DNA of 64,000 nucleotides from contig NZ_AP019781.1 of NCBI RefSeq assembly GCF_019669965.1, positions 1,923,092 through 1,987,091 on the forward strand. The letters run 5' to 3'. Position 1 is the stretch's first letter. Every line of letters starts with the position of its first letter. A program made the position numbers and the translations under genes. Below are positions 1-64,000 of this stretch, one piece after another. The DNA is from Methanoculleus chikugoensis (GTDB lineage Archaea; Halobacteriota; Methanomicrobia; Methanomicrobiales; Methanoculleaceae). The notes beneath the pieces are model-generated. The model was not told the origin of the DNA. It was given only the letters and a program-made list of their open reading frames with translations, and did not search any database.

Positions 1-1854
1 ATCGTCAGTATATCCTCGAAGCAGGCTGCAGAAGAGGCATTCAACAAGATCGTCGCAAACGCCAAGGCGTACAACCCCGATGCCGAGATCAAGGGCGTCA
101 TCGTCGAGCAGCAGGCGGCACCGGGGCTTGAACTGATCATCGGCGGGAAGACCGATCCGGCGTTCGGGAAGGTGCTCACTTTCGGTATGGGGGGCACCCT
201 CGTCGAGTTGATGAAGGACGTCACCCTGCGGATCCTGCCGATCACCGAGGAGACCATCCGACAGATGATCAGGGAGATCCACGGGTACCCGATGATCCAG
301 GGCTACCGGGGGTCGAAACCGCGGGACGAGGAGACGCTCGTCAAGATCATGTGGGCGATCAACTGTTTCTTCGCCGAGAACACCAACGTCGTGGAGTTCG
401 ACATCAACCCGGTCAGGCTCTACGAGTCGGGAGCCTGCATCGTCGATGCCCGTATCTTCGTCGACGACGAGGCGGTCGATAAGGTGGCGAAAGAGCGGCC
501 TTTCGTGCCGGTCGAATACTTCACCCCCCGGTCGATCGCGGTCATCGGGGCCTCGTCCGAACCTAAGAAGATGGGCTACGCCGTGATGCACAACCTCCTC
601 CACTTCCCCGGACAGCTCTACCCGGTGAACAACAAACGTCCGGAGGTCCAGGGGCTCAAAGCGTATGCCTCCATCCTCGATATCCCGAACCCCGTCGATA
701 TGGCGGTCATCACCGTCCCGGCAAAACACGTCCCGAGCGTCGTCGAGGAGTGCGGGCAGAAAGGCGTCGTCATGGCGGTCATCATCACCGCCGGGTTCAA
801 GGAGATGGGCGAGGGAGGAAAAGCGCTCGAGGACCGGGTCATGGAGATCGCAAAGCGTTACGGCACGCGGATCATCGGCCCGAACTGCCTCGGCCTGATC
901 ATCCCCCCAAAGGGCATCGACACCACCTACGTCCACGAATCCCCGAAACCCGGCAACATTGCCTTCATCTCCCAGAGCGGGGCCATCGTCAACACGGTGG
1001 TCGACTGGAGCATCAAGCAGGACATAGGGTTCTCCGCGGTCGTCTCGGTGGGCAACCAGGCGGACCTCAACTTCATCGACTACCTCAGGTTCGTGGAGCG
1101 CGATCCGAAGACCAAGGGCATCATCCTCTACGTCGAGGAGATCCAGGACGGCAAGACCTTCATGAAGGTGGTCAGCGAAGTCTCGAAGACCAAACCCGTC
1201 GTGGCGATCAAGGCCGGTTCATCCGTAAAGGGACAGGCGGCGGCCTCGTCCCACACGGGTTCGCTCTCGGGGTCGTACGAGGTCTACATGGAAGCCTTCC
1301 GCGAGTCCGGCGTGATCCCCGTCCACACCCTGTCCGGCACCTTCCAGGTCGCAGAGATGCTGTCGAGCCCGAAGGGCTACCCCCGCGGCAAGCGGGCGGT
1401 CGTGATCACGAACGCCGGTGGGTTCGCCGTTCTCTCCTCCGACTACGCCGAGCGCTACGGCATCGACCTGATCACCCTCCCGCCGAAGGTCTTGAAAGAA
1501 CTCAACGAACTCCTGCCCGAATTCTGGAACAAGAACAACCCGATCGACCTCCTCGGCGATGCCAACGAGAAGAGGTTCGAGCAGACGTTCAACACGCTTG
1601 TTAAGTACCAGGACTGCTGGGACATCGCCTTCGTTGTCGGGTTCCCGAATCTCGTCATCGGGTCGGAACAGCTCGCAAACCAGATCATCCGGTTCTCCGA
1701 GAAGACCGAGAACATGATCGTCGGGACGCTGCTCGGCGGCGACTCGATGGAACGGGGCCGCAAGATCCTCAAGGAGAACGGCATCCCGCTCTTCGACGAA
1801 CTCGACTTCACCTTCCGGGTGATGGGGAGAATCCTCTGGCAGAGGTTCCGGTAA
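1..1854 (+). CDS. Acyl-CoA/acetate-CoA ligase (ADP-forming), beta-alpha fusion, 5' truncated by window edge
   Basis: The frame is open from base 1, so the true start lies outside the window. The visible part begins inside an ATP-grasp domain (GVIVEQQAAPGLELIIGG), followed by a CoA-binding Rossmann domain (FTPRSIAVIGASSEPKKMGY) and two succinyl-CoA-ligase-like domains (FISQSGAIV; VGNQADL). The SSHTGSLSG segment carries the histidine expected to be phosphorylated in this family. Enzymes of this family interconvert acyl-CoA + ADP + Pi and acid + ATP in the cytoplasm. The order ATP-grasp then CoA-binding shows a fused beta-alpha architecture. The gene converges with the glycosyltransferase gene after a 55-bp gap. 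Substrate (acetate or another acid) cannot be told from sequence. Confidence 0.9.
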   Translation: MVSISSKQAAEEAFNKIVANAKAYNPDAEIKGVIVEQQAAPGLELIIGGKTDPAFGKVLTFGMGGTLVELMKDVTLRILPITEETIRQMIREIHGYPMIQGYRGSKPRDEETLVKIMWAINCFFAENTNVVEFDINPVRLYESGACIVDARIFVDDEAVDKVAKERPFVPVEYFTPRSIAVIGASSEPKKMGYAVMHNLLHFPGQLYPVNNKRPEVQGLKAYASILDIPNPVDMAVITVPAKHVPSVVEECGQKGVVMAVIITAGFKEMGEGGKALEDRVMEIAKRYGTRIIGPNCLGLIIPPKGIDTTYVHESPKPGNIAFISQSGAIVNTVVDWSIKQDIGFSAVVSVGNQADLNFIDYLRFVERDPKTKGIILYVEEIQDGKTFMKVVSEVSKTKPVVAIKAGSSVKGQAAASSHTGSLSGSYEVYMEAFRESGVIPVHTLSGTFQVAEMLSSPKGYPRGKRAVVITNAGGFAVLSSDYAERYGIDLITLPPKVLKELNELLPEFWNKNNPIDLLGDANEKRFEQTFNTLVKYQDCWDIAFVVGFPNLVIGSEQLANQIIRFSEKTENMIVGTLLGGDSMERGRKILKENGIPLFDELDFTFRVMGRILWQRFR

Positions 1855-1909
1855 GAACCTCTCCCGAAACAATTCTTTTCTGTCTGCTCCGGCACTTGTT
1901 CCGGAATGT

Positions 1910-3454
1910 TCACTCGGCAATCTTTCTTGCCACCCGCCTCCCGTCCCTTCGCCAGACCACCAGAAACGACGAGAGGACGGCGAGCGTGTAGCAGGCCCAG
2001 AAGAGCGGGATCGCCGTCCCGGAGTCCGGGCCGAGCGCGACCGCCCGCACAATGCCGACGGCCATCGACACCAGAATGGCCGCAATCACGAGGAGAACCG
2101 GCCCAATCCGGACGCGGGAGCGAGTGGCGGGCCCCGGCACCACCTTCGGCGTCACGACGAACGGGAGCTTCTTTCCCGAGACGGCGTACCAGATCGCCCG
2201 GGCGTATACGAAGGCGAGGGTGTTGAAGATCGCCTGCGAGAACGCGAGGTCATGGAGGGAGTACTGCCGCTCGCGGATGCTGACGACGACCTGGATCGCG
2301 ATCACCACGACGAGCACCACGGCGAAGACCGGGGGAACCCAGACGGGGAGGATCGGAATACCGAAGAAGAGCGTCGCGACGGGGAGGAGGAAGAGCACCA
2401 CGTTCACCCCTCCAAGCAGGTAGATCGAGACCGTAACGAGGAACTCAAGCCAGTGCGTTGCGGTCATGCTCCGGGGCTGCGCCACGAGTTGCCGGAGGAT
2501 CGTCCCGAGAAGCTGGGTGTTCCCGTATGCCCAGCGGAGTTGCTGCGTGAAGTATGCGGCGAGGTTCGGCGGCGCAACGCCCTCCGCGTAGACGGCATCG
2601 AGAAAGACTCCCCGGCGGCCCCGGAGGTGGAACGTAAACGACGTGGCGATGTCTTCGGCGATGCATACCTCGTCCATCCCGCCGACGGCGGCGAGATGGC
2701 TCACCCGGAAGAGGCAGTTCGAGCCTGTCAGCATGGCGGTATCGTTGACGGAGAGCCCCCGGCAGACGTGCTTGTTGTAGATGTGCTGCTGGTAGGAGAA
2801 CGTGACGCTTATCGGGTCGTGGGGCTCCGTTCGGAAGAACTGCGGGGTCTGGACGAAGGATACGGCCGGGTCGGCCTCAAGGATAGGGACGAGGTCGGCG
2901 AGGATCTCCGGCTTCACCCTCTGGTCGGCGTCGATGACCAGGAGGTACGGCGTATCGGCGTCGAGGTGCGAGAGGGCGTGATTGATCGCTCCCGCCTTGA
3001 ACCCGCTTCTGTGGTCGCGATGGAGATAAGAAAGGCCGTACCGGCGGCATATATCCTGCATCGCGGAGCGCCTCCGTGCATCCGAGGAGTCGTCGAGGAG
3101 GAAGATGCGGAAGTCCGGGTAGTCGATCGCCGTGCATGCCCGGACACAGGGCTCGACCACATCCGGCTCCTCGTTGTAGACCGGGATGAAGACCGCGACG
3201 GGAGGGGGCGGTGCACCCGGCTCTTGCGGTGCCGTGGGACGGTAGGCATAGATCGACCGCAGGAGGTGATCGGCGTAGCTCACGAACTGGATCACCCCGA
3301 ACGCCGTGACGGCGACGAGAAAGAGCGAGAGAGCCCTTGCAAGAAGGCTCCAGCCGGCTCCGGTCAGTATGAGGTGCAGATCGCGGAGGAAGATGACCGC
3401 GAGCAGCACCATCAGCGTGGCGGTAAAGAGTGAGATACGTGCTGCCGTCTTCAT
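1910..3454 (-). CDS. Membrane glycosyltransferase family 2 (cellulose-synthase-like)
   Basis: The 514-aa protein has two N-terminal membrane segments (about residues 10-65), a cytoplasmic GT-A catalytic domain and several C-terminal membrane helices. Visible motifs are the nucleotide-sugar binding FIPVYNEEPD, DDSSD at about 121-125, the DxD-type LVIDADQRVKP, and QQLRWAYG, the Q/RxxRW motif of processive synthases. It probably transfers sugar from a nucleotide sugar to a growing polysaccharide or lipid-linked acceptor at the membrane. No PilZ domain is visible. It stands alone, convergent with the upstream ligase gene. Sugar and product are unknown. Confidence 0.9.
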   Translation of the reverse strand: MKTAARISLFTATLMVLLAVIFLRDLHLILTGAGWSLLARALSLFLVAVTAFGVIQFVSYADHLLRSIYAYRPTAPQEPGAPPPPVAVFIPVYNEEPDVVEPCVRACTAIDYPDFRIFLLDDSSDARRRSAMQDICRRYGLSYLHRDHRSGFKAGAINHALSHLDADTPYLLVIDADQRVKPEILADLVPILEADPAVSFVQTPQFFRTEPHDPISVTFSYQQHIYNKHVCRGLSVNDTAMLTGSNCLFRVSHLAAVGGMDEVCIAEDIATSFTFHLRGRRGVFLDAVYAEGVAPPNLAAYFTQQLRWAYGNTQLLGTILRQLVAQPRSMTATHWLEFLVTVSIYLLGGVNVVLFLLPVATLFFGIPILPVWVPPVFAVVLVVVIAIQVVVSIRERQYSLHDLAFSQAIFNTLAFVYARAIWYAVSGKKLPFVVTPKVVPGPATRSRVRIGPVLLVIAAILVSMAVGIVRAVALGPDSGTAIPLFWACYTLAVLSSFLVVWRRDGRRVARKIAE

Positions 3455-3807
3455 GGAAGATCCACCGCGGTCTGGCTGGTATCATGCAGAGACACCCTGC
3501 GCAACCCGGATGCAGCCCGGGTGCAACGGACGGCGCGAGGCGGTCCGGATACCATCCATCATACCAGAGTAGTTAAAGGTTTCGGGAATGGCTGAACCGC
3601 AGCCCCCCGACCCCAAAACGATCTTCTTCGACCGTTTGCGGTACGGCGATGTGCAGGCCCCGGACCTTCCCGATGACCGTTGTGTGTATTACGGGGCCGG
3701 TATCGGGATATCGCGGCCGCGCACGGCGGCAGAGGGTGCAGGCGACCAGTATCTCCGACAGACCGAAAACACCGACACTATGAAATAGATCACGCTCCTC
3801 TTGAGAA
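3455..3807. other. 353-bp intergenic region between divergent glycosyltransferase and sod genes
   Basis: The two flanking genes diverge from here, so it should hold both promoters. Short open frames exist on both strands but none has a convincing domain or ribosome binding site, and I do not call a gene. Confidence 0.5.
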
Positions 3808-4449
3808 ATGATTGCTATGACAGCACAGAAGATGGCACCTGCATCGTTGAAGAAGTACGAGATGCCGCCGCTGCCGTATGCGCCCGATGCGCTCGAACCC
3901 CACATCTCGAAGGAACAGCTCTCCCTGCACCACGATAAGCACCACCAGGCCTACGTTACCGGGGCGAACGCCGATCTCGAAAAACTGGAGAAGGCACGGC
4001 AAGACGGCACCGAAGTCGATATGAAGGCGATCCTGAAGGAACTCTCGTTCAACATCGGCGGCCACGTCCTGCACACCCTCTTCTGGCCGACGATGGCCCC
4101 GGCCGGAAAGGGCGGCGGCGGAACCCCGGGCGGCGCGCTTGCCGACCTGATAGACCGGGAGTGGGGTTCCTTCGACCGGTTCAAGGCCGAGTTCACGAAG
4201 GCGGCCGCGAGCACCGAGGGGTCCGGGTGGGCGGCACTGGCGTACTGCACCATGACCGACCGTCCCATGATCATGCAGATCGAGAAGCACAACAACAACG
4301 TCTACCCGACGTTCCAGATCCTGATGGTGCTCGACGTCTGGGAACACGCCTATTACATCGACCACAAGAACAACCGGGCCGGGTTCATCGACGCCTTCTG
4401 GAACGTCGTGAACTGGGACACGGTGAACAAACGGCTGGAGAACCTCTGA
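3808..4449 (+). CDS. sod: Iron/manganese superoxide dismutase
   Basis: The 213-aa protein is a full-length Fe/Mn SOD converting superoxide to oxygen and hydrogen peroxide. Metal-ligand regions are visible: HHDKHH at about 41-46, the helix [13 protein letters not shown], and [11 protein letters not shown] near the C-terminus. No signal peptide is seen, so it is cytoplasmic. An in-frame ATG three codons downstream (3817) is an alternative start; no strong Shine-Dalgarno separates them. A seven-T run lies just after the stop. This is oxygen defence in a strict anaerobe; Fe versus Mn preference cannot be read from the sequence. Confidence 0.95.
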
Positions 4450-4456
4450 CCACCTC

Positions 4457-4463
4457 TTTTTTT
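4457..4463 (+). terminator. T-run terminator after sod
   Basis: Seven consecutive T residues begin 8 bases after the sod stop codon, matching the T-rich intrinsic terminators of archaea. Confidence 0.5.
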
Positions 4464-4659
4464 CCCGGGTACGTGCGCCGTACCTGAGCGGCGAACCGGC
4501 TGCACCTCCGGATAGACTCCGGCACCCGTTTGCCCCGGAGGCGCCGTGCAGCGTCCATATCCAAAACCATTAAGTAGTCATCGCAAGAGATAGCGGCGAC
4601 GTTATCGGTGGGGGAAGGAATGGATCGGTACCGCAGGCGATATACCCTTAGTCTAACCT

Positions 4660-6183
4660 GTGCTCACTCTCCTGGGGGAGGAGCAACCGCTCGTTCGTAT
4701 ATGCGTAGAGCAGGGGCGATCCCCGGGATCGACCATGCTCGGTAGGGCCGTCCCCGCACCGGACCAGGAGATGCTCCGGAACGCGATCACGGACGGGGCC
4801 GTACGCCATCTGCTCCGCGAAGAAGACCCGCGGCTCCGGAACTTCCGGCTCTGCAACGCATGCGGTTCCTGCACACCCTACTGCCCGGCACGGATCAACG
4901 ATCCCGGCGCGAACGGAGATCCCGGGTATCTCGCACGGAGGGTGACCGCGGCCCTCCAGGCAGGCAGACGCCCGGGGCTCGATCTTGCCGACTGCGTCCA
5001 GTGCTACTCCTGCGAGACCGTCTGCCCGCGCTCCGTCAGCATCGGCGGGATCATCAACGCCGTCTACGAGACGGAACGCCTGCAGCCGGTCTTTCGAAGG
5101 ATGCTCCTCGACCGGGGGGGCCTTCCTCCCCGGGCATTTCTTCCGCTCTACATGGAGAGAGGGCACCTCCGAAAGTTCATCGCAAAGGCGATCCGCTACC
5201 CTTACCCGGCGGACGGCAGGGCGATCGACGAGGTCCGGCGGCTGCTGCTCCATCCGGTCGACGCGTCGGCCTTCTCGGTGCCCGGACACCTCCCGCAGAG
5301 GCAACCGCTCGCCCGGCCCGACCGGGTCTTTCACCTCAACTCCTGCTGCGCTTTCAACTACCCCGGCGCGGACCTCTCGCAGAAGACGATCCTTGCCGCC
5401 CTCGGCATCCGTTACGAGACCTCGCGGATGCAGACCTGCTGCGGGGGCGCCCCGCACTACATGGGCGGGGCAGGTTTTGCCGACCGGCTGCTCCTCACCG
5501 CACGAAACCTCAGCGTCATCCATGACGCGTTCGAACCCGGCGGCGAGATCGCCGTGACCGGGATATGCCCGACCTGCAGCGACTCGTATGCCGCCGCACT
5601 CGATGTGCTCTCGCACAACGCCAACAGGGGGATGGCGAACGCAGCGCTGGCGAGGATCGGCCGGGAGGTGACCGACCCCGGGGCGTTTTCGGTGGCAAAC
5701 GTCCTCGACCTCTATCCCCTCTATCTCGACGAACTCCGGCGGCTCGTCGAGACGCGGCTCACCGGGCTCACCGTCGGGGTGCACGTCAGCTGCCACTACC
5801 GGAAGATGAACGGCACCCTTGCCGTCCCGCCGGGGCTACAGGATCTCACGGCGGTGACGGGAGCGAAGATCACGAGAAGCGTGATGGAGCACTACTGCTG
5901 CGGCGGGGTCAAGAACCTCTTCGACCGGCACCGGAATGGCCGCCCCCGGGAACTCTCCCGGCTGAACCGGCTCGTCCGCCAGGATTTCATGAACCACCGC
6001 CTGGACGTGATGGTCGTCGACTGTCCGGGGTGCGAGCTGGTCTATGACCACATGGGCGTGCCGGTGCTCCATATCACCGAACTCCTGGCACTCGCAATGG
6101 GCGCCGAACCGGGGGATACGGTCTGCGTCCAGGGTCACCTGACCTCGCTCTCACCCGCACTCGATCGGATAGGGATACTTTAG
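4660..6183 (+). CDS. Fused HdrC-HdrB-type iron-sulfur protein (heterodisulfide reductase-like)
   Basis: The 507-aa protein joins an N-terminal HdrC-like domain with two [4Fe-4S] motifs (CNACGSCTPYCP; CVQCYSCETVCP) to an HdrB-like half with two CCG domains. These read CCAFNYPG...CCGG...CPTC and CHYRKMNG...CCGG...CPGC. In HdrB/HdrD such cysteines bind the noncubane clusters that reduce CoM-S-S-CoB. The fused order resembles HdrD, but no membrane HdrE partner or HdrA gene is adjacent. It may be a paralogue acting on another disulfide or on electron transfer. Start is GTG at 4660; an in-frame ATG at 4735 is possible and neither has a clear Shine-Dalgarno. Confidence 0.8.
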   Translation: MLTLLGEEQPLVRICVEQGRSPGSTMLGRAVPAPDQEMLRNAITDGAVRHLLREEDPRLRNFRLCNACGSCTPYCPARINDPGANGDPGYLARRVTAALQAGRRPGLDLADCVQCYSCETVCPRSVSIGGIINAVYETERLQPVFRRMLLDRGGLPPRAFLPLYMERGHLRKFIAKAIRYPYPADGRAIDEVRRLLLHPVDASAFSVPGHLPQRQPLARPDRVFHLNSCCAFNYPGADLSQKTILAALGIRYETSRMQTCCGGAPHYMGGAGFADRLLLTARNLSVIHDAFEPGGEIAVTGICPTCSDSYAAALDVLSHNANRGMANAALARIGREVTDPGAFSVANVLDLYPLYLDELRRLVETRLTGLTVGVHVSCHYRKMNGTLAVPPGLQDLTAVTGAKITRSVMEHYCCGGVKNLFDRHRNGRPRELSRLNRLVRQDFMNHRLDVMVVDCPGCELVYDHMGVPVLHITELLALAMGAEPGDTVCVQGHLTSLSPALDRIGIL

Positions 6184-6371
6184 GAGATACGGATCCCGGT
6201 GGAGGATGCGCGATCCCCGTCACGAAGGGCGGCAGGGATCGCGGCACCAAACGGCCGGGTGCGGTCAGCGGCATGGCCGCGGCCATCTTTGCGCGACCGG
6301 CCGAAACTACAGACGGTCCGGCAACGGCCGGGCCGCCACCGCAAATGCCTTATTACCGGGAACACGATTTG

Positions 6372-6380
6372 TTTATATAA
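6372..6380 (+). promoter_or_regulatory. TATA box of the histidine kinase gene
   Basis: TTTATATAA lies about 40-48 bases before the ATG at 6420, in an otherwise GC-rich stretch. The rest of the 236-bp gap shows no gene. Confidence 0.6.
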
Positions 6381-6419
6381 CGCTCGGAGGATAAAAACAT
6401 CAGAGGGCAGGATACCCGT

Positions 6420-8018
6420 ATGAATAGAGCGGATTCGATATCTACCATATCTCAAGAGGCGTTTCGGATTCTCGACGAGCCCGGCGCAGGTATCCTCGTG
6501 CTCGATCGGCAGATGCAGGTCTTCTGGGCAAATGCATTTGCCATGGATCTCCTCTCTACAAGCGAAGAGGAGATCCTCGGATTCGACGCCCGCCGGGTCC
6601 TCGACGCGCATCTGACGCCGCTCCTGCAGGAGAGGGATGCTGCCCACAGGCTCCTTGCCACGATGAATAACGGAACCGGGATACCCGGTCTCGACCTCTC
6701 GGTGCAGGACCCGCGGGGGGAAGAGCGACAGATCGTCTATTCCAGCCGGAAGATCGAGCGGGGAGCGTTTGCAGGGATGTGGGTGCTCTGCATGCGGGAC
6801 GTCACCGAGCAAAGACCGGCAAACGAAGGGCTGCTCTCCGCGAACAGACAACTCCAGGTCCTGAACCAGATCATGGGGGTATCCGCGTCGTCCCTCTCGC
6901 TCGACGAACTGCTCGAAGCGTCGCTCTCAAAGACCCTCGATCTGCTCGGGTTCGACCTGGGACTGACGTACCTCCTGAACCCGGATCGGACAATAGCGCT
7001 CCCGCGCTACCACCGCGGCGTCCCGGAGTGCTACCTCGCCCGGAGCAGGACGATCAAAGTTCATCACTGGCCCTGGAACTTCGTCTTCGTTGCCGGACAG
7101 CCGCGCTACCTTGAACTGCAGGGCGAGGGAGGCACGATCGAGGATGAGATCCTCGCCTCGCTCGGGGTCGCCACCCTCGCCTGCATCCCGATCCTTGCGG
7201 AATCGGTCGTGGTCGGTGCGCTCTTCCTCGGGAGCAGGAAGGCCGGGGGGTTCCGGGCCGAGGAACGCCGCCTCCTCGAGGCGATCGGACAGGAGATCGG
7301 GTCGGGCGTTCTGCGGAGCATGCTCCACAAACGGCTGGAGGCGGCCCACCGCGAGACGAACCTCTACCTGGACGTCATGACCCACGACATCAAGAACGCG
7401 GAGAACGTCGCGAACCTCTACTGCGACCTCCTGCTCGATACACTGGAGGGCAACGACGCCCGGTACGCACGGGGGCTCAAGGAGAGCATCCGCAAAAGCA
7501 GCGGCATTCTCCAGAACGTCTCGACCATCCGCCGGATTCACCAGGAGCCGCCCGACCTGAAACCGATCCATCTCGGCCACGTGATCAGGGCGCAGATCGA
7601 GCGCACCCCGGAAGCAGCCATCTCGTTTGACGGCACCACGGCGGAGGTCCGGGCCGACGATCTGCTCCCCGAGGTCTTTACGAACCTCATCGGCAACGCC
7701 GTGAAACACGGCGGGCCGGACGCCGGGATCGCGATCCGCGTGGAGGACTGCCCCGATGAGGATCACACGGTGGTGGTGACCGTGGAGGACACCGGCCCCG
7801 GCATCCCCGAGGCAATGAAAGAGACGATCTTCGACCGGTTCAGGCAGGGCAGGAACCAGGGATGCGGGAAAGGGCTCGGCCTGTACATCGTCGGGATACT
7901 GCTCGACCGCTACGGCGGCCGGATCTGGGTTGAGGACCGGGTGGAAGGCCGGCCCGACCTCGGGGCGTCGTTTCGGTTCACGCTGCGCGAAGTGGTGCAC
8001 GACGGGTATGAGGGGTGA
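6420..8018 (+). CDS. PAS-GAF sensor histidine kinase
   Basis: The 532-aa soluble protein has an N-terminal PAS-like sensor (about 20-125), a GAF-like domain (about 150-300), a dimerisation helix with the phospho-accepting histidine in DVMTHDIKNAENV, and a HATPase_c domain. N-box NLIGNAVKHGG, G1 EDTGPGIPE and G2 GKGLGLYIVG are intact, so it should autophosphorylate. No transmembrane segment is seen; it likely senses an intracellular signal. No response regulator gene is next to it, so it is an orphan kinase. Methanogens carry many PAS/GAF kinases of this layout. Confidence 0.92.
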   Translation: MNRADSISTISQEAFRILDEPGAGILVLDRQMQVFWANAFAMDLLSTSEEEILGFDARRVLDAHLTPLLQERDAAHRLLATMNNGTGIPGLDLSVQDPRGEERQIVYSSRKIERGAFAGMWVLCMRDVTEQRPANEGLLSANRQLQVLNQIMGVSASSLSLDELLEASLSKTLDLLGFDLGLTYLLNPDRTIALPRYHRGVPECYLARSRTIKVHHWPWNFVFVAGQPRYLELQGEGGTIEDEILASLGVATLACIPILAESVVVGALFLGSRKAGGFRAEERRLLEAIGQEIGSGVLRSMLHKRLEAAHRETNLYLDVMTHDIKNAENVANLYCDLLLDTLEGNDARYARGLKESIRKSSGILQNVSTIRRIHQEPPDLKPIHLGHVIRAQIERTPEAAISFDGTTAEVRADDLLPEVFTNLIGNAVKHGGPDAGIAIRVEDCPDEDHTVVVTVEDTGPGIPEAMKETIFDRFRQGRNQGCGKGLGLYIVGILLDRYGGRIWVEDRVEGRPDLGASFRFTLREVVHDGYEG

Positions 8019-8039
8019 GACCCCCTCATACCGGAGACC

Positions 8040-9461
8040 TCACGCCGCTGTCGGCGCAGCCAGCTGATGGGTCTGGAGCCCTGCCGAGTACCGGCGCGCC
8101 CAGGCATACCCGAGCGCCGCGCCGATCGCGTTTCCTGCGGCAACTCCCCACCAGATGCCGGAGAGGCCGAGCCCGAGAACGGTTGCAAATATCCAGGCAA
8201 AGAGGATGGATAGGACGATGTTCTGCAGAAGCGTGATCGTAAGAGACCGTGCTCCAAGGCCCGTCCCCTGGAAGAACGACGCCGCGAAGAGCCCGAACCC
8301 GACCATGGGGTAGACGAGGCTCATGACCCGGAGGTAGGTCGTCAGCTCGGGAGCGATCCCGGCGGCGTCGCCCGCCGTGAAGAGTGCGGCAATCAGGGGG
8401 GCGAAGACGAACGTGGCCGCGGCAAGCCCGAGACCGATCCCAAGACCGAGCCGTGCGGCGAACCGAAGTGCGGTCTCCATCCGTGCGTACGCATGTGCCC
8501 CGTAGGTGGCGGCGGTGACCGCGACCACCGCCGACGATATGGCAAGGATCGGCGTCAGGCCGATGCTCACGACCCGCCACCCGACCGAGTAGACGGCGAC
8601 GCCGTCGGTGCTCGCTATGAGAACGATGACGCCGTTCAAGATCAGGGCCATCAGGGCGAGTGCCAGCTGCTCGGCTGCTGCGGGGAGACCGACCTGCAGG
8701 ACGTCCCGTACGACTCCGGCGTCCGGGGAGAAACCCCGGAAGCAGAGCGCGATGTAGGTATCTTTCTTCACGAAGAGCCAGTAGACCATCGGGACGGCGG
8801 CGATGACCTCCGCGAGGATGGTCGCCCAGGCTGCGCCGGCGATCCCCATATCGAATCCATAGATCAGGATCGGGTCGAGGACGATGTTCGCCACCGCTCC
8901 CGCCGCCATGGCGTACATCGTCCGCTTTGCATCGCCTTCGCCGTGCATGAGCGCGTAGGCGACCTCGCCGAAGAGGAGGGCGAACGTCCCGAGGAAGAGG
9001 ATCCGTGCGTATTCCGTGGCGAGACCGACGGCGTCGCCCGCTCCCATGAGGACGAAGATGTCTTGCGCAAAGAGGAAGAGCGGGATGGTGACGACGACAG
9101 CAAGCACGGTCATCAGGAGGATGGTGTGCATCGCAACGCTGCTCGCGCCGGCCCTGTTGCGGGCGCCGATCATCCGGGCGAGCGCCGCTTCTCCGCCGGT
9201 TCCGAGGCCGCTCGCTAGCCCGATGGTCATGATGAAGAGCGGGAATGAGAACCCGACGGCGGCAAGAGCGTCTGCACCGAGACCCGCGACCCAGAACGCG
9301 TCGACGACGTTGTAGAGGGTCATGAGGGTCATCGCGATCATCATCGGCAGGGAGAGCCGGAGGATCGCGGTCTTCGGATCGGCGAGGAGTAGCTTTGTTC
9401 CTTCTGTTTCTTTCTGGTTACTACTTGAGGGTGTGTCGTCTTCTGAATCACTTGTCGGCAT
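8040..9461 (-). CDS. MATE family multidrug/cation antiporter
   Basis: The 473-aa protein has twelve predicted hydrophobic segments in two MATE repeats. Typical segments are LSLPMMIAMTLMTLYNVVDA at the first helix, the GLGTGGEAALARMIGARNR loop, and a second-half LGARSLTITLLQNIVLS. MATE proteins export cationic drugs or metabolites in exchange for Na+ or H+. The N-terminus (about 30 residues) is hydrophilic and Ser/Asp-rich. It converges closely with the histidine kinase gene (21-bp gap). Confidence 0.92.
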   Translation of the reverse strand: MPTSDSEDDTPSSSNQKETEGTKLLLADPKTAILRLSLPMMIAMTLMTLYNVVDAFWVAGLGADALAAVGFSFPLFIMTIGLASGLGTGGEAALARMIGARNRAGASSVAMHTILLMTVLAVVVTIPLFLFAQDIFVLMGAGDAVGLATEYARILFLGTFALLFGEVAYALMHGEGDAKRTMYAMAAGAVANIVLDPILIYGFDMGIAGAAWATILAEVIAAVPMVYWLFVKKDTYIALCFRGFSPDAGVVRDVLQVGLPAAAEQLALALMALILNGVIVLIASTDGVAVYSVGWRVVSIGLTPILAISSAVVAVTAATYGAHAYARMETALRFAARLGLGIGLGLAAATFVFAPLIAALFTAGDAAGIAPELTTYLRVMSLVYPMVGFGLFAASFFQGTGLGARSLTITLLQNIVLSILFAWIFATVLGLGLSGIWWGVAAGNAIGAALGYAWARRYSAGLQTHQLAAPTAA

Positions 9462-9824
9462 ACATATCGCCTGCTGGCGTGCCCGCGCCGCGGGCTCCCG
9501 GAGAGATAGGGAACCGGTTCTCAGGCGGTTTGGGCATCGTGCCTGTCTGCGGATTTTGATTGCCGGATGCGCCCGGGGAACGTGACTGAACGGAAAGCGG
9601 CCGGTTAATAGCCGCCCTCAATTATCCGATTTCCTGACGTTATAGGGCAATACAAGAAAAATGTGGGCGCGGATCAGTAGATATATCTTCGCATCAGGCG
9701 GATCGAAACGGGCTCTAAAACGTCCTGCTCCGGCGGCTGTGAGCCCGGTCGACGGGTATCCGGGCTCCCGGAGCGCCGGCAGGGTGCAGCAGCGCGCCGG
9801 AGAGATTCAACCGGAAAAACAGAA
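9462..9824. other. 363-bp intergenic region upstream of the MATE gene
   Basis: It lies upstream of the leftward MATE gene and downstream of the leftward ATP-cone gene. I see no coding signal, RNA gene or repeat in it. Confidence 0.4.
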
Positions 9825-10112
9825 TCAGCGGGCAGGCACTCCCACGGTCGCCGCCCCGCGTTTCTTCACGGCGCGGTCGTACACGAGCCAGTTCTCTTCC
9901 CACTCCGGATTCCGGTCATGGAGCTGCTCGAGCACCCGCCGCCGGATCTCGCCGGAAGGCATCCCGTCGTAGACGATCCGTTCGACGGCTTCGCCGATCG
10001 CCCTTGCCTCCTGTGGCGGCGCTCCCGACTTCAGCGCGCTCACGATCACCTTCTCCCGCACGAACGGTTCTCTCCTGCCGTCGGCCTTGACCACATCGAC
10101 CAGTTCAATCAC
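9825..10112 (-). CDS. Stand-alone ATP-cone domain protein
   Basis: The 95-aa protein is essentially one ATP-cone domain: VVKADGRREPFVREKVIVSA at the N-terminus, then the helical part with GMPSGEIRRRVLEQL. ATP cones bind ATP/dATP and usually sit on ribonucleotide reductases or NrdR; here there is no catalytic or zinc-ribbon partner. It may be a free-standing nucleotide sensor. The only neighbour in the same direction is the RNase III-like gene 40 bp upstream. Confidence 0.75.
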   Translation of the reverse strand: MIELVDVVKADGRREPFVREKVIVSALKSGAPPQEARAIGEAVERIVYDGMPSGEIRRRVLEQLHDRNPEWEENWLVYDRAVKKRGAATVGVPAR

Positions 10113-10151
10113 CTCAGGACGGGGGGTGGCCGGGAGTCATAACCTTTCCGG

Positions 10152-10868
10152 TCACCGCCGCCGCGGGGGAGGCGGCCTGAGGAGTTCCGTTGCGGATGCG
10201 ACTCCTTTCAGCCCCTCCCTGAGGAAGAGAATCCCGAAGACCGATTCGACCAGCGTCCCCTTGGCGTGGTTGATCGTTCGTGCGCTCCTCGGGATCTCCG
10301 CATCGAAGTGAATCCGGTGCTCGTAGAGGCTCCAGCGGTCGCAGAGCAGGGCGAGGTTCGAGTTCCGGTCGTATGCCTTCCGGTTCTCGGTCAGGTTCCC
10401 TGCATTTGCGATCTCCTGATCCCAGATGGCGGGCAGAAGGCCTATCTTCAGGGCAGCATCGCCGATCCACGCGAGCGCCCCGGCTGCCTCATGGAGGTGC
10501 GCAAGATCCCGGAGTTCGGCATCGGTGAGGGTGCACCAGCCGCCGCTCCGGGCATCCTCCGCGATCTCGTCGAAGAGGTTGCGGGTGCTCGGCCGGAACA
10601 TGGCGATGACGAACTGCTCGCGATCCCCGAGCGAGTAGCCGAGGTCCGCCTCGACCTCCGGCTGCACCGTCCCCGTGATCACGGCCGCCTTCGCGAAGAC
10701 GGTCTCGATCTCCCGGACCCAGCGCCCGAACTTTCCGCTCTCTCCCGGAGGGAGCGCCGAGGTCTCCCGCACGAGATCCTCCCTGAGCGTTGTGAGCCGC
10801 CCCTCGATCCCCGGCAGGTTCCACGTAAGCCAGCGGTGCATCTCGTGTCCGTCACTCCCGTAGAGCAT
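10152..10868 (-). CDS. RNase III-fold protein (Mini-III-like)
   Basis: The 239-aa protein has a C-terminal half with the two RNase III signature helices: GALAWIGDAALKIGLL and HAKGTLVESVFGILFLREG. The first resembles the LAYIGDAVYE form of bacterial Mini-III rather than LEFLGDAVL of classical RNase III. The Asp of GD and the Glu of VES are retained. There is no dsRBD. The N-terminal 110 residues are unrecognised. ATG at 10868 is preferred to a TTG at 10907 because the latter overlaps the upstream flavoprotein gene by 56 bp; with ATG the overlap is 17 bp. Candidate role: RNA maturation; not established in archaea. Confidence 0.65.
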   Translation of the reverse strand: MLYGSDGHEMHRWLTWNLPGIEGRLTTLREDLVRETSALPPGESGKFGRWVREIETVFAKAAVITGTVQPEVEADLGYSLGDREQFVIAMFRPSTRNLFDEIAEDARSGGWCTLTDAELRDLAHLHEAAGALAWIGDAALKIGLLPAIWDQEIANAGNLTENRKAYDRNSNLALLCDRWSLYEHRIHFDAEIPRSARTINHAKGTLVESVFGILFLREGLKGVASATELLRPPPPRRR

Positions 10869-11949
10869 GAGCCTTTCGGAGACCACCGTAGATGACGACG
10901 TCTGCAATGCCGCGGCCGCCGAGGAGACGCATCGTCCGCTCGAGGAGGAAGTCCGAGCCGAGGACCCGGTCGGCCAGCCTCTTCGTCCTTGCTGCGGCGA
11001 GGAGTTCCCGGCCTATCGCCGAACGCCACTCCCGCTCGTAGGCCGCGAGGGGCTCGCCGCGGAGCAGGTGGTCCGCCACCGCAAGCCCGGCAAGCCGCCC
11101 GCAGATCATCGCGGTCGCGATCCCTCCACCGTTGGACGCGACGACGTGGCCCGCGGCGTCGCCGACGGCGAGGACGTTTCCACGGACGGTCTCCCTTATG
11201 GGCCCGGAGACAGGCACGAACCCGGCCTGGACGTCGCGGGCGGAGAAACCGTTGCTCGCGAGGAACGATCTCAGGAGAACCGGGACCGGGGTGCCCCTCT
11301 TCTGCACGCCGAGCCCGACGTTTGCGCACCCCGGCTTCGGGAAGACCCATGCATACCCTCCGGGGGCGATGCGGTTCCCGAAGAAGAACTTCAGACGGTC
11401 GCCGAACTCCCCGTCGACCCGGCAGGTTATGGCGGGGGCGAGCACGGCGCTCCGTTCCATCCCGGCCGAGCGGCATACGCGGGAGAGCGGGCCGTCCGCG
11501 GCGACGACGACGCGAGCCTCGATATCGCCCCGGCTGGTTGTTACCCGGCCGCCTTCCCGGCCGAGGAACTTTGTATCCGGCGAGAGCACGGCACCCTCGC
11601 GAACGGCCGCATCCGCGAGATGCCGGTCGAACACGTCCCTGTCGACGGTGTAACCGGGGAGCTCGAACTCGTATTCCCGGCCGCCGGGGGAGACGGCGAC
11701 GGCCTCCCGGATCTCCCGCCGGATCAGCCGGGAATCGATGGGGAAGAGTTCGTCGAGCCCGGGGGCGTTCGGGAGCACACTCGCAAGGATCGCCACAGAG
11801 GCGTTGAACTCCCCGCAGCAGACAGGGACGCCGATCACCCTCCGCTTATCGATCAGGAGGACGTCGAGCCCCGATTTTGCCGCATACCGTGCGGCGGTGC
11901 TGCCGGCAGGCCCTGCTCCGACGACGATCACATCGCACCGGTCTTGCAT
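10852..11949 (-). CDS. Geranylgeranyl reductase family FAD-dependent oxidoreductase
   Basis: The 365-aa protein starts with the FAD-binding motif DVIVVGAGPAGSTAAR, then GVPVCCGEFN. The first resembles the N-terminus of archaeal digeranylgeranylglycerophospholipid reductases, and GNVLAVGDAAGHVVASNGGG is the second flavin motif. The family saturates isoprenoid double bonds in ether lipids or quinone tails. ATG at 11949 is chosen because the GxGxxG fold begins immediately after it; 26 upstream in-frame codons look non-conserved. It overlaps the RNase III-like gene and so probably shares its transcript. Substrate is not certain; methanogens hold several paralogues. Confidence 0.85.
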   Translation of the reverse strand: MQDRCDVIVVGAGPAGSTAARYAAKSGLDVLLIDKRRVIGVPVCCGEFNASVAILASVLPNAPGLDELFPIDSRLIRREIREAVAVSPGGREYEFELPGYTVDRDVFDRHLADAAVREGAVLSPDTKFLGREGGRVTTSRGDIEARVVVAADGPLSRVCRSAGMERSAVLAPAITCRVDGEFGDRLKFFFGNRIAPGGYAWVFPKPGCANVGLGVQKRGTPVPVLLRSFLASNGFSARDVQAGFVPVSGPIRETVRGNVLAVGDAAGHVVASNGGGIATAMICGRLAGLAVADHLLRGEPLAAYEREWRSAIGRELLAAARTKRLADRVLGSDFLLERTMRLLGGRGIADVVIYGGLRKAHALRE

Positions 11950-12021
11950 CGGTGCTCTTGTAAGGAGGGATAGGGGAAAAGAGTTGGGGACACCCCGGTC
12001 TGCACGAAGAGAGGCGATAAG

Positions 12022-12126
12022 GCTCACGCGAAGAACGGTATAATTACCTGTAACTCCCTTCGCGGTTTCGCGTCTTCGTGTGAGGCCGTTTCATTGCTTA
12101 TACCCTGTCAGCTCACGCGAAGAACG
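12022..12126. repeat. Direct repeat GCTCACGCGAAGAACG (two copies)
   Basis: GCTCACGCGAAGAACG occurs at 12022-12037 and again at 12111-12126. Between them lies a partly inverted copy of the same CGCGAAG-rich sequence. It lies in the non-coding gap after the DUF3006 gene. Confidence 0.6.
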
Positions 12127-12239
12127 ACTTCCCCTTGGGGAAGGAGTTTGAGAAGCCGCAGGCTTCGAGCCGCGAAGAACGCGAAGTTCGACTTCCCGAA
12201 GGGAAAGGAGCTCAAGCACCGAAGGTGCGAGCCGCGAAG
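12125..12239. repeat. Tandem pair of two-hairpin repeat units
   Basis: Two units, 12125-12177 and 12189-12239 (period 64 bp), share the plan CGACTTCCC-hairpin, GGAGYTYRAG, a second hairpin, then CGAGCCGCGAAG. The hairpin bases differ while pairing is kept: TTCCCCTTGGGGAA against TTCCCGAAGGGAA, and AAGCCGCAGGCTT against CACCGAAGGTG. A third unit of the same plan lies at 25378-25425. Compensated variation suggests a conserved structure rather than chance. Confidence 0.6.
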
Positions 12240-12246
12240 GGGCACG

Positions 12247-12489
12247 TCAGTCTTCGTGCTTCGCCCGCAGCCGCGCGATCCTCTCCGCCACGCGCCGTCT
12301 CGCCTCCTCCGTCGCCGCAACGTCCCGGCGGATTGCAACCTCCAGGATATCGCCCTCCCGGGCACCGGGTGGAAGGAGGGAGCGGGGGAGCGTGAACCGG
12401 ACTGACTCGTCCTCGCGGAGGAGGAGGACGGCAAGGCCCTCCTCGACGCGATCGAGGCTCACCCGGAAGGCCGACTCATCCTCCGCCAT
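12247..12489 (-). CDS. DUF3006 domain protein
   Basis: This small protein (about 80 aa) has the DUF3006 layout: VSLDRVEEGLAVLLLREDES, a short beta-rich domain, then a basic helical tail. DUF3006 genes commonly accompany ComEC-like metallo-beta-lactamase genes, as here. ATG at 12489 lies two bases after the upstream stop; a GTG at 12495 overlaps it as GTGA, so translation is probably coupled. Function is unknown. Confidence 0.75.
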   Translation of the reverse strand: MAEDESAFRVSLDRVEEGLAVLLLREDESVRFTLPRSLLPPGAREGDILEVAIRRDVAATEEARRRVAERIARLRAKHED

Positions 12490-12491
12490 GG

Positions 12492-13739
12492 TCACCGCTC
12501 CAGGGTGCTGACGACGGTGCCGTTCGCGTCGGCAAGCGTGGCGAGGTCGCCGTCGTTGTTCCAGACCGGGCTTCCCCGGCCCCAGTAGAGGTCGGTCGCG
12601 GTGTCGTTGCCCGCCCCGGAGTGGACGGTGACACCGGCGCCCGGATCGAGCGTGAAGACCGGGAAGGTGTAGGTGTTGCGCATCCCCTCGTCGGCAATCG
12701 TCCAGCCGGTAAGGTTGACCGCTGCCGGATCACCGTTCGCGACGGCGATCCACTCCTCCCGGAGATCGAGATCGGCGATGTAAACACCGGACGAGGGGGC
12801 GGGCGTCGTCGGGGCCGCCGTCGCGGGAACGGTCGTTGCCCCGGCCGTCACGGTGGCGGCGGGTGCCTCGCCGGCCGCAACGGTGAGCGCCGTGCCGTCG
12901 GTGGCGACGATGACCGTCCCGTCAAGGTCGGTCCGGTAGATGCGCGAACCGGTCGCCTCGATGCGTTCGACCGCTTCCTCGTGGGGGTGGCCGTAGTCGT
13001 TCCCCGCGCCGACCGAAATGACGCTGATCGCGGGGCTGACCGCGGAGAGGAACTCCGCTGAGGATGCGTACCGGCTCGCATGGTGACCGACCTTCAGGAC
13101 GTCGGCATCGAGGTCGAGGCCGGCCTCCATCATGCTCTTCTCCGCGGGCTTCTCGGCATCGCCCATGAAGAGGTAGGAGATCTCGTTGTAGGTGACCTTC
13201 AGGACGACCGAGTCCTGGTTGACCTCGCCGATCGGCTCCGCGGCCGGGTTCAGGATCAGGATCTCGAGGTCGGGATCGAGGGCAACCGTCTGCCCGCGCT
13301 CCGCTGCGGTGTAGGGTATCCCCAGGTCTTCGACCAGGGCAAGCAGGTTCTCGTAGGTCGCAGTCGGGTGCGGCTGCGCGGCGTCGACGAACCGGCCGAC
13401 CGGGTAGGCGGAGATGACATCGGCAAGGCCGCCGATGTGATCGGTGTGCGCATGGGTCGCCACGACCACGTCGATCCGCTCGACGTTCCGCTCCTCGAGA
13501 TACGCGATGACGCGCTCCCCCATCCCGCGCTCGCCGGCGTCGATGAGCATCGTCTTATCGCGGAACTCGACCAGGATCGAGTCCCCCTGCCCGACGTCGA
13601 TGAAGTGGACGACGAGATCGCCGGAGAGATCGGAGCCGATCTCCGGCTGCCCGGAGGGGGCGGAACAGCCTGCGGTGATGAGGCAGGCGACGGTGCATGC
13701 ACAGAGTGCGATACAGATCAGGTATCGTGTGGACGACAT
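12492..13739 (-). CDS. ComEC-like metallo-beta-lactamase lipoprotein with lamin-tail domain
   Basis: The 415-aa protein has a lipoprotein signal peptide (hydrophobic ICIALCACTVACLITAGC, lipobox Cys about residue 25). A metallo-beta-lactamase domain follows with the metal motif THAHTDHIGGL and later GDAEK and VGHHASRY. After a Thr/Pro/Ala linker comes a C-terminal lamin-tail (LTD) domain, about 318-415 (DLREEWIAVANGD). It is expected to be an extracellular hydrolase of a phosphodiester or nucleic-acid type substrate. It resembles the detached hydrolase domain of ComEC but has no channel domain. It is coupled to the DUF3006 gene. Confidence 0.88.
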   Translation of the reverse strand: MSSTRYLICIALCACTVACLITAGCSAPSGQPEIGSDLSGDLVVHFIDVGQGDSILVEFRDKTMLIDAGERGMGERVIAYLEERNVERIDVVVATHAHTDHIGGLADVISAYPVGRFVDAAQPHPTATYENLLALVEDLGIPYTAAERGQTVALDPDLEILILNPAAEPIGEVNQDSVVLKVTYNEISYLFMGDAEKPAEKSMMEAGLDLDADVLKVGHHASRYASSAEFLSAVSPAISVISVGAGNDYGHPHEEAVERIEATGSRIYRTDLDGTVIVATDGTALTVAAGEAPAATVTAGATTVPATAAPTTPAPSSGVYIADLDLREEWIAVANGDPAAVNLTGWTIADEGMRNTYTFPVFTLDPGAGVTVHSGAGNDTATDLYWGRGSPVWNNDGDLATLADANGTVVSTLER

Positions 13740-13921
13740 TGCTCTCTACACAAGTAGAGGGCGCAGGGTATAAGTGTGCTTGAGGTCGGGCACCGGCACC
13801 GTTCCCGCCTTTTGGGCATACAGCCGACCGATCGGCTGAACGGGAGAAACACGGACGGCAGAAGCGCGCGGGAATAGAAAGGATGATATGCGTCGACCGT
13901 CACCCCTTAACAGTAAGGACG

Positions 13922-14749
13922 ATGAAAGAAGTATCTCCCCTTGAGATCTATAACGAGTTCCACGACGACATCCAGGCAATCTTCCGGTCGAGACTGCAGA
14001 CGCAGGTGATGATTGCCCTCGGCAGCGGGAGCAAACCGCTCTCGACCCTTCGCGAGATCACGGGGAGTTCATCGCAGGCGCTTATCCCGAAGATCCGGCA
14101 ACTCGAAGCCCTGCATTACGTCGAATCGGTGCGGGGCGACTATGCGCTCACCCCTATGGGCAGGCTCGTCGAACCAAAGATCGGACGGGCGGTTGCGCTC
14201 ATGGGGGTGCTCCAACGCCACCGGGACTTCTGGGTCGAACACGAGATCGAGGGCATACCCCTTGAGTTTCTGAACGAGATTGAACACCTGTATCATACGG
14301 AAGTGGTAAGGAACATCGAAGAGGATGTCTTCGCCGTGTATGCAAGTTTTCAAGCCATACTCAGGAAAGCATCGTGGATCCACAGCGTATCATCGATCAC
14401 GAGTCCACTCCTTGCGGATGAGGTTAAGGTTACCGTCATGGAGGGCAGGCCCGCGGAACTCATCGTCACCGGAGAACTTGCCCGGAGGCTGGACGACGAG
14501 CCGTACAGAACCATGCTGGAACCCCTGACCGGGCATGAAAACTTCAAGATGTATACCTCTTCTTCGCCGATTCGCCTGGGATTGACGGTAACCAACGGGT
14601 ACCTGTCGTTGGGCCTGTATAGGCGCGATACAGGGAAATATGACGCCACCACGGATCTCGTCGGCACCGATGCAGCGGCGGTCTCCTGGGGCGAGCGACT
14701 CTTCCAGCACTACAAAGCGGACGCTAAAGCACTGGAGATACCCCAGTAG
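13922..14749 (+). CDS. Winged-helix regulator with FilR1-type domain
   Basis: The 275-aa protein has an N-terminal winged-helix DNA-binding region (SRLQTQVMIALGSG through EALHYVESVRGDYALTPMG). Its C-terminal domain (about 125-265) is typical of methanogen FilR1/DUF1724 regulators (SSITSPLLADEVKVTVMEG; LSLGLYRRDTGKYD). ATG at 13922 is used; 13 upstream codons to 13883 look non-conserved. It probably binds an unknown ligand and represses or activates nearby genes. The closest candidate target is the UbiA gene 257 bp downstream, which is flanked by repeated boxes. Confidence 0.85.
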   Translation: MKEVSPLEIYNEFHDDIQAIFRSRLQTQVMIALGSGSKPLSTLREITGSSSQALIPKIRQLEALHYVESVRGDYALTPMGRLVEPKIGRAVALMGVLQRHRDFWVEHEIEGIPLEFLNEIEHLYHTEVVRNIEEDVFAVYASFQAILRKASWIHSVSSITSPLLADEVKVTVMEGRPAELIVTGELARRLDDEPYRTMLEPLTGHENFKMYTSSSPIRLGLTVTNGYLSLGLYRRDTGKYDATTDLVGTDAAAVSWGERLFQHYKADAKALEIPQ

Positions 14750-14751
14750 TC

Positions 14752-14758
14752 TCTTTTT
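14752..14758 (+). terminator. T-rich terminator after the FilR1-type regulator
   Basis: A CTTTTTT run lies directly after the stop codon at 14749, a typical archaeal termination signal. Confidence 0.45.
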
Positions 14759-14950
14759 TCCAGGCTCCAATCACCCGACACCTGACGCGACCCACGGCAT
14801 AGCGATCGCTCTACGACCCCGAGGATACCTGATCCTTCAGAGCCGAGACGCCGTTCTGTCCCAGCACCCACACCAGTAGACCCGGAGTAAAAAAGGCGCA
14901 ATGCGCAGCCCTCTGCAGAAATGAAGCGACAGGGCGTTGCGATGCATCAG

Positions 14951-14988
14951 AGTGGTGAATATTCATCGAGGTAATAAATATTCATCGG
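14951..14988 (+). promoter_or_regulatory. Paired ATTCATCG operator-like boxes upstream of the UbiA gene
   Basis: ATTCATCG occurs at 14961-14968 and 14980-14987, 19 bp apart, just before the ATG at 15007. The first box sits in a larger block (GTGGTGAATATTCATCGA, then AATAAAT) that recurs at 15941-15968. The position next to a start codon and the identical spacing of a second pair point to a regulator binding site. Confidence 0.6.
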
Positions 14989-15006
14989 TTCTCTGAAAAC
15001 CACTCC

Positions 15007-15918
15007 ATGTTCGGATTTGCAAAATGCCCCAACCCTGTTCAGCCAGCCGGTCAGATCGTCGCCCATCTGGTCGTATACAGTTCCCTGTATACCGCTGCCA
15101 TGATGGCGGCGATGGTATACCTCTCGTGCCTCCTGCAAGGTTTTCCCTTCGATCCGGTTGCGGCGGCGATCCTGGTGCTCGTCGTATTCGCCGTTTACAA
15201 CCTCAACCGCAAGACCGACGAGGGCGAGGATGCCGTTAACCATACGGAACGCTACTCGTTCACAAAGAGATATGAAACCATCCTCTTCCGTTCTGCAATC
15301 TTCGCATTCATCCTCGCTTTCTGCCTTTCGGCCCTCCGGGGGTTCGGCAGCCTGCTCATCACGACCATTCCCCTGGTCGCCGGAATCGTCTACAGCGTCC
15401 CGCTCTTTCCCGCTCGCTTCGGGTTCCGGCGACTGAAAGAAGTGCCGTTCATGAAAAGCCTGATCGTGGCGTTTTCCTGGACGCTCCCCGCGACACTCCT
15501 GCCGATCTGCCACGCAGGCCTTTCTGCGGGCGCCGCCACGGGCATCGTAGGCGTCTTTTTCCTCGTACAGACCTTCACGAATACGGTAGTCTACGATATC
15601 CGTGACGTGGAAGGGGATGTTGCGTCTGGAGTCAGGACGATCCCGACGATCCTCGGCCCCCAAAGGACGCTCCTTCTCCTCACGGCGGTGAACATAACCG
15701 TCGGAGCCGCGCTGGTGCTTGCCGGCGGGTTCCTGCTGGATCTCTATCCGGTGCTGTTGCTGGCTGCGGGTACGGTCTACGCCCAGGGTTATCTCCTGTG
15801 CTTTCAGCGGTTAGGAACAGAAAAACTCTTCTTCGAGTTGTTTACCGATGGAGAGTTCATCCTGCTGGCCGCTGTCCTCTACCTGCTCACCCTTGCAGTT
15901 CCGCATCTCCCGGCATGA
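15007..15918 (+). CDS. UbiA family prenyltransferase
   Basis: The 303-aa membrane protein has about eight to nine hydrophobic helices. Both UbiA aspartate motifs are present: YNLNRKTDEGED and DIRDVEGDVASG. The family transfers a prenyl chain to an aromatic or glycerol acceptor inside the membrane. In methanogens, paralogues make ether lipids (DGGGP synthase), but this copy is more diverged and its acceptor is unknown. The gene is framed by paired ATTCATCG boxes on both sides and lies downstream of a FilR1-type regulator, so it looks regulated rather than constitutive. Confidence 0.85.
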   Translation: MFGFAKCPNPVQPAGQIVAHLVVYSSLYTAAMMAAMVYLSCLLQGFPFDPVAAAILVLVVFAVYNLNRKTDEGEDAVNHTERYSFTKRYETILFRSAIFAFILAFCLSALRGFGSLLITTIPLVAGIVYSVPLFPARFGFRRLKEVPFMKSLIVAFSWTLPATLLPICHAGLSAGAATGIVGVFFLVQTFTNTVVYDIRDVEGDVASGVRTIPTILGPQRTLLLLTAVNITVGAALVLAGGFLLDLYPVLLLAAGTVYAQGYLLCFQRLGTEKLFFELFTDGEFILLAAVLYLLTLAVPHLPA

Positions 15919-15930
15919 ACAACCCCGAAG

Positions 15931-15968
15931 ATTCATCGGAGAGGTGAAAATTCATCGACACAATAAAT
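15931..15968 (+). promoter_or_regulatory. Second pair of ATTCATCG boxes
   Basis: ATTCATCG occurs at 15931-15938 and 15950-15957, again 19 bp apart, 13 bp after the UbiA stop and ahead of the small Cys-rich gene. The segment 15941-15968 matches 14951-14978 at 23 of 28 positions by eye. Confidence 0.6.
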
Positions 15969-16076
15969 GTCCGGCAGCCGGGGAGCATCTTAGGGTACGA
16001 CATGAGATCACCCGGCGACAGCGATCCGCTGAAGAGTAACCCCGATGCTCAATATCCCGAGGCACGGGAGAGGAGG

Positions 16077-16274
16077 ATGAATACGCTGCACGATGGCGCA
16101 ACAGGAGGCTTGCTGCTGCAGGACGAGATGAAGCCGCAACGGTGGGGTTGCCCATCGTGCATGTACTACGACCCCGGGTGCGCCTACTGCACCTACATCC
16201 ACGCTCCCGTGGACGTACTGTTCGTCTGCCCGCAGGTTCTCGACAGACGCAGAAGGCCGGGGCCTGCACAGTAA
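16077..16274 (+). CDS. Small cysteine-rich protein
   Basis: I do not recognise this short protein (65 aa from ATG 16077; the frame is open from 16002). Its core is CPSCMYYDPGCAYCTY followed by VCPQVL: five cysteines and a histidine, as in small metal-binding or Fe-S proteins. ATG 16077 is preceded by GGAGAGGAGG, which favours it over the ATG at 16002. It lies between the second ATTCATCG box pair and the TIM-barrel gene and may be co-regulated with UbiA. Confidence 0.5.
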   Translation: MNTLHDGATGGLLLQDEMKPQRWGCPSCMYYDPGCAYCTYIHAPVDVLFVCPQVLDRRRRPGPAQ

Positions 16275-16387
16275 GGTTACGCCGTTCGTCCGGCAATAAC
16301 TCCGGCGGCCTCGCCCGCCCCGCCGGCGCCCGACAAAAGGAGACGACGCAGGATCGGGATCCCCAACGTTTTTGTAGGCCGCCCGCC

Positions 16388-17296
16388 ATGACAGAAGCCG
16401 CCATGCCGGGTGCTGACTACATCTACCCGAACGTCACGGAAGCAGCCCAACGGGGCGGGTTCCTCGAACGCTGGCACCTCGCCGAACCGCTCGGGTGTAG
16501 ATACATCGAGATCCCCGCCGATTTCATTAAGAACCAGACGGAGGTTGAGCGGACGGGGCAGGAGATCGGGTCGATGCTCACCAGGTCCTCCGTCGAACTC
16601 CTTTACGAGCAGGATGCGGCTCTTCCGGGCACCCTCAGGTATCTCCTGCACACCGAGCCGGCCATCCCCCGGAGAACCCCGCACGGCCGGCAGGCGACGG
16701 CTAGCCTGCGGTGGCGCGATCCCGGCTGGGTAGCCGGGTTCGGGGATATGCTCCTTGAGATCGAGGACGTCCTGGGTATTCCTCCGGAGATCATCGAGAT
16801 ACACCCCGGCGATCGGAGGAACACCCACGCCGATATCGTCGCGGGGATGCACGCCCTGATCGCCGCCCACTGGAACGCCTTCGGAGCGGAACCGCTGGTG
16901 CTGCTCGAGCACCATAAAGACCAGAGCATCTCCACGGGGAGCCAGATGCGGTCGTTCTGGGCGGTGCTCAAGGATATTCATCCCGAGATCGCCGGGCTGG
17001 CCGGGATAGCGCTCGATCCCTGGCACCTCCACGCCGCGACGAGAGAGGAGTTCCCCGGATCGCTCGGCGAGGTTCCGCTCGATGCCCTGCAGGCGTTTCA
17101 TATCCATAACGATCTCCGCCCTCCGTCGGTCGCCGACGGGGTGCCCTGGCCGCAGGTCTTCGAGGTGATCGGCGACGTAAAGACGCCCCGCATCAAACCC
17201 GTGGTCTACCAGAAGAGCAGGGTGCCGGGGGCGATTGCCTTCTGCGAGGAGATGCTCGCCGCGCCGCGGGCAGTGTACGCGGGGCCGCCGGCGTGA
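16388..17296 (+). CDS. TIM-barrel protein, xylose isomerase/AP endonuclease-like
   Basis: The 302-aa protein has alternating strands and helices of a sugar-phosphate isomerase/epimerase-like barrel: GCRYIEIPADF, EIIEIHPGD, LVLLEHHKDQ, GIALDPWHL and AFHIHNDLR. The Glu, His and Asp residues in these strands are placed like metal ligands of the superfamily. No membrane segment is present. ATG at 16388 begins the first recognisable region; codons upstream of it look like shadow. The substrate is unknown; neither sugar nor DNA can be favoured from sequence alone. Confidence 0.7.
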   Translation: MTEAAMPGADYIYPNVTEAAQRGGFLERWHLAEPLGCRYIEIPADFIKNQTEVERTGQEIGSMLTRSSVELLYEQDAALPGTLRYLLHTEPAIPRRTPHGRQATASLRWRDPGWVAGFGDMLLEIEDVLGIPPEIIEIHPGDRRNTHADIVAGMHALIAAHWNAFGAEPLVLLEHHKDQSISTGSQMRSFWAVLKDIHPEIAGLAGIALDPWHLHAATREEFPGSLGEVPLDALQAFHIHNDLRPPSVADGVPWPQVFEVIGDVKTPRIKPVVYQKSRVPGAIAFCEEMLAAPRAVYAGPPA

Positions 17297-17341
17297 GATC
17301 CCCGCCAACATTCATAACCTCAAAATGCCACAGGGTGTCGC

Positions 17342-18787
17342 ATGACACCGATAGCCGCGCCTGATTTCCCTCCCGATCTCGAGTGGCATAACGTCGACCG
17401 CCCTTCCGTCGTCCGCGATCTCACCGGCAGGGTGGTGCTGCTCTCCTTCTTGACGTTCACCTGTTCGAACTGTATGCGACTGGCACCGGATCTCCGGCGG
17501 CTCGAGGAGAGGCATCCCGGGCTGGTGGTCGTCGAAGTGCATTACCCCGGGTTTGAATCCGCCGCGGTCGCCGGGAACTTCCGGGAGGCCGTGCGCCGCG
17601 CCGGGCTGGAGCATCCCGTCGCCATCGACCGCGAACGCCGGCTCTGGCAGGCCTTCGGGATCCAGGACTGGCCGACCTTCGTCCTCATCGACCCGGGAGG
17701 AAACGTGGTCGGGAAGACCGCCGCCGAAGGGCTCTACGGGAGGCTCAGCCCGAAGATCGATCGGATGACGGTAGAGTTCGGAGCGCAGGGTCTGATCGAG
17801 AGAGGACAGTTGTCGCCGGGAGCCGCACGGGAGACGGACCTGTATCGTCCCGGAAAAATTGCCGCGGACAACGTCGGGATGCGTCTCTTCATAAGCGATA
17901 CCGGCCATCACCGGATCGTCGTCGCCGGCGCTGACGGAAAGATCCTGGAGACGATCGGCTCCGGGGCTGCCGGGAACACCGACGGATCGTTCGGTGAAGC
18001 CGGATTCTACCTGCCGGAGGGTCTTATATTCGACGAGGAGGAGAGCGTCCTCTATGTCGCGGATACCGGAAACCACACGATCCGCCGGGTCTCCTGGACG
18101 GAGCGGGAGGTCGCGACGATCGCCGGGACGGGCCTTGCCGCCCCGTCGCCCGGCGGGCCGGGCACCGAGACCGCGCTGAACGCACCGCGGGATCTCGCGC
18201 TGCTCGGCGGCCATCTCTACATCGCGATGGCGGGGGCGAACCAGATCTGGCGAATGGATCTCGCCACCCGTGAGGTGGAGCCATATGCCGGGTCGGGCCG
18301 GGAGGGGCTGGCCGACGGGCCGCTCGGAAAGGCCGCCTTCACCGGGCCTGCCAGCATCGTCACCGACGGCGAGGCGCTCTACATCGCCGACAGCGGGGCT
18401 TCGGCGATCCGCCGCATCAAGCGGGGGATGGTCGAGACCCGCATCGGGCACGCCCCGGACGATTTCGGCGATCTCGACACCATCGCCCGGATGGCGCGCA
18501 TCCATCACCCGACAGGCATCGCCTACAGGGACGGGTCGCTCTATATCGCCGACACCGGCAACAACAAGATCAAGCAGTTCGACCTTGAGACCGGGTGGGT
18601 CCTCACCCGGGCAGGGGACGGCGACCGCGGCGACCGGGACGGGCTCTCGGGTGACGCAAGGCTGAACGAGCCGGGCGGTCTCGCCGATCTCGGGGGGCTC
18701 TGGTATATCGCCGATACCGGCAACCACACCGTCAGGGTCTACGACCCGGTTCACCATGTCGTCTCGACCCTGACGCTCTGGAAATAG
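17342..18787 (+). CDS. Thioredoxin-like and NHL beta-propeller protein (NHLRC2-like)
   Basis: The 481-aa protein joins an N-terminal thioredoxin/TlpA-like domain (about 1-150; redox motif CSNC in FTCSNCMRLAP, IQDWPTFVLIDPGG) to a six-bladed NHL propeller. The blades repeat the theme YVADTGNHTIRRVS, YIADSGASAIRRIK and YIADTGNNKIKQFD. No signal peptide is present, so it is cytoplasmic. The same architecture is known in NHLRC2 of animals and in bacteria; its role is not established. The gene stands 45 bp after the TIM-barrel gene in the same direction. Confidence 0.88.
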   Translation: MTPIAAPDFPPDLEWHNVDRPSVVRDLTGRVVLLSFLTFTCSNCMRLAPDLRRLEERHPGLVVVEVHYPGFESAAVAGNFREAVRRAGLEHPVAIDRERRLWQAFGIQDWPTFVLIDPGGNVVGKTAAEGLYGRLSPKIDRMTVEFGAQGLIERGQLSPGAARETDLYRPGKIAADNVGMRLFISDTGHHRIVVAGADGKILETIGSGAAGNTDGSFGEAGFYLPEGLIFDEEESVLYVADTGNHTIRRVSWTEREVATIAGTGLAAPSPGGPGTETALNAPRDLALLGGHLYIAMAGANQIWRMDLATREVEPYAGSGREGLADGPLGKAAFTGPASIVTDGEALYIADSGASAIRRIKRGMVETRIGHAPDDFGDLDTIARMARIHHPTGIAYRDGSLYIADTGNNKIKQFDLETGWVLTRAGDGDRGDRDGLSGDARLNEPGGLADLGGLWYIADTGNHTVRVYDPVHHVVSTLTLWK

Positions 18788-19045
18788 GCGTTCCGGGAGC
18801 AGTACTGGTGCGTTGTCGAGACTTCGTGACTTTGATCGTAGCGTGGTGCGCGGCGTGGCTTTCTTATTCCTTACTTTGAGGGGAGTATAGTTTCACTGTC
18901 CTATGTATAAACTACTTATTTCACTTATTAGTCAGGGGATTCAGAGGGGGCCAACTAAAGTTTACAACTGCTATGATCCCTTGTCTCAAGAGAAAAAGTG
19001 CTATTAACTGGAGTTGTCCAAATTGGAGGTATAATGGAGGGTTTG

Positions 19046-19840
19046 TTAGTTGTGTTTTCTTTCTTTCAGTATAAAAAAAAGTCTATACTCGTATCCTGTT
19101 TTGGGGTTTGAGATCTTCCATGTGATTTTATTTTTAAATGTGTTTATTTTAGGGTGCTCTTTGATCTTTTCCAAACTTTTTTCACTGGTTTTCATTCTTT
19201 CCTCTGCTGCATCGTATATCTGGAATATTAGAGGTTTACCATCTGCTTCAGTCTCATAAGGGAAAGAGATCGTGTATTTTTCCTTCATTTTCCCTTCAAG
19301 CAACACTCTAATAACCAATCGCTCTGTGTAACGATTTACACTAAAGGAGAAGAAATCGGTCTCACCATTGATAGCAGAGATATATGCCTTCGTCCTATAA
19401 CTGACTGCGAAGTCACAAATTTGATCCGGTTCAACGTGAAGTGGGATCTTAAACTCTTTCTTTTTACTAATTATCTGTCCATCCTGATTTATACTCTCTG
19501 AATATTTTGGTTCCTTAACTATGGTAGGGAAATGGATCGCCTTACCATTGTAGTTATATTCAATATCATCTATCCTCGGAACATCCTCAGGTGACGTTAT
19601 ATGCATATTGAATAAATTATATCGATCATCCATGTGATTGTGCAAGGTTCGCCTAATAGTTGTTAAAGCAGACTCATCCTCGCGCGACTGATCGTCAAAT
19701 TTGATCGTTTTCTCCACATAGAGCATACTTGCATCTAACGGGATTGAATGAAGTTTCCGAAAGTTTTCGTCAATTTTAATGACGTCTTTTACATAACAAG
19801 TGACTAAAACCATTACGGCTAAGAGCAAGATGCCAGCCAA
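19046..19840 (-). CDS. Unrecognised membrane-anchored protein of the AT-rich insertion
   Basis: I do not recognise this protein. From a TTG at 19840 it has 264 aa: one membrane helix (LLLAVMVLVTCYV), then a long hydrophilic, Lys/Glu-rich beta-like domain. The same frame stays open upstream to a stop at 19973-19975 and encodes a second helix (VAIIITTALIGYVFG) without any ATG or GTG. The natural start is therefore probably lost or upstream of the stop, and the gene may be 5'-truncated. Base composition and Lys-rich codons differ strongly from the neighbours, as expected for foreign DNA. Confidence 0.5.
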   Translation of the reverse strand: MAGILLLAVMVLVTCYVKDVIKIDENFRKLHSIPLDASMLYVEKTIKFDDQSREDESALTTIRRTLHNHMDDRYNLFNMHITSPEDVPRIDDIEYNYNGKAIHFPTIVKEPKYSESINQDGQIISKKKEFKIPLHVEPDQICDFAVSYRTKAYISAINGETDFFSFSVNRYTERLVIRVLLEGKMKEKYTISFPYETEADGKPLIFQIYDAAEERMKTSEKSLEKIKEHPKINTFKNKITWKISNPKTGYEYRLFFILKERKHN

Positions 19841-20166
19841 ATACTCTATCCGGACTAAAGTCTCATCGATTTGCCCGAAGACATACCCAATAAGTGCTGT
19901 TGTAATGATTATTGCTACAGGTTTTAGGATCGGATTATTTCCGTATAGTGCCCATCGCGTTATTCGATTTATCTAAATCACCCATCCAGCTAAAAAGAGT
20001 GTAAACATTGTAGTGGAGGGGGTTTTAACTGCCTTCCTTCTCGCCAACACTATACATCATACTTCGCACCTCGAACCTAGTTGATGCAGGTAATTTGATC
20101 CCCTTAGTGAGTAACATACAGCGTGTCCTATCATCATATAAAAGGGATTCGATATTTCGTCTTAAA

Positions 20167-20369
20167 TGGAAGTGCTACCACTTCCACTGCGATGAACCAA
20201 TGCAACCGGTGGGGCACAACTTTGACACGAGGCACTCAAGGTTAACTTGAGTTGTACTTCCAATTAGGGTCTAATTTTCCAGTAGATCCTGTTTTCCTCG
20301 TGCTTCATCGAGATATACTGGCCCTGCACCCCCTCGCTCCGATTAATGACCCATTGTCCCAAATGGGTC
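20167..20369. repeat. Three short hairpins in non-coding DNA of the insertion
   Basis: Perfect stems are seen at 20167-20186 (TGGAAGTG/CACTTCCA), 20234-20252 (ACTCAAG/CTTGAGT) and 20348-20369 (GACCCATT/AATGGGTC). The whole stretch 19976-20436 has no gene. The hairpins may belong to the right end of the mobile element or to a structured RNA. Confidence 0.45.
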
Positions 20370-20505
20370 ATGCGCAGCTCACGCCACGCACCAGTGCCGG
20401 TACATCTCCTAATAGTCACGAAGGCGCACCAGAACCCCGGGAGCAGTACTTTATGTAGGGATAACGAGAGAGGAGGAACGGAGCATAGAGTCTCCAGGGT
20501 GAGCC

Positions 20506-21126
20506 ATGCGAATGAACTATGCGCTGTTCATATCCGTTCTGGCTATCGGGGCGGCGGTTCTCATCTGCGGCTGCATGGGCCTGCCGGGAGACGGCGACCG
20601 GAACCAGACGAACGAGACGCCGGTCGGCGAGAACCTGACGGTCGGCGAGGTGCTGGCCCGGGACGGCAACTTCTCGGTGTTTGTCCGGGCGCTCGATGCC
20701 GCCGGACTCGGGGGGACGCTCGCCGGACCGGGGCCCTACACCGTCTTCGCGCCGACGGACGAGGCGTTCAGCCGGATCCCGGAGACCGCGATGGCAGAAC
20801 TCATCGACGACCCGAAGGGCATCCTCGCCGAGACCCTGCTCTACCACATGGCCCCGGGGAGGTATACGGCAGCCGGGATTGCTGCAAACGATACCGTTCC
20901 AACCGTCCAGGGCAGTCCGATCGCCGTCGACGCCGCCGGCGAGAGCGTGACGGTGAACGGCGCAAGGATAGTCCGGAGAGATATCCCTGCCGCGAACGGC
21001 GTCATCCATGCCATCGATGCGGTCATGATCCCGCCTGACGTGATCCTATTGCCGGCAGACGAGACCGTCGCGAACGTGACGGAGAATGAGACCGCTGTGA
21101 ATGTGACGGAGAACGTGACCGGGTGA
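20506..21126 (+). CDS. FAS1 (fasciclin) domain lipoprotein
   Basis: The 206-aa protein has a lipoprotein signal peptide (LFISVLAIGAAVLICGC), a short Asn/Thr linker and one FAS1 domain: GPYTVFAPTDEAFSRIP, TLLYHMAPGRYTAAG, and VIHAIDAVMIPP at its end. The tail repeats NVTENETAVNVTENVT, a likely N-glycosylated region. FAS1 domains act in adhesion at the cell surface. GGGTGA lies three bases before the ATG. It is the only FAS1 protein here with an export signal; the four further FAS1 genes at 27.5-29.6 kb lack one. Confidence 0.9.
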   Translation: MRMNYALFISVLAIGAAVLICGCMGLPGDGDRNQTNETPVGENLTVGEVLARDGNFSVFVRALDAAGLGGTLAGPGPYTVFAPTDEAFSRIPETAMAELIDDPKGILAETLLYHMAPGRYTAAGIAANDTVPTVQGSPIAVDAAGESVTVNGARIVRRDIPAANGVIHAIDAVMIPPDVILLPADETVANVTENETAVNVTENVTG

Positions 21127-21403
21127 GGGGGTGCCCCACTCTCTTCCCGAGAGTGCGACAAGGCGTATACATTGTGTATACGTTCGTATACAGCATGTGT
21201 TCGTACCCGGGAGCTTGTTTCTTCAAAGGCGCAGGCACATTCCCGGAACCACCCCGAGGAACCTCAGGCAGGATGAACGATCAAGATCGATCCTTCGCGA
21301 ACCTCCATTGTAGCGGATCGTCAAAGAACCTACGAATAACAACTGTTTTCCCACGCCCGCACAAACAAAGAACCACAACAGGGAGTCCTCCCCGAGTTCG
21401 TCC

Positions 21404-24400
21404 ATGCCACGCTTCAACCTCAGCCCGTCGCTCATCGGCCGGTTCTTCTACCACGACTGCGAACGCCATCTCCGTTACCACGCGACCCCGGAGCAGGAGC
21501 GCGCCGGAGCCGGTATCCCGGCGGCCGCGATCGACACGAGCCCGGTGACGCGAGCCCTCCTTGATGCCGGCATCCGGTGGGAAGAGGAGGTGATCCGGAC
21601 GAAACTCACGGGCAGGGTACGGCTCCCGGACGGGGCGGGGCCGATCTCTGAGAGGTCGTTCTCCATCGAGGAGAGTTTCAATCTCCTCCCCCGGCTATCC
21701 CCGGGCGAGGCAATCTACCAGACGACCATCCCGGCCTCGATCCACTTCCTGAAGAACTACGGCCTCGACCCCGGGGTGCACCGCTTCTCCCCCTGCCGCC
21801 CCGATCTCATCAGGGCCGATGAAGAAGGATCTCTCCAGATCATCGACATCAAAGCCAGCGAAGAACTCAGCGTCAGCCACCGGATCCAGGCGACGCTGTA
21901 CGTCCTGATCCTCGACCACGCCCTGGACCTGCTCGGGCTCAAGCTCCCGGTCGACCGGAGCCGGGCGGGGATCTGGCTCTACGGGGAGGACGAACCGGAA
22001 CCCTTCGACCTCTCCCTCAACAGGCGGGTGATCGAGGAGTTCCTCCGCCACCGCCTCCCGGGCATCCTCGCCGCCCCTCCGGAGGACGTGCCCTGGCACC
22101 TCACGTCGCGGTGCGAGTCCTGCGAGTTCTACGCCCACTGCCGTGCCGAGGCGGAGGCCTCCTCCTCGGTCTCGCAGATCCCGGGCCTCTCGTCCGGCGG
22201 GCGGCGTTACCTCCGCGAAGCCCCGTGGGACGGCGGGCTCCCGATCAACGCGCTCTCCGACCTCACCGAATTCCTCCGCGATCCGGAGAGCGATGGTTAC
22301 CTCGACAACTGCGGGTCGCTCGCCGGCCAGGGCGACCGCCTGCGGGCGACCGTTCGGGCGCTCTCGACGGGAGAGATCGTTTCGCTCGCCGCGACCTCGC
22401 TCGCACTCCCCGTCTACGAGGATATCGCCGTCACCCTGACGCTCCAGAAAGACCCCGTCTCCGGCCGGGTATACGCCCTCGGGTTCCGGCGGAGCAGGGG
22501 CAAGGCCGTCTACGGGACGCCGTCGCACGAAGCAATCTATGTCGCGGAAGACCCCGGCGACTGCACCCGGGTGCGCCGGGAGTTCGTCCGGGCGCTCGCT
22601 GCGGAACTCGCGGCCGTCGACGACTACAACCGGGGCCGCGACTGGGCCGGGCAGGAGTCGGTGCAGACCTACGTCTACGACACCTACGAGGAGGAACTCT
22701 TCACCCGGCTGCTCGAAGAGGCGCTCGACGACCCCGTAACGGCCGCGGACGCTCTCAGGCTGCGGTTCTACTACCAGGATCCCGGCATCGCTCTCGGGTC
22801 GAGCCACCCGAGCGCGTCCGTCCCATTCCCGATCGTCGTCCTGACAAGAGAGATCCGGCGGCTGCTCGCCCTTCCCGTCCCGTTCACGCTCCGCCTGCCC
22901 GAAGTCCTCGCGGCGATCCCCGCCTCCCGGTTCGCGTACCACCTCGATCCGGGCTCCCTCTTCTGGAGCGAGCACGGCAACGCCATGAAGAGCGACGCCA
23001 TCATCATGGCGTGGCACGGGGACCGGCCGGAGGCTCTCGACTGGGTCCGGCAGGAGGTTTCGCGCCGCCTGCTCGGCGCGGGGAGCGTCCTCGACGGACT
23101 CCGCGAACGGACGAAGGAGAGACTCGTGCGGTGGGCGGAGAAGTTCCGGTTCCCGGGCTCGTGGGAGGCCGCGACGCCCGAGATATCCCGCCTCCTCTTC
23201 ATCGCGGAGTATGAGTCGACGATGGGTGCCCGGCAGGTGCAGGAACTGCGGAGCGGACCGCGGGCGGCAAGGGTCCGGGACGGCGTCAGCATCCCCCTCA
23301 AGAAGAGCGAGGGGAACTTCTGGAAGGTGCTCGCCCCCCTGGATCTCGCGCTCTTCGAGCAGTCGCGGGCGTTCAGTTACCTCCTCGTGCCGGACGACCC
23401 GGCGGGCGAGGAAGCGGAGCGGGCGTTCGATGATATCCGCTACCGGAGCAGCCCGAACCCCGGGAACAGCGGGGTCTGCTTCGCGAGGGTCCGCGACACC
23501 ATTGTCAACCGGACGGCCGGGGAGGTCAGGGGGCTTGTGCTGGAGGTGGCCTACCCCCGGGATCACGCGCCGTTTGCCGAGGGCGATCTCGCGGTGCTGC
23601 ACCCCCGGTTCACGGACTTCACCGCCCCGCGCTACGTCGACCGCCTCCTTGCTCTCGACGAGCAGCCGGAGAACGATTTCATCCGCCTCCTCCGCGACCC
23701 GCGCACGTTCGCCGCGCCGATCATTGAGTCCGGTGCGGTCGCTGCCGACGCCGGGCGGTTCGCCCGCGATGCCGGGTTCACGAGGAGCCAGAATGCGGCG
23801 TTCTCCCACGTGACGGAGAACCGCCTGACCCTGGTCTGGGGGCCGCCCGGCACCGGGAAGACGCATTTCCTCGCGACGGCGATCCTCGCGCTCGTCAAAG
23901 CCCGGCGGGCGCACGGGGAGCGGATCCGGGTGGGGGTCGCGGCGTTCACCCACGCGGCCGTCGAGAACCTGCTCGTCAAGGTGCAGGCCTCGGTCGACGA
24001 GTTCGGCCTTACCGCGGGCCTTCCGATCTACAAACTGAGGGATATCCGGACACCCGGCGGGGAGCGGAGCCTCGAAGTGCTGCCCCACGACCGGGCCGAG
24101 ACCGTCGTCGGCTACCCCGCCCTCCTCCTCGGCGGGACGGTGCACGGGTTCGCAAAACTCGAGAAGTCCCTCCCGTCCCTCGATCTCCTGATCGTCGACG
24201 AAGCGTCGCAGATGCGGGCGGCGGAACTCGCGATGGTGCTCCCGATGCTCGGGCAGGGCGGACGGCTCGTCCTCGCGGGCGACGACCTCCAGCTCCCGCC
24301 GGTCGTCCAGGGGGCGTATCCGGCACCGGTTGACGGCCTCCCCGGGCTCGAAGACTCCGTCTTCGCCTACCTCCGGCACCGCGACGACCCCTCCCGCCCC

Positions 24401-25183
24401 GTCTACACCTGCCAGCTCCAGGAGAACTGGCGGATGAACCGCACCCTCTCGGGGTTCCCGGCGGAGACGCTCTACGGCACCGGGTATGCTCCCGCAACCG
24501 ACGCGATAGCGCGGCAGCGGATCGCCCTCGCTCCCGCTCCGCCGGGGGAGGAGTGGATGGAGTGGGTCCTCGATCCGGCATACCCGCTCGTGCTCTGCGT
24601 CCTCGAGGGCGTCCGGACGACGGTGGAGAACCGGGTCGAGGCGGCGCTGGTCGCCCGACTCGCCGGGGCGCTCCGGGAGAGGCTCCTCGACCCCGGCTCG
24701 GGAGAGCCGTATCCGGCGACGGAGGACGGGGATTACCGGTTCTGGCGGCACGGGCTCTTCATCGTCAGCCCGCACCACGCCCAGATAGGCGCCATCAAGA
24801 ACAGTCTCGCCGGGGTGCGGGCCTGGAAGTATCCGCCGTTCGTGGACACCGTCGACAAGATGCAGGGGCAGGAGGCGGAGAGCGCGATCATCAGTTACGG
24901 CGTGAGCGACGTCGAGACCGCCCTCCGCGAGGCCGAGTTCATCTACAGCCGAAACCGCCTGAACGTATCGCTGACCCGGAGCCGGGCGAAGTGCGTGGTC
25001 TTCCTGCCCCGGCCGCTCTTAGAACCGCCGCTTGAACTGGTGCAGAACGAGAAGGCGGCGGCGGGGTTCCGGCACATGCTCGACCTGCAGGAGTTCTGCC
25101 GGACGCACGGGGAGGAGCGGACGTTTCCCCTCGAAGGGGGGGACGGCGTCCGGCTCACGGTGATGCGGGCGCGGGTGGAGTGA
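21404..25183 (+). CDS. TM0106-type RecB-like nuclease fused to a superfamily 1 helicase
   Basis: The 1259-aa protein begins with a RecB-like PD-(D/E)XK nuclease part (about 1-260: RPDLIRADEEGSLQIIDIKA with the D...D-x-K pattern, and the cluster CESCEFYAHC at about 237-246). A linker region leads to an SF1 helicase: Walker A GPPGTGKTH at about 813, Walker B LLIVDEASQM, LAGDDLQLPPV, and VDKMQGQEAESAIISYG near the end with NVSLTRSRAKCVVF. The layout is like Dna2/AAA_11-AAA_12 enzymes that resect or process DNA or RNA ends. It is a single long gene with no partner. Confidence 0.9.
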   Translation: MPRFNLSPSLIGRFFYHDCERHLRYHATPEQERAGAGIPAAAIDTSPVTRALLDAGIRWEEEVIRTKLTGRVRLPDGAGPISERSFSIEESFNLLPRLSPGEAIYQTTIPASIHFLKNYGLDPGVHRFSPCRPDLIRADEEGSLQIIDIKASEELSVSHRIQATLYVLILDHALDLLGLKLPVDRSRAGIWLYGEDEPEPFDLSLNRRVIEEFLRHRLPGILAAPPEDVPWHLTSRCESCEFYAHCRAEAEASSSVSQIPGLSSGGRRYLREAPWDGGLPINALSDLTEFLRDPESDGYLDNCGSLAGQGDRLRATVRALSTGEIVSLAATSLALPVYEDIAVTLTLQKDPVSGRVYALGFRRSRGKAVYGTPSHEAIYVAEDPGDCTRVRREFVRALAAELAAVDDYNRGRDWAGQESVQTYVYDTYEEELFTRLLEEALDDPVTAADALRLRFYYQDPGIALGSSHPSASVPFPIVVLTREIRRLLALPVPFTLRLPEVLAAIPASRFAYHLDPGSLFWSEHGNAMKSDAIIMAWHGDRPEALDWVRQEVSRRLLGAGSVLDGLRERTKERLVRWAEKFRFPGSWEAATPEISRLLFIAEYESTMGARQVQELRSGPRAARVRDGVSIPLKKSEGNFWKVLAPLDLALFEQSRAFSYLLVPDDPAGEEAERAFDDIRYRSSPNPGNSGVCFARVRDTIVNRTAGEVRGLVLEVAYPRDHAPFAEGDLAVLHPRFTDFTAPRYVDRLLALDEQPENDFIRLLRDPRTFAAPIIESGAVAADAGRFARDAGFTRSQNAAFSHVTENRLTLVWGPPGTGKTHFLATAILALVKARRAHGERIRVGVAAFTHAAVENLLVKVQASVDEFGLTAGLPIYKLRDIRTPGGERSLEVLPHDRAETVVGYPALLLGGTVHGFAKLEKSLPSLDLLIVDEASQMRAAELAMVLPMLGQGGRLVLAGDDLQLPPVVQGAYPAPVDGLPGLEDSVFAYLRHRDDPSRPVYTCQLQENWRMNRTLSGFPAETLYGTGYAPATDAIARQRIALAPAPPGEEWMEWVLDPAYPLVLCVLEGVRTTVENRVEAALVARLAGALRERLLDPGSGEPYPATEDGDYRFWRHGLFIVSPHHAQIGAIKNSLAGVRAWKYPPFVDTVDKMQGQEAESAIISYGVSDVETALREAEFIYSRNRLNVSLTRSRAKCVVFLPRPLLEPPLELVQNEKAAAGFRHMLDLQEFCRTHGEERTFPLEGGDGVRLTVMRARVE

Positions 25184-25239
25184 GAGGACGAGGGGGTTCG
25201 CGCTGTGAGAACAAGAGCGTTCTAACGGCTTCCTGCCCG

Positions 25240-25620
25240 AAAGGATAACTCCTCGCATCTGTAGGTGTTTAAATCCTGAGATTGATCAATGAAATTGGTG
25301 TTGAGCCTGTAAAATATCCATACACGGCTTTCAAGGTGATATCGCCACGCACTGCCCCCGCCCCCCGGGGCGGGGAACGACTGCCGGAACGGCAGGAGTT
25401 CGAGCACCGTTAGGTGCGAATGAGGAGGCCGGAGGCCGGGCGGGGTGGGGGGCACAGGTATAGCCTTACAGGGTAGAGACAGGGGAGGGGGGATGCTCCC
25501 CCCTCCCCCAATGGCGATACCAAGTGGAAAGCCGAGTATAGATCTGCTATAGACCAAATACCGATTTCATCGGTCGGACTTAGAATTTAAACCTCTATAG
25601 ATACGAAGAGATGTCCTTTT
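25240..25620. repeat. Fold-back element with 108-bp inverted arms
   Basis: 25240-25347 and the reverse complement of 25512-25620 align without gaps (after one extra A) at 79 of 108 positions by hand count. Conserved blocks include TATCGCCA, CGGCTTTC and GTTTAAAT. The 164-bp centre is GC-rich and holds a 9-bp perfect stem (25356-25375), one unit of the two-hairpin repeat (25378-25425) and a perfect 12-bp stem with a 3-base loop (25482-25508). It fills the gap between the helicase and glycosylase genes; no gene is seen. Confidence 0.7.
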
Positions 25621-25699
25621 GAGCCGGGGAAAATGCAACTTCACCACCTTACAGACCATAGGCCCAACCTATTTGCCCCCGCCAGACAGATGATATACC

Positions 25700-26584
25700 G
25701 TGATCGGCAGCCTCGACCCCGACCAGAACGACCTCGAACAGCGGATCCTCGAAGAGACCCGGGCGCACGGGCCCACCCCGGAGGCCATCGACCTCTTCCG
25801 CGACCTCATCCTCTCGTACTTCCGGGCCCACGGCCGCGACCTCCCCTGGCGGCACACCACCGATCCCTACCGGATCCTGGTCTCCGAGATCATGCTCCAG
25901 CAGACGCAGGTCGAGCGGGTCGCCGTGAAGTACCCCGAGTTCCTCGAGCAGTTCCCGGACTTCGAGGGCCTTGCCCGTGCCCGGAGAAGCGAGGTGCTCC
26001 GCGCCTGGCAGGGCATGGGCTACAACCGCCGGGCAATCGCGCTCCAGGAGACCGCACGGCGCGTGACGGAGGAGTACGGCGGCGAACTCCCCGCCGACGT
26101 CGAGACGCTCGCGACCTTCCCGGGGATCGGGAAGGCGACCGCGGCGGCGATCTGCGCATATGCGTTCAACATGCCGGTCGTCTATATCGAGACGAACATC
26201 CGGCGGATCTTCATCCACTTCTTCTTCCAGGACCGGGAAGGCGTCCGGGACGACGAGATCCTCCCGCTCGTGGAGAGGACGCTTTACCGCGAGAACCCGC
26301 GGGAGTGGTATAGTGCGCTGATGGATTACGGCACGGTCTTGAAGAAGCGGACGGCGAACCCGAACCGGAGGAGCGCGTCCTACTCCCGGCAGAGCCGGTT
26401 CGAGGGATCCGACCGGCAGATCAGGGGGCAAATCCTCGCGCTCGTCCTCGCAGAAGGGACGGTCACGGAGAAGGAGGTGATCCTCCGGCTCTGCGAAGAG
26501 CCCGGGCGGGTGAAGAGGATCCTCGGCGACCTCGCACGGGAGGGATTCGTCGCCGAGAGCGAGGGCGTGTATACCTGCCGGTAA
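25700..26584 (+). CDS. HhH DNA glycosylase, A/G-specific adenine glycosylase-like, without iron-sulfur cluster
   Basis: The 294-aa protein has the HhH-GPD fold: DLPWRHTTDPYRILVSEIML with the QQTQVERV helix (as in MutY), the helix-hairpin-helix ATFPGIGKATAAAI, and IETNIRRIFIHFFF. In MutY/EndoIII the last region holds a catalytic Asp (DGNVKR, DTH); here the aligned residue is Glu. The C-terminal four-cysteine [4Fe-4S] motif is absent; the tail (ASYSRQSRFEGSDRQIRG and a winged-helix-like end) differs. It likely removes a damaged or mispaired base. It lies 33 bp before a UV endonuclease gene, suggesting a repair unit. Confidence 0.8.
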   Translation: MIGSLDPDQNDLEQRILEETRAHGPTPEAIDLFRDLILSYFRAHGRDLPWRHTTDPYRILVSEIMLQQTQVERVAVKYPEFLEQFPDFEGLARARRSEVLRAWQGMGYNRRAIALQETARRVTEEYGGELPADVETLATFPGIGKATAAAICAYAFNMPVVYIETNIRRIFIHFFFQDREGVRDDEILPLVERTLYRENPREWYSALMDYGTVLKKRTANPNRRSASYSRQSRFEGSDRQIRGQILALVLAEGTVTEKEVILRLCEEPGRVKRILGDLAREGFVAESEGVYTCR

Positions 26585-26617
26585 GGTTGAAGTCTGGCGG
26601 GCGTCACCCTTGATGGA

Positions 26618-27523
26618 ATGAAGATCGGCTACCCGTGCATCAACCGGAGCATCGGCTGCTCCTCCGGCCGCACGTTCCGGCTCTCCTCCTACTCCGGCGA
26701 ACGGCTGGAGGAGACCGTCCGGGAGAACCTCAGGTGTCTCGGAGAGATCCTCCGTTTCAACCGGAGAGCGTGCCTCCTCTTCTTCCGGATCGGCTCCGGC
26801 CTCGTGCCGTTCGCATCGCACCCGGTCTGCACCGCCGACTGGCAGGAGGCCTTCGCGGAGGGGTTTCGCGGTATCGGCCGGTTCATTCGCGAGCACGATA
26901 TGCGAGTCTCCATGCACCCCGACCAGTTCGTCGTCATCAACGCAAAAGACCCCGATATCGTCGGACGGAGCGTCGCGGAACTCCGCTACCACGCCGCCCT
27001 TCTCGACGCGATGCACCTCGACGAGACCGCGAAGATCCAGATCCACGTCGGCGGGGTCTACGGCGACCCGGAATCCGCCATGGAACGGTTCTGCACGGAG
27101 TATTCCCGGCTCGACGGGAGCATCCTCCGCCGGTTGGTCGTCGAGAACGACGACTCGCAGTACACCCTGGCCGACTGCCTCCGCATCCACGAGGAGACCG
27201 GTATCCCGGTGCTCTTCGACGTCTTCCACCACACTGTCAACCCCTCCGGCGCCGGGGTGGCCGAAGCGGTCGAACTCTCCGGCGCGACCTGGCGGCCCCG
27301 CGACGGCGTCCCGATGGTCGATTACAGTACCCCGATGCCCGGCGGACGGAAGGGGCGGCACGCGGAGAGCCTTGATGCTGCCGACTTCGAGCGGTTCCTC
27401 GCCGGGACCGCACCGGCCGACATGGACATCATGCTCGAGATCAAGGATAAGGAGAAGAGCGCTCTTGCCGCCGTCGGGATCGCCCGCCGGGACGGGCGGT
27501 TCCGCCTGCCGCGAGAGCGGTAG
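26618..27523 (+). CDS. uvsE: UV DNA damage endonuclease (UVDE/UvsE)
   Basis: The 301-aa protein is a full-length UVDE. Family motifs are KIGYPCINRSI at the start, FFRIGSGLVPFASHP, RVSMHPDQFVVINA, KIQIHVGGVYGD, LVVENDDSQYTLADCL, PVLFDVFHHTVNP and MLEIKDKEKSAL. These supply the metal-binding His/Glu/Asp set of its TIM barrel. It nicks 5' to UV photoproducts and other lesions. Short spacing suggests co-transcription with the upstream glycosylase gene. Confidence 0.93.
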   Translation: MKIGYPCINRSIGCSSGRTFRLSSYSGERLEETVRENLRCLGEILRFNRRACLLFFRIGSGLVPFASHPVCTADWQEAFAEGFRGIGRFIREHDMRVSMHPDQFVVINAKDPDIVGRSVAELRYHAALLDAMHLDETAKIQIHVGGVYGDPESAMERFCTEYSRLDGSILRRLVVENDDSQYTLADCLRIHEETGIPVLFDVFHHTVNPSGAGVAEAVELSGATWRPRDGVPMVDYSTPMPGGRKGRHAESLDAADFERFLAGTAPADMDIMLEIKDKEKSALAAVGIARRDGRFRLPRER

Positions 27524-27528
27524 CCCGG

Positions 27529-27954
27529 TCAGGGGGCGACGATCTCCAGCGTCGGCGGGACAAGCGCCGACGCTATCGCGTGGCAGATCCCGTTCGTGCA
27601 GAACGCATCTGCTTCAACGATAGGGACGCTGTTGACGGTGATCCCCCTATCGGACGACCGTATGACGAGATCCGTCCCGAGGGTCGACCGGACGGCGGCG
27701 ATGCTCCGGAGATCCTCCGAGGTCAACTGCCCCGGCACGACGTGGTAACTCACGATGAGGAGGAGTTTATCCGCATCCTGCCGGATCTCGTCCATCCGAT
27801 CCTTCGGAACCCTCGAAAACGCCTCGTCCGTCGGGACGAAGACCGTGAACGGCCCCCTCTCGCGGAGCATCGGTTCCATGCCGGCAATCCGGATCAGATC
27901 GAGAAACGTTCCAAGGCTCTCGGAATCCTCCAGGGTTTCGATGATACTCTTCAT
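27529..27954 (-). CDS. Single-domain cytoplasmic FAS1 protein 1
   Basis: The 141-aa protein is one FAS1 domain from end to end: MKSIIETLEDSESLGTFLDL, GPFTVFVPTDEAFSRVP, and FCTNGICHAIASALVPP. There is no signal peptide or membrane helix, unlike usual FAS1 proteins. It carries a Cys pair (CTNGIC) shared with the next gene. GGAGAG precedes the ATG by six bases. It converges with uvsE with a 5-bp gap. Confidence 0.88.
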   Translation of the reverse strand: MKSIIETLEDSESLGTFLDLIRIAGMEPMLRERGPFTVFVPTDEAFSRVPKDRMDEIRQDADKLLLIVSYHVVPGQLTSEDLRSIAAVRSTLGTDLVIRSSDRGITVNSVPIVEADAFCTNGICHAIASALVPPTLEIVAP

Positions 27955-27991
27955 GCTGCTCTCTCCACGCGCACCACTAACCGTACCGGAT

Positions 27992-27999
27992 TATTTATA
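27992..27999 (-). promoter_or_regulatory. TATA box of FAS1 gene 1
   Basis: TATAAATA on the minus strand, about 38-45 bases before the ATG at 27954. Confidence 0.6.
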
Positions 28000-28007
28000 C
28001 GTTCCGG

Positions 28008-28439
28008 CTACCCGCGTGCGGCGACCGTTCTTGCGACGGGCGGCAGGAGCAGTGCGGAGACCGCGTGGCAGATCCCGTTGGTGCACCACGCATCGGACTC
28101 CACGACCATTGCGCCGTTGACCAGCACCCCCTCCGGCACAACCGCCACGGTCAGGTCATCACCCTGGAGCGACCGGAGCGTCCCTATGCCGAGGAGATCG
28201 ATCATGGAGTGCACCCCGGGGACGATATGGTAGTTCAGGATAGCGCCGAGCCGGTCGGCGTTCCGGAGAATGGCCTCGAGTTCGGGCCGGGGGATCTCCC
28301 GGAAGACATCGTCGTCCGGGACAAAGAGCGTATACGGCCCTTCGCTCTCGAACCGCTCCTCCATACCGGCCGCCCGTACGAGGTCGAGAAAGACGTCGAA
28401 CGAACCCGAGTCACGCAGGGTCGCGAGAATATTTTTCAT
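28008..28439 (-). CDS. Single-domain cytoplasmic FAS1 protein 2
   Basis: The 143-aa protein is one FAS1 domain (MKNILATLRDSGSFDVFLDL; GPYTLFVPDDDVFREIP; WCTNGICHAVSALLLPP). It is the closest relative of protein 1 in the array and shares the CTNGIC pair, which suggests tandem duplication. No export signal is present. Its role is unknown; cytoplasmic FAS1 proteins are poorly studied. Confidence 0.88.
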   Translation of the reverse strand: MKNILATLRDSGSFDVFLDLVRAAGMEERFESEGPYTLFVPDDDVFREIPRPELEAILRNADRLGAILNYHIVPGVHSMIDLLGIGTLRSLQGDDLTVAVVPEGVLVNGAMVVESDAWCTNGICHAVSALLLPPVARTVAARG

Positions 28440-28476
28440 GCAAACCAGTTCCCGGCGGGAGTTGGAGGGGCACGAG

Positions 28477-28484
28477 TATATATA
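28477..28484 (-). promoter_or_regulatory. TATA box of FAS1 gene 2
   Basis: TATATATA on the minus strand about 38-45 bases before the ATG at 28439. Confidence 0.6.
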
Positions 28485-28553
28485 CCTACGGGCAATCTCG
28501 CACGGCTCGGAGAACCGGCCTCCTGCCGATCTGCGCCGCCGGAAAGGAGGAAC

Positions 28554-28982
28554 CTATCTCTTCACCCGCGCCTCGACCACGCGCGGCAGGAGCACCCTGT
28601 CGATGACGTGGTAGATGCCGTTCGTGCACTCGACGTCGGGCTGGATGACGGTGGCATCGTTCAACCGTATCGCGCCGGGAGGGCCGGTGATGTCCAGATG
28701 GTCGCCCTGCAGCGTCCTGATCGCCTCCATCCGTGAGAGATCGTGTATGGTGAGTTTGCCCTGGATCACATGGTACAGGATCATACCGGAAAGCCGCTCC
28801 CGATCGGTCGTGATGGAGTCCAGCACCTCCCGGGAGAAGCCGGAATACGCCTCATTTGTTGGGAACAACGCAGTATACTCTCCCTCTTCCCGGAGCGTCT
28901 CCGCCATCCCTCCGGCCTGCAGCATCGCAACGGAGGTGCTCAGCCGGCCGTCTTCCCGGGCCGTCTCAAAGATACTCTTCAT
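28554..28982 (-). CDS. Single-domain cytoplasmic FAS1 protein 3
   Basis: The 142-aa protein is one FAS1 domain (MKSIFETAREDGRLSTSVAM; GEYTALFPTNEAYSGFS; ECTNGIYHVIDRVLLPR). One cysteine of the pair seen in proteins 1 and 2 is replaced by Tyr. The start at 28982 is preferred to 29000: the TATA box at 29010-29019 places transcription start near 28988, and the start then matches the MK-I beginning of its paralogues. Confidence 0.87.
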   Translation of the reverse strand: MKSIFETAREDGRLSTSVAMLQAGGMAETLREEGEYTALFPTNEAYSGFSREVLDSITTDRERLSGMILYHVIQGKLTIHDLSRMEAIRTLQGDHLDITGPPGAIRLNDATVIQPDVECTNGIYHVIDRVLLPRVVEARVKR

Positions 28983-29009
28983 GGGTAGCCCCTGGATCAT
29001 TTGGCTAGA

Positions 29010-29019
29010 TATATAAAAT
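29010..29019 (-). promoter_or_regulatory. TATA box of FAS1 gene 3
   Basis: ATTTTATATA on the minus strand; the distance predicts a very short leader ahead of the ATG at 28982. Confidence 0.6.
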
Positions 29020-29098
29020 TACGGGCATGATAATGCCGGCCCGGGGAGAGGGTGCCGGATGAGAGGAGCGCCGTATCCTGCCGCTATCTTCTGCCGGG

Positions 29099-29108
29099 AA
29101 GAAAAAAA
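29099..29108 (-). terminator. T-run terminator after FAS1 gene 4
   Basis: A run of seven T on the minus strand about 36 bases after the stop of the gene at 29144-29590. Confidence 0.45.
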
Positions 29109-29143
29109 GGGTTTCCGGCCGGACGATGCTCTCCGGCCCAGGT

Positions 29144-29590
29144 TCAAACGTTCGTCGACAGGTAGGCCTGTTCGGCCTGCGCAAGCGTCGCAAAGGGGAC
29201 GCTGTCGAGGACATGGATGATGCCGTTCTCCGCCTCGAGGTCTCCCTCAAGCACGACGGCCTCGTCCACCTGCGTACCCCGATCGGTCTTCCTGACCATG
29301 ATGTTGTTTCCTTCGACGGTCTGCACGACGTTCCTTTTGAGGAGCGCCTCAAGCGTGCACTTGTGATTGCCGATCGTGAAGAAGTCGATCAGGTGCGAGA
29401 GCATCTGCTTGTCGTTTAAGATCATCGACCGGTTCGGCTCGGGGATCGCGTCCCATGCCGAGTCGACCGGGGCAAAGAACGTCATCGGCCCTTCGCCCTG
29501 CAGCGTCTTATCCTCGCCGAGGGTCCGGATAATCTCGGTCAGCCGGCCGAACCTGCCGTCGTTCTGCAATGTATCAAAGATCTTCGCCAT
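29144..29590 (-). CDS. Single-domain cytoplasmic FAS1 protein 4
   Basis: The 148-aa protein is a more diverged FAS1 domain (MAKIFDTLQNDGRFGRLTEI; GPMTFFAPVDSAWDAIP; AENGIIHVLDSVPFATL) with no cysteines at the usual place and no export signal. GGGAGGT stands eight bases before the ATG. With the previous three genes it forms a same-strand array, but each has its own TATA box, so they are likely transcribed separately. Confidence 0.87.
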   Translation of the reverse strand: MAKIFDTLQNDGRFGRLTEIIRTLGEDKTLQGEGPMTFFAPVDSAWDAIPEPNRSMILNDKQMLSHLIDFFTIGNHKCTLEALLKRNVVQTVEGNNIMVRKTDRGTQVDEAVVLEGDLEAENGIIHVLDSVPFATLAQAEQAYLSTNV

Positions 29591-29631
29591 AACCAGGTAC
29601 CTCCCTGTGGGGCGGTTCGTGGTATGTTCTC

Positions 29632-29639
29632 ATATATAG
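29632..29639 (-). promoter_or_regulatory. TATA box of FAS1 gene 4
   Basis: CTATATAT on the minus strand about 42-49 bases before the ATG at 29590. Confidence 0.55.
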
Positions 29640-29718
29640 GGATTATTATATGCCAAAAATTATGGAAAAGTGGCGAAGGGATACGCATCTCCCGGAAAGA
29701 ACGAACAGGGCCCGACTC

Positions 29719-30294
29719 TCACTCGCGGGTCAGGTCGGCGATATACCGCTCGAGGAGTTCGAGCGCTTCCCGTTCCCGGGCGCCGCCGCACTTCCGGGCG
29801 AGGGCGCTGTGGTGCTCGATCAGCCGCCCGAGCCACGGGTCGCGGCTCTTAACGTAGCGGGTGGCATGAACCGTAGCCTCCACGATGCTCGCAAACCCGC
29901 GGTTCACCGGGTGCAGCCGGGGACCGAGCACCTCCTCTTTCAAGGGGCTGAGCCGCACGACGATCGACTCGTCGCCCGACCGCTCCACGTCGGCGGCAAA
30001 CGCGGCCCAGGCCTCCGCGTCGCGGAGGCGGCAGACGGCCGTCCCGTCGATATCTTCGGAGACGAATGCATCCATTGGAAGGTCGTCGAACGCAGTCCGG
30101 ACGTAGATCACCGGATCGAAGACGAAGTTCGCCACCACCCATCGGTCCCGGACGATGTTTCTCGCAGTGTGGCTGCCGCGGAAGAGGACCATGTGCAGGG
30201 AGCCGTTCCGGTTGATGATCCCCATGGGAGCGGCGTTGTGGTCGGTGGTCGCGATCACCTCGCTGATCCCCTCGGTCAGCAGTCCCACTGCCAT
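29719..30294 (-). CDS. DUF447 family flavin-binding-like protein
   Basis: The 191-aa protein resembles the DUF447 family of methanogens, a split-barrel fold related to flavin reductases (EVIATTDHNAAPMGIINRNG; RNIVRDRWVVANFVFDPVI). ATG at 30294 has GGAGGG directly upstream and overlaps the CitG-like gene by 19 bp; the long open frame above it is the shadow of that gene. It is the last gene of a tight leftward unit with CitG-like, marker 9 and a nuclease-like gene. Function is unknown, perhaps in a methanogen-specific cofactor pathway. Confidence 0.8.
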   Translation of the reverse strand: MAVGLLTEGISEVIATTDHNAAPMGIINRNGSLHMVLFRGSHTARNIVRDRWVVANFVFDPVIYVRTAFDDLPMDAFVSEDIDGTAVCRLRDAEAWAAFAADVERSGDESIVVRLSPLKEEVLGPRLHPVNRGFASIVEATVHATRYVKSRDPWLGRLIEHHSALARKCGGAREREALELLERYIADLTRE

Positions 30295-31082
30295 CCCTCC
30301 CCGAGCGCCACGTATATCCCGGCGATGGTGATGTCGGCGATCGAGCCCGGATTGACCCCGCCGGCGACGCACTCGGCATCGAAGGCGGCAAGGTCCCGCC
30401 TCCCGTCGAGCACCTCGGCCGCACACCGCACCGTCCTCTCCGCCACGGCCTCCCCGTGCTTCTTCGCGATGAAGGTGTCCGGCTCTGTGGCAAGGAGATC
30501 GAGGAACGCCGCGACGACCGACGCCCTGCCGCACCCGTGCGCGTGAAGCAGGTCGGCGCACCGGCGGGTCAGGGCGAACCCGTTCGTCCATTCCCGTGCG
30601 ACCATGTCCCGGGGCGCCGAGTAGGCCATGACGTCGGCAAGCGTCATCCCCCGCTCCCGGATGGCGGCGACCGAGGCCGGATCGTTCACGTCCAGATCGT
30701 CGCTCTCCGCCATCCGGACGCTCGTGAGGCCGAACGCCGCGTAGAACTCGACCGCGTCCTCGACGCCGGTTGCGGCGACGACTCTCTGCGCCCCGTCGAT
30801 ATCTCCCCCGAGGACGAGGGGGATGAGGAGGATGAACGCTCCGAAATGGGTATTCCCCCCGGAATGCCCGTTCGTGCGCATGACCGCCTCCCGGATGAGG
30901 CTCCCGACCCGGCCGCCGGTCTTCTCGGCTTTATCGAAGACCGGGCGGGCGAGGATCGTCGAAGCGAGGAAGTGCTCGAGACGGGTATCCGAGTAGTCGT
31001 GGCACCGGTCCACGTTCCCGGGTTTCGGGTAGGCGGAGACCTCGAGCATCATCGCCATCTGCGCACGTTCAGCTCGATTCAT
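30276..31082 (-). CDS. Triphosphoribosyl-dephospho-CoA synthase (CitG/MdcB)-like protein
   Basis: The 268-aa protein has the CitG family motifs EVSAYPKPGNVDRCHDY (phosphate/ATP binding), NGHSGGNTHFGAFILLIPL and HGEAVAER. Bacterial CitG makes the prosthetic-group precursor of citrate lyase from ATP and dephospho-CoA. Methanogens have no citrate lyase, so the archaeal family is thought to do a related ribosyl or phosphoribosyl transfer in another pathway; this is inference. ATG at 31082 is used (ATG 31100 is possible). It overlaps both neighbours. Confidence 0.85.
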   Translation of the reverse strand: MNRAERAQMAMMLEVSAYPKPGNVDRCHDYSDTRLEHFLASTILARPVFDKAEKTGGRVGSLIREAVMRTNGHSGGNTHFGAFILLIPLVLGGDIDGAQRVVAATGVEDAVEFYAAFGLTSVRMAESDDLDVNDPASVAAIRERGMTLADVMAYSAPRDMVAREWTNGFALTRRCADLLHAHGCGRASVVAAFLDLLATEPDTFIAKKHGEAVAERTVRCAAEVLDGRRDLAAFDAECVAGGVNPGSIADITIAGIYVALGEGWQWDC

Positions 31083-32208
31083 CGGCGGATTCTTCTTCAT
31101 CGAATATCCTGTGCATGATCTTCTCGGCGAGGTGGTGCTTGCACCGCATGTACTCCCGCGCAGAGAGGCCTTTCTTCTCAAGCGTCATGTTGCGGAACAT
31201 GCAGGGAGAACTGATCTTGCAGCACCAGGCGAGGCTCCCGAAACAGGTGCTCTTCCCGTCTTCGATCGGGGTCTCCTTCACCGCCTCCTGCTTGAACTTC
31301 AGGTAGTCGTCGCGGGAGAGCCCGATCCTCTCGAGGGCCGGGAGGAGCGGACAGGCCTTCACCGGCATGCAGCAGAAGGCAAGCGCCCTGATATCGCCGC
31401 CGCGGCAGAGCTGTTTCGGGGCGTTGTACCAGCCGCCCTCCTCGGCCGACCGGGCGATGGCGGCATCGAGGCCGGCAAGCGTCCAGGGGTCGGACTTCCG
31501 GGCGAGCGAGACGAGGTCGGCCCCGTGGGAGAAGGCGTCCATCGCTTTATCGAAGGTGGTGATGGAGTTGTTCGCGATCAGCGTCAGGGGAGAGGCGTTG
31601 CGGATCTGGCGGACTTTGTTGTGCCCGAAGTCCATCAGGTCGACGTGAAGGATATCCGCTCCCGCCTTCCAGACGGTCCGGGCGAGAGCTGCGTCGTCCG
31701 CAGCAATACCGGCCCGGATCTTCACCGAGACGGTCACGTCTTCGGCTTTCAGCGCCCGGACGATCTCGACGAGCTTCGCCGGGTGCCGGAGGAGATACTC
31801 GCCGCAACCGATCTTTAGCATCGCCGGCTGCCTGCAGTGGGCGTCGATCTCGTAGACCACTGCGTCCTCGAACGCCCGGGCGACCCCGGCGAAGGAAGCG
31901 GGCGTGCTCCCGCGGAGGTTGAGGCCCGTAACGACGTCGCTCTGTTTCAGGGCGTCGATCTCACGGCCCAGCGCTTCGAGAGGGTCGTCGTACAAGAACT
32001 CTTTGCGCCCCTCCCCGGCCATCCGCCGGCTTGCCTCGAGGGTAGGGGCGTCGATGGAGTAGCCACCGATGAACGCCGCCCCGACGTGATCGGCCCGCTC
32101 AAGAACGTATGCCGCATCCACGATCCCGGCCATGGATGCTATCGCCACCGGTGTTTTCACGATCCGATCGTTTATGAGAAGTTCAAAACGATCATATGCT
32201 TCCATCAT
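31069..32208 (-). CDS. Methanogenesis marker protein 9
   Basis: The 379-aa protein has a flavin-type TIM barrel like dihydrouridine synthase or dihydroorotate dehydrogenase (VTGLNLRGSTP; VSVKIRAGI; DILHVDLMDFGHNKVRQIRN; LIANNSITTFDKAMDAFSHG). A C-terminal cysteine-rich region follows (FCCMPVKACPL; CFGSLAWCCKISSPCMFRN), probably an iron-sulfur site. This fits the methanogenesis marker 9 family, found in methanogens and without proven function. Its first ATG overlaps the stop of the upstream nuclease-like gene as ATGA, indicating coupled translation. Confidence 0.82.
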   Translation of the reverse strand: MMEAYDRFELLINDRIVKTPVAIASMAGIVDAAYVLERADHVGAAFIGGYSIDAPTLEASRRMAGEGRKEFLYDDPLEALGREIDALKQSDVVTGLNLRGSTPASFAGVARAFEDAVVYEIDAHCRQPAMLKIGCGEYLLRHPAKLVEIVRALKAEDVTVSVKIRAGIAADDAALARTVWKAGADILHVDLMDFGHNKVRQIRNASPLTLIANNSITTFDKAMDAFSHGADLVSLARKSDPWTLAGLDAAIARSAEEGGWYNAPKQLCRGGDIRALAFCCMPVKACPLLPALERIGLSRDDYLKFKQEAVKETPIEDGKSTCFGSLAWCCKISSPCMFRNMTLEKKGLSAREYMRCKHHLAEKIMHRIFDEEESADESS

Positions 32209-32702
32209 ACTTCTCCATCAGTTGGCGGTGAGAGAGGATATTGATTTGTATCGAGTCCCGGCAGGTCGTACTCCTCACCGGATCGGTCGAGCGCACAACA
32301 GAGCCGGAAATCGTCCAGCGAGATACCCGGGACGTTCCCGTAGTAGCCGAGCACCGTGTCCCAGGGCATGAGGTACGCCTCCTTCGCCCTCCCCGCACCG
32401 AACCGGAACTCCACGGCAAGGAACCCCCGGCGGCCGGTCTTTCTGATGAACTCGGAGATTGCATCGATCTGGTGGACGTTGTTCTTGTCGAAGTGAAAGT
32501 GCTGGGAGAAGTAGATCTTCTTGCCCGATATCGACTTGCACTCGATGGCCAGGTAGTAGCGGGGGTCGAGGGAGTCCACGAGGACGTCGACGTACTGGGT
32601 ATTGAATTTGCTCTGCTTGAGCCGGTAGGCGAACCCGTGGATCTGCCGATGCGTGAAGAATCGGTTGATGCAGTGGGTGATCTCCCGTTCGAAGTTTGCC
32701 AT
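32205..32702 (-). CDS. PD-(D/E)XK nuclease-like protein (Holliday-junction-resolvase-like)
   Basis: The 165-aa protein has a PD-(D/E)XK-like core: YVDVLVDSLDPRYYLAIECK gives Asp, then Glu-x-Lys, followed by KKIYFSQHFHFDKNNVHQID and GFLAVEFRFG. The order resembles archaeal Hjc or RecU resolvases. ATG at 32702 starts FEREI, typical for this fold; a TTG 33 bases upstream is less likely. It is the first gene of the leftward unit and is coupled to marker 9 by a 4-base overlap, an unexpected partner for cofactor genes. Confidence 0.7.
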   Translation of the reverse strand: MANFEREITHCINRFFTHRQIHGFAYRLKQSKFNTQYVDVLVDSLDPRYYLAIECKSISGKKIYFSQHFHFDKNNVHQIDAISEFIRKTGRRGFLAVEFRFGAGRAKEAYLMPWDTVLGYYGNVPGISLDDFRLCCALDRSGEEYDLPGLDTNQYPLSPPTDGEV

Positions 32703-32777
32703 CAGATAGATCTTGAACCCGGGCCTTAAAAACAATCGGTAATTATTTTAACATCGTATCGTATTACCTTGTAATAT
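32703..32777. promoter_or_regulatory. Short divergent promoter region of the cofactor genes
   Basis: Seventy-five AT-rich bases separate the leftward nuclease/marker 9 unit from the rightward F430 genes. It must hold both promoters (TTAAAATAAT-like sequence on the minus strand; T/A-rich stretch on the plus strand), so the two units may be regulated together. Confidence 0.5.
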
Positions 32778-33185
32778 ATGACTATGAAAGGCATGTTACT
32801 GGTCGGACACGGGAGCAAGCTCCCCTACAATAAGGAACTCATCGAGACCACCGCAAAACTCATCGCCGAGAAGACGAACGATTACATCGTCAAACCCGGA
32901 TTCATGAGCCTCAACACCCCGACGGTGGAGGAGCAACTCGAGGCGTTCCGGAGCGAAAAGATCGAGATGCTGGTCGTCGTCCCGCTGTTTCTTGCAAAGG
33001 GCGTCCACATCAACCAGGACATCCCCGAGATCCTCGGCCTCCCGAAAGGAGAGCGGCGCGGCACGTTCCAGCTGAACGGGAAGGCGGTGCCGCTCGTCTA
33101 CGCGAACCCGATCGGCAGCGACCCGCTCCTTGCCGAACTGATGCTGAAGAATGCGTCCGACGCGATCGCCGAACTGAAATCCTGA
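32778..33185 (+). CDS. cfbA: Sirohydrochlorin nickelochelatase CfbA
   Basis: The 135-aa protein is a short-form CbiX chelatase: LLVGHGSKLPYN carries the first metal-binding His, and VVPLFLAKGVHINQDIP the second. In methanogens this protein inserts Ni into sirohydrochlorin as the first committed step of coenzyme F430 synthesis. Its place directly ahead of cfbE, cfbD and cfbB supports that role over cobalt chelation. An internal ATG two codons downstream is also possible. Confidence 0.93.
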   Translation: MTMKGMLLVGHGSKLPYNKELIETTAKLIAEKTNDYIVKPGFMSLNTPTVEEQLEAFRSEKIEMLVVVPLFLAKGVHINQDIPEILGLPKGERRGTFQLNGKAVPLVYANPIGSDPLLAELMLKNASDAIAELKS

Positions 33186-33190
33186 ACGAT

Positions 33191-34348
33191 ATGCGAATCC
33201 TGGTGCTGGATACCATCCACGGCGGGGCGGAACTCGCCGGAGCACTCCGTGGTGCCGGCCACCAGGTGGACGAGGTGGACGTCTACCGGGGGCAGGCCGG
33301 CATCCCCATCGAGGAGGCGCTCGGCCGGACCTACGATCTCGTCACCGCACCGGTCCACCTCGATCCCGATCACCCGCTTCTGCGACGCCACGGCCCCGCA
33401 GTCTCGCATCACGAGATGGTGAAGCGGGTTCTCGACGGCGGCCGGCTCCCGCACCCCTTCATCGAGATCACCGGGGCGCGGGGGAAGACCACGACCGCCC
33501 ACGCCCTCGCGGCGCTCCTGCCGGGGCCCGGCGTCCTGCACACCTCGACCGGGACCTACCGCTACCCGGAGCGGGAGCTGCTCTGGAAGAAGAGCATCAC
33601 GCCCGCTTCCCTGATCCCGGCGGTGCGCGAGGCGGAACGGATCGGCGGCTGGCTGGTCGCCGAGGAGTCGCTCGGGGTCGCCGCCGCCGGGGACGTGGCG
33701 GTGCTGACCTCGGCCGAGGACTACCCGGTCGCGGCGGGGAAGAAGAGCGCGATCGCGGAGAAGTGCCGGCTGCTCTCCCGGGCGCGTACGGTCGTGCTCC
33801 CGCCGGGAATCGATCTGCCGGGGACGGTCGCGGCCGACAGCATGGTATCCTTCGAGGGGCGGACCTGCCGCTATGCCGGGAACGGGATTGCCGGGTCGTT
33901 TGAGAACCCGCTCTCTACCCTTCCGGGCTACCGGACGCCGCTCGCGCTCGCGGCCGCGACCGCCTGCGTGCTCGGGGTCGACCCCGCCCCTCTCGGGCGG
34001 TTCGCCGCCCTGCCCGGCCGGATGGCGGCCCGGCGGGAGGGGGAGATCCTGATCGTCGACAACGCAAACAGCGGGACGAACATGATGACCACCATTGAAG
34101 CCGCCCGCTACGCGAGGGAACTCTCCGGCGGCGCACCGCTGACCCTCGTCATCGGCGAGGAGGCACGGGCGATCTGCGAGGGGTTCTCCAGGAACGAGAT
34201 CCTGCGGACGGTGTCGACCGTCGCTCCTGCGGAGACGGTCTACGTCGGGGAGGGGCACCCGGCGGCGACGCTTGAGGAGGGGCTCGACGCCGCCCGAACG
34301 CTCACCCCGGCGGGCGCGATCGTCCTCGCGGTAAAGACGTGGAGATAA
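33191..34348 (+). CDS. cfbE: Coenzyme F430 synthetase CfbE (Mur ligase-like)
   Basis: The 385-aa protein is Mur-ligase-like with the P-loop TGARGKTT at about 94-101 and LIVDNANSGTNMMT in the C-terminal domain. CfbE uses ATP to close the ring and give F430 from 15,17(3)-seco-F430-17(3)-acid. It begins five bases after cfbA and ends two bases before the cfbD start. The product is the prosthetic group of methyl-coenzyme M reductase. Confidence 0.92.
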   Translation: MRILVLDTIHGGAELAGALRGAGHQVDEVDVYRGQAGIPIEEALGRTYDLVTAPVHLDPDHPLLRRHGPAVSHHEMVKRVLDGGRLPHPFIEITGARGKTTTAHALAALLPGPGVLHTSTGTYRYPERELLWKKSITPASLIPAVREAERIGGWLVAEESLGVAAAGDVAVLTSAEDYPVAAGKKSAIAEKCRLLSRARTVVLPPGIDLPGTVAADSMVSFEGRTCRYAGNGIAGSFENPLSTLPGYRTPLALAAATACVLGVDPAPLGRFAALPGRMAARREGEILIVDNANSGTNMMTTIEAARYARELSGGAPLTLVIGEEARAICEGFSRNEILRTVSTVAPAETVYVGEGHPAATLEEGLDAARTLTPAGAIVLAVKTWR

Positions 34349-34350
34349 GT

Positions 34351-35415
34351 ATGGACTACATTCAACCAAGACCGAGTTCTATCGTCGCGGCGCTGTATAC
34401 CGCCCGCGACCTGGGGGTGGACGTGGCGATCCTCCACGGCCCGTCGGGCTGCTCGTTCAAGCACGCCCGTCTCCTCGAAGAGGACGGCATGCGGGTGCTG
34501 ACGACGTCGCTTGCCGACAACGAGTTCATCTTCGGCGGGCACGATCCGCTGGTGCGGGTGCTCCGCTACGCACAGGAGACGTTTTCGCCCCGCCGGATGG
34601 CGGTCGTCGGGACGTGTGTCTCGATGATCATCGGGGAAGACCTCCAGTCCGCAATCCACGACGCGGGGGTCGAGACCCCGGCGATCGCCGTGGATATCCA
34701 CGCGGGGTTCCGGGAGAACATCGACGGGGTGCTTGCGACGCTCGAGCCCGCGGCCGATGCCGGCTGGATCAGCGCCGACGAACTTGAACGGCAGCGCTAC
34801 CTTTTAGCGAAGGCAAACGAGGTCGAGCGGCTGCGGGGAGCGGCCTCCCGGGCCTATATCGAGCCCGAACGCGGCGACCTCAAGCACGTCGCGGCGAAAC
34901 GTCTCGTCGAACTCGCCGACTCCGGCGCTACGGGGGTCGCCATCATGAACGCGAAGAAAGAGACCGCTTACATGTTCGCCGACGAACTCATCGCGCTCCA
35001 CGACGCCTGCCCGGACGCCGCGGTCACCTACGTCGCGAACCTCGAAGACCGCGGTCTCCCGAAGGTCAGGGAGGACGCCGGGCGGATCCTCGCCGGCATG
35101 CGGGAGCGCGGGGTCGACCCCGAACTCCTCGGGGCGCTCGACGAGTACGGGGCGAACGGGACCGCGATCGGGGAGCGGCTCCGGGAGATCAACCCCGACT
35201 TCGCCCTCATCGTCGGGGTTCCGCACGCCGTCCCGCCGGAGTACACGGAAGGCATCGAGGTCTTCTCGATCACGAACGGCCCCCGGCAGGTGGCGCCGCT
35301 CCGTGAGATGGGGCACCGGCACGTCATGGTCGAGATCGACCTGCACCCGAAGACCCTCGGCGTCCGGGATATCGTCGCAAGCGAGTTCGGGGAAGTCCTC
35401 CGGAGCATGCGATGA
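34351..35415 (+). CDS. cfbD: Ni-sirohydrochlorin a,c-diamide reductive cyclase, catalytic subunit CfbD
   Basis: The 354-aa protein is a NifD-like nitrogenase homologue (HGPSGCSFKHARLLEEDG with the cluster-ligand Cys; VVGTCVSMIIGEDL; NGPRQVAPLREMGHRHVM). With the NifH-like CfbC it carries out the multi-electron reduction and gamma-lactam ring formation in F430 synthesis. cfbC is not in this window and must be elsewhere. ATG at 34351 is chosen as it avoids overlap with cfbE; its stop overlaps the start of cfbB (ATGA). Confidence 0.93.
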   Translation: MDYIQPRPSSIVAALYTARDLGVDVAILHGPSGCSFKHARLLEEDGMRVLTTSLADNEFIFGGHDPLVRVLRYAQETFSPRRMAVVGTCVSMIIGEDLQSAIHDAGVETPAIAVDIHAGFRENIDGVLATLEPAADAGWISADELERQRYLLAKANEVERLRGAASRAYIEPERGDLKHVAAKRLVELADSGATGVAIMNAKKETAYMFADELIALHDACPDAAVTYVANLEDRGLPKVREDAGRILAGMRERGVDPELLGALDEYGANGTAIGERLREINPDFALIVGVPHAVPPEYTEGIEVFSITNGPRQVAPLREMGHRHVMVEIDLHPKTLGVRDIVASEFGEVLRSMR

Positions 35416-36779
35416 AGTCCTTCCTCGTCGCCGGCGACCGCTCCGGGAGCGGGAAGACGAGCATCACTCTCGCGCTCTCGGCCCTCCTCTCGACCGACCG
35501 GGCCGTCCAGACCTTCAAGGTGGGGATGGACTACATCGACCCCTCCTACCTTGCCGGGGTGACGGGCCGGCCCTGCCGGAACCTGGACGGCTACGTGATG
35601 AGCCCGGACGAGGTCCGGGCGGTCTATGCCCACGGGTGCCGGGGAGCGGATGTCGCCGTCGTCGAGGGGGTGCGGGGGCTCTTCGAGGGCGCAGAGGCGC
35701 TCACCGACCTCGGGAGCACGGCCGCGATCGCGAAGCAACTCGATCTTCCCGTGGTTCTGGTCGTCAACGCCCGGAGCATCACCCGGAGCGCGGCGGCGAT
35801 CGTGAAGGGCTTCCAGGCCTTCGACCCGGACGTCGATATCCGGGGGGTGATCCTGAACAACGTCACCGGAACCCGCCACCGGGAGAAGGCCGTCCGTGCG
35901 ATCGAGCACTACTGCGGCATCCCGGTCGTGGGGGTCATCCCCCGCACGGAGGAGATGGAACTTGCCATGCGCCACCTCGGCCTCGTCCCCTACCGGGAAG
36001 GGCAGGAGCACGGGGAGTTCCTCACCCGGATCGAGACGGTGAAGCGGATGATCGCCGATCACGTCGACCTGGACGGACTGCTCGCGCTCGCACGGGAGGG
36101 CGAGCCGCCGGCGGAGGAGAGTTCCGTCTACGCGGCTGTCGAGCCGGACGTCCGGATCGGCGTTGCGCTCGATGAGGCGTTCAACTTCTACTATGCCGAT
36201 CTCTTCGATATCCTCTCGTCGTGCGGGGCGGAGGCGGTTCCGTTCTCCCCGGTCCACGATCGCCTGCCGGAGGCCGACGGCTACATCCTCGGCGGCGGCT
36301 ACCCGGAACTCTTCGGCGCGGAACTCGAGGCGAACACCGCGATGCGGGAGGGGCTCCGGGAGGTCTCGCGGAACGGGACGCCCATCTACGCGGAGTGCGG
36401 GGGGCTGATCTACCTCACCGACCGGATGGTCCTCGCGCCGGGGTTTGCGGGGTCGGGAGAGGAGGAGACCTACGAACTCGCCGGGGTCTTTAAGGGCACA
36501 ACGAGGATGCCAGCCCGCCGGATGCTCGGCTACGTCGTCGGGACGAGCGCGGCGGGAAGCCCCGTGGGCGAGGCGGCGTTCCGCGGCCACGAGTTCCACT
36601 ACAGCAGCGTCGACCTCGCGCCGGAGACGCGCTTCGCCTACCGGCTGAGCCGGGGGAGCGGGATCCGGGACGGGCTCGACGGTGCGATCCGGGACCGGAC
36701 GATCGGGAGTTACACGCACCTCCACCCGGTGACGAGCAGGGGTATGCTCGCGCACTTTGTGGACTGTTGCCGGGGCTGA
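35412..36779 (+). CDS. cfbB: Ni-sirohydrochlorin a,c-diamide synthase CfbB
   Basis: The 455-aa protein is a CobB/CbiA-type amidotransferase: N-terminal P-loop GDRSGSGKTS, DYIDPSYLAGVTGRP, and VVEGVRGLFEG. A class I glutamine amidotransferase domain follows, with nucleophile Cys in IYAECGGLIYL and a C-terminal FHYSSV and YTHLHP. It amidates the a and c acetate side chains of Ni-sirohydrochlorin using ATP and glutamine. A homologue acts in cobalamin synthesis, but the operon context fits F430. Confidence 0.92.
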   Translation: MKSFLVAGDRSGSGKTSITLALSALLSTDRAVQTFKVGMDYIDPSYLAGVTGRPCRNLDGYVMSPDEVRAVYAHGCRGADVAVVEGVRGLFEGAEALTDLGSTAAIAKQLDLPVVLVVNARSITRSAAAIVKGFQAFDPDVDIRGVILNNVTGTRHREKAVRAIEHYCGIPVVGVIPRTEEMELAMRHLGLVPYREGQEHGEFLTRIETVKRMIADHVDLDGLLALAREGEPPAEESSVYAAVEPDVRIGVALDEAFNFYYADLFDILSSCGAEAVPFSPVHDRLPEADGYILGGGYPELFGAELEANTAMREGLREVSRNGTPIYAECGGLIYLTDRMVLAPGFAGSGEEETYELAGVFKGTTRMPARRMLGYVVGTSAAGSPVGEAAFRGHEFHYSSVDLAPETRFAYRLSRGSGIRDGLDGAIRDRTIGSYTHLHPVTSRGMLAHFVDCCRG

Positions 36780-36789
36780 CGGGGGCGCG

Positions 36790-36802
36790 ACACTTTTTTT
36801 TG
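36790..36802 (+). terminator. T-run terminator after the cfb operon
   Basis: An eight-T run lies about 14 bases after the cfbB stop. The following 36811-36832 segment resembles 12080-12101. Confidence 0.45.
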
Positions 36803-37011
36803 GAACTTGCGTGAGGCCGGTTCGTTGCTCATCCCCGTTATCGCACGACGCCGTGAAGGGGAATCAGCACCCTGCGACACTCTTCCACCGTGAGAGCCGA
36901 TCCCGCCGACCGCCTTAGAAGCCATGCCCGGGCCATGCACCGCGGTCGCCATCGTGCCGCCGGCAGCACGAAGCGCAAAACATACAAGCGAATCGATACC
37001 ACACTACTCCC

Positions 37012-37881
37012 ATGATAATTTACCTTGACGGCAAATACGTTCCCGAAGAGGAGGCGAAGGTCTCGGTCTTCGACCACGGGCTCCTCTACGGCGACGGCGT
37101 TTTCGAGGGGATACGGGCCTACAACGGCAGGGTCTTCCGTCTCGACGAGCATCTTGCACGGCTCTACGACTCGGCAAAGACGATCGACCTTGCCGTCCCG
37201 ATCACGAAGGAGGAGATGGCGGAGGCGATCAAGGAGACGCTCCGGAAGAACAACCTGCGGGACGCCTACATCCGCCCGATCGTGACCCGGGGCAAGGGCG
37301 ACCTCGGTCTCGACCCCCGGAAGTGTAAGGTGCCGACCGTCATCGTCATCGCCGTCACCTGGGGCGCGATGTACGGCGACCTCTACGAGAAGGGTCTCCG
37401 GGCGCTCTGCGTCTCGGTCCGCCGCACCCCGCCGGAGTCGATGCCGCCAAACGTCAAGAGTCTGAACTACTTGAACAACATCCTCGCCAAGATCGAGGCG
37501 AACTACCACGGCATGGACGAGGCGATCTTCTTCGACACCCAGGGCCACGTCGCCGAGGGCTCGGGGGACAACATCTTCGTCGTCAAGAACGGGGAACTCA
37601 TCACCCCGCCGACGTTGAACAACCTGCGCGGCGTCACCCGCCTGGTCACGCTGGAGATCGCGGCCTCGATGGGGCTCACGGTCGTCGAGCGGAACCTGGG
37701 CTACTTCGACCTCTATGCGGCCGACGAGGTCTTCGTCACGGGGACCGCGGCGGAGATCGGCCCGATCCGCGAGATCGACGGCCGGGTCATCGGGAACGGC
37801 AAGCCCGGTCCCATCACCCGGCAGTTGATGGCGGCCTACAAGGCCGTCACCCAGAAGGAAGGCACCCCGATCTACGGGTGA
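37012..37881 (+). CDS. ilvE: Branched-chain amino acid aminotransferase
   Basis: The 289-aa protein is a fold-type IV PLP aminotransferase: [18 protein letters not shown] at the N-terminus, [11 protein letters not shown] with the PLP-binding Lys just upstream, and [13 protein letters not shown] and [13 protein letters not shown]. It makes valine, leucine and isoleucine from 2-oxo acids and glutamate. D-amino-acid transaminases share the fold, but the sequence matches the archaeal IlvE form. It is a single gene with a 232-bp upstream gap. Confidence 0.92.
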
Positions 37882-37978
37882 GGGAGCCGGGCCGCCGGGC
37901 GGGTCGGCCGGGATCCTCCAGACATAACTTTTTTATCCGCACACGCCCAAGTTGTATAGCACTTCGGTGCATAGATTC

Positions 37979-38051
37979 GCTGCTATAGTGTAGGGGCCAA
38001 TCATGTCGGCCTTTCACGCCGACGACTGGGGTTCGAATCCCCATAGCAGCA
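37979..38051 (+). tRNA. tRNA-Glu (anticodon TTC)
   Basis: The 73-base gene folds as a cloverleaf: acceptor GCTGCTA pairs with TAGCAGC, anticodon stem TCGGC/GCCGA encloses loop CTTTCAC, and the T arm is TGGGG-TTCGAAT-CCCCA. Anticodon TTC reads Glu; the D arm with GGGGCCAATCAT fits archaeal tRNA-Glu. CCA is not encoded. An upstream TTTTTTATC at about 37930 is a candidate TATA element. The accessory region starts right behind its 3' end. Confidence 0.93.
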
Positions 38052-38363
38052 TCTGTTTTTGGGTTGTAAGTTCAGTTCACCATCATCAGTCCAGTCTGGA
38101 CGTTCTAACTGCTGCTCGCAGCATTTGACGACCAATATTCATCATATAAAGTCCAAATCTTGGAGAATCTTTTCATTCACTGAACACGAGTCCGACCTGC
38201 TTTCCAGATCTCTTCTTTTCTAATGCCAAAGGCTTCTTCAGGGTATCCATCCCCCGCTGACACCTATCAAAGTAGATATAACTCCCTTAAGAGGCAAATC
38301 TCTGCTTAGAAATGGCCCGACAAGACACCTTGTGCTAGCCGAGATCCCAAAAGTACTAATAAA
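38052..38363. other. 312-bp non-coding stretch after tRNA-Glu
   Basis: AT-richer than the core; no gene, tRNA or clear repeat is seen. I looked for a second copy of the tRNA 3' end as an attachment site and found none in the window. Confidence 0.4.
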
Positions 38364-38423
38364 GTGAGGCACATGAGCATCCATCCTGCTTGGCGGGTAC
38401 GGGAGGGAGCTTCACACAGCATG

Positions 38424-38870
38424 CAGAATGAATTCGAAAGTCCATCCGGCAACCCGACCATGGAACGACTCGAGGCTCAGATCCAGTGGTACAGCAGAAA
38501 GAGCCAGCACAGTCAGAAATGGTACAAGAGACTGAAGATAATGGCAATCATAGCAGCAGCTGCCATCCCAGTTTTTGCCGCCATATCAGTCCCGGCCAGC
38601 CTCATTGGAGGTCTTGGAGCATTAATTGTCATTTTGGAGGGGATCCAAGGCATGAACCAGTACCAACACAACTGGATTACTTACCGCTCGACAGCAGAGG
38701 CCTTAAAACACGAGAAATACCTTTTTCTCGGAAACGCTGGCCCCTATCAAGACACCGCGAAACCTCTCCCCTTACTCGCGGATCGCGTCGAAGCCCTCAT
38801 TTCTCGAGAACATGCCCAGTGGATCGCTCAGCTCGGGACCGAAGGGAGAGAGAAGAGGGGTGAAGAATAG
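38424..38870 (+). CDS. DUF4231 two-helix membrane protein (SLATT-like)
   Basis: The 148-aa protein has a conserved basic Trp/Tyr-rich start (IQWYSRKSQHSQKWYKRLK), then two close membrane helices (IMAIIAAAAIPVFAAI; ASLIGGLGALIVILEG), then a helical cytoplasmic tail with ITYRSTAEALKHEKYLFL. This is the DUF4231 layout, related to SLATT-type effectors found in bacterial conflict systems. Alternative upstream starts exist at 38364 (GTG) and 38373 (ATG); GGGAGGGAG lies 11 bases before ATG 38424. It sits alone next to tRNA-Glu and upstream of a convergent TIR gene. Confidence 0.75.
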   Translation, partial: QNEFESPSGNPTMERLEAQIQWYSRKSQHSQKWYKRLKIMAIIAAAAIPVFAAISVPASLIGGLGALIVILEGIQGMNQYQHNWITYRSTAEALKHEKYLFLGNAGPYQDTAKPLPLLADRVEALISREHAQWIAQLGTEGREKRGEE

Positions 38871-39041
38871 CAGGGCTACCAAAGTCTGCGGTGGGACACC
38901 CATGCTATGTATCCGATTGATTGCTCCGTCAGTAAAGCAGATCTAACTGCGTTGAGTCTGGAAAGAATGCAGAGCCAAACTGCAGGTCCGTACTATTCAG
39001 CTAAATACTGATAAGATCGTCACAAAATCTCACAATCCATA

Positions 39042-40742
39042 TCATGTCATCCCATTGTCACTATCCTTTAACTGGTTTGTAATGACATCGACGAGCTTTG
39101 TAATGTGATGCTCCAGAGGCGGGTTCACCGCATCCAGCCAGTGTCGCGGACCGATCAAGTATTCCATCTCTTTGGAAAGAGGGACTGCCTCCAGACGGAA
39201 CGGGATTATGGTAAGGCCCTTTGACATCGCTCTGCTCACCTCTGTCAAAACATGTGGAGAACTGTTCGACGACTTTGAAAAAACCAGCACCATTATTTTG
39301 CTCGCATCAATAGCATCAATAATTGATGCCTGATAATTTTGTCCCACAGGAGGGTTGCGAGGAGCAATCCAGCAGCGGATTTTATTAGATTCCAGTGCGT
39401 CACAGATTGCGTAGGCAGTTCTCTTATCATTCTTTGAATAACTTATAAAGACATCATGTGGCACCGAATCCTTGGCCGGACCATAGATAATTTCTTTGAC
39501 CTTCCGTTTTCTCAAAATATAAAAGACGGGAATTGCGCAGATTATAGCAGGAATAACAAGCAGCCAGATTGGAAGGCCCATAAGCGAGGGCAGGTAATCC
39601 TCGTGGACTTCTTTTGGTACTATAATGTAAGTTGAGTGCTCATCAACATCAGGGTCGATCTCAAGGGCTTTTGCATGATCTTCCCTTGCCAATGTGTGTT
39701 CACCAATACTTTCGTAGGCTACTGCCCGCTTGAAGTATGCATAGGCGTTTGTCGGATTCAACTCAATTGCTTTCGTAAGATCATGTACAGCAGCATCATA
39801 CCGACCAAGAGCAATATATGTGGCCCCACGATTGCTATAGCCAAAAGAAGTCCTCTCGGGGGTTAAATCTGCCGCGGAGAGTTCTATTGTCTCGTTACAT
39901 GCTTCGATCGACTCATTGTATCTTCCAAGGTGCTTACATGCAACTGAAAGAATGATATAGCCATTTGGTGAAAATGGAGTCAAATTGATCTCTTCTTCAG
40001 CGTAGTGTCTCGCATCCGCGTGGGCCCTTTTTTGAGAGGCGATACACCCCAATAAATTATATCCTCTAGAATTAGACTCATCCAGAGCAACAGCCGTCTT
40101 TGCATGTGCTTCTGCACTATTTAAATCGTTTCGAGCAAAATCAATAATCCCAAGGATAACGTAGGCATCTGCATAATCTGGATCAATTCGTAATGCTCTA
40201 TTTGCCTCATTCGTTGCGGATCGGAACTTTCCTTGATTTAAGAAGAAAAATCCTTTCTGAGCGTAAGGGTAAGGATTGTTTGGATCCAGGTCTATTGCCC
40301 TGTCATAATCCTGCAACGCGAGATCAGTCTCATTAAGTCCCATGTATGCCCCAGCTCTCCATACATAGTAATCTGCAAAGTAGGGATCGAGTTCTATTGC
40401 ACGGTTAAAGTCAGATGAAAATTGAACATATTGCCCCTTCGCTCCATAGCATACTCCTCGCATCGCATATGGGCGAGATAGACTATTATTGAGCTCAATG
40501 GCCTTTGTATAATCAGCGACTGCTTCATCGAACCGTGACATTTCAACGTAGGCATCGCCACGCTTAATATAGAGATTGGGATCATTTGGAGCTATTTCAA
40601 TGGCTTCTGACAAGTTAGTAACGTTTTCCAGCATAATCAGTCGTGCATTCGAAGCCACAAGGCCCGCAGACATAGTACCCACGAAAGACATTAGGAGCAG
40701 AGCAACTGCCAAGGATGGAAAGAGTGTATTCCACCTTTTCAT
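39042..40742 (-). CDS. TPR-transmembrane-TIR domain protein
   Basis: The 566-aa protein starts with a signal-anchor-like helix (LFPSLAVALLLMSFVG). About nine to ten TPR repeats follow (AVADYTKAIELNNS; YDRAIDLDPNNPYPYAQKG), then a membrane helix at about 388-408 (PIWLLVIPAIICAIPVFYI). The C-terminal TIR domain runs from about 430 to 555 (DVFISYSKNDKR; CWIAPRNPPVGQNY). Glu of LTEVSRAM (about 501) aligns with the catalytic Glu of NAD-cleaving TIR domains. TPRs would be outside and TIR inside. Codon use is AT-rich. ATG 40742 starts the signal segment; upstream codons to 40820 are unlikely. Confidence 0.88.
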   Translation of the reverse strand: MKRWNTLFPSLAVALLLMSFVGTMSAGLVASNARLIMLENVTNLSEAIEIAPNDPNLYIKRGDAYVEMSRFDEAVADYTKAIELNNSLSRPYAMRGVCYGAKGQYVQFSSDFNRAIELDPYFADYYVWRAGAYMGLNETDLALQDYDRAIDLDPNNPYPYAQKGFFFLNQGKFRSATNEANRALRIDPDYADAYVILGIIDFARNDLNSAEAHAKTAVALDESNSRGYNLLGCIASQKRAHADARHYAEEEINLTPFSPNGYIILSVACKHLGRYNESIEACNETIELSAADLTPERTSFGYSNRGATYIALGRYDAAVHDLTKAIELNPTNAYAYFKRAVAYESIGEHTLAREDHAKALEIDPDVDEHSTYIIVPKEVHEDYLPSLMGLPIWLLVIPAIICAIPVFYILRKRKVKEIIYGPAKDSVPHDVFISYSKNDKRTAYAICDALESNKIRCWIAPRNPPVGQNYQASIIDAIDASKIMVLVFSKSSNSSPHVLTEVSRAMSKGLTIIPFRLEAVPLSKEMEYLIGPRHWLDAVNPPLEHHITKLVDVITNQLKDSDNGMT

Positions 40743-41257
40743 AACAAACAGGACCTGTTCCCGGAGTATGATATATGTTTCCAGAGGCAGCGCATGTAAA
40801 AAAATATGCATAAGGCACATTCAGGCACGCTCCCATTGTGGGCGTCTTCGGGTCAAGTCCCCTTGCGGACAGTCCCGCTTCTGTCACAGCCGGGTATTCT
40901 CTTTTGGTTAAAGAGTATGGCTTGCTCTACGCTCGGAACGTGATATCATTTGAAATATGCTATCAGTTCGGCAAATAGATCTGCGATCGAGGAATTTTTT
41001 CGATATTTCGAAATCCCCAGTAGAGACGAGACAAACCTTTACTCTGATCTCTCCACATCGAAGAATCCGAATGATAACAACTACCCTCTTTGCAGACAGA
41101 AAAACCTTCAATAGCGATCACAGTGAGACGTCCTCTTTTCCGGTAAGGCGGCGGGAGAACCGATAACAATAGACAACGGTGTCTGGATTGGGGAGAATAC
41201 CGGGACGACCTCAAGGAGAGAGCGACTTTTTTATACAATAAACAGGTTTCGCCCCCC
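40743..41257. other. 515-bp region between TIR and CPBP genes with a gene scrap
   Basis: No intact gene. It contains a short acetyltransferase-like scrap (41160-41201) and a TATA-like TTTTTATACAA at about 41227-41238 positioned for a leaderless transcript of the CPBP gene at 41258. Confidence 0.5.
41160..41201 (+). pseudogene. Scrap of a hexapeptide acetyltransferase
   Basis: Fourteen codons read PITIDNGVWIGENT, matching the left-handed beta-helix motif of sugar O-acetyltransferases (compare ISIGNSVWIGADT in the intact gene at 43219). Nothing similar flanks it, so it is a remnant at most. Confidence 0.35.
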
Positions 41258-42097
41258 ATGAGACTGCAGGCCCCGAAGAACGGCACATCAAAACGGTCAC
41301 CGTTTCTCTTCTTCGCACTGGTTTACGTTCTTTCCATTCCGCTCTGGGTGCTCAATGTCATCTATCCGGTGAAACTTCCAATAGGGGATAATCTCCCCGC
41401 AACAGACATCGTGGCCACGTTTACTCCGATGATAGCGGCATCCATCCTTGTGTACCGGGAAGAGGGACTGTCAGGGGTGAAGAATCTCCTGAAACGGGCC
41501 TTCGATTATAAGAGGATCACCGAAAAAGCCTAGTATATCCCCATCATCGTCCTGACGCCGTTCATCTACGTGCTGACCTATGCGATAATGCGCCTCATCG
41601 GGCTGCCGGTCCCGGCCGGCTGGAACCCGCCCCTGTTTTCACCGCTCCTCTTCATTGCGTACTTCTTCGCCGCTGTAGGCGAAGAACTCGGCTATACCGG
41701 GTATGCCACCGATCCCATGCAGGCCCGGTACACCGCACTGACGGCCAGTATCATCATCGGGTTGGTCCACGCGGTATGGCACTTCCCGTCGATGCTTTCC
41801 ATGGGCATGAGTCCGGGATTGTTTCTATGGGGAGGAGTCATACTGGCCGTGAGTTTCCGGATTCTGACGGTCTGGATCTATAACAACACGGGAAAAAGCG
41901 TCTTTGCAGCCATACTCTTTCATGCCATGACCAATACCGGAAGGAGCATATTCCCCGGCAGCCGTTCAGCCTTCCAGTTATACGATGGGGCTATCGGCTA
42001 TGGGCTCATTGCTATCACGGCTGTGATCGTGGTGTTATTATGGGGAACGATGCTGACGCGATTCAGATTTGCTCACAGAGCGGATTCGGCCGGGTGA
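41258..42097 (+). pseudogene. CPBP family intramembrane protease, interrupted by an in-frame TAG
   Basis: Codons 1-91 (41258-41530) end at TAG 41531-41533; the same frame continues without loss to 42097 with the family core: GEELGYTGYATD, GLVHAVWHFPS and FHAMTNTG. Together they give a normal-length CPBP (Abi/CAAX protease-like) membrane protein of about 279 aa. The family often has Trp at the interrupted place, one base from TAG. The Arg of the usual EExxxR motif is Thr here. Whether it is dead or read through cannot be told; the downstream ATG at 41570 would give a truncated product. Confidence 0.75.
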
Positions 42098-42389
42098 GAA
42101 CGCATCTCCCGATGGATCTGCCGGGCATCGTATGGATGTTTGCCATCGGAAGGTACGTTTTAGCCCGGAGCCCGGCAATCTTTCGCCACTCGATCTCCGG
42201 GTGGCGGGCGGTGATCTCGGCCGGGATCTGCTTCGTCGCCTCCCCGATGGTGATGAACCGGAGCACAACGGCATCCAGGCGCATGCGATCCTCCACGAAC
42301 TCCTCGAACGTCCGGTCCCCGACATAGGAGCGGATGGACGCAGCAGCATCGCGGATATCCTCAAGATACAGCAGGAGATCTCTAGGCAT
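42063..42389 (-). CDS. hepT: HepT-like HEPN toxin, C-terminus degenerate
   Basis: The 108-aa protein begins like HepT (DLLLYLEDIRDAAASIRSYV; RFITIGEATKQIPAEI; PEIEWRKIAGLR). The catalytic R-x4-6-H-x-Y motif expected after AGLR is not present; the text continues AKTYLPMANIHTMPG. Its ATG overlaps the end of mntA (ATGCCTAG), the standard coupling of MntA-HepT toxin-antitoxin pairs. It is probably inactive as an RNase. Its 3' end overlaps the end of the CPBP gene by 35 bp. Confidence 0.65.
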   Translation of the reverse strand: MPRDLLLYLEDIRDAAASIRSYVGDRTFEEFVEDRMRLDAVVLRFITIGEATKQIPAEITARHPEIEWRKIAGLRAKTYLPMANIHTMPGRSIGRCVLTRPNPLCEQI

Positions 42390-42667
42390 AGACAACCTCA
42401 CCGAGGACGGCATCCCGGATCCGGGGCTTTAAGGTATCGGCAATAACGAGGTCCGTCTTCCGCCCCAGGAGATCCTCCAGGTAAGAACTTGAGGTCCATA
42501 AAATGATCAAAAGTCTCCTCCCCCTCCCGGAACTCCACCAGGATGTCGATGTCGCTCGCCGGCGTCTCCTCGCACCGCACCACAGACCCGAAGATGCCGA
42601 TACGGGCCACGCCGTAGCGCTCCCGGATGGTTCGGAGGTTCTGCCGGATCTGGGCAAGGGGATGCAT
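42382..42667 (-). pseudogene. mntA: MntA-like nucleotidyltransferase antitoxin with a frameshift
   Basis: The N-terminal half has the minimal nucleotidyltransferase motif GS-x10-DxD (IGIFGSVVRCEETPASDIDI). After DHFMDLKF the frame breaks at about 42485. One extra T on the minus strand shifts it; removing it gives FYLEDLLGRKTDLVIADTL and a normal end (RDAVLGEVVYA) overlapping hepT. In MntA-HepT systems this protein AMPylates the HEPN toxin. With hepT also damaged, the pair appears decayed. Confidence 0.7.
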
Positions 42668-42699
42668 CGTTACTCTTGAGTGCTCCATCCAGCGTCTTA

Positions 42700-43040
42700 T
42701 ACCCTCCGATACCCGAGAGTACCCTGTTCACGCTGCTCCGGTTCCCGGGGAGGCACTGCCGCGACGGCTACTCCGTCCGCGAAATTGTCCGGCTGCTTGC
42801 ATTGGGGAGAGGGGAGGTCATCCCGCCCCGTCCCCGCTTTAAATGACGGCAATCTCTCAGCTCCCTCATCTTCATCATCGTGCTCCTCGTGGCGGTCGTG
42901 GCCGCCATCAGTGTCCTGACGTTACCGGTGACGCACCTGACAATTATCTGACGAACCGAGACCGAAAGGCGACGGCGAGATCGTCACCCGGGACCATCAC
43001 TTTACCCGGGTTCCCGGGCTGAAAGTCAGGACGTATTAAG
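42700..43040 (+). pseudogene. Possible decayed membrane-protein gene
   Basis: One frame reads FTLLRFPGRHCRDGYSVREI to a stop (TGA at 42844), continues in frame with a membrane helix (SSLIFIIVLLVAVVAAISVL) to another stop, and a shifted frame ends GEIVTRDHHFTRVPGLKV. This looks like one small protein broken by stops and a shift, but I cannot name it. The rest of the 529-bp gap to 43219 shows nothing else. Confidence 0.3.
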
Positions 43041-43218
43041 AATCCGGGCCGGCGGGGTCGTCCGGGCGCCCCGCAACCGGGTCAGGCCCCCCCAGCACAT
43101 GACCGGAGCGATGGCCGCCCTCTCCAATCTGCTAAGAACGATCACACCGGGCCGGTCACGGTTCATGATCAAACTTTTCTACAGATCCTCAAATGTTATC
43201 CATATACGGAGACCGGCC

Positions 43219-43824
43219 ATGACGGAGAAAGAGAGAATGTTACGCGGAGAACTCTATGCCGCATACGACGAAGAACTGAAGCGGGACAACCTGAGAGCCA
43301 GAAGACTGACACGATTATTCAATGGAACGACAGAAGAGGAATTAGAATGTCGGACAGAGTTACTCAAGAATCTCTTTCAATCTACAGGTGAACATATCTT
43401 TATTGAGCCGCCATTTCGCTGTGATTATGGCTGTCACATTCGTATCGGCGACAATTTTTATGCGAACTATGACTGCATCATTATCGATGTTTGCGATGTG
43501 ACAATAGGCGATCATGTCTTTTTCGGCCCTCGTGTCGGCGTTTATACTGCCGGGCATCCGATTGACGCAGAGGTGAGAAATGCGAATCTTGAGTATGGAA
43601 AGCCGATATCCATAGGCAACAGTGTCTGGATTGGAGCTGATACTGTAATCAATCCGGGAGTAACAATTGGGAATAATGTGGTAATTGGTTCCGGCTCTGT
43701 CGTAACGAAAGATATACCGGATAATGTGATTGCCGCTGGAAATCCGTGCAGGGTTTTGCGTGCAATAACGCTTGAAGATAAGGAGTACTGGGAGGAGAAA
43801 AGAAGGGAATATATGGAAAATTAG
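43219..43824 (+). CDS. Maltose/galactoside O-acetyltransferase family protein
   Basis: The 201-aa protein matches the LacA/Maa group: MTEKERMLRGELYAAYDEEL, FRCDYGCHIRIGDNFYANYD, the catalytic His in GVYTAGHPID, then hexapeptide repeats (ISIGNSVWIGADTVINPGVT; VVIGSGSVVTKDIPDN). It moves acetyl from acetyl-CoA to a sugar hydroxyl. ATG 43219 begins the family N-terminus; codons from 43099 are not conserved. Its AT-rich codon use contrasts with the core genes and suggests transfer from a bacterium. Confidence 0.9.
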   Translation: MTEKERMLRGELYAAYDEELKRDNLRARRLTRLFNGTTEEELECRTELLKNLFQSTGEHIFIEPPFRCDYGCHIRIGDNFYANYDCIIIDVCDVTIGDHVFFGPRVGVYTAGHPIDAEVRNANLEYGKPISIGNSVWIGADTVINPGVTIGNNVVIGSGSVVTKDIPDNVIAAGNPCRVLRAITLEDKEYWEEKRREYMEN

Positions 43825-43930
43825 CCTGAGAAAAGGGGAACTAACTTGTGAAAAAGTCGTTGTACTAACCGACAGCTCTCGAGGTTATCCCAAATTTATC
43901 TTGCGGGGGTGAAGGGGGCGGAGCGGGAAG

Positions 43931-43952
43931 ACCCCGCCCTTCAGGACGGGGT
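43931..43952. mobile_element. Hairpin resembling the right end of an IS200/IS605 element
   Basis: ACCCCGCCC, a short loop and GGACGGGGT form a nine-bp stem with one mismatch, followed by AGTTCAC. This is the form commonly seen at the 3' end of IS605-type elements behind tnpB. No tnpA or tnpB gene is present, so at most a remnant. Confidence 0.4.
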
Positions 43953-43985
43953 AGTTCACAGACATCTCAGATAATACTCGGGGGT

Positions 43986-44148
43986 ATGGTCTTCCGGGAA
44001 ATCGACGATGGTCTCTGGGAAATTGCCCGGACATACCTCCTATCATCTGGACCATTCTCCAGAACGATCCCCCGGCCCTCGAGCCGGGAGTACAGGCAAT
44101 TCTTGCCGAACTTGATGACATGCTGCCGGGAAAATGCGGCGAGATAAC
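43986..44148 (+). pseudogene. N-terminal scrap of an IS5-type transposase
   Basis: The first 18 codons read MVFREIDDGLWEIARTYL, like the N-terminus of IS5-family transposases of methanogens; the rest to the stop is unrelated. A shifted frame of the same DNA reads QAILAELDDMLPGKCGEI, of unknown origin. Confidence 0.4.
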
Positions 44149-44723
44149 ATATCCTGATCACCCCGAGTGACGGCGATGCCGACCTCGCCGGCGATTGCAG
44201 CGGCGGTCCGTGGGTGGTCCCCGGTGACCATGATCGTCCTGATCCCTGCCCGGGCCATCCTGGTGATCGTCTCCCGCACCCCCGGACGCGGCGGATCCTC
44301 GATCGCGATCAGGCCATCGAGAGTGAGGTGCTGCTCCAGGTCGTCGGCGCTCTGCCCGGGCTCGGTCCGGGCAAGGGTGCGGTGGGCGACCGCGATCACG
44401 CGCCGCCCCTTCGCCGTCTCCACGTCGAGAGCCTCCTGCAGGCCGGCGTCGGCATCATCGGCCCGGGCGATGACCTCCTCGGGAGCGCCGATCAGGTAGA
44501 GGACAGGGCCATCGAGCCTGTCGCGAACGACCATGCCGGTCTTCCTGCCGCCCCCGAAGGTCTCCTCCCTGAGGATCGGGGAGGTCTCGTCCGGGATGCC
44601 GAGGCGCTCGGCCTCCTCGATGATGGCCAGATCCGTGATCGAGAGGGAGAGTTCGGCCATGGCCGAGCGTGCCGCGCTGAGGACCTCCTCCCGATACAAT
44701 GACCACCCCGAAGCAGAGAGCAA
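44043..44723 (-). pseudogene. P-type ATPase fragment
   Basis: The frame encodes a piece of a cation-transporting P-type ATPase: nucleotide-binding part (GGGRKTGMVVRDRLDGPVLY) and the P-domain hinge (IRTIMVTGDHPRTAAAIAGE VGI). The phosphorylation motif DKTGT, the membrane helices and the C-terminal half are missing. At its 5' side, another frame supplies a signal-like start (MKIVLGIVLTLALCFGVVIV), as if fused to an unrelated gene start. It is cut at both ends and next to IS debris. Confidence 0.7.
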
Positions 44724-44763
44724 GAGTAAGAACGATGCCGAGAACGATCTTCATCCCTTCCAT

Positions 44764-45213
44764 GTTTACAACCTCGTGTGGTTCGAGGTTCCTCTAATTC
44801 GGTCGTGCATACATTCTGCCGGGAATATATATTCCAGCATGTATACGTCTGGTGAGCACCTGCCTGACCCGGAAGGCGACCAATGCACCACACAATCTGA
44901 TCGACCACGCCTGATACGGGGAGGTGGAGTCCTGGTGCATGGGGCTATCAGGTCACCCCTTCCCGGAAAGTGTAGCACGGCTCGGGTTCACAATCCTGAT
45001 CGCGCCCGGTCGATCGCCCGGACCCTATGCGTTCTCATACATCGCGGTCCAGCCTGCCGCAACCGCCGCGGGCAGTTATATATACCCACTCCACTATCCC
45101 CGCCGCGGCGTGGGATCATCACAAGACCAATCCACGCAGGATTGTGATCGCATGCACAAGGCCTCTCTCCCTCAAAGGGAGGCAAAGAGCCGGCAAACCA
45201 AGGAAGGTGAAGT
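44764..45213. other. 450-bp promoter region of the beta-propeller surface gene
   Basis: No gene. It holds the perfect palindrome GGAATATATATTCC at 44822-44835, a TATA-like TTATATATACC at about 45076-45086, a short hairpin (CTCCCT/AGGGAG) at about 45167-45181 and the ribosome binding site GGAAGGTGA before ATG 45214. Confidence 0.5.
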
Positions 45214-46527
45214 ATGAGGATAACAACATTCGGGACGATTGTCGCCGCAATTATCGTCATCGCCATAATCTGTGTGACGGGACTCGCGTCAGCACTGCCA
45301 CCCGTCGTGCAGCCTGATCAACCGCCAGTCGTCGAACTCCCGCCAACGGTAACGCCAACGCCGACGGTCACGCATATCCGACCGCCGGTCGTCTCAGTGT
45401 CGCAACTGCCGGTATTCGAGCCCCCAGGACCATCAACGCCGACGACCACCACGACCCCGACAACCACAACAACCCCGGTAGAGACCGCGACGGCCACGGC
45501 AACCGAGACCCAGGCGCCGACGGTCACGCCGACGCAGACCCGGACGCCGTCAATACCCCCGCGGCCGACACCGCCGACAGTCGCACTCCCGCAGCCCCAG
45601 CAGAACAGCCCGGTAGGCGGGGTGCCGGCACCCAGCGGCCAGGTGGACAAGATGTACCCTGCAGTATCAGGGAATAACGTCATCTGGGTCAGCAACGACT
45701 CGATGAACAGGTCGGTCTCGGTGCAGCTCTGCGATATACCCTCAGGGAACAACTCGACCATATCCACCCCTGCGTCGGTGCCCCTCGTCATGCCCCGCCA
45801 GCTTGCCATCGCTGAGAACAACGCCGTCTGGTCGGGAACAAACCCGCAGACAGGACGCGTCAACATCTATCTCTACGATATTGCTACGGGCAGGCTGCAG
45901 CAGGTGACGAAAGACGAGCCAGGGACGCCGCTGGACCCCGGTGTCTCGCAAGACTACATCATATGGACGAACCTTACGGGCGGGTCGGGCGATGTCGACC
46001 TCTACAGGATTGCAGGTGGAACCGCCACACCCCTGGTCACCGCTCCATCCTACCAGATGGAGACGGCCATCGGCGGAAACACGACGGCCTGGGTGGATAA
46101 CACGACCGGAGGCGACTTCGATATCGTGATATCACCCCTCAGCGGGTCGGGAGGAGTCATCCTGAGCGAGCCTGGCGACGACCGCTATCCTGGCGTATCG
46201 AGCGACGGCCAGTACGTCGCCTGGATCAAGTTCATCGAGAACCGGAGCGCCGTCTACCTCTATGACGTGGCGAAGGGGAACGCAACGCGGATAACCGGAG
46301 AATCAGCACGCCCTGACTCAGTTGCGGTCGATGGAGACCTCGTGGTCTACTCGGACCTGCGGAACGGAAACCATGATATCTACATGTACAACACCATCAC
46401 CGGAACGGAGACGCCGGTGACACAGGACCCGTATGACCAATCCTACCCTGACGTCTCAGGCGGCGTGATCGTCTGGATGGGCAACAATACCGGCAGGTGG
46501 GATATCTATCGCACCTCTGCCGGATAG
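45214..46527 (+). CDS. Secreted Thr/Pro-rich beta-propeller protein
   Basis: The 437-aa protein has a signal peptide (TIVAAIIVIAIICVTGLASA), a long Pro/Thr-rich stalk (about 28-145, with TTTTTPTTTTTP) and a TolB-like propeller (about 150-435). Its blades repeat YDIATGRLQQVT, YDVAKGNATRIT and YNTITGTETPVTQ, preceded by VSGNNVIWV-type strands. Such proteins are found on methanogen surfaces; they may bind polymers or neighbours. The many N-x-S/T sites suggest glycosylation. No lipobox or C-terminal anchor is seen. Confidence 0.88.
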   Translation: MRITTFGTIVAAIIVIAIICVTGLASALPPVVQPDQPPVVELPPTVTPTPTVTHIRPPVVSVSQLPVFEPPGPSTPTTTTTPTTTTTPVETATATATETQAPTVTPTQTRTPSIPPRPTPPTVALPQPQQNSPVGGVPAPSGQVDKMYPAVSGNNVIWVSNDSMNRSVSVQLCDIPSGNNSTISTPASVPLVMPRQLAIAENNAVWSGTNPQTGRVNIYLYDIATGRLQQVTKDEPGTPLDPGVSQDYIIWTNLTGGSGDVDLYRIAGGTATPLVTAPSYQMETAIGGNTTAWVDNTTGGDFDIVISPLSGSGGVILSEPGDDRYPGVSSDGQYVAWIKFIENRSAVYLYDVAKGNATRITGESARPDSVAVDGDLVVYSDLRNGNHDIYMYNTITGTETPVTQDPYDQSYPDVSGGVIVWMGNNTGRWDIYRTSAG

Positions 46528-46582
46528 CGCGGAGCACGAGGGCCGGGAGTCTACGTGAGAGTATTCTCCCGGGCCAGGGGCA

Positions 46583-47485
46583 TCATCGGGAAACGCCGCC
46601 CTCTTCCATCAGGCGGGCGGCATTTCTCAGCCCGTACCCGTCAAGAACCATGAAAGCACCGGCCATGAGCACGATTCCCGCCAGCAGGAAGATGAGGAGC
46701 CGGACCAGCCCACCCGGCAGGGTGATGGCGAGAATCCCGAGGACCAGCGAACTTACGCCCAGCCCGAGGGTGTACCAGAAACCCTTCGTCACACTCGCCC
46801 TCTCCCGATACGCCCGGAGAAGCGTGACAACGGCGCTGGAAAAGAGCCAGACCGCGAGGACCAGCAGGATGAGGATGAGATAAAGTTTCCAGAAGATGAA
46901 GAGGGCGATTCCTGCAATCGCCACGATGCTTCCCCTGATGATGTCCTTGTCTGCATGCTCTTTCCTGTTCCTCTGCTGGACGCCTTTAGTGATCGCGATG
47001 AGACCGAGGATGAGAACAAGGGCAGGCAGGGTTACAGCGAAGAAGGATAGTGTGCCATAGAATGCCGTGAGGAGGAGGGTGACACCTATCGCTACCAGGA
47101 CGATGCCAAGGCCCATCCGGAACTTCCAGGTCATGTGCTGGTCAGCAAGACGTTGCAGGGGATCTCTCCGGGTTGCATCTTTGCCGGTTACAAAAACGGT
47201 CTCCATGGTCTCGTGGAGCATGAGCGCCAGGGGGGCGTCGTCGATCAGGTGCATGATAGGGTTCTTCTCCGGGTCGTACCGGTCCATGTGGACACGGTAC
47301 TCCGAGACGGTCTCGTGAGCGTGGTACCGGCCCTTCCGGTAGCTCGCGATGGTATCCGGGCTCGGCACGTTGATGGCGGACTGTTTCCAGCCCGGCTCGA
47401 GCGGCTCGGTCACCAGGGCCTTCGGTACGACGACCTGAAAGACCCCCTGGTGCAACGCATCGAGATACGACTCAAGCGTGCTCAA
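46583..47485 (-). CDS. Membrane protein with DUF308/HdeD-like C-terminal half
   Basis: The 300-aa protein has a soluble N-terminal part (about 1-120) and six or so membrane helices (GLGIVLVAIGVTLLLTAFYG; LSFFAVTLPALVLILGLIAI; LYLILILLVLAVWLFSSAVV; LVLGILAITLPGGLVRLLIF). It starts with TTG at 47485, supported by AGGAGGGG six bases upstream. Function is unknown; HdeD-type proteins are linked to acid stress in bacteria, which is only a weak guide. Confidence 0.7.
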   Translation of the reverse strand: MSTLESYLDALHQGVFQVVVPKALVTEPLEPGWKQSAINVPSPDTIASYRKGRYHAHETVSEYRVHMDRYDPEKNPIMHLIDDAPLALMLHETMETVFVTGKDATRRDPLQRLADQHMTWKFRMGLGIVLVAIGVTLLLTAFYGTLSFFAVTLPALVLILGLIAITKGVQQRNRKEHADKDIIRGSIVAIAGIALFIFWKLYLILILLVLAVWLFSSAVVTLLRAYRERASVTKGFWYTLGLGVSSLVLGILAITLPGGLVRLLIFLLAGIVLMAGAFMVLDGYGLRNAARLMEEGGVSR

Positions 47486-47964
47486 CCGTGCCCCTCCTCA
47501 TCACCCGGTCCCGTCTCAGGATCTCCCGGTACCGATTGGAGGTGTTCCCCTCCGGATTAACCGTGTCGCTATACGGAGATCTGTAGATGCATCGATTTGC
47601 TGGCGGCCGGGTTCATAACACTATCTCCGGGTGTTGAGGATTATAGTTCTCGTCATAGAATCCCTGTGTCCGGGGGGCGGCGCAAAGCCGGGGGCATTGA
47701 GGACTTAAGGGCTCAATGAAAGCGTGCCGGACTCATACACGCCTTCAGGAACACGGAGGCAGATGCAGGGACTCGTTGCATGCAGGCGACCCCATGCGGT
47801 TACTCCCGGATCACGAATCCCTGCAGCCCGGAAGATAGCGTGGCCCCGGTGGGGACGAAGATCACAAGGATGCCCGATAGCAGACCTGCGGTTCCGGCGT
47901 CCCGCATGGACAACAGGACCCGTTGGGAGATCTCTTTATATTCCGTTACAGCGTCGAAGGGTCC
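47486..47964. other. 479-bp intergenic region
   Basis: Separates two divergent genes and holds their promoters; TTTATATT at about 47934 fits the gene at 47965. No convincing gene is seen. Confidence 0.4.
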
Positions 47965-48438
47965 ATGCCCATAAAGGAGTATTTCGGAGACGATGACTGG
48001 AAGACTCTTGAGAGCCTGCCGTACGCGGTTTCCATAACAGTAATGGCCGCAGCACCATCTCTCCTGGGTGCATGGGGCGAGACCAGAGCCATGTTAGAAG
48101 AACCGCCCCGGCTGGCAGCGGCGAGCGGAAGCGAACTGGTCGGCCTCGTCTCTGCCGGCATGCAACCCCGGGCCAGGGAGCTGATCAAAGAGCAGCAGAA
48201 TCTGATGAAACAGGATCAGATGGGCTATAGGAGCAGGACCATTGCAGCCTGCAGATCCGCCGCTACCGCTCTCGCTACGGTACCGCCGGCCGAGGCCGAG
48301 TCCTATAAGAGGTGGTTATTGCAGATAGGTGAAAAGGTGGCCCTGGCAGCCAAAGAGCACGGCGTTGCGTTCAGCGATCCGGAAAAGGCCGCCCTCAGTG
48401 AGATCGCTGTTGCCCTTGGCCTCCAGGCAGAGAGATAA
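47965..48438 (+). CDS. Unrecognised soluble helical protein
   Basis: I do not recognise this 157-aa protein. It is mostly helical with Ala-rich stretches (MPIKEYFGDDDWKTLESLPY; SRTIAACRSAATALATVPPA; EKAALSEIAVALGL). No signal peptide or membrane helix. ATG 47965 fits the TATA-like signal at about 47934. It converges with the DUF1269-type gene (27-bp gap). Confidence 0.6.
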   Translation: MPIKEYFGDDDWKTLESLPYAVSITVMAAAPSLLGAWGETRAMLEEPPRLAAASGSELVGLVSAGMQPRARELIKEQQNLMKQDQMGYRSRTIAACRSAATALATVPPAEAESYKRWLLQIGEKVALAAKEHGVAFSDPEKAALSEIAVALGLQAER

Positions 48439-48465
48439 AAAAAAGCGAGCCGATACCGGCCCCCC

Positions 48466-49029
48466 TCAGCGAGCCGGTGCCGCCATCGGCTTCTTCTGCT
48501 CCTCCGCTTCGGCCGCTTCGACCGCTCCCCGAAGCGCCGCGCCGGCGAGCACGAGGGCTTCCGGTGTGACTATACCATCGGCGATGAGATATCCGTGGGC
48601 ATCCCGGAGCGCCTGCTTGAGGTCCTTCGCCCAGATGTGCTCGATAAGGAAGATCGCGGCGGCATTGTTGTTCGGGATGATATTCGCTATCTTCCGGACG
48701 TTCTCCTCGGTCATCCCGAAGGTATGCCGGGCGGCCGCCGTGGTGCCGGCTTCCCAGCCGGCCTGTACGCCTTCCTCCCCGCCGGCCCCAAGGCCGATGA
48801 GTGCGCCGACGGCGGCGCCGAAGCGCTCCCGCTCCACATCGTCGAGTTGTGTCGCCTCCATGCCCTCGACGTTGCCGTCTGCGTCCTTCCATACGAACCG
48901 GAGATCGATCAGCCTGATGACGCCCTTCTCCATCGCCGAGCCGAGCACCTGCCGGATCTGGCCGTGGAAATCCGGGTTCTCGAATCCGATGACCAGGAGC
49001 TGCATCGGCCCATACATAACTTCAGCCAT
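48466..49029 (-). CDS. DUF1269/DUF6325 family protein
   Basis: The 187-aa protein has the family features MQLLVIGFENPDFHGQIRQV, KGVIRLIDLRFVWKDADG, a Gly-rich helix (GAAVGALIGLGAGGEEG) and FLIEHIWAKDLKQALRDAHG. Function of the family is unknown; it is common in bacteria and methanogens under stress-related loci. A T-run terminator on its strand follows the stop. Confidence 0.75.
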   Translation of the reverse strand: MAEVMYGPMQLLVIGFENPDFHGQIRQVLGSAMEKGVIRLIDLRFVWKDADGNVEGMEATQLDDVERERFGAAVGALIGLGAGGEEGVQAGWEAGTTAAARHTFGMTEENVRKIANIIPNNNAAAIFLIEHIWAKDLKQALRDAHGYLIADGIVTPEALVLAGAALRGAVEAAEAEEQKKPMAAPAR

Positions 49030-49351
49030 TTTCTATGCCTCCTATAACAAACTGCATGGGTTGCCTGCCTGCACCCCGTGATCCAGTGCCCCCCTGCCGC
49101 AATACAACTGCATCGATAGAACGCTTCTACCTGCACGCTTTGCGTCTCTCTCCGGAAGTGCGCAGACCGGCGGCGGGTCAGGATTCCAATAGGCCACCAG
49201 GCATAAAAATATAAGCATATAATTCCGGTGAGCCCGAATATCCGGATACTCGCCATGATAAGAACCGTCCCCCAATCGGGCTCCGTGCCCAGCCCTGCTG
49301 CCGCGACGGCCCTGTTGACTGCCCTTCGCTCTTTCCTCCTCCAATAGCCGC
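49030..49351. other. 322-bp intergenic region upstream of the DUF1269-type gene
   Basis: No gene seen. An AT-rich stretch at about 49205-49222 (ATAAAAATATAAGC) may be a promoter. Confidence 0.4.
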
Positions 49352-49888
49352 CTAATGCGCCATCTGGTCGAGCGCCGCCGTCACGGCGAGGACGAGCGCG
49401 TCGTCGTGCCCCGGCTCCACCTCCACGCCGTAGGTGTCCCGGATCCGGAACCACTTCTTCGAGATCTCGGCAACCCGCTCCCGCCGCCCGGCCTCGATAT
49501 GGTACTCGTGGTCGAGGATGTTCCCCTGGACATCCCAGTCCTCCCCTCCGGGGATACTGACCGTCCACCGGTCCCGGAGCGGCGCGATCAGCGCCTTCTT
49601 GATCGTCGCGGCCGTGCCGCCTTCGCCCTTCTCGATCTCCATCGTATCCTTGATCCGGAGCATCCGCTCCTGGATCGTGTAGAGGTCCTGCCCCTCCCGG
49701 TTCTGGATGACGAGGGTGTTCCTCACGCGGAGCGCTTTCCCGTCAACCTTGAACGCCCGCTCTCCGGCCGCGTCCTCGATCCAGTAGTCGTCCCCGATGG
49801 AGACGAGTTTCTCGTGCATCTTATAGCGGTGTGCCCCGCCGGCCTCTTCGCGCCCTCGCGGGCCGCCTTCTGCTCTCCTTCGCATCAT
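49352..49888 (-). CDS. LURP-one-related (LOR) family protein
   Basis: This protein of about 178 aa has the LOR/DUF567 signature KLVSIGDDYWIEDAAGE, FKVDGKALRVRNTLVIQN, LYTIQERMLRIKDTMEI, and a C-terminal VAEISKKWFRIRDTYGV. The fold is tubby-like, related to phospholipid scramblases; role unknown. The preceding Arg-rich stretch (MMRRRAEGG) is typical of the family start, so ATG 49888 is taken, although the frame is open to 49933. Confidence 0.82.
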   Translation of the reverse strand: MMRRRAEGGPRGREEAGGAHRYKMHEKLVSIGDDYWIEDAAGERAFKVDGKALRVRNTLVIQNREGQDLYTIQERMLRIKDTMEIEKGEGGTAATIKKALIAPLRDRWTVSIPGGEDWDVQGNILDHEYHIEAGRRERVAEISKKWFRIRDTYGVEVEPGHDDALVLAVTAALDQMAH

Positions 49889-50117
49889 GGATATCATCCT
49901 CTGCGCGTCTTTCAGACTGCCGTCGCCAATCACAGTACCCGCACATTATGGTTACTACGCAGTGCAGGCCGGCGGCTCCGCAGGCCGGAACCGGCAGGAA
50001 CCGTTCGGTCGCCGGAGCGCTGCCGCCCGGGTGCGATCCTCCGGCAGGATTCGGGCATCGAAAGAGATTAATCCGTGACGGCACCTGACACGGCGCTCAT
50101 AACATGGAGAGTGCAAG

Positions 50118-52466
50118 ATGTCCGAGAGATGGAAGGGCACGGTCAATCTCGATATCCGGGATTCGGTGCCGGACTGGGAACCCTACCTGCAGCCGCAGGC
50201 ACCGGTTGATGCCCCCAACGTCCTGATGATCGTCTGGGACGACGTCGGCTACGGGGCCATGGACGTATTCGGCGGGCCCATCAAGACACCCACAATGCAG
50301 CGTATCGCCGATATGGGCATACGTTACAGCAACTTCCATACCACGGCGCTCTGTTCGCCCACCCGTTCGTGCCTGCTCACCGGGCGCAACGCAACCAGCA
50401 ACAATATGGCCTGCATCACCGAAGCGTCCACCGGTTTTCCGGGGATCTCCGCCCGCATTCCTTTTGAGAACGGGTTTATCTCGGAGGTGCTCAACGATCG
50501 GGGCTGGAACACCTACGCCATCGGCAAATGGCACCTGACCCCGGGAGAAGAGACCGACATGTCCTCGTGGAAGGGGCGCTGGCCGCTCGGGCGGGGATTC
50601 GAGCGCTACTACGGTTTCCTCGGCGGGGAGACCAACCAGTGGTATCCCGATATCGTCTACGACAACCACCCGATAGACCAGCCCTACCGCCCGGACGAGG
50701 GGTATCACTTCTCACGGGATATCGCCGACCGGGCTATCGAGTTCGTCCGCGACGCGAAGATGATCGCCCCCGAAAAACCCTGGTTCATGTATTTCTGCCC
50801 CGGGTGCGCCCACGCCCCGCACCATGTCTTCAAGGAATGGGCCGACCGGTACCGGGGCCGGTTCGATATGGGCTACGAGAAGATACGGGAGCAGATCCTC
50901 GATAACCAGAAGAAGATGGGGCTGTTGCCGGAGAATACCGGGTTATCGCCCATCAACCCTCACGGTGAGCCGGCAACGACCGGACGGGACGGTCAGCCAT
51001 GGCCGTCCCTGGACTTCGTACCTCCCTGGGACTCGTTGAACGAGGACGAAAAGAGGCTTTTTGTCCGTATGGCGGAGGTGTACGCCGGCTTTGTCACCTA
51101 CACCGATGCCCAGATCGGACGGGTCCTCGACTATCTCGACGAGTCCGGCCAGCTGGAGAATACCATCATCGTCGTCGTATCCGACAACGGCGCCAGCGCA
51201 GAGGGTGGTCCCAGCGGTTCCTTCAACGAGAACAAGTTCTTAAACAACATCCCCGACACGGTCGAGGCGAACCTGCCGCACATCGACGAGCTTGGCGGCC
51301 CGGGGGCATACAACCATTATTGCACCGGCTGGGCGTGGGCTTTCGACACCCCGTTCCCCTACTGGAAGCGGTTTGCCGGGTACGAGGGCGGAACTGCGGA
51401 CATGTGCCTGATTGCGTGGCCCCGCGGCATCAGTGCCCGCGGCGAGGTACGCCACCAGTATGTCCACGCCGTGGACATTGTCCCGACGCTCTACGACCTG
51501 CTCGGGATCGAGCCGCCGAAGGTGCTGAAGGGCTATACCCAGAGCCCGATCGAGGGGGAGAGCATCAAGGCCGGCTTTGACGATCCCGATGCGCCGGGAC
51601 GGGAAACCCAGTTCTATGCCATGCTCGGCCAGAGGGCGATCTACCACCGGGGCTGGCTGGCAACCACGGTTCACCCGCCCCTCTCAGGCTGGGGCAACTA
51701 CGCACACGACGTCTGGGAACTCTATGACCTGAAGGAGGACCGGGCCCAGATCCAGAACCTTGCAGACGAAAAGAACGATGTGCTTGAGTTCCTCAAGGGG
51801 CTCTGGTTCTACTATGCGGGCATCTACCAGGGTATGCCCCTCGATGACCGCAACCCGCTGGAGATCTATCTCACGCCGCGTCCCCAGCCCGCGAGCCCGA
51901 GAACCCGTTACATCTACTACCCGGGGGCTGCCGAGGTTCCCGAGCCGGTAGCAGTCAATATCCGGGGGCGGTCGTATGGAATCGCGGCCGGCGCCGTCAT
52001 CGACGGGCCGGAGGCGCAGGGCGTGCTGTTCGCCCACGGAGGCGTCGGTGGCGGGCACAGTCTCTACATTGCCGATGGGCGGCTTCACTATGTCTACAAC
52101 TGGCTCGGGGATGCGATCCAGAAGATCTCCTCGAGCAGCACCGTGCCCGCCGGCCGGCACGTCTTCACCGTGGAGTTCGTAAAGGATGGTGGAGATCCCG
52201 ATACCAGGAGTGCCGTCGGCACCCTCGCACTCTACATAGACATGGAGAAGGTGGGGGAGGGACGGATCAGGACCCAGCCGGGATCCTTCTCCCTCACCGG
52301 CGACGGGCTCTGTGTCGGCCGGGACAGCGGATCGCCGGTGTCGCCGGACTACTCCGCGCCGTTCGCCTTTACAGGCGGGACCATCGATCGGGTGGTGCTC
52401 GATGTCAGCGGTGAGTATTATATCGACCACGAGAAAGAAGTGGCCGCCTGGATCATGCGGGATTAA
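50118..52466 (+). CDS. Arylsulfatase with C-terminal beta-sandwich domain
   Basis: The 782-aa protein is a type I sulfatase: VLMIVWDDVGYGAMD with metal-binding Asp pair, and CSPTRSCLLTGR at about 79-90. Cys79 is the residue converted to formylglycine. GKWHLTPGE, HAPHH and VVSDNGASAEG follow. The C-terminal about 150 residues are jelly-roll-like (LFAHGGVGGGHSLYIADGRL). It hydrolyses a sulfate ester. No signal peptide is present, so it should work in the cytoplasm. A Cys-type anaerobic maturase gene faces it 26 bp downstream, a natural partner. Confidence 0.93.
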   Translation: MSERWKGTVNLDIRDSVPDWEPYLQPQAPVDAPNVLMIVWDDVGYGAMDVFGGPIKTPTMQRIADMGIRYSNFHTTALCSPTRSCLLTGRNATSNNMACITEASTGFPGISARIPFENGFISEVLNDRGWNTYAIGKWHLTPGEETDMSSWKGRWPLGRGFERYYGFLGGETNQWYPDIVYDNHPIDQPYRPDEGYHFSRDIADRAIEFVRDAKMIAPEKPWFMYFCPGCAHAPHHVFKEWADRYRGRFDMGYEKIREQILDNQKKMGLLPENTGLSPINPHGEPATTGRDGQPWPSLDFVPPWDSLNEDEKRLFVRMAEVYAGFVTYTDAQIGRVLDYLDESGQLENTIIVVVSDNGASAEGGPSGSFNENKFLNNIPDTVEANLPHIDELGGPGAYNHYCTGWAWAFDTPFPYWKRFAGYEGGTADMCLIAWPRGISARGEVRHQYVHAVDIVPTLYDLLGIEPPKVLKGYTQSPIEGESIKAGFDDPDAPGRETQFYAMLGQRAIYHRGWLATTVHPPLSGWGNYAHDVWELYDLKEDRAQIQNLADEKNDVLEFLKGLWFYYAGIYQGMPLDDRNPLEIYLTPRPQPASPRTRYIYYPGAAEVPEPVAVNIRGRSYGIAAGAVIDGPEAQGVLFAHGGVGGGHSLYIADGRLHYVYNWLGDAIQKISSSSTVPAGRHVFTVEFVKDGGDPDTRSAVGTLALYIDMEKVGEGRIRTQPGSFSLTGDGLCVGRDSGSPVSPDYSAPFAFTGGTIDRVVLDVSGEYYIDHEKEVAAWIMRD

Positions 52467-52492
52467 CCCCTGATCCAGAAACCATCATTGTT

Positions 52493-53770
52493 TCAGGGCG
52501 CCGTCTGTCTTCCACAGCACTTCCGGTACTTCAGCCCGCTTCCGCAGGGGCAGGGATCGTTTCGGCCGACTCTTCCCGGCACCTTCTTCTCCGCCGCAAG
52601 CACCGGCATCACCTCGTCGGCGCACCTCCCCTGCCGGAGCAGGTCGGCCACCATCCGCATCGGGCGGTCGGCGTGGGAGAAGAACGCTTTATACCCCTCG
52701 CAGAGGTAGTTCAGTCCCGTCTCGCCGTCCGGCGTCTCGATGAACCGGTTCTTCGGGCATTCGCCGTTGCAGACAGCGAGGAACGCACATTCGCGGCAAT
52801 ACCGGGGAAGCGTATCGCGCTTGGCCGTTCCGAACCTCCGCTGCTTCTCCGAGTTCACGAGCTCGACCAGCGGTGTCGTGAGGATGTTGCCGAGGAGGTG
52901 GTCCGGTTCGACGAAGTGGTCGCAGGAGTAGAGGTCGCCGTTGTGTTCGAGCGCCACGCCGAGGCCGCAGGTCGGAGCAAAGATGCAGACCGTCCCCGCC
53001 ATGTTGAGCCATCCCGCAAGCGCCCAGTCGAAGTTCAGGACAAACGTCCGGCCGACGTCCCGTCTGATCCACTCATCGAAGATCCCGGTCAGGAACCGCC
53101 CCCACTGGTCCGGCCGGACGGATCGGTCGGTGACCGCATTTCCTTCTTCCTTCCGCTCGACGATGGGAATGAACTGGATGTAGGGTACGGAAAGTTCGTC
53201 GCGGAAGAACCGGTAGACCTCCAGGGGATGATCGGCGTTCGTGCCGGTGACCGCACAGAGGATGTTGAAGTCAACCCGGTGCTTCCGGAGCAGGCGGGCG
53301 GCTTTGAGAACCCGGTCAAATGTGCCACGGTTCCATCTGTCTCTCCGGTGGACGTCGTGAAATTCCCCCGGGCCGTCCATGGAGAGGCCGACGAGGAAGT
53401 TGTTGTCGTGGAAGAACCGGCACCAGTCGTCATCGAGGAGGATGCCGTTTGTCTGGAAGGTGTTCTCGATACGGGTTCTGGGCCCTGCATACTTCTTCTG
53501 CACTTTCACTGCCCGCCGGAAGAACTCCGGCCCCATCAGGGTCGGCTCTCCCCCCTGCCAGGCGATCGTCACATGGGGCACGCGGTGCCCTGCGAGGGTC
53601 TGGCGGATGTACTCCTCCATCACCGTATCGGTCATCCGGAAGTTGCTCTCCGGGTACAGCCCTTCCTTCTTTCTGAAGAAGCAGTAGGCACAGTCGAGAT
53701 TGCACCGTGCGCCGGTCGGTTTCGCCATGACGTGGAAGGCGGGGGATGCCTCGCCATCAGGCCTGCTCAT
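52493..53770 (-). CDS. Anaerobic sulfatase-maturating radical SAM enzyme with SEC-C tail
   Basis: The 425-aa protein has the radical SAM motif [10 protein letters not shown], the family-specific [13 protein letters not shown], and a SPASM-type cysteine cluster ([36 protein letters not shown]) for two auxiliary [4Fe-4S] clusters. It oxidises the active-site Cys of the sulfatase to formylglycine. The last about 25 residues ([16 protein letters not shown]) are a SEC-C zinc motif. ATG at 53770 follows a GTG at 53773. It converges with its sulfatase. Confidence 0.93.
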
Positions 53771-53938
53771 CACGCCGTTCCGTTCTCATACTGCCGGAGA
53801 TCCCACGGGCGAAGACACTCAGGTAGACCGTTGCAGTGATAGCCGTCACCAGCGCACGGCATCCTCGTGATTTTTAGCTCACCCGCTATGTGACACCTCC
53901 TGATACCGCCTGGATCCGGCCGGCTCCTCGAGCCTCTA

Positions 53939-54358
53939 TCACTGCGCCGTGCAGTTCAGGTCTGCGTAAAGGTTCTGCTGTTCAGTCCGGACGGCCTGTA
54001 TCTGCGGGCGGATGGTCTGAATGGCCTCAATGGCGGTCACATCGTTGGGGAGGTTTTCCACGGCCTGGTTGAGGTTTTCGTATGCCGCATTGAGGTTGTC
54101 GATCCGGACGTTAGCGACCTGGCCCGCAGACTCCCTGACACTCTCCATGGCGGACCGGACCTGGTCCCGTCCATCCCGGATATCGCCGACAGTGGATCTC
54201 AGGCTGGTGTTCTCCATGCTCTCAAGCGCTGCTCCGAGGTCTGTGAGACTCTGGCAGAGCTGCACCTCCGCCTCCTCTTCAGACGGCTGGACGCATCCGG
54301 CACCGGCGCAGGCCAGGACGAGGGCCAGCGCGACGAACAGTACCCCTACCTTCTTCAT
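53939..54358 (-). CDS. Small helical lipoprotein
   Basis: The 139-aa protein has a lipobox signal (GVLFVALALVLACAGAGC) and a helical body with heptad-like spacing (DQVRSAMESVRESAGQVANV; NLNAAYENLNQAVENLPND). I do not recognise the family. It is probably a surface-anchored coiled-coil protein. ATG 54358 is chosen for the signal peptide. Confidence 0.75.
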   Translation of the reverse strand: MKKVGVLFVALALVLACAGAGCVQPSEEEAEVQLCQSLTDLGAALESMENTSLRSTVGDIRDGRDQVRSAMESVRESAGQVANVRIDNLNAAYENLNQAVENLPNDVTAIEAIQTIRPQIQAVRTEQQNLYADLNCTAQ

Positions 54359-54553
54359 ACCCGTCTCCCGGGCAGTCATCCTGCCCGGTGCCGGATAATA
54401 ACATGGCACATATAAAACTATCCCGATGTATTGCGGTGAGCCGGGTGCTCCGCAACGGCGCTCCCGAGCGCCCTTAGACCGGAGAGAGGGGCAGCAGAAT
54501 ACACTTCTTTGCGAAAGAGAGGGGAGGCCGTACGCTCCGATCCCTCCCCTCCT

Positions 54554-55105
54554 TCACCCCGGCAGCCGGAACGAAACGACGATCGCCGCGATGCCGCCGA
54601 CGATGGCGAGCCCCGCAAGGAGCAGCACCAGGCCGACAGCCGCGACGAGCGGGTTTGCGATCAGGACCAGGCCGAAGATGATGCTCAGGATGCCGAGGAT
54701 CCCGGTCCCCCAGCCGGCACCGGAGAACCCCTGCACCATGTAGACCGCACCGATGATCAGCCCCTCCACGCCGATGATGACGGCAAAGACGGTCGGGATG
54801 AGGATAGCGCTGTAGAGCGGATAGGCGAGCACCAGGACTCCTGCAAGGACGCCGAGGATCCCGACCAGCAGTTTCCAGCCCCGGCCGGTTTTGTCCGTAA
54901 AGAGACCGATGAACGCGACGATACCGTTGAACAACCAGTACAGGCCGAGGAACATGACGAGGATTTCCAGCGTCAGGATGGGGTAGATGAAGAAGAGAAC
55001 GCCAAAGATGACCGCGATAACGCCGAGCAGCAGCACGAGCCAGCGTGACGGAGCCAGAGCAGCGCCGGACTCATAGGTGCCGGCACCGAACTGCGTGTTA
55101 ACCAT
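54554..55105 (-). CDS. DUF308/HdeD family membrane protein
   Basis: The 183-aa protein has six membrane helices with the HdeD pattern: WLVLLLGVIAVIFGVLFFIY, ILVMFLGLYWLFNGIVAFIG, LLVGILGVLAGVLVLAYPL, and a Gly-rich second half. ATG 55105 follows from the short hydrophilic start MVNTQFGAG. The family is linked to acid resistance in enteric bacteria; role here unknown. Confidence 0.85.
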   Translation of the reverse strand: MVNTQFGAGTYESGAALAPSRWLVLLLGVIAVIFGVLFFIYPILTLEILVMFLGLYWLFNGIVAFIGLFTDKTGRGWKLLVGILGVLAGVLVLAYPLYSAILIPTVFAVIIGVEGLIIGAVYMVQGFSGAGWGTGILGILSIIFGLVLIANPLVAAVGLVLLLAGLAIVGGIAAIVVSFRLPG

Positions 55106-55229
55106 AACAACACCATGCGGAGGGATCACCGCCACCATATATAAGTATCTGCCCTCATCCGCCCGGCCCGGTCCGGCGGAGTCCTCCCCGATCCGCCGGC
55201 CTGACCGTCTTTCCGGGCCTGTACATCTC

Positions 55230-57995
55230 TTATCTGGCAGCAGGCCCCTGCACCGGTTGGGGGAGAGATCCCTCCTTCCTGTAGACAAGCTTCCGCGCTT
55301 CCTCCCCGAGCACCTGTTCCGGGCTCATGTACCCGAAGAGCTGGATGATCCGGGCGACGAGCCCCGTCCACCCGGTCTGGTGGCTGGCACCGATCCCGGC
55401 CCCGTTATCCCCGTGGAAGTACTCGTAGAAGAGGAGGTAGTCGCGCCAGTGAGGATCGTCCTGGAACTTTTGGGCGTAGCCGAAGACCGGGCGCCGATCG
55501 TTCTCGTCGCGGAGGAAGACCCGGGTCAGGCGCCGTGCAATCTCTTCGCTCACCTGGTAGAGGTTCATCCGGTTCCCCGACCCGGTCGGGCATTCCACCG
55601 TAAAGTCGTTCCCGTAGTAGGCATAGAGGTTCAACAGCGCCCGGATCAGCATGATGTTCATCGGGAACCAGATCGGCCCCCGCCAGTTGGAGTTCCCGCC
55701 GAACATACCCGTATCGGAATCCCCGGGCAGGTACTGCACCCGGTGCTCCTGCCCGTCCTGGTAAAAGAGATAGGGGTCGTGCAGGTGTGCGCGGGAGAGG
55801 GACCGGATCCCGTAGTCGCCCAGGAACTCGTTCGCGTCCAGCATCCGGGAGAGAACCCTTCGCAGCCGCTCCTCGGTGAGCAGCGAGAGGTGAAGCCGGC
55901 CTCCGACGCCGGGCCGGCCGATGCTGGAGACGGTGGACGCCATACGCGTATGATACCGGTTGAACCAGCGGGCCCGCTCTATGAAGTCCGGCATCTGCTC
56001 TGCCACCTCCGGGGTAAAGACCGTGCTTGCAGCGAGCGGCAGCAGCCCCACCAGGGACCGCACCTTCAGCCGTGTCGCGCTCCCGTCGGGCAGGCGGAGG
56101 AGGTCGTAGTAGAAGCCGTCCTCCTCGTCCCACATGCCTTCCTGGTGCTCGCCGATGCTGTTCATCGCCGACGCAATCCAGACAAAGTGCTCGTAGAATT
56201 TGGTCGCCATCTCCTGGTAGACCGGATCGTGAACGGCGAGCTCGCCGGCGATCTCAAGCATGGTCTGGGCAAAGAGGGCCATCCATGCCGTCCCGTCGGC
56301 CTGCTCCAGGTATCCTCCCGTGGGCAGAGGGGCGCTGCGGTCGAAGACCCCGATGTTGTCGAGGCCGAGGAACCCGCCCTCGAAGACGTTCTGGCCGGTG
56401 CGGTCCTTGCGGTTCACCCACCAGGTGAAGTTCATCAGCAGTTTCTGGAACATTCTCTCCAGGAATCCCACGTCCCCCGTGCCCAGGAGTTCCTTCTCCG
56501 TGCGGTAGATGAACAGGGCGGCCCAGGCGTGCACGGGAGGATTGACGTCGCCGAAGTTCCATTCGTAAGCCGGGATCTGGCCGTTCGGGTGCAGGTAGCG
56601 CTCGCGCAGCATCAGGTCGAGCTGGTCTTTGGCAAAGTCCGGGTCCACCATGGCAAGGGCAACGGTATGGAACGCCAGGTCCCATGCCGCATACCAGGGA
56701 TACTCCCACTTGTCGGGCATGGATATGATGTCGGCGTTCACCATGTGGAACCACGAGGTGTTCCGGACTGAGATCTGCCGGCCTGCGGCGGCATCCGAGC
56801 CGTGCTCCCGGAGCCAGCGGTCGACCTCGTAGAGGTAGTACTGTTTCGTCCAGAGCATCCCGGCGAGCGCCTGGCGCATCACGTTCGCCGCATCGGGGCC
56901 GACCGACGGAGGGGTGATGTTCTCGTAGAAGGCGTCCGCCTCCCTCTGCCGCTCTGCGAGCACGTTCTCAAAGGGGCTCCCGAACGGTGTCTCCTCCCCG
57001 GAGGGCGGGGTCTGGTTCAGCCGCAGCCGTATCCTCTGCACCTCCCCCGGAGCGAGGGTCAACCGGTAGTGCGCAGAGGATTTTGTCCCGGATCCTTCCG
57101 GGTTCACGGCATCGGCGCGTCCTTCGACGATGTAGTTGTTGATGCCGTCCTTGACGAACGGCGTGGCGTTCGGCGTCCCGAAGAGGCGCTCCGTGTTGGT
57201 CTCGTTCTCGGTGAAGAGCAGTTCGGGGGCGCCTTCACAGGAGAGGTAACGCTGCCCGAGATCCGGGTGGCCGGCCGCGATCACGCTGGTCCCCGGCGGA
57301 CCCTCCGCCCTTCTGAGGGACGGTTTCTCTCCGCCGCCGCCCTGCCACCAGGTGTTGCGGAACCAGAGGGTGGGCAGCACGTGGAGGGATGCCTCCTCCG
57401 GACCGCGGTTATGGACAGTGACCTGCACCAGGATATCCTCAGGCGTTGCCTTCGCGTACTCCACGAAGACGTCGAAGTAGCGGTCGCCGTCGAATATCCC
57501 CGTATCGATGAGCTCGTACTCCAGGTCATACCGGGTGCGCTGCCGGTTCGTCTCGACAAGGTCGTTGTACGGGAACGCGGCCTGCGGGTACCGGTAGAGG
57601 TACTTCATGTAGGAGTGCGACGGGGTGTTGTCGAGGTAGTAGTAGTACTCCTTCACGTCCTCCCCGTGGTTCCCCTCGCCGTTGTTCAGACCGAAGAGCC
57701 GTTCTTTGATGATGGGATCGGCGCCGTTCCAGAGGGCGAGCGCAAAACAGAGGCGCTGGGCGTCGTCGGAGATGCCGGCAATCCCGTCTTCCCCCCACCG
57801 GTAGGCGCGGGACCGTGCCTGGTCGTGCGTGAAGTAGGCCCAGGAGTTGCCGTCCTCCCCGTAATCCTCTCTCACCGTCCCCCATTGCCGTTCGCTCAGG
57901 TAGGGCCCCCACCGGCGCCAGGGGATACCGCTGGCGCGGATCTCGAGCATCCGTTGCCCCTCGGATGTACCGGGTACAAACGTTGCAGGTGTCAT
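55230..57995 (-). CDS. GH63-like glycoside hydrolase (glucosidase/mannosylglycerate hydrolase-like)
   Basis: The 921-aa protein has an N-terminal beta-sandwich and an (alpha/alpha)6-barrel of the MGH1/GH63 type: YYYYLDNTPSHSYMKYLYRY, WFHMVNADIISMPDKWEYPW, YEWNFGDVNPPVHAWAALFI, NIGVFDRSAPLPTGGYLEQADG and NWRGPIWFPMNIML. It hydrolyses an alpha-linked sugar, perhaps a glucosyl- or mannosyl-compatible solute. No signal peptide, so cytoplasmic. Proteins of this type are scarce in methanogens and its neighbours include two MFS transporters. Confidence 0.85.
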   Translation of the reverse strand: MTPATFVPGTSEGQRMLEIRASGIPWRRWGPYLSERQWGTVREDYGEDGNSWAYFTHDQARSRAYRWGEDGIAGISDDAQRLCFALALWNGADPIIKERLFGLNNGEGNHGEDVKEYYYYLDNTPSHSYMKYLYRYPQAAFPYNDLVETNRQRTRYDLEYELIDTGIFDGDRYFDVFVEYAKATPEDILVQVTVHNRGPEEASLHVLPTLWFRNTWWQGGGGEKPSLRRAEGPPGTSVIAAGHPDLGQRYLSCEGAPELLFTENETNTERLFGTPNATPFVKDGINNYIVEGRADAVNPEGSGTKSSAHYRLTLAPGEVQRIRLRLNQTPPSGEETPFGSPFENVLAERQREADAFYENITPPSVGPDAANVMRQALAGMLWTKQYYLYEVDRWLREHGSDAAAGRQISVRNTSWFHMVNADIISMPDKWEYPWYAAWDLAFHTVALAMVDPDFAKDQLDLMLRERYLHPNGQIPAYEWNFGDVNPPVHAWAALFIYRTEKELLGTGDVGFLERMFQKLLMNFTWWVNRKDRTGQNVFEGGFLGLDNIGVFDRSAPLPTGGYLEQADGTAWMALFAQTMLEIAGELAVHDPVYQEMATKFYEHFVWIASAMNSIGEHQEGMWDEEDGFYYDLLRLPDGSATRLKVRSLVGLLPLAASTVFTPEVAEQMPDFIERARWFNRYHTRMASTVSSIGRPGVGGRLHLSLLTEERLRRVLSRMLDANEFLGDYGIRSLSRAHLHDPYLFYQDGQEHRVQYLPGDSDTGMFGGNSNWRGPIWFPMNIMLIRALLNLYAYYGNDFTVECPTGSGNRMNLYQVSEEIARRLTRVFLRDENDRRPVFGYAQKFQDDPHWRDYLLFYEYFHGDNGAGIGASHQTGWTGLVARIIQLFGYMSPEQVLGEEARKLVYRKEGSLPQPVQGPAAR

Positions 57996-58321
57996 GCGCG
58001 AGCCTGACTATCCATCACCTAATATATTTTTCGAGGAATTAAATTCCGGGTTACCCCAATGGCACCATGCGGCGTTCCACCCCCTGTGTATGCGGGATCC
58101 GGGGGTTCCGGCTCATAGGCCGTCCGGGAAGACCGGATGAGGAAGCAGAACAGGAGGATGCCGGCCGGTGCGGCAGGCGGACCGGGAGACCCCGTTGCGG
58201 CTACCGCCGGGCCGCTCGCCCGGTCTTCTCGAACGGGCGATACACTGCCCGCCGGGAACGCCGGCCTGCTGAATTTATATACACCCTCTCCGTTTGATGC
58301 ATCGAATCGAGGGCTGATACG
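57996..58321. promoter_or_regulatory. Divergent promoters of the glycosidase and MFS genes
   Basis: AAATATATT on the minus strand at about 58020-58030 fits the glycosidase; TTTATATACAC at about 58274-58284 fits the MFS gene at 58322. No gene is seen in the 326 bp. Confidence 0.5.
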
Positions 58322-59809
58322 ATGGATACCTCCGCAGATCCGGCTCCCCCGGCACCGGCGGCAGCCCCGCAGGGCGTGCTCCTGCCGCTTGCGCTGGCCC
58401 AGTTCATCTGCAGCTACGCTGCCTCAAACATGAACGTGGCCATCAGCACCATCGCCACCGACCTGGGGACGACGGTCAGCGGCGTCCAGACGACCATCGC
58501 CGTCTTTACGCTGACCATGGCGGCCCTGATGATCCCCGGCAGCAAACTGACGGATATCCTGGGCCGCACGTACCTCTTCAGGCGGGGCCTGCTCGTCTAC
58601 GGGGTGGGAGCACTGGTAGCGGCAGCGGCGCCGGGGATCGGGATCCTGATCCTCGGCTACTCGCTCCTCGAAGGCATCGGGACCGCGCTGCTGATCCCGC
58701 CTGTCTACATCCTCGCAACCGTCTTCTTTCCCGACCTCACCTCACGCGCCCGTGCCTTCGGCGCGATCAGTGCGGCGGGCGGCATCGGAGCGGCCGCAGG
58801 CCCGCTGGTCGGCGGGATCATCACGACCGCGATCAGCTGGCGGGCAGCCTTTGTCGTGCAGGCCCTTGTCGTCGGGATCGTCATCCTTCAGAGCCGGAAG
58901 ATCGTCGATCCGGGCGTGCAGGGCCCAAAACCCCGTCTGGACATCGTCGGAACCATCCTCTCGGCGGCGGGACTCTTCTTCGTGGTGGTCGGCATCCTGC
59001 AGGCCTCGACCTACGGCTGGTTCAGGGCCGGGCAGGACTTTGTCGTCGGTAATACGGTCGTGATCCCGGAGGGCGGCATATCGCCGGTATGGGTCTTCGT
59101 GCTTATCGGGCTGCTCTTACTGGCCTGGTTCTTCCGGCACATCCGGTCCATGGAGCGGGCGGGCAAGGAGCCTCTGCTCCACACCAGGCTGTTTAAGAAC
59201 CGCACGTCCAACCTCGGCCTCATCACGCAGAACATGCAATGGCTGGTCCTGCTGGGCCTCTCTTTTGTGGTATCCGTCTACGTGCAGACGGTGCGGGGCT
59301 ATAGCGCCATCGAGACCGGCCTGATCCTCACGCCGGCCACGATCGGTATTCTGCTCTCCTCGATGGCTGCCGGCAGGCTGGCGCGGAGGCGTTCCCAGGC
59401 AACGCTGATCCGGGCGGGGTTCATCGTGACGGTCGTCGGCGTGCTCCTCCTGCTGTTGTGGGTACGGGAGACGTCCAACGTCCTTACGTTCGTGCCGGGC
59501 CTCTTCCTGGTCGGCGTGGGCGTCGGGGTGATGCTGACATCCTCGGTCAACGTCGTCCAGTCCGCCTTCCCCGAAGAGGACCAGGGGGAGATATCGGGCC
59601 TCTCCCGCAGCGTCTCGAACCTGGGCTCCTCGCTCGGCGTGGCCATCGCGGGCACCGTCATCGTATCCACCCTTGTTGAGGGGAACATGGGCTACGCCCT
59701 TGCCCTGGTCGTCCTGGTGTTCTTTGCTCTGGTCGGCCTTGCAGCCGCGTTCATGCTGCCCGCGAGTCCGGTGCCCCGGAACCCGGAGCCCGGGCCCGAG
59801 CCTGCCTGA
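58322..59809 (+). CDS. MFS transporter, DHA2 (14-helix) type
   Basis: The 495-aa protein has about 14 hydrophobic helices. Motifs of drug:H+ antiporters are visible: NVAISTIATDLGTTVSGVQT in helix 1-2, GSKLTDILGRTYLFRRG between helices 2 and 3, and GAISAAGGIGAAAGPLVGGI in the middle. It is probably an exporter of drugs or metabolites. It diverges from the glycosidase gene. Confidence 0.9.
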   Translation: MDTSADPAPPAPAAAPQGVLLPLALAQFICSYAASNMNVAISTIATDLGTTVSGVQTTIAVFTLTMAALMIPGSKLTDILGRTYLFRRGLLVYGVGALVAAAAPGIGILILGYSLLEGIGTALLIPPVYILATVFFPDLTSRARAFGAISAAGGIGAAAGPLVGGIITTAISWRAAFVVQALVVGIVILQSRKIVDPGVQGPKPRLDIVGTILSAAGLFFVVVGILQASTYGWFRAGQDFVVGNTVVIPEGGISPVWVFVLIGLLLLAWFFRHIRSMERAGKEPLLHTRLFKNRTSNLGLITQNMQWLVLLGLSFVVSVYVQTVRGYSAIETGLILTPATIGILLSSMAAGRLARRRSQATLIRAGFIVTVVGVLLLLLWVRETSNVLTFVPGLFLVGVGVGVMLTSSVNVVQSAFPEEDQGEISGLSRSVSNLGSSLGVAIAGTVIVSTLVEGNMGYALALVVLVFFALVGLAAAFMLPASPVPRNPEPGPEPA

Positions 59810-59833
59810 TCGGCGGCCTGCACGGCCCTCCCG

Positions 59834-61216
59834 TTACCCGCCCGGACGCCCGCGGGACCGGAAGTAGGCCTCGATCTGCTCCAGCGACAGCCCTTTCGTC
59901 TCCGGCACGAGTTTGAAGACGAAGAGCCACGCGAGCAGGGCAACCACCGCGTAGAGGAGGAAGACTCCCGACTCCCCGATCAGGTCCACGAGCGAGAGGA
60001 ACGTCGCCGCGATGAGGAAGTTCGCGGCCCAGTTCGTGACCGTCGCAAGGCTCATGGCCAGTCCCCGCACGCTGAGCGGGTAGATCTCGGCGATGAGCAG
60101 CCAGAAGATCGGGCCGAGGCCCAGCGCAAAGGCGGCGACGTAGATGATGAGGCTCACCGCGGTGACCTGCCCGAGCGAAACGGCTGCCCCTCCGGCGCCG
60201 CTGTTCTCAAGGGCGAACCCGGCCCCGAGGAGCAGCATGGCGATACCCATCCCGGCAAGGCTCCAGAGGAGCAGCGGCCGGCGCCCCGCCCGGTCGACGA
60301 GCCGGATAGCGATGAGGGTCACCAGGACGTTCACAACGCCGATCCCGACCGTCGCGGCGATCGAGGCGGTCGCTTCCGCGAGTCCGGCAAACTGGAAGAT
60401 GGTCGGGGCGTAGTAGATGACGGTGTTGATCCCGGTCGCCTGCTGGAGGACCGCGAGCCCGAGACCCAGGAGCAGCGGGAGCCGAACAGCAGGCGCGACC
60501 AGGTCCGACAACGTCCCCGCCCCCTCCGTGCGCACGCTCCTCTCGATCTCCCCGAGTTCGTCCGATACGTCGGCGGTGCCGCGGATCTTTTTTAGGACGG
60601 TTGCGGCCTCGGCGGGACGGTTCATGAACATCAGCCACCGGGGGCTCCGGGGCATCAGGAACATGCCGACCAGGAGAACCGTGCCCGGGATCACGCCCGC
60701 AAGGAACATCGCCCGCCAGTCGCCGGCTGCCGCAAAGGAGTAGTTCACGCCGTAGGCGATCAGGATGCCGACCGTTATCAGGAGCTGGTTGAGCGAGACA
60801 AGGGCGCCCCGGATGCTCTCCGGCGCAATCTCCGAGATATAGAGGGGCGCGACGAACGATGCGACGCCGATAGCGATCCCGATCAGGATCCTGCCGATGA
60901 TGAAGATGGAGAAGATGGGGGAGAGAACGACCACGAGCGTGCCCGCGATGAAGATCACCGATGCGGCCAGGATGGAGGCGCGGCGCCCCACCCGATCGGA
61001 GAGAGGCCCCCCGAAGAGCGCCCCGAGGATCGCGCCCATCAGCACGGAACTCACCGCCACCTCGGTCGTGACGCTTGTTAAGCTGAACTCCTCGTTGATG
61101 AAGAGGATCGCCCCGGAGATGACGCCGGTATCGAACCCGAAGAGGATCCCGGCAACGGCGGCGATTGCCGCGACGACGAGGACGAACCCCGTGACACGGC
61201 CGGGTTCAGAGGTCAT
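59834..61216 (-). CDS. MFS sugar porter family transporter
   Basis: The 460-aa protein has 12 helices with sugar-porter motifs: GFDTGVISGAILFI, GGPLSDRVGRRASIL, GRILIGIAIGVASF, PESIRGALVSLNQLLITVGI, PRSPRWLMFMNRPAEA, QQATGINTVIYYAPTIF and VPETKGLSLEQIE. It is likely to import a sugar or polyol with H+. For a methanogen this is unusual; it may supply or exchange a compatible solute. It converges with the DHA2 gene. Confidence 0.92.
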   Translation of the reverse strand: MTSEPGRVTGFVLVVAAIAAVAGILFGFDTGVISGAILFINEEFSLTSVTTEVAVSSVLMGAILGALFGGPLSDRVGRRASILAASVIFIAGTLVVVLSPIFSIFIIGRILIGIAIGVASFVAPLYISEIAPESIRGALVSLNQLLITVGILIAYGVNYSFAAAGDWRAMFLAGVIPGTVLLVGMFLMPRSPRWLMFMNRPAEAATVLKKIRGTADVSDELGEIERSVRTEGAGTLSDLVAPAVRLPLLLGLGLAVLQQATGINTVIYYAPTIFQFAGLAEATASIAATVGIGVVNVLVTLIAIRLVDRAGRRPLLLWSLAGMGIAMLLLGAGFALENSGAGGAAVSLGQVTAVSLIIYVAAFALGLGPIFWLLIAEIYPLSVRGLAMSLATVTNWAANFLIAATFLSLVDLIGESGVFLLYAVVALLAWLFVFKLVPETKGLSLEQIEAYFRSRGRPGG

Positions 61217-61488
61217 GGGGGCCCTCCACCCCGCCGGGGGGTCTCTCCCGAACCCGGGATGGAGGGGCGGGATGAGAGGGGTTCAGCATCGGGTCGTGGA
61301 GAGAAGGCGCGGGAGAAAGGGCAATTTCGTGAAATAACAGGAATACTCCGTCACCGGAGACTGCCGGGGATGTCATCGCGTTCAGTTGCAATTCCGGTAT
61401 TTATACCTGCGCCACCTCACGGGGACCGCGTTCCCTCAGGGCCGGAGACGATGCGGGGAGGGGTGCCGGGTCTCCGCCCCGCCGGAGA

Positions 61489-61941
61489 TCACGGCTCTTC
61501 CCGCCCTCCAGATGAGGGAACGAGATCGTCCGGCGAGGAAGAACGCGGCAGTCCCGCCCGGCGTATGAGGTAGTAGCCGCCGCAGAGGGCGATGATGATC
61601 AGCGCGATCCCGATGAGCTCGCCCGCGGTCGCCGAACCGAGGAGGATGACCTTTCGTGCGATGGCGATGATCGCGACGAGGATGATGATCTCGACGTGGA
61701 ACTCTTTCCTGTCGAGGTAGGCCTTTATTGTCTCCAGGAGTTCCAGGCCGATGAGGATCAGCAGGAAGTACCCGAAGAGGTCGAAGAGTTTCTGGCTGGT
61801 AAGCCGGTAGACAGGACCCTCGAACAGCCCTGCGAACAACAGCCACCCCAGTTCGAAGAGTGCGAAGAGCAGTACCACCACCAGGAAGGCCATGAGCACG
61901 ATGTAGGTAAAACGCTCAAACAACTCCAGCCAGTGGCGCAT
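61489..61941 (-). CDS. PsiE-like membrane protein
   Basis: The 150-aa protein has four membrane helices: FTYIVLMAFLVVVLLFALFE, LFGYFLLILIGLELLETIKA, EIIILVAIIAIARKVILLG and LIGIALIIIALCGGYYLI. The LELLETIKAYL and AIARKVIL segments match the phosphate-starvation-inducible PsiE family. ATG 61941 is taken because upstream codons (to 62013) are not membrane-like. Function is unknown. Confidence 0.85.
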   Translation of the reverse strand: MRHWLELFERFTYIVLMAFLVVVLLFALFELGWLLFAGLFEGPVYRLTSQKLFDLFGYFLLILIGLELLETIKAYLDRKEFHVEIIILVAIIAIARKVILLGSATAGELIGIALIIIALCGGYYLIRRAGLPRSSSPDDLVPSSGGREEP

Positions 61942-62191
61942 GCACAGGTCATCCTGCAAGCCCGTATAAATATATGTCGCGAACGCTGCTGCTTCCTTCC
62001 CCGGGATTGTCATAGTCCTCCGGTTTCATGCGGTGCAGAGGGGCCTTCACCACCATGATTGCCGCAGATGCATGGGGGGCATGGCACGAAATGCCCGGGG
62101 CAAGGTTCATATACCACAGTGCGCACCCTATGGCACGCCGGAATTGCAAGAACTCCGGGGCTCGTCCCTCTCCCGGCGTTCGGGTGAAACG

Positions 62192-62731
62192 ATGGACCGA
62201 TCGAAGGCGATTGATGGGATCCGGAAGGGATTCCGGGCAATCGCCATCGCGTTTGTCGTCGCCACCCTGATACCCGTGCTCCTCGGCCTTCTCCTCTCCG
62301 TCCCGACCCCGAGGGTCTTTTCCCTGATCGTCTCCACCCTCCTCCTCCAGGCAAACGCCGCTTTCGTCGGCATGGGGCTCGGCCTGCACCCCGCGTTCAT
62401 CCTCGCCGTCATGACGTTCGTTGAACTCGGGATCGTCCTTGCCCTCTACGAGATCCTGGACGTATTTGCCGAGCAGTCGGAGAGAGTCAGGCGTTTCACG
62501 AAGAGCACGGAGGCGAAGATGGAGCGGTACCCGATCCTGCAGAGGTACGGCGCAGTCACGCTCATCATCCTTCCCATGCTCCCGGTGATCGGGCTCTACT
62601 CCAGCGTCGTCATCGGGTGGCTCCTCCGATGGAACAAACTCCAGTCAGTCTTCTTCGTCACGCTGGGATGGATCCTCGTCACCGGCTTCCTCCTGCTCGT
62701 GGCGCTCGGGTTCGTCCGGGTGGTCTTCTGA
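62192..62731 (+). CDS. Small membrane protein, COG2426-type
   Basis: The 179-aa protein has about five helices (AIAIAFVVATLIPVLLGLLL; AFILAVMTFVELGIVLALYE; AVTLIILPMLPVIGLYSSVV; LGWILVTGFLLLVALGFV) and a cytoplasmic loop with RRFTKSTEAKMERYPILQRY. It resembles the putative small multidrug export proteins of methanogens; no substrate is known. ATG 62192 follows a non-conserved upstream frame. The cardiolipin synthase gene starts 18 bp later. Confidence 0.6.
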   Translation: MDRSKAIDGIRKGFRAIAIAFVVATLIPVLLGLLLSVPTPRVFSLIVSTLLLQANAAFVGMGLGLHPAFILAVMTFVELGIVLALYEILDVFAEQSERVRRFTKSTEAKMERYPILQRYGAVTLIILPMLPVIGLYSSVVIGWLLRWNKLQSVFFVTLGWILVTGFLLLVALGFVRVVF

Positions 62732-62749
62732 TGCGGGCGGCGGGATAAT

Positions 62750-64000
62750 ATGCTCGGGATTGTTGGTATGGACTGGCCGCTTGTCACGGGCGTCATCTAC
62801 CTCCTCAACACCCTCTTTGCGATCATCGTCATCTTCTTTGAGCGGAGAAACCCTACGGCGACCCTGGCCTGGCTGATGGTGCTCTTCTTCCTGCCGCTGG
62901 TCGGGTTCGTGCTGTACCTCTTCCTCGGCCAGAACTACACCCGGCAGCGGCTGTTCACCCTCAAGGCAAAAGACGACGCCACCCTCAGGTCGATCTTCGA
63001 GGAGCAGCACCGGAGATTTCTCGAAAGTCAGCACCGGTTCTCCAACCCGGAAGCGGAACGGTACCGCGACGTTATTCTCGCACTCCTCCGGCGCAACCGT
63101 GCGTTCCTGACGGAAGGCAACCGGGTCGAGATCTACACGGACGGAAGCGAGTTGTTCGATGCCCTGTTCGCCGCAATCCGGGACGCACGCCACCATATCC
63201 ACCTGGAGTACTTCATCGTCAATAACGACGAACTCGGGCGGGAAGTCGTGCACGCGCTCGCCGCGAAGGCAGCGGAGGGGTTAGAGGTACGGCTGCTCTT
63301 CGACGCCCTGGGGACCCGGGCCGGGGGCGGGTCGCGGGCTGCGTTCCGGGAACTGACAGATGCAGGCGGCCGGATCGGCGTTTTCTTCCCCTCGGTCTAC
63401 CGGATCAACTACCGCAACCATAGAAAGATCGCGGTCATCGACGGCAGGATCGGCTTCATCGGCGGGTTCAATATCGGGGACGAGTACCTGGGCAGGGGCC
63501 CTCTCGGCTACTGGCGGGATACTGCCGTGAAGATCACGGGACAGGCCGCGAAGATGCTGCAACTCCGGTTCTTCCTCGACTGGAACTTCACGACCGGCGA
63601 GTAACTGAGAGCCGACCCGGTCTACTTTCCCGAACCGGACGGCGGCGGCACCACTGCCGTCCAGATCGTCTCCGGCGGCCCGGACACCCGCTGGAACCCG
63701 GTCAAAGAGGGCTACCTTAAGCTGATCAACGCCGCACGCGAGTCCGTCTACCTCCAGACCCCCTACTTCATCCCCGACGACAGCATCTCGGACGCCCTGC
63801 TTCTCGCGGCTCTCTCCGGCGTCGATGTCCGCCTGATGATCCCCTGCAAGCCGGACCACCCCTTCGTCTACTGGGCGACGCTCTCCTTCGCCGCCGACCT
63901 GCTCGACGCCGGCGTGCGGGTCTACACCTACGACAACGGCTTCATCCATGCAAAGACCATCGTCGTGGACGGGAAAGCGGGATCGGTCGGGAGCGCAAAC
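62750..64000 (+). pseudogene. Cardiolipin synthase (PLD family) split by an in-frame TAA; runs off the window
   Basis: Codons from 62750 encode two N-terminal helices (GVIYLLNTLFAIIVIFFERR; LMVLFFLPLVGFVLYLFLG) and the first HKD motif (NHRKIAVIDGRIGFIGGFN). They end at TAA 63602-63604 after WNFTTGE. The same frame continues with the second half, LRADPVYFPEPDGG, QTPYFIPDD and the second HKD motif (HAKTIVVDG) up to the window end. Cardiolipin synthases need both HKD motifs in one chain. A single base change (for example GAA to TAA) would explain it. The 3' end is outside the window. Confidence 0.85.

Follow-up and report, generated by a model that had tools for sequence, protein, structure and literature searches.

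A probable mobile insertion cassette with archaeal IS6/IS240-related ends in Methanoculleus chikugoensis

The locus and its features

The window, the whole stretch of 64,000 nucleotides analysed here, comes from a Methanoculleus chikugoensis genome that forms a single contig of 2,622,259 bases. An AT-rich block lies in the intergenic region that separates an NHL-repeat/thioredoxin-like gene from a fasciclin-like gene (both named by eye); inside it, GC content drops to 0.37-0.46 per 1-kb window compared with 0.62-0.68 around it. The 14-mer CCGGGAGCAGTACT occurs in exact copies at both edges (18793-18806 and 20437-20450), and the inverted segments GGTGCG, CTTCGTGACT and TGGTGCG(C/T)GGCGTG follow in identical inward order from each end. 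An earlier note had described this bounding direct repeat, the ordered inverted segments, and an unrecognised two-helix membrane protein as the sole gene, all of which are borne out. It had also counted three hairpins at the right end; two were located (Table 1) and the third was not found.

Elsewhere in the window, a tRNA-Glu is followed by an AT-rich stretch (37979-41500, GC 0.44-0.50), possibly an island at a tRNA gene. It contains a 592-aa protein (39042-40820, minus strand) in which TPR repeats and a TIR-like C-terminal domain were recognised by eye.

Table 1. Features of the block and its surroundings (positions in the window)
Feature	Position	Strand	Basis or remark
NHL-repeat/thioredoxin-like gene	17342..18787		
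Left target-duplication copy CCGGGAGC	18793..18800	.	Exact repeat; single copy in empty sites; 8 bp is the family norm
Probable AT-rich mobile cassette without transposase, 1636 bp	18801..20436	.	
Left terminal region: TIR AGTACTGGTGCG and second internal TGGTGCG..GGC motif at about 18843-18860	18801..18866	+	Ungapped alignment to an end of the G139 element; 16-end alignment
Cargo gene, 308 aa	19046..19972	-	Two N-terminal transmembrane helices and a soluble C-terminal part
Perfect 8-bp hairpin	20167..20186	.	
Perfect 10-bp hairpin ATGACCCATT/AATGGGTCAT	20346..20371	.	Just internal to the right terminal region
Right terminal region (inward): TIR GGTTCTGGTGCG and second internal motif copy	20371..20436	-	Matches to G043 and to the G139 element; 16-end alignment
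Right target-duplication copy CCGGGAGC	20437..20444	.	Exact repeat
AGTACT native flank, the same hexamer as at the outer edge of the left TIR	20445..20450	.	Present in the empty sites of G033, G003 and G005
Fasciclin-like gene	20506..21126		

An insertion with a target duplication

The host genome has a single copy of the block, and 34 congeners (genomes of the same genus) have none. In congeners both flanks (left to 18806, right from 20437) are adjacent and overlap by the repeat. The overlap spans 14 positions in G033 (C8, 185076-185089), G003 (C95, 4781-4794) and G005 (C7, 931-944), and nearly so in G014. Aligned, these sites read CCGGGAGCAGTACTTTATG in G003, CCAGGAGCAGTACTTTATG in G033 and CCGGGAACAGTAATTTATG in G014; CCGGGAGC is present as a single copy in G003 and with point changes in G033, G005 and G014. 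Since congeners show the flanks joined across a single repeat copy, the block is a real insertion that duplicated its target. The earlier note had proposed a search for such empty sites, and had been ready to drop the idea if all related strains carried the block with no empty site and no other genome had the ends as a unit; empty sites do exist, and the idea stands.

The duplication most likely comprises the 8 bp CCGGGAGC, so that the element would be 1636 bp long. This boundary is preferred because, in a gap-free alignment of the left end, position 18801 falls on the first base of the terminal repeat in a relative. The apparent 14-bp repeat is then CCGGGAGC plus AGTACT, a hexamer that is both the left terminus of the element and native flank. 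The 14-bp direct repeat of the earlier note is exact, while the duplication itself is most likely 8 bp with a 6-bp match beside it. That match is accounted for only in part: the left TIR of the window cassette starts with AGTACT where others start with GGTTCT, identity with the flank would arise by chance once in 4096, and the 8-bp boundary alone leaves it unexplained.

Tracing the ends to a transposon family

A search with the whole element against 60 relatives gave a sole, weak match, of 59 bp at the right end, in G043. This match has the same terminal GGTTCTGGTGCG, lies near a decayed IS240-type transposase, and proved to be a real end. For the family itself, genomes with matches to DDE_Tnp_IS240 (PF13610) were examined, together with one scan of genome contigs. 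The closest relative of the window ends is a 5855-bp element with a transposase in G139 (L178:3651-9505), which is flanked by the duplication CTCAACTG and has its transposase gene at L178:4690-5877 on the minus strand. One of its ends is GGTTCTGGTGCGTCTTAGTGACTTCGTGGCTTTGATCGTGGCGTGGTGCATGACGTGACTT, and to this end the left end of the window cassette can be aligned without gaps over 75 bp (z = 14.6 against shuffles). By the same measure, the right end reaches z = 12.9 with G043 and 10.1 with the other end of the G139 element, so that both window ends score far above chance. An alignment of 16 ends, the two from the window among them, runs to 66 columns without a gap, and 11 of its positions are invariant.

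The window element shares with this family the terminal repeat GGTTCTGnTGCG, with a second internal motif copy at about +43 (its left end deviating in the outer bases, AGTACT), and an 8-bp target duplication, with CCGGGAGC on both sides. The family's DDE transposase of ~395 aa was found neither among its ORFs nor anywhere in its genome, and the element is therefore filed as a non-autonomous derivative rather than a full member. An ends-model search of the same genome returned only the two window ends. The earlier note had recommended looking for other copies of the ends; related ends exist in G043, G139 and further genomes.

Two kinds of repeat resemble these ends. The terminal GGTTCTGGTGCG alone was rejected as a family marker because it is nonspecific: its 18 copies in G029 (L098-L113) belong to another dispersed repeat, in which TTCACCTTATTTTGCG precedes GGTTCTGGTGCG and which also occurs in G001, G008 and G020. 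In addition, short units (~78-92 bp) whose inverted ends resemble those of the family (GGTTCTGTTGCGTTGTCGGGACTT...GTCCCGTTAACGCAACAGCAC) were seen at L282, L283, L284, L290, L291 and L294 (G168, G141, G171, G139). They occur several times per genome without clear 8-bp duplications, and are possibly miniature forms or REP-like repeats.

Full-length relatives and other cassettes

Nineteen full-length archaeal IS6/IS240-related elements were delimited, of 2.6-8.8 kb and with 8-bp duplications. When the duplication length was left free, it came to 8 bp in nine elements and 9 bp in two; later element tables required an 8-bp duplication, and their counts are not independent evidence of its length. 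The elements have the TIR GGTTCTG(T/G/A)TGC and a second motif copy about 43 bp inward. Their transposase combines a CxC..CxH motif (SWIM-like, by eye), a zinc ribbon and DDE_Tnp_IS240, the last scoring above the Pfam cut-off. The IS1/IS1595-type zinc ribbon model NF050000 is above its cut-off in L187 and just below it in the other transposases. The family occurs in methanogens and, judged by transposase, also in Thaumarchaeota and Bathyarchaeota records.

Nearly every delimited copy of the family carries cargo, and 8 of the 19 full-length elements carry DNA-methyltransferase or restriction genes. These are an MvaI/BcnI-type endonuclease with a methylase (L176), type IIG enzymes (L186, L187), an N6 methylase (L160), a methylase fused to HNH (L167) and further methylases (L185, L233, L281). 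Other cargo includes an SDH-type protease-like gene, DUF1828/DUF6978 pairs and membrane proteins without an assigned function.

Running the ends model over 232 genomes of the order, followed by re-reading of the loci, yielded four further cassettes without a transposase. One of 1005/1007 bp is found in G159 and G186, apparently at one site, with one NYN-domain gene and the duplication AAAGAGAT. The others measure 1116 bp (G139, L278, with a 329-aa gene), 807 bp (G174, duplication TCTAAAAA) and 1609 bp (G104, with a pyrE-like gene and a duplication with one mismatch). All four are AT-rich like the window cassette, except where their surroundings are AT-rich as well. The cargo of the window cassette was found in no cassette copy elsewhere.

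The cargo gene

The only gene in the window cassette is an intact frame of 308 codons without stops. It starts with ATA (19970-19972), right after a stop, and the ribosome-binding-like GGTGAT lies 4 nt upstream (19977-19982). Four homologues, 27-33% identical, were found in G159, G100, G029 and G197, with an ATG near the same place; the ATA may thus be a decayed ATG or a non-canonical start. All five proteins have two N-terminal hydrophobic helices. Searches with the cargo protein gave no match in Pfam, PADLOC, NCBIfam or PHROGs, among PDB sequences, or in viral contigs, and a single-sequence AlphaFold model (pLDDT 40) is too poor to use.

The homologues sit in AT-rich single-gene islands, around which (L197-L200) no family ends were found. 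Next to the G197 homologue, at L200:6540-10466, lie a type I restriction subunit and a PDC-S02 candidate defence protein. The cargo is an accessory gene travelling between methanogens. A role in defence, by analogy with the company that the family keeps, would be a guess.

Interpretation of the block

The block is very probably a mobile insertion cassette (MIC), with one cargo gene placed between archaeal IS6/IS240-related ends and no transposase gene. It has the features of one: a cargo gene between intact IS-type ends, a target duplication and no transposase. This reading is drawn from the empty sites, the end matches, the 16-end alignment, the 8-bp duplications in relatives and the other transposase-less cassettes. 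As for its arrival, a ~395-aa transposase from a full-length relative, with its SWIM-like zinc motif, zinc ribbon and DDE domain, would have acted in trans, most likely by binding the repeated TGGTGC..GAC motifs at each end. A cut staggered by 8 bp, in the intergenic region of the host, would then have received the cassette, leaving CCGGGAGC on both sides; the path would have been either simple insertion or, as for IS26, copy-in with later resolution. With no family transposase detectable in its own genome, the window cassette is now stranded.

The origin of AGTACT invites a second account, in which an 8-bp duplication was followed by template switching at the short repeat, so that sequence from the neighbouring flank replaced the six outermost bases of the left TIR. 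This would account for the change of GGTTCT to exactly AGTACT, next to a flank that is native in relatives. However, there is no intermediate or second case, and a similar 5-base extension in L281 has intact TIRs and fits target choice instead, making overwriting rather unlikely. Somewhat less likely still is that the block is a dead remnant: a full transposon from which an internal deletion removed the transposase, and which can no longer be mobilised. The ATA start, set against ATG in four homologues, and the loss of any transposase from the genome would suit such decay, but the 308-codon frame is intact, and comparable single-cargo cassettes in other genomes have kept their ends and duplications, so the form itself appears to be mobile.

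It is very improbable that the target duplication is truly 14 bp long, the work of a different kind of integrase such as a casposase, and that the left TIR begins at 18807. The exact repeat is indeed 14 bp and is found once, nearly complete, in the empty sites. Nevertheless, the two ends, taken together, match those of IS6-related elements rather than those of casposons. Alignment of the left end already starts at 18801, so that six bases, four of them matching, would fall within a 14-bp duplication, and relatives of the ends have 8-bp duplications. Casposon identity was rejected on ends and gene content, with cas1 and polymerase (polB) absent from the element's ORFs. Site-specific integration by a tyrosine recombinase at a 14-bp att core would explain a single copy in the empty site and a direct repeat at each end, but can be practically discounted, as there is no tRNA target and no integrase, and the transposon-type TIRs are found again at sites that have no relation to one another, where the 8-bp repeats are unrelated as well.

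Stacking and target choice

Directly outside the 8-bp duplication, another family end was found in 7 of the 24 delimited elements, often with the identical 8 bp again; for comparison, 0.13% of flanks would be expected to match one motif at 6 or more of its 7 bases. For example, an array in G139 (C154; L178:3643-9513 and L278:1006-2137) reads CTCAACTG-element-CTCAACTG-cassette-CTCAACTG-GGTTCTGG, with CTCAACTG three times. Further stacked elements are L186, L177, L157 (both sides), L163 and L167. Given these 7 cases, insertion immediately adjoining resident family ends seems to be favoured.

In stacked cases, the apparent direct repeat also exceeds 8 bp (10-24). L281 matches at 5 of 7 bases and has a total repeat of 13, with a 5-base extension and intact TIRs; the window flank reads AGTACTT and the total repeat is 14. 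Both look like insertions at TIR-like native sequence, which is the preferred, though not proven, account of the 14-bp appearance.

A broader picture may be drawn tentatively, with somewhat less than an even chance of being right. Archaea would possess a dedicated IS6-related cargo-transposon system, in which full-length and transposase-less modules, carrying restriction-modification and other accessory genes, are interchangeable. New modules would be stacked by targeting a resident TIR and re-duplicating the same 8 bp, building defence islands stepwise, and the window cassette would have landed at a chance TIR-like site.

Relation to known systems

The family resembles IS6 (IS26/IS240) in its GGTTCTGTTGC-like TIR, its 8-bp target repeats and its DDE_Tnp_IS240 catalytic domain. 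Textbook IS6 members are ~700-890 bp long, and a review of the family gives about 800 bp with 8-bp repeats (PMC7986276), whereas the elements described here span 2.6-8.8 kb with cargo. Textbook archaeal IS6 transposases have 211-235 aa, compared with ~395 aa and extra N-terminal zinc modules here. Moreover, although the NCBIfam IS6 model is the best whole-protein match to the relatives' transposases, they fail its curated cut-off (107-113 vs 125 bits) and so fall outside IS6 sensu stricto. Within IS6, one member with a passenger gene and two gene-less MITEs (227 and 336 bp) are on record (PMC7986276). Extra N-terminal domains are reported only in clostridial members, and the 37 archaeal members, which are distant, have been proposed for separation from the family (PMC6807381). 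According to a survey of mobile elements in Thaumarchaeota from 2019 (PMC6563490), composite transposons with passenger genes are known in bacteria and were not detected in archaea.

Like MICs and MITEs, which have IS ends and a target duplication, lack a transposase and need one in trans, the window cassette has such ends and a duplication around its cargo and would depend on outside help. The difference is that single-gene cassettes of an IS6-related archaeal group are involved here; the MICs known so far belong to other IS families. The full-length relatives are similar to transporter insertion sequences (tIS), which hold one transposase and unrelated passenger genes within IS ends, while the window element has a passenger gene only. 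Methanogens are known to harbour casposons, whose duplications measure about 14-15 bp. Casposons share methanogen hosts and, at first sight, a long target duplication with the window element, which nevertheless has no cas1/polB or casposon ends and whose relatives have 8-bp duplications.

No prior description of cargo-carrying archaeal IS6-type transposons was found in the literature searched, which excluded subscription journals and ISfinder. The parent family of the window cassette is under-described.

Significance

The idea of a transposed unit with inverted ends and without a transposase gained support from the empty sites, the end matches and the ORF content. The earlier note had offered two explanations for it, a new non-autonomous element class of methanogens or cargo moved by the transposase of another element. 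The latter is the better of the two. The former is partly supported: the non-autonomous part holds for the window cassette, while the "new class" does not, its ends belonging to archaeal IS6/IS240-related transposons that retain a transposase in other methanogens.

The window cassette is a modest member, and its value is as a thread leading to the family. This family is a simple vehicle that moves defence and accessory genes between archaea, and its recognisable end signature helps to find more of them. The self-targeting rule, if true, would explain how defence and accessory genes pile up.
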